Notes under the pieces: model-generated
The model's database searches: none
What the model was told of the DNA's origin: nothing
Seen by the model: only the letters and a program-made list of their open reading frames with translations
Program-made: the position numbers and the translations under genes
From: Candidatus Moraniibacteriota bacterium
Lineage (GTDB): Bacteria > Patescibacteriota > Minisyncoccia > Moranbacterales > GCA-2747515
DNA length: 10,177 nt
NCBI GenBank assembly: GCA_027069365.1
Contig: JALXES010000120.1
Coordinates: 1-10,177 of the forward strand
Direction: 5' to 3'
Part shown: positions 1 to 10,177 of the stretch, one piece after another
Layout of the letters: every line of letters begins with the position of its first letter
Numbering within the stretch: position 1 is the first letter of the stretch

Positions 1-57
1 GTCATAATGTTCTTTTAACGCACACAAAACAGTGCGTGCAATGTACCCCCACGACAT
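1..57 (-). CDS. Possible start of a gene running off the left edge
   Basis: An ATG at 57-55 on the minus strand opens a frame of 19 codons that stays open to the window edge. The visible start reads MSWGYIARTVLCALKEHYD. A purine-rich AGAAGG lies about 4 bases before the ATG, a plausible ribosome binding site. It starts 87 bases beyond the sod stop codon and points the same way, so it fits the layout of the window. The fragment is too short to identify a family or to test coding potential. The gap 58-144 shows no convincing promoter, and neither the short GC-rich repeat near 121 nor the hairpin near 18-37 is followed by a T-run, so sod has no recognisable terminator. Confidence 0.35.
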   Translation of the reverse strand, partial: MSWGYIARTVLCALKEHYD

Positions 58-144
58 CGCACCTTCTCTTTGTGTTGCTGATAAATTAGATATTCTCCAA
101 ATAACTCTCCCCTATGCGCCACGCGCTGCTACTTCCATCGGCCG

Positions 145-723
145 TTATGATGCTGTCGTCAATCGTTCCTCACACACACGCCAATCAAGTCCGGCGATAA
201 ATGCATCCATGTACGCTGCACGGTCCAACCCGTACTCTGTGATAAACGCATGCTCAAACACATCCATGACAACAATCGGCGCCGCGCCGGCAAGGTGGCC
301 AAGGTCGTGCTCGTTAATCCACGTATTGAAGAGCGTGTCACTCTCACGGTCGTACGCCAGCACCACCCAGCCAATGCCACGCATCGCGCCACATGCGCGG
401 AAGTCTTCTTCCCACTGCGCCACGGAACCAAAAGCCTTCGTCAACCTCTCCACAAGTAACGGCGCGTCAGAGCTGCTTGTGCTATCTTTTGAGAGGTTGC
501 CAAAGTAGAGCTCGTGCAGGCGCATACCGTTGAACTCCCAGCCAAAACGGCGGCGCAACTCTGCAAAACTTGGCGTGCCCTTTGCGGCCTGTGCCATCTG
601 CTCACTGAGCGCGTTGGTGTTGGCAACGTACCCGGCATAGAGTGTGAAGTGCATGTCCAAGAGGGCATCACTGAACCCTGCCAAGCCCTTGAGATGCGAG
701 AAATCTTTTTGTATATATGTCAT
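145..723 (-). CDS. sod: Superoxide dismutase, Fe/Mn family
   Basis: Converts superoxide to oxygen and hydrogen peroxide in the cytoplasm, using one Fe or Mn ion. The 192-residue product has the four expected metal ligands: H25 (in LLDMHF), H70 (in RLHELYFGN), D154 and H158 (in MDVFEHAF). The second-sphere residue that holds the metal-bound water is Gln in classical Fe and Mn enzymes. Here the N-terminal position is Gly (G66) and the C-terminal position appears to be His (H139, in INEHD). The first helix is one residue shorter than in E. coli SodB between H25 and the gateway tyrosine (Y32). No signal peptide is seen. It lies 85 bases downstream of the peroxiredoxin gene, so the peroxide it makes can be removed by its neighbour. 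The start has no clear Shine-Dalgarno sequence, but the N-terminus fits the family. Metal preference cannot be read from sequence. Confidence 0.95.
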   Translation of the reverse strand: MTYIQKDFSHLKGLAGFSDALLDMHFTLYAGYVANTNALSEQMAQAAKGTPSFAELRRRFGWEFNGMRLHELYFGNLSKDSTSSSDAPLLVERLTKAFGSVAQWEEDFRACGAMRGIGWVVLAYDRESDTLFNTWINEHDLGHLAGAAPIVVMDVFEHAFITEYGLDRAAYMDAFIAGLDWRVCEERLTTAS

Positions 724-740
724 AGACGTGGGATGTCTCT

Positions 741-751
741 AGTGTATATTA
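741..751 (-). promoter_or_regulatory. Weak candidate -10 region for sod
   Basis: In the 85-base gap upstream of sod, the minus strand reads TAATATACACTAGAG, which holds overlapping -10-like hexamers (TATACA, TACACT) about 20-25 bases before the start codon. No good -35 hexamer sits 16-18 bases further up. A short imperfect hairpin (GAGAGA-CAC-TCTCTT) lies upstream, near 768-782, without a proper T-run, so readthrough from the peroxiredoxin gene is also possible. Confidence 0.3.
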
Positions 752-808
752 CCTTGTGAAGCGGAATGAAGAGAGTGTCTCTCCACCCCAATCACAGGAC
801 AATTCGCA

Positions 809-1426
809 CTAGATCTTGCCCACCAAGTCAACACCCGGCGTCAGCGTCTCGTCACCCGGCTTCCAACTTGCCGGACACACCATCCCTTCGTGCTCGCGCA
901 CAAACTTCGCCGCCTCCAGCTTGCGCAGCAACTCGGCAGCGCTGCGGCCAATATCATTGTTGTTGACTTCATATGCGGCCAGCTCACCATCCGGATTGAT
1001 GAGGAATGTGCCGCGCAGTGCGAGACCCTCATCATCAATGTATACGCCAAAGTACTTCGCCAGGTGCCCCGTTGGGTCTGCTGCCATTGGATAAGTAATC
1101 TTACCAATTGCCGGTGACTTGTCGTGCCATGCCTTGTGTACAAACGCCGTATCCGTGCTCACACTCACAATCTCCGCATCCAACTCCTGGAACTTTGCAT
1201 AATTCTCGGCCAGTTCCTCCAGCTCCGTCGGACACACAAACGTGAAGTCCGCCGGATAGAAGAATAGCACAAGCCACTTTCCTTTGAAGTCGGAAATCTT
1301 TACACCCTCTTTAATCTCATCATTCTGAAACACAGTAAATGTGAGGTCACTGACCTTCTCGCCAATAACCGGCGCGCGATTGAATGTCTCACCACACTCA
1401 AGACAAATATTCATTGCTTCTTCCAT
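809..1426 (-). CDS. ahpC: AhpC-type 2-Cys peroxiredoxin
   Basis: Reduces hydrogen peroxide and organic hydroperoxides through a reactive cysteine. From the ATG at 1426 the product is 205 residues. The peroxidatic cysteine is C65 in FYPADFTFVCPTE, a conserved Arg is R138 (LRGTFLI), and the resolving cysteine is C184 in MVCPASWKPG. The end TPGVDLVGKI is typical of bacterial AhpC. An extra CxxC (C8, C11; ICLECG) precedes the thioredoxin fold. The frame opens further up at an ATG at 1477, but that lies only 11 bases after the -10 box, so the true start is more likely 1426, or 1414, which has GGAAG five bases before it. No AhpF or thioredoxin reductase partner is in the window, so the reductant is unknown. 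It is followed by sod, forming an oxidative-stress pair. Confidence 0.93.
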   Translation of the reverse strand: MEEAMNICLECGETFNRAPVIGEKVSDLTFTVFQNDEIKEGVKISDFKGKWLVLFFYPADFTFVCPTELEELAENYAKFQELDAEIVSVSTDTAFVHKAWHDKSPAIGKITYPMAADPTGHLAKYFGVYIDDEGLALRGTFLINPDGELAAYEVNNNDIGRSAAELLRKLEAAKFVREHEGMVCPASWKPGDETLTPGVDLVGKI

Positions 1427-1488
1427 AGTGTTTATTTTTTCTCTAGTTACAGCCCCGACACATCCAGTGTCTGCCATGGAGCTCTTCT

Positions 1489-1518
1489 ATCATACCGTGC
1501 GCATGCTTCCACGGTCAA
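1489..1518 (-). promoter_or_regulatory. Sigma70-type promoter of ahpC
   Basis: On the minus strand TTGACC (1518-1513) and TATGAT (1494-1489) are each one mismatch from consensus and are separated by 18 bases. It lies between the palindromic terminator and the peroxiredoxin gene. Transcription would start near 1482, giving a leader of about 55 bases to the ATG at 1426. This leader includes a small hairpin (GACAC-TGGAT-GTGTC, about 1457-1471). No known peroxide-regulator operator was recognised. Confidence 0.72.
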
Positions 1519-1536
1519 GATTATCTAGTGTCATAA

Positions 1537-1576
1537 TAAACAGAAAAACCACAATATATTGTGGTTTTTCTGTTTA
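1537..1576 (-). terminator. Perfect 40-bp palindrome, terminator after the penicillin-binding protein gene
   Basis: Positions 1537-1576 form a perfect inverted repeat with arms TAAACAGAAAAACCACAATA and its exact complement, with no spacer. On the minus strand the folded core ACCACAAT/ATTGTGGT is followed by TTTTTCTGTTTATT, the form of an intrinsic terminator. It starts 46 bases beyond the stop codon at 1623 and just precedes the ahpC promoter, so it should insulate the two units. Being symmetric, it would also work on the plus strand. A second small hairpin (GTGGC-ACC-GCCAC, 1605-1617) lies directly after the stop codon and lacks a T-run. Confidence 0.8.
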
Positions 1577-1622
1577 GCACTTTATTTGACACAATGCGAA
1601 TTTTGTGGCACCGCCACCAGCC

Positions 1623-3959
1623 CTAATCAAAATCACTATCCTTGCACTTCTCTGTCGGTGCGGGCCCTACAATAATTTTTCGATCCTGTTTCTCATACCA
1701 TTTTTCAATACCTTTCTGCCATGCTCGATACTGCGGGTCCTTTTCAGGATGTTTTGGCATACCGTCCGTAGGATCATCCCTCTTCACATAATGCAGAATT
1801 GGGTGTGCATCAATAAACTTACGCCTCTTGACATCTACTTTGTTGCGTTTGCATGCATCAGACTTCAGGCACCAGAGGTTCTTCTTCTTTGAGATACGGC
1901 ACACTTTCTTTTCCTTCATTGGTGGCACCGTACCATTAATAAGATACCGCCCTTTCTTTTGCACACGACCTTGCTTGTCCTCTTCTCTTCCTCCCTTTTG
2001 ATTATCGCTTCCATCCGGAAAGTGCTCAATCACCGTACCCTCCAGCGCCTGTGCCATGAACGCATGCCAGATTGGTCCCGCCACAACCGACCCGGCGGCA
2101 CCGCCACGCATCGGACGGTTGTCATTGTTGCCCACCCACACACCGACGGCCAATGACGGAGTGTACCCCATCGTCCACGCATCGCGATAACTGTTGGTCG
2201 TTCCCGTCTTTGCGGCAACCGGGCGCTCATCAAACCGCAGCGGATTGTCCGGCACAAATGCCGGAACGCGATAGTCATTGTTGGACAAAATATTGCTCAG
2301 AGCGGCAACGTACTCCTCATCAACGACGCGCGTTCCATCACTATCTTCAAATTTCTCCACAACCGCACCATCCTTATCCTCAATGCGTAGGATACTGACC
2401 AGTTCCTTGCGCACACCCATGTTTGCCAGTGTGGCATAGGCGTGTGTGTGGTGGAGCAACTGCACCTCACCACCACCGAGCACGAGTGAGAGTCCGTAGC
2501 GCCGTGGATTGTCCAGACCCGTCAGACCAAGTTCCTTTGCTAGCTGTGCCGCATTCTTCACACCCACCAGGTAGAGCGCCTTGACGGCCGGGATATTCAG
2601 CGACATCGCCAGTGCGCGCTTGAGTTTTACCGGTCCGCGAAACGACCCATCGTAGTTCTGTGGCTCGTATGGCGTTTCACCATCATCAAAGCGTGTCGGC
2701 ACGTCATACAGGATTGTGTCCGGCGTGTATCCGCGCCGCAGCATCTCCAGGTAGACGTACGGCTTAAACGATGACCCCGGCTGGCGGAAGCGCAGTGCCA
2801 CGTTGACTTGCCCATCAATGTCCTTGTTGAAGAAGTCTGCTGATCCTACCATCGCCAGCACCTGGGCAGTTCGTGGATCAATCGCCACCAGCGCCGCATT
2901 CTGAGCATTATACTTCGCATTCTTCTGCACACCCTCGCGCACAACATCCTCTGCCAGTTGCTGTTTCTCCCAGTCCAGCGTTGTAATGACACGCAAACCT
3001 CGCGTCTGGATTTCCTCCGGCGTGTAGTGGTCCTCCAGATACTCGCGCACGTACATCACAAAGTGCGGCGCATTGATATTCTCACGATTAGCTACAACCT
3101 TCTTGAGCGTATCAATCTCTTTGGCACGCTCTGCTTGCTCCTGCGTGATATAACCCAATCGCGCCATTTGGTCCAGCGCGTAGTGCTGCCGTCGCACAAG
3201 TGCTTCCAGGCGCTTTGGGTTGGCACTGTAGGGCGAGTACCGTGACGGCTGCTGCGGTAGCGATGCCAAGAGCGCTGCCTCATCTAGGGTCAACTCCCGT
3301 GCATGCTTGTCAAAGAACGTCTGTGCCGCCGCCTCAATGCCGTACGCGTTGGAGCCATAGGGAATTTCATTGAGGTAGAGCGAGAGGATTTCGTCTTTGC
3401 TGAATTTTCGCTCCAGCTCTAGCGAGAGAATCACCTCTTTGAGCTTGCGCTCATACGTGCGCTCGCTACTCAACAGCGTGTTTTTGATGAGCTGCTGCGT
3501 AATCGTTGAGCCGCCGCTGCGCCGCCCGCCAAATAACTGTGGTGCGATCTGTGAGAGTGCCGCGCGGAAGATAGATGTGAACTTTACACCATGGTGTCGG
3601 TAAAAATCTTGGTCCTCCAGTGCAATTGTGGCGTAGCGCACAACTGTCGGAATTTCAGTAAAATCAATGACCGTCCGACGTTCCTCGCCGTGGATGTCAT
3701 ACAGCAAGACCGTGCCTGTGCGGTCGTAAATTTTGGTGGACTCCGCCGCCTCGCGCGTGCGCAACTGATCTGCCGGCGGCAAGTCCTTGGCGTAATACCA
3801 AAATACACCTCCGGCACCAATAAGCCCCAGCATGCCGCACACCAGTGCACCCACAAACAGCCACCGCCATACGCACCGCGCGATCCCCCTTTTTTTCTTC
3901 TTGCTATTGTGTGATGCGCCACGCATCTTGCGCCGCACCACCACGTGCCGTGCTCCCAT
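1623..3959 (-). CDS. Class A penicillin-binding protein (PBP1A-like)
   Basis: Polymerises and cross-links peptidoglycan outside the membrane. The 778-residue product begins with a basic tail, then a membrane anchor (about 32-56). The glycosyltransferase 51 domain (about 75-250) has catalytic E115 in EDQDFYRHHG, the GGSTITQQLIKN motif (149-160) and the SKDEILSLYLNEIPYG stretch (187-202), with the second glutamate near E183. The transpeptidase domain (about 330-640) has nucleophile S396 and K399 in GSSFKP, S453-L-N455, and K584-T-G. After it comes a tail of about 130 residues that is rich in Lys and holds cysteines C687, C697, C703 and C772; I recognise no domain there. The start is supported by GGAG and AAGGG just before the ATG. 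It is likely transcribed alone. All catalytic motifs are intact, so the cell should make peptidoglycan. Confidence 0.95.
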   Translation of the reverse strand: MGARHVVVRRKMRGASHNSKKKKRGIARCVWRWLFVGALVCGMLGLIGAGGVFWYYAKDLPPADQLRTREAAESTKIYDRTGTVLLYDIHGEERRTVIDFTEIPTVVRYATIALEDQDFYRHHGVKFTSIFRAALSQIAPQLFGGRRSGGSTITQQLIKNTLLSSERTYERKLKEVILSLELERKFSKDEILSLYLNEIPYGSNAYGIEAAAQTFFDKHARELTLDEAALLASLPQQPSRYSPYSANPKRLEALVRRQHYALDQMARLGYITQEQAERAKEIDTLKKVVANRENINAPHFVMYVREYLEDHYTPEEIQTRGLRVITTLDWEKQQLAEDVVREGVQKNAKYNAQNAALVAIDPRTAQVLAMVGSADFFNKDIDGQVNVALRFRQPGSSFKPYVYLEMLRRGYTPDTILYDVPTRFDDGETPYEPQNYDGSFRGPVKLKRALAMSLNIPAVKALYLVGVKNAAQLAKELGLTGLDNPRRYGLSLVLGGGEVQLLHHTHAYATLANMGVRKELVSILRIEDKDGAVVEKFEDSDGTRVVDEEYVAALSNILSNNDYRVPAFVPDNPLRFDERPVAAKTGTTNSYRDAWTMGYTPSLAVGVWVGNNDNRPMRGGAAGSVVAGPIWHAFMAQALEGTVIEHFPDGSDNQKGGREEDKQGRVQKKGRYLINGTVPPMKEKKVCRISKKKNLWCLKSDACKRNKVDVKRRKFIDAHPILHYVKRDDPTDGMPKHPEKDPQYRAWQKGIEKWYEKQDRKIIVGPAPTEKCKDSDFD

Positions 3960-3984
3960 AGTTTCCCTTATCTCCTATCCCTCT

Positions 3985-4013
3985 AGTGTACCGCAAAATG
4001 CCTAATGTGACTA
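3985..4013 (-). promoter_or_regulatory. Candidate promoter of the penicillin-binding protein gene
   Basis: On the minus strand TACACT (3990-3985) is a fair -10 box. TAGTCA (4013-4008), 17 bases upstream, matches the -35 consensus at only four of six positions. It sits 25 bases before the ATG, and GGAGATAAGGG then provides the ribosome binding site. The same ACACTAGA string occurs upstream of sod and ahpC. The evidence is modest. Confidence 0.35.
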
Positions 4014-4024
4014 TTGCTCAACCA

Positions 4025-4218
4025 TCACTCCTCTATTGCATTTAGTTCAACATCTGTTATCCCCAACTGGTCAAGTACCCAGATGTGGCGCTCGTTTGTT
4101 GGGTCATACTTCCCCACAGAGAAATGCCGCACCTCATCAGAACCCTCAAGTGGTCAAACCATCGCTCATCCTGCACCTTTTCTTGTGTATGCGTTTGAGG
4201 GATTTGCTCATGATTCAT
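4025..4218 (-). pseudogene. Possible small gene broken by a one-base frameshift
   Basis: The 272-base gap between the deacetylase and the penicillin-binding protein is not empty. An ATG at 4218, 13 bases after the deacetylase stop, opens a hydrophilic frame (MNHEQIPQTHTQEK, reaching DERWFDHL near 4150). There the sense appears to pass into the -1 frame, which is open from 4153 to a TGA at 4025 and ends VLDQLGITDVELNAIEE. Joined at the DHL codons, the product would be about 64 acidic residues. A one-base deletion (real or an assembly error) explains it more simply than programmed frameshifting, since no slippery heptamer or downstream structure was noticed. No family was recognised, and random open frames could mimic this. 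Confidence 0.35.
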
Positions 4219-4231
4219 AGATTTTCAAAAC

Positions 4232-4900
4232 TTATCCCATTGATTCTTTCTTTTGGTTATGCAGATAATCATATCGCACCAGTTGATAGTTGTCACGTAT
4301 CAATGTGCGAAAGACATCATCGGTAATGAAGACTAACTCTTCTTCGCGCTGTTGGTTATATGGATAGGAACACTGTGCATCGTAGTATCCCGGATGCGTT
4401 ACCAATTCTGTTACCGCACACGTATTTTCTGCAAGCTGATGCATCAGTTTTTGTGTTCGTGTAGGGTGCCAACTGATGAAGCGGTCCGATGTCGCAATGG
4501 CATGGCGCCGCAGCACCGAACGGTCTTCTGCATACCGCGACCGCACCGGCAAATGATGCGCCTGTGCAACAGCGATGACACTGGCAATATTTTCCGGTGC
4601 AATATGACAGTGTTGGTGTCCATCAAGATAGTCCGGCAAGCGATCAAATAGTGTGTGAAAATGCTGTACTTGCGCCTCCACATCTTCCACAGTTGCACCG
4701 GAAGGTAGCTCCAAATGTACACCGAGTGCAATGTCTCGCGCACAAATCTTTTCCACCTCCACAGACGACCCATACACCATAACAGAAACATTGCGCACAA
4801 TGCCAGCCGTCACGGCGGCAACAATGCCATTATTAAATCTGGCACTCATGCCGTAATCATCCGCTGTTATAAGAAGGTTCTTCCGATGCATTCCCGCCAC
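4232..4900 (-). CDS. YdjC/ChbG-like carbohydrate deacetylase
   Basis: This family removes N-acetyl groups from amino sugars such as chitooligosaccharides, with a bound metal. Family motifs are all present in the 222-residue product: TADDYG (12-17, with D14/D15), GVHLEL (60-65, H62), DGHQHCH (93-99) and THPGYY (168-173). The substrate cannot be predicted. It is somewhat shorter than many family members (about 250 residues). The frame begins with GTG at 4900; an ATG at 4891, preceded by GGCGGGA, is an equally good start and would give 219 residues. It starts 9-18 bases after the stop of the upstream ATP-grasp gene, so it is the last gene of the four-gene cluster. No signal peptide is visible, so it probably acts in the cytoplasm. 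By eye it and the upstream gene are richer in A+T than the yebC, ruvC and fusion genes. Confidence 0.87.
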   Translation of the reverse strand: MAGMHRKNLLITADDYGMSARFNNGIVAAVTAGIVRNVSVMVYGSSVEVEKICARDIALGVHLELPSGATVEDVEAQVQHFHTLFDRLPDYLDGHQHCHIAPENIASVIAVAQAHHLPVRSRYAEDRSVLRRHAIATSDRFISWHPTRTQKLMHQLAENTCAVTELVTHPGYYDAQCSYPYNQQREEELVFITDDVFRTLIRDNYQLVRYDYLHNQKKESMG

Positions 4901-4909
4901 TTACGTCAC

Positions 4910-5887
4910 TTACTTGCTGTGCAGCACGCTACCAATTGATGCGGCAAATGCCTCAAAATTGCGCTCTTTTATATCTTCCGTGCCAACAATGTGCAGCAAA
5001 TCAAATCCCGGCGTCGTATTCATTTCCACCAGAAACGGTCGCCCATTGTCATCAAAGATGAAATCCAATGAATAGTGTGCGTGGGGAAAGGTTTTAAGAG
5101 TCTGTGTGATATCACGCGCCATTTCCATTACGCGTGATGGAATGTTTTCATCCGGTACAAGCACGGCGCGCGCCCCTTGGTGAAAATTAGTAAACAATGA
5201 CCCCTCTGCCGCAATACGTGAAAGCGCATACACAAGTTTGTGGTCCGTATAGATGAGGCGCAAATCAGCAACCTCATCTCGTTGCGAAAATCCGGGGATA
5301 CCCTTCGTACTAACGATAAATTCTTGCACAATCACGGGATATGGGAGAGACGCGGTGTTGACATCCTTTTTCGCACCGATAAAGATGCCGAACCCCCCGC
5401 TGCCATGCAGCGGCTTAATCACCGTTTGACTGCCACTCATCTGCTCCAGCGCAGAGCGCACTTCCGCCGCATTACTGGCAAGAATTGTTGCTGGCATATG
5501 TGCGCTGAATAGCATATATTGTGAAAGCTTGTTGTTGGTGATTGTACGAAAGAGCGGATGGTTGTAAATTGGTACCTTCCGCGCTATCGCCATTTTACGA
5601 TCAAAAAGTTTGTAGTCGTACTTCCCGGCTGTCTTGTCATAAATCGCATCCGGCACAATAGGATTATCAATTTTTATCCATCGTCCATTCTCATATGTCC
5701 ACGCCTTAGTAAACGCTGTAATCTCATCATCAAACCAGTTAATTGACGCGCGATAAAATTTTATATCATACCTTTCGGCGCGCATATACCAATCTTCAAA
5801 TGAAAGGCGCGTTTGTTTTGATGCATCACGAAAGGGTACATCCTTGTACCAATCATCTCCATTATAGATTACGACAATATTCTTCAT
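4910..5887 (-). CDS. ATP-grasp domain protein, RimK/YheC-like ligase
   Basis: ATP-grasp enzymes activate a carboxylate as acyl-phosphate and join it to an amine. In the 325-residue product an N-terminal region (1-115) precedes the ATP-grasp fold. Visible elements are NNK (118-120), VIKPLHGSGGFGIF (156-169; K158 and the glycine-rich loop), VQEFI (187-191), ADLRLIY (207-213), and the metal-binding end YSLDFIFDDNGRPFLVEMN (272-290; D275, E288, N290). NTTPGF follows, as in RimK and D-Ala-D-Ala-ligase relatives. Its N-terminal pre-ATP-grasp part does not suggest a specific known substrate. It starts 8 bases after the fusion gene stop, with no clear Shine-Dalgarno sequence, so translation is probably coupled. 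It may be the second ligase of an envelope-modification pathway. Cyanophycin- or glutathione-synthetase-like roles are not excluded. Confidence 0.85.
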   Translation of the reverse strand: MKNIVVIYNGDDWYKDVPFRDASKQTRLSFEDWYMRAERYDIKFYRASINWFDDEITAFTKAWTYENGRWIKIDNPIVPDAIYDKTAGKYDYKLFDRKMAIARKVPIYNHPLFRTITNNKLSQYMLFSAHMPATILASNAAEVRSALEQMSGSQTVIKPLHGSGGFGIFIGAKKDVNTASLPYPVIVQEFIVSTKGIPGFSQRDEVADLRLIYTDHKLVYALSRIAAEGSLFTNFHQGARAVLVPDENIPSRVMEMARDITQTLKTFPHAHYSLDFIFDDNGRPFLVEMNTTPGFDLLHIVGTEDIKERNFEAFAASIGSVLHSK

Positions 5888-5895
5888 ATTTTTTA

Positions 5896-7305
5896 CTATT
5901 TACTTACATCCACCAAAAACTTCCCCAGGTTACGCTTGCCGATGATTGCATCATAGCGCAATTTGGAGCGGTCTACAATGTTCACATATGCGGGAACACG
6001 CACATCGTCCATCACAAAAAACACTTTCACCACCGGGCGTACCGTGGCGCCGGAAGAAGAGAACACAACGGCGACATCGGCGAGGTTCGGAATGGCGGTG
6101 CCGTGTGCGGCCAAAATATCTTTTTTGATTGCCGCTTCATTTTCCGGTATGAGAGTGTACGTATCCAACGGCAGCCGATCAAACGCATCCAGTGTCGCAC
6201 CGAATCCCAGCTCGCGCGCGAGGGCGCGGTCAATGGATGTGGAGTACGCGCCAGTGTCAATCTTTGCCTTCACCGTCACGCGCTTGTCATCCTTGCCGAT
6301 GAATGTCACTTCCTCCACCGAGCCGATGACCCGCTTGCCGGAGGTTTGCTCCACAGTTTCCTCAATCTCCCCACCAAAGAGGTCTTTGCCCATGCGAATG
6401 CCGCGTGCCGCTGTTTTAATCGTCAGTCCCGCCACGCGCTCCAGACGCTCTTTGAGGCCGGCCATATTGGCAATCTGGATGGAGAGCCCCGGACGCGCAT
6501 TGAGCTCCAAGAACACCGGTCCACGCTCGCGATCAATCGCCACGTCCGCACCCAGGAACCCCAGTCCACTGGCCTCCTGTGCACGCACGGACATCATCAG
6601 GATATCGTCCCAGTATGGTATCTTGATGCCGGAAAGCAACATGCGCGTTCCCGGTGCATAGGTGATGACCTTGCCCTTGCCTTGGATGGCGGTCGTGGTG
6701 GTCCCCGTCGCCATGTCAATGCCCACGCCCACGCCGCCAAGTTGCAAGTTTGCCTTGCCGCCGGACTCCCGCGTCGGCAAGCGCAGCATCGCCATGACCG
6801 GCACGCGATTGTAGACGATGATGCGGATGTCCGGGATGCCACGATAACTGTACGGCTTAAAGAGCTTCAGGAGTGTCAAGCGCTCTTCAAAGAATGCCAC
6901 ATCCTGCACGCCGGAGAGCGAGAACGCCCCGTCAATGATGTTGCTGATGTGATTGGAGAGGTCCTGCGCTGTGATGACGCCACCACCTGCCGTCACCCAG
7001 GCGTTGTCCATGCCTTTTTTGCGCGCAAACACCACAATGATGCCGCCGCCACCAAATCCGCGGTTGGGTTTCAGGACAAATGAATCCGGTAGCGTCGACC
7101 AGTCAAATGCCTCCAGTTCCTCGTGCGTGGCAATCTGTGCGATGAGGCGCGGCACCGGCACACCAGCCGCGCCAAGCACCTCTTTACTCAGAATTTTGTC
7201 ATCAGCAATTGCGCGCGCGTTCTTGAGGTTTAGTGGTCGGACATACTCAAGGTTGCGCGCGTTCATGCCGAGAATTTTATGCGCTTGTGCTAAAATCTCC
7301 ATCAT
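5896..7305 (-). CDS. Alpha-L-glutamate ligase-related ATP-grasp protein fused to RimB-like aspartyl protease domain
   Basis: Two domains in 469 residues. Residues 1-300 match the RimK-related E-ligase family: LGMNARNLEYVRP (12-24), DDK (35-37), FVLKPNRGFGGGGI (76-89), GIPDIRIIVY (156-165), VPVMAMLRLPTRESGGKANL (168-187) and the metal site FLELNARPGLSIQIAN (265-280; E267, N269). Residues 325-469 resemble the RimB/'ATP-dependent zinc protease' family with a retropepsin-like fold: VKAKIDTGAYSTSID (345-359; the DTG triad at 350-352), VRPVV (422-426) and a closing DAIIGKRNLGKFLVD (452-466). In relatives these are usually separate adjacent genes. The start, a double ATG, lies one base after the stop of the 7TM gene, with weak GGATG upstream, so the two are translationally coupled. 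It presumably adds and processes amino acids on an unknown acceptor. Confidence 0.92.
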   Translation of the reverse strand: MMEILAQAHKILGMNARNLEYVRPLNLKNARAIADDKILSKEVLGAAGVPVPRLIAQIATHEELEAFDWSTLPDSFVLKPNRGFGGGGIIVVFARKKGMDNAWVTAGGGVITAQDLSNHISNIIDGAFSLSGVQDVAFFEERLTLLKLFKPYSYRGIPDIRIIVYNRVPVMAMLRLPTRESGGKANLQLGGVGVGIDMATGTTTTAIQGKGKVITYAPGTRMLLSGIKIPYWDDILMMSVRAQEASGLGFLGADVAIDRERGPVFLELNARPGLSIQIANMAGLKERLERVAGLTIKTAARGIRMGKDLFGGEIEETVEQTSGKRVIGSVEEVTFIGKDDKRVTVKAKIDTGAYSTSIDRALARELGFGATLDAFDRLPLDTYTLIPENEAAIKKDILAAHGTAIPNLADVAVVFSSSGATVRPVVKVFFVMDDVRVPAYVNIVDRSKLRYDAIIGKRNLGKFLVDVSK

Positions 7306-7306
7306 A

Positions 7307-7999
7307 CTATTTCATCCGTGTCAGCACATCACGAAAGCGTATATACTCCGCAACACGTAACCCCGTCCACTTGCCCAGTAGCACGTTGACGGGAATGACT
7401 AGGAGTACACTGAATGGATGCGCAAAGACAACGTTCTGCACCGTCTGCGATGACAGCAGCGCGTAGCCACACAGCGCCACCACAAATGTCTCCAGCGCAA
7501 GGAGCAGCGCTGTCTTGGTGCCTTTTTCAATTTGCACCGCCACAAACTTCTCTGCAATCACCACCAGCACAATGAGCGGAAAGACGTAGACCGTCGCGAA
7601 ACCCGTACGCTGCAGCGCCGCGCCCAGCGCCAAAATCCCCAGCACCGTGAACGACAGCAGCGTCATCGTAATGGCCACGCGCGGCAGATAGAGCAGGCGC
7701 ACCTTCTTGAGTACCACACGCATCCCCATGCCGATGGCAATGACGGCGATGTAGATGGCAATGCCGTAGCGCAGGTCATAGAACATCGCCCAGAGGTCAA
7801 AGCCCTCGTAGCGCGCATCAGAAATCATAAAAAACACCAGCGCAATGATGGACGGTGTATAGATACCAAACGCCTTCACGCCAATAACTTGGCGGAAGAA
7901 CGCAATCAACGTCGCCACGAGAGGAAAGATGAGCAGCAGCGCAATCGTCTGGTCCGGAATACCGAGGCCGACAATCATGCTATTAATCCATGGGCTCAT
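7307..7999 (-). CDS. 7TM membrane protein of the transglutaminase-associated family, without the transglutaminase part
   Basis: The 230-residue product is almost entirely membrane-embedded, with about seven hydrophobic segments (roughly 17-36, 45-60, 77-95, 108-129, 136-153, 163-183, 193-208). Conserved stretches of the family normally fused to an inactive transglutaminase domain are visible: GIPDQTIALLLIFPLVATLIAFFRQVIG in part (13-40), the FGIYTPS loop (44-50), RLLYLPR (101-107), VFPLIVLVVIAEK (139-151), and the C-terminal LLGKWTGLRVAEYIRFRDV (207-225). The extracellular transglutaminase-like domain usually found upstream is absent: the protein starts just before the first membrane segment. 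In other bacteria this family sits beside the same RimK-related ligase, which is the next gene here. It may anchor the ligase or move its product. The start has no clear Shine-Dalgarno sequence. The 62-base gap to ruvC has no strong promoter. Confidence 0.9.
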   Translation of the reverse strand: MSPWINSMIVGLGIPDQTIALLLIFPLVATLIAFFRQVIGVKAFGIYTPSIIALVFFMISDARYEGFDLWAMFYDLRYGIAIYIAVIAIGMGMRVVLKKVRLLYLPRVAITMTLLSFTVLGILALGAALQRTGFATVYVFPLIVLVVIAEKFVAVQIEKGTKTALLLALETFVVALCGYALLSSQTVQNVVFAHPFSVLLVIPVNVLLGKWTGLRVAEYIRFRDVLTRMK

Positions 8000-8061
8000 A
8001 GTGATGGAGTATTAAAATGAAAAATCCCTCTTTAGAGCATAGCAAACTTTTACCCAAAAAT

Positions 8062-8574
8062 CTATGCGCTGCGCATCACGCGACTGGCACTGTGGCAAAA
8101 TGCTACCGCCAGCGCGTCCGCCGCATCATCCGGCTGCGGGATGCTCTTCAAGCCGTAAATCCGCACCACCATCTCCTGCACCTGCCGCTTGTCCGCGCGT
8201 CCGTTGCCGGTGACCGCCTGCTTGATCTGCAGCGGCGTGTACTCACCAATCACCAAGCCGTGCTGCTGCGCTGCGAGGAGCGCCACGCCGCGCGCTTGCG
8301 CCACTGTGATGATTGTTTTTTGGTTCTTGAAGTAGAAGAGTTGCTCAATGCCAACTTCCTGCGGCCGATACTGCGCGATAAGGTCGCAGAGATCCTGCGC
8401 AATCTCCACGAGGCGCTCGGCATCCGTGCGGTCTTTGTGTGTGGTGATGCACCCGTGTGCTACGTGCGCCACGCGCCCGCCACCGGCGTCATCAATCACC
8501 GCCCAGCCAACGATTGCCGTCCCCGGATCAATACCCAGAATCCGCACCGGTTGCACCATACCCTTACGCGACAT
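8062..8574 (-). CDS. ruvC: Crossover junction endodeoxyribonuclease RuvC
   Basis: Resolves Holliday junctions by paired nicks, working with RuvAB in recombination and repair. From the ATG at 8574 the product is 170 residues, a usual length. The four acidic catalytic residues are present: D16 in ILGIDPGTA, E77 in VGIEQLFYFKNQKT, and D150 and D153 in PDDAADALAVAFCH. The start at 8574 overlaps the end of yebC by 11 bases and has AGGAG ten bases upstream. A later ATG at 8559 would give 165 residues but has a poorly spaced ribosome site. The overlap implies coupled translation with yebC, a common arrangement. ruvA and ruvB are not in the window. Confidence 0.95.
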   Translation of the reverse strand: MSRKGMVQPVRILGIDPGTAIVGWAVIDDAGGGRVAHVAHGCITTHKDRTDAERLVEIAQDLCDLIAQYRPQEVGIEQLFYFKNQKTIITVAQARGVALLAAQQHGLVIGEYTPLQIKQAVTGNGRADKRQVQEMVVRIYGLKSIPQPDDAADALAVAFCHSASRVMRSA

Positions 8575-9280
8575 TATCAAAAATCTCCTGCACATCGTCC
8601 ACGTCATCCAGCGCTTCCGCGAGCTTCTCGTACGCGGCGCGGTCCGCTTCCGCGAGTACCACCGGCTGCGTCGGCACATAGGCGATGCGCATCTCACGCA
8701 CCGTCACGCCGGCATCCTCCAGTGCGCTGCGCACCGCGTGCACGTCACTGACCGCCGTAGTCGCCACTACCGCCCCATCCTCCTGCACCTCCACATCCTC
8801 GGCACCGGCGTCAATTGCCGCAAGCTCCAGATCATCCGCATCCGCGCCCTCCAGCGCCAGCTGCCCCACGTGCCGAAACTGAAACGCCACGCCGCCACCG
8901 GAAACAAACTTCCCGCCGTTCTTCTTGAGTGCTGTCTTGACGTCTGTCAGTGCACGGTTGGTGTTGTCTGTCGCGCACACGACCATCATCGCACTACCAC
9001 CGGGACCCATCGCCTCGTAGACCACTTCCTCTATGCGCGCACCCTCCGCCGCCTCACCGGTGCCGCGCTTAATCGCTCGCTGGATATTGTCCTTGGGCAT
9101 ATTGACCGCGCGCGCCTTCTCAATCGCCATCTTGAGTGCCGCATTCATCTCCGGGTCGCCGCCACCGCTTTGTGCTGCCAGCGTAATCTCCCGCGCCGCC
9201 ACCGTAAACACCTTTGCGCGCTTGGCGTCCGTCGCCGCCTTTTTGTGCTTAATACTTGACCATTTATTGTGTCCGGACAT
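8564..9280 (-). CDS. yebC: YebC/PmpR family protein
   Basis: Long annotated as a transcriptional regulator; more recent work links members of the family to relief of ribosome stalling at proline-rich stretches. Which applies here cannot be told from sequence. The 238-residue product starts with the hallmark MSGHNKWSSIKHKKAATDAK and carries family stretches NMPKDNIQRAIKRGTG (about 61-76), YEAMGPGG (about 88-95) and the NGGKFVSGGGVAFQF region (about 120-135). The C-terminal part is acidic. The reading frame extends up to a TTG at 9295, but that is only about 8 bases from the predicted transcription start. The ATG at 9280, with GGAAAG just before it, is the better start. It heads the yebC-ruvC unit. 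Confidence 0.95.
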   Translation of the reverse strand: MSGHNKWSSIKHKKAATDAKRAKVFTVAAREITLAAQSGGGDPEMNAALKMAIEKARAVNMPKDNIQRAIKRGTGEAAEGARIEEVVYEAMGPGGSAMMVVCATDNTNRALTDVKTALKKNGGKFVSGGGVAFQFRHVGQLALEGADADDLELAAIDAGAEDVEVQEDGAVVATTAVSDVHAVRSALEDAGVTVREMRIAYVPTQPVVLAEADRAAYEKLAEALDDVDDVQEIFDNVA

Positions 9281-9309
9281 AGTTCTTTCCGCCAATATCT
9301 TACCCCTCC

Positions 9310-9337
9310 ATCATACCCCAAAAGCGCAAAGTTTCAA
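9310..9337 (-). promoter_or_regulatory. Sigma70-type promoter of yebC-ruvC
   Basis: TTGAAA (9337-9332) and TATGAT (9315-9310) on the minus strand are each one mismatch from consensus, with a 16-base spacer. Transcription would begin near 9303, leaving a short leader of about 20 bases that contains the ribosome binding site GGCGGAAAG. The rest of the gap (9338-9418) shows a five-base-pair hairpin TGACA-TC-TGTCA and a separate T-run, but no convincing terminator for the upstream gene. Confidence 0.7.
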
Positions 9338-9418
9338 ACAAAAACGACGAGCACAACAGCATTTGACAGATGTCATCCTGAGCTTATCTTATGACCTCGC
9401 TTCATTCTCCACACTTTC

Positions 9419-10177
9419 TTAGCGCTTCAGTCCCAGCACGTCATCCATGGATTCACCCAGACCGGTGAGCGCGAGTGTGACAACTGCCGGATGGGGTGTG
9501 ATGCCACGCAGAGCTGCGCGGTTGATCGTGACGCGTGTGAGATCGTCGTGCTGCGCGTGCGTCGCGGCTGCGACGGTTTGGGTTGCGCGCGCGAGAAGTG
9601 CGTTGAGCCACAGCGCGATGCGCGTGCGCCATGACTGCGCACCCGTGTCTGTGCGCACAACCGATGCGCCGCGCACGTCCGACGCACGAGCGTCTTTTTC
9701 TTGCTCTGCCGGAACGCCAAATTCATTGCGCCACGCCTGCGCGATGATGGCACGCACTGTTGCTGCATCCGGAGACGTCTTTACCACATGCTTTTGCGAT
9801 TTTTTCTTTGCTTTTTTTGCCGGTACGTGCGAGAGGTCCCACACCCAGCCGCCACCGTCACGCTTCGTGCGCTTGCGGTAGACGGCATTATCCGGAATGC
9901 TCTTGTGCCCTTCCGGCACGTCGTACGTTACGCGGTGTGCCACGCTCCCGTCCGGACGACGCACTTCCAGCACGCCGCCGCTATTGGGCAATGTTATCGC
10001 CGCGTCGTCCGCTGTTACGCGCCACTTCTCTCCGGCGCGGAGCTTCTTTTTTGTGTCAATGCGCAGAGGGTGGTTGACGAGTGTCTTTGTATTGCTACCT
10101 GTGGCAATACTCCAGCCGGCAAGTCGTATCGTTTTGTGTGTGGTGTTTTGGAGGAGGATGTATTCTTTCTTGGTGTC
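9419..10177 (-). CDS. Lamin-tail-domain protein, C-terminal part (5' end beyond the window)
   Basis: The frame is open from the right edge (10177) to a TAA at 9419, giving 252 visible residues; the true start lies outside. The first ~85 visible residues look like a lamin tail domain, an Ig-like beta fold found in secreted or surface proteins of many bacteria. They include EYILLQNTTHKTIRLAGWSI near the left end (about 5-24), then LRAGEKWRV (about 46-54) and GGVLEVRRPDGSVAHRVTYD (about 67-86). A GGGWVWDLS segment (about 109-117) and a basic stretch, VPAKKAKKKSQKH, follow. The last ~120 residues are Ala/Arg/Thr-rich with no membrane segment and no recognised domain. In this phylum such domains often sit in surface nucleases or multidomain exported proteins, but the visible part shows no catalytic motif. 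Function unknown. Confidence 0.8.
   Translation of the reverse strand, partial: DTKKEYILLQNTTHKTIRLAGWSIATGSNTKTLVNHPLRIDTKKKLRAGEKWRVTADDAAITLPNSGGVLEVRRPDGSVAHRVTYDVPEGHKSIPDNAVYRKRTKRDGGGWVWDLSHVPAKKAKKKSQKHVVKTSPDAATVRAIIAQAWRNEFGVPAEQEKDARASDVRGASVVRTDTGAQSWRTRIALWLNALLARATQTVAAATHAQHDDLTRVTINRAALRGITPHPAVVTLALTGLGESMDDVLGLKR

Follow-up and report, generated by a model that had tools for sequence, protein, structure and literature searches.

The closest described system to the locus analysed here is the rlo operon of Pseudomonas aeruginosa, which in the accessible part of its published account encodes a retropepsin (RloA), a 7TM protein (RloB) and an ATP-grasp enzyme (RloC) (PMC12239564). 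According to the same part of that account, RloA cleaves polyglutamate, loss of RloA leads to wall-type defects and mutations in rloB or rloC relieve these defects of rloA mutants (PMC12239564), which suggests that RloC probably makes a product that is harmful unless trimmed. We examined a stretch of 10,177 nucleotides (the window), which is an entire contig of an assembly of 748,695 bases in 128 contigs (completeness 91.85%, contamination 4.34%), and we take its order to be Candidatus Moranbacteria (Patescibacteria). The original prediction for this stretch was a cluster of genes for a 7TM protein, a RimK-related ligase fused to a RimB-like protease, a second ATP-grasp protein and a YdjC-type deacetylase. 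It regarded the association of a 7TM protein, a RimK-related ligase and a RimB-like protease as already known from other bacteria, and this association is that of the rlo operon as the accessible part of PMC12239564 describes it.

All named cluster genes were placed on the minus strand by ORF calling (Table 1), with intergenic gaps of 1 base (7TM/fusion), 8 bases (fusion/ATP-grasp) and 9 bases (ATP-grasp/YdjC), the last of which is based on a GTG start codon for YdjC and becomes 18 with the alternative in-frame ATG at 4891. The predicted four-gene cluster on one strand with tight gaps was thus borne out by ORFs, strand, spacing and domain scores, and the peptidoglycan synthase gene expected next to it proved to encode a penicillin-binding protein (PBP) of the PBP1A family (517.7 bits, cut-off 508.75), at a distance of 272 bases from YdjC. 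Hydrophobic segments were confined to the 7TM protein and the PBP among the cluster proteins (hydropathy). Behind the PBP gene (145-1477, minus strand) lie genes for an AhpC-like peroxiredoxin and an Fe/Mn superoxide dismutase (SOD), a pair that was found in this position only in the window and in one genome of the same genus (G001) among the loci examined. At the other end, an ORF of 190 aa (9422-9991, minus strand) is a relative of a longer family (F11) present in 42 census loci; zero matches were obtained for it when Pfam and NCBIfam were searched.

Table 1. Features of the cluster and its borders in the window.
Feature	Position	Strand	Basis
PBP1A-family class A penicillin-binding protein, conserved right border of the slot	1623..3959	-	domain searches, census
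MATCAP-type carboxypeptidase, C-terminal remnant (40 codons + stop)	4025..4147	-	tblastn, frame reading
Putative YdjC/ChbG-type deacetylase, short form	4232..4900	-	PF04794, five catalytic positions
Predicted second ATP-grasp ligase, type AG2w	4910..5887	-	ATP-grasp models, structure model, invariant residues
Fusion protein, RloC-like ATP-grasp + RloA/RimB-like retropepsin	5896..7305	-	domain searches, DTGA motif
7TM membrane protein, RloB-like 7TM part without extracytoplasmic domain	7307..7999	-	PF14402, hydropathy, AlphaFold model
RuvC, conserved left border, start codon uncertain	8062..8592	-	ORF, domain search, census
YebC/TACO1 family protein, conserved left border	8564..9295	-	ORF, domain search, census

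The 7TM protein (230 aa, seven hydrophobic segments by hydropathy) matched only the 7TM part of PF14402 (7TM_transglut), with 90.9 bits (cut-off 25). Its AlphaFold model had a pLDDT of 86 and gave no significant match when searched against the PDB, and this search therefore lends no support to a role in export. The N-terminal ligase of the fusion protein (about residues 17-291) matched ATPgrasp_ST with 231.4 bits, and the fusion protein further matched TIGR02291 (rimK_rel_E_lig) with 292.2 bits, below the cut-off of 314.2, Zn_protease with 27.6 bits (cut-off 27) and, weakly, the RloA retropepsin models. The retropepsin motif DTGA is located at residue 350 (window 6247-6258), and DTGA or DTGS was detected by script in 127/129 aligned fusion relatives, the two exceptions being DSGA in G046 and a DTGA beyond the stretch searched in G121. 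By hydropathy, with no signal-peptide program, no hydrophobic segment was found in the fusion protein. Homologues of the fusion protein were found in 134 of 184 relatives and in 122 of the 128 genomes of the order (protein search), and those of the 7TM protein in 130 and 118 (the latter counted from the listing), respectively.

Homology searches with each cluster protein covered 184 relatives, 128 of which make up all available genomes of the order, and in 133 genomes the region of the fusion gene (18 kb at most) was retrieved for the calling of ORFs and families. A core was not called in one retrieved locus (G079), and the census comprised 121 genomes of the order; the simple longest-ORF caller overlooked RuvC in G000 as well as YdjC in G115, and it broke up some genes, MATCAP being called as two pieces in both G043 and G070. 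The gene order was conserved as YebC, RuvC, 7TM protein, fusion protein, a variable slot and PBP, and the slot was complete to the PBP in 92 genomes of the order. Counting labelled families only, these 92 slots held 44 different sets and 58 ordered contents, or 67 contents when unlabelled ORFs were counted as well, which means that the slot differs almost between one species and the next. One to four extra ATP-grasp genes were present in 86 of the 92 slots and belonged to four called families, F5 (RimK-like), F6 (which includes the window type), F10 (near the ATP-grasp half of cyanophycin synthetase) and F34. Further slot families were a GT4 glycosyltransferase (12), MATCAP (14) and YdjC (10 called, and G115 by tblastn), F25 carrying HExxH (8), a Mur ligase (7) and GNAT (6). 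An F10 gene stands directly before an F18 (Mur ligase) gene in four complete slots (L199, L175, L188 and L213, in G049, G094, G108 and G116), a pair that resembles the two halves of a cyanophycin synthetase encoded separately; a representative of F18 was scanned, which lies outside the slot in G020, and it matched MurE from position 69 and lacks the N-terminal domain. The addition of a second ATP-grasp enzyme and a deacetylase, which had been put forward as possibly undescribed, is thus not peculiar to a single genome, given the extra ATP-grasp genes in nearly all slots and a YdjC clade in 11 genomes, but the idea of a fixed four-gene unit had to be abandoned, the window showing one among many slot contents.

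Successive slot genes on the same strand were separated by a median of 6 bp, with 87% of 248 gaps not exceeding 50 bp, and 21 of 272 genes in complete slots were on the opposite strand. This tight same-strand spacing across the census indicated that the arrangement exceeds chance. The median distance from the last slot gene to the PBP was 87 bp and the corresponding distance in the window is larger still, so that the PBP may be a mere neighbour. G001 has flanks identical to those of the window, including AhpC and SOD, and its slot consists of a single F10 ligase without YdjC, which implies either that the product differs or that the genes are loosely needed.

High turnover would also be expected if the site next to ruvC and the PBP gene were a generic insertion hot spot for unrelated cargo, and the GC3 of the window's two slot genes (0.47 and 0.46, compared with 0.59-0.71 for the other called window genes) fits such insertion. 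The tree of the fusion proteins (129 sequences) required 9 changes for YdjC (present in 10/95), 16 for AG2w (19) and 11 for GT4 (12), and on a flanking-gene tree of 72 genomes the changes numbered 8, 11 and 11, respectively. Control families behind the PBP changed 8, 6 and 7 times (F7, F8 and F9, present in 21, 27 and 25 of 42) or 11, 10 and 7 times (F15, F16 and F21, present in 14, 15 and 8 of 42); the latter three turn over as fast as the slot families, perhaps as an artefact of the 5-kb cut, and the control for turnover thus gave a mixed result. A hot spot with unrelated cargo is nevertheless improbable in view of the presence of ATP-grasp genes in 86/92 slots, the operon-like gaps and the fusion of MATCAP to a ligase elsewhere in the phylum (see below).

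For the second ATP-grasp protein several ATP-grasp models gave 45-51 bits, above the Pfam cut-offs, and its structure model (pLDDT 94.1) had ArgX/LysX, glutathione synthetase and RimK as best PDB matches (E 5e-16 for ArgX). Residues K158, D275, E288 and N290, which we take to be the ATP/Mg residues of the superfamily, were invariant across 61 aligned sequences, and by modelled fold and these residues the protein is a predicted ATP-grasp amide ligase. Matches at E 1e-10 were obtained in 73/184 relatives, 26 of them of the window type (AG2w), defined by at least 47% identity; the remainder had at most 36%, except for a fragment of 45 residues from the G012 gene. The window type was located in the slot in 25 of the 26 genomes having it and directly behind the fusion gene in 18/19 slots, and it was mutually exclusive with other F6 ligases (0/19 co-occur; Fisher 1.3e-5, kinship ignored). 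Some of the PDB matches were the graspetide ligases PsnB and AMdnB, and these matches together with the ATP-grasp fold would agree with slot enzymes that modify a ribosomal precursor peptide, as in the graspetide (RiPP) loci reported in CPR bacteria in the accessible part of PMC8939145. This possibility is extremely improbable, since the best structural matches are instead ArgX/LysX, GshB and RimK, the three gaps in the cluster are too small for a precursor gene and what the 272-base gap contains is a MATCAP remnant; no precursor peptide gene was found between the cluster genes beside the window ligase.

The YdjC protein (222 aa) reached 112.6 bits against PF04794 (cut-off 29.7). The catalytic positions of K. 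pneumoniae ChbG, given as D10, D11, H61, H125 and H206 in the accessible part of PMC9402603, align with D14, D15, H62, H95 and H169 of the window protein, and these five residues were invariant in 30 aligned YdjC proteins (alignment A3), while a motif regex missed one motif each in three of ten slot YdjC proteins (G014, G043 and G114). Its score above the Pfam cut-off and its five conserved catalytic residues make the window protein a predicted YdjC/ChbG deacetylase. YdjC matches were found in 39/184 relatives at E 1e-5 and in 11 at E 1e-15. The close homologues, in 11 of the 128 genomes of the order and in six families, were located in the slot in all 11 genomes and directly behind an ATP-grasp gene in 9/10 called cases; given that so few genomes possess YdjC, deacetylation appears to be optional.

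All 12 slots with GT4 contained AG2w, with GT4 as the next gene (Fisher 1.4e-10; kinship ignored), and in independent pairs GT4 followed AG2w 9-10 times compared with 0 in the reverse direction (p about 0.004, two trees). YdjC was associated neither with AG2w (3/10 vs 16/82 slots, p = 0.43) nor with GT4 (together in 1/92 slots). Glycosyltransfer, deacetylation and amino-acid ligation are the established three-step logic of mycothiol and bacillithiol, and a similar small-molecule pathway could combine an N-acetylated sugar conjugate formed by GT4, its deacetylation by YdjC and the coupling of an amino acid to the resulting amine by an ATP-grasp enzyme. Matches of GT4 to BshA and MshA (5e-14 and 3e-11) and the AhpC and SOD genes behind the PBP in the window and G001 point in this direction; however, these GT4 matches are weak, family-general and far below cut-offs, GT4 and YdjC share just the one slot, AhpC and SOD occur in 2 examined loci, and the 7TM protein and the proteases are left without explanation, which makes a pathway of this kind very unlikely.

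The 40-codon remnant behind YdjC, which the original prediction had not included, matched slot MATCAP proteins in a tblastn search against the window, with identities reaching 68% and a lowest E of 4e-14; it has no start codon, and in-frame stops lie upstream. The slot homologues carry HExxxH, and of the representatives scanned the first had a Pfam score of 87.9 bits and the second 63.2 bits for TIGR02421, under its cut-off of 338.65. A fuller set, consisting of a window-type ligase, YdjC, MATCAP and PBP, is found in G014, a member of the window's family, and a second remnant is present in G042, likewise a YdjC slot; a search at E 1e-4 in loci without a called MATCAP gave none beyond these two. 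The slot harbours MATCAP in 15 of 22 MATCAP-bearing genomes of the order. MATCAP was present in 6/10 YdjC slots compared with 8/82 others (p = 6e-4; Fisher, kinship ignored), and in 8/10 compared with 8/82 when remnants were included in a table compiled by hand, which becomes 8/11 vs 8/81 with G115 (YdjC, MATCAP none seen). In independent pairs the link was 3 to 0 and not significant. The module accordingly included a MATCAP-type peptidase, which the window cassette has lost, the remnant likely being the decayed partner of YdjC.

Beyond the order, fusion relatives were encoded in 113 of 379 genomes drawn from the phylum, with reading frames of at least 770 aa in 36 of the 113, and 34/36 of these long genes continue in frame behind the RloC-type ligase into a MATCAP match (Pfam-confirmed in three). 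At L270, L271 and L272 (G402, G522 and G330), an RloC-type ligase and MATCAP form one frame of about 800 aa. The retropepsin motif in the three Pfam-checked genes is DTS, DTG or gone, that is, altered or lost in two, and judging from these three cases only, the MATCAP peptidase may replace the retropepsin in RloC-MATCAP genes. Of 20 further regions outside the order 19 had a called core, with an ATP-grasp family gene first or second behind it in 11/19, and in 8/19 there is a 7TM protein about 490-560 aa long. One of these long 7TM proteins (L259 in G205, >500 aa) has an N-terminal PKD domain by Pfam; the Moranbacteria are without PKD.

RimK adds residues to the C-terminus of ribosomal protein S6, and animal members of the MATCAP family are tubulin tyrosine carboxypeptidases in a cycle that adds and removes tubulin tail residues. 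The locus could accordingly modify protein tails, with ligases adding C-terminal residues, retropepsin and MATCAP removing them, and GT4 and YdjC being incidental or serving another step. That sequence comparison places RimK nearest among PDB entries, that RimB/RloA cut polyglutamate and that all enzymes look cytosolic by hydropathy are in keeping with this, but the conserved 7TM protein beside the ligase and the recurrent acquisition of sugar enzymes by the slot are not, and a fixed protein target leaves the 44 sets in 92 slots unexplained; tail modification therefore seems fairly unlikely.

We favour instead, with a probability of about 0.48 and thus at slightly less than even odds, a swappable-cassette form of Rlo, in which a cytosolic machine would attach amino acids or peptides to a sugar-bearing precursor of the envelope and trim them. 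Given a ligase and a protease in one protein, together with sugar enzymes, amide ligases and an added peptidase, a chain on a sugar-bearing precursor is the simplest common product. The fixed pair would comprise the 7TM protein and one protein that both builds (RloC-like part) and cuts (retropepsin part) an amino-acid or peptide chain joined by amide bonds, and the slot genes would determine the product, with extra ATP-grasp ligases selecting the amino acid or the acceptor, sugar preparation falling to GT4 or YdjC, and MATCAP taking off the last residue. For the window this would mean that YdjC deacetylates an N-acetylated sugar precursor in the cytosol and so exposes its amine, that an amide is then made on the deacetylated sugar conjugate by the second ligase, and that the fusion protein extends and trims the chain, with the sugar contributing either the amine or the carboxylate to the amide. 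The product would reach the envelope helped by the 7TM protein, beside the wall-building PBP, and might there influence the wall. Part of this had been anticipated in the original prediction, which proposed a sugar-linked envelope modification. The sugar link now has independent support because the AG2w ligase type partners GT4, whereas action on the finished wall was not upheld: the deacetylase, ligases and protease are without predicted membrane segments, which argues for a cytosolic precursor as their substrate.

We know of no organism in which the substrate or product of RloC is known, and the partners found here (GT4, YdjC and ligase-fused MATCAP) narrow the function of RloC/RloB towards testable substrates. 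In Moranbacteria, and probably many Patescibacteria, the locus might be serotype-like and give an exported glycoconjugate a peptide code that varies, with phages or host cells perhaps exerting the selection, a view that we regard as possible but rather doubtful. If true, such variable decoration would constitute a surface-diversity system in small-genome bacteria living in close cell contact.

Compared with ChbG/YdjC deacetylases (7VI8; accessible part of PMC9402603), the window YdjC keeps the zinc ligands, base and acid; it is shorter, about 30 residues being absent after the HLEL motif in the alignment, and it scored 79.3 bits against the chitin disaccharide deacetylase model NF002559, below the cut-off of 227. 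The slot MATCAP homologues have HExxxH in common with the MATCAP/QEGLA metallocarboxypeptidases (PF08014, TIGR02421) and differ from the known family in being bacterial and linked or fused to RloC-type ligases, and the window has no more than a remnant. In cyanophycin synthetase an ATP-grasp half is joined to a Mur-ligase half; F10 matches the former (182 bits) and F18 belongs to the Mur ligases, but the two are separate genes, far below the equivalog cut-off and absent from the window. RimK/RimB of Pseudomonas and E. coli likewise pair a cytosolic ATP-grasp glutamate ligase with a retropepsin, and the window system differs from them by its membrane partner and cassette; against the TIGR00768 RimK cut-off of 143.4 the fusion protein reached 44.9 and the second ATP-grasp protein 44.4 bits, both below.

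With the rlo operon, the locus shares a PF14402 7TM protein, a TIGR02291-like ATP-grasp enzyme and a RimB-like retropepsin encoded together, and the direct adjoining of the PF14402 7TM gene and the TIGR02291-type ATP-grasp gene is the arrangement characteristic of Rlo. Rlo is further characterised by the cutting of glutamate-rich chains and by a role in osmotic tolerance and in the wall. RloA is secreted, whereas the window retropepsin is the C-terminal part of a ligase and is without a membrane segment, and RloB has an inactive transglutaminase domain fused to its 7TM part, a domain missing from the window 7TM protein (61.6 bits against the RloB model NF052267, compared with 900). Since the RloA and RloB NCBI models are far from reached and TIGR02291 is just missed, we class the locus as a variant working like Rlo and not as a member. 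Unlike the rlo operon, the locus has a slot in which ligases, sugar enzymes and peptidases vary, and no description of the slot was found in a literature search of limited coverage.
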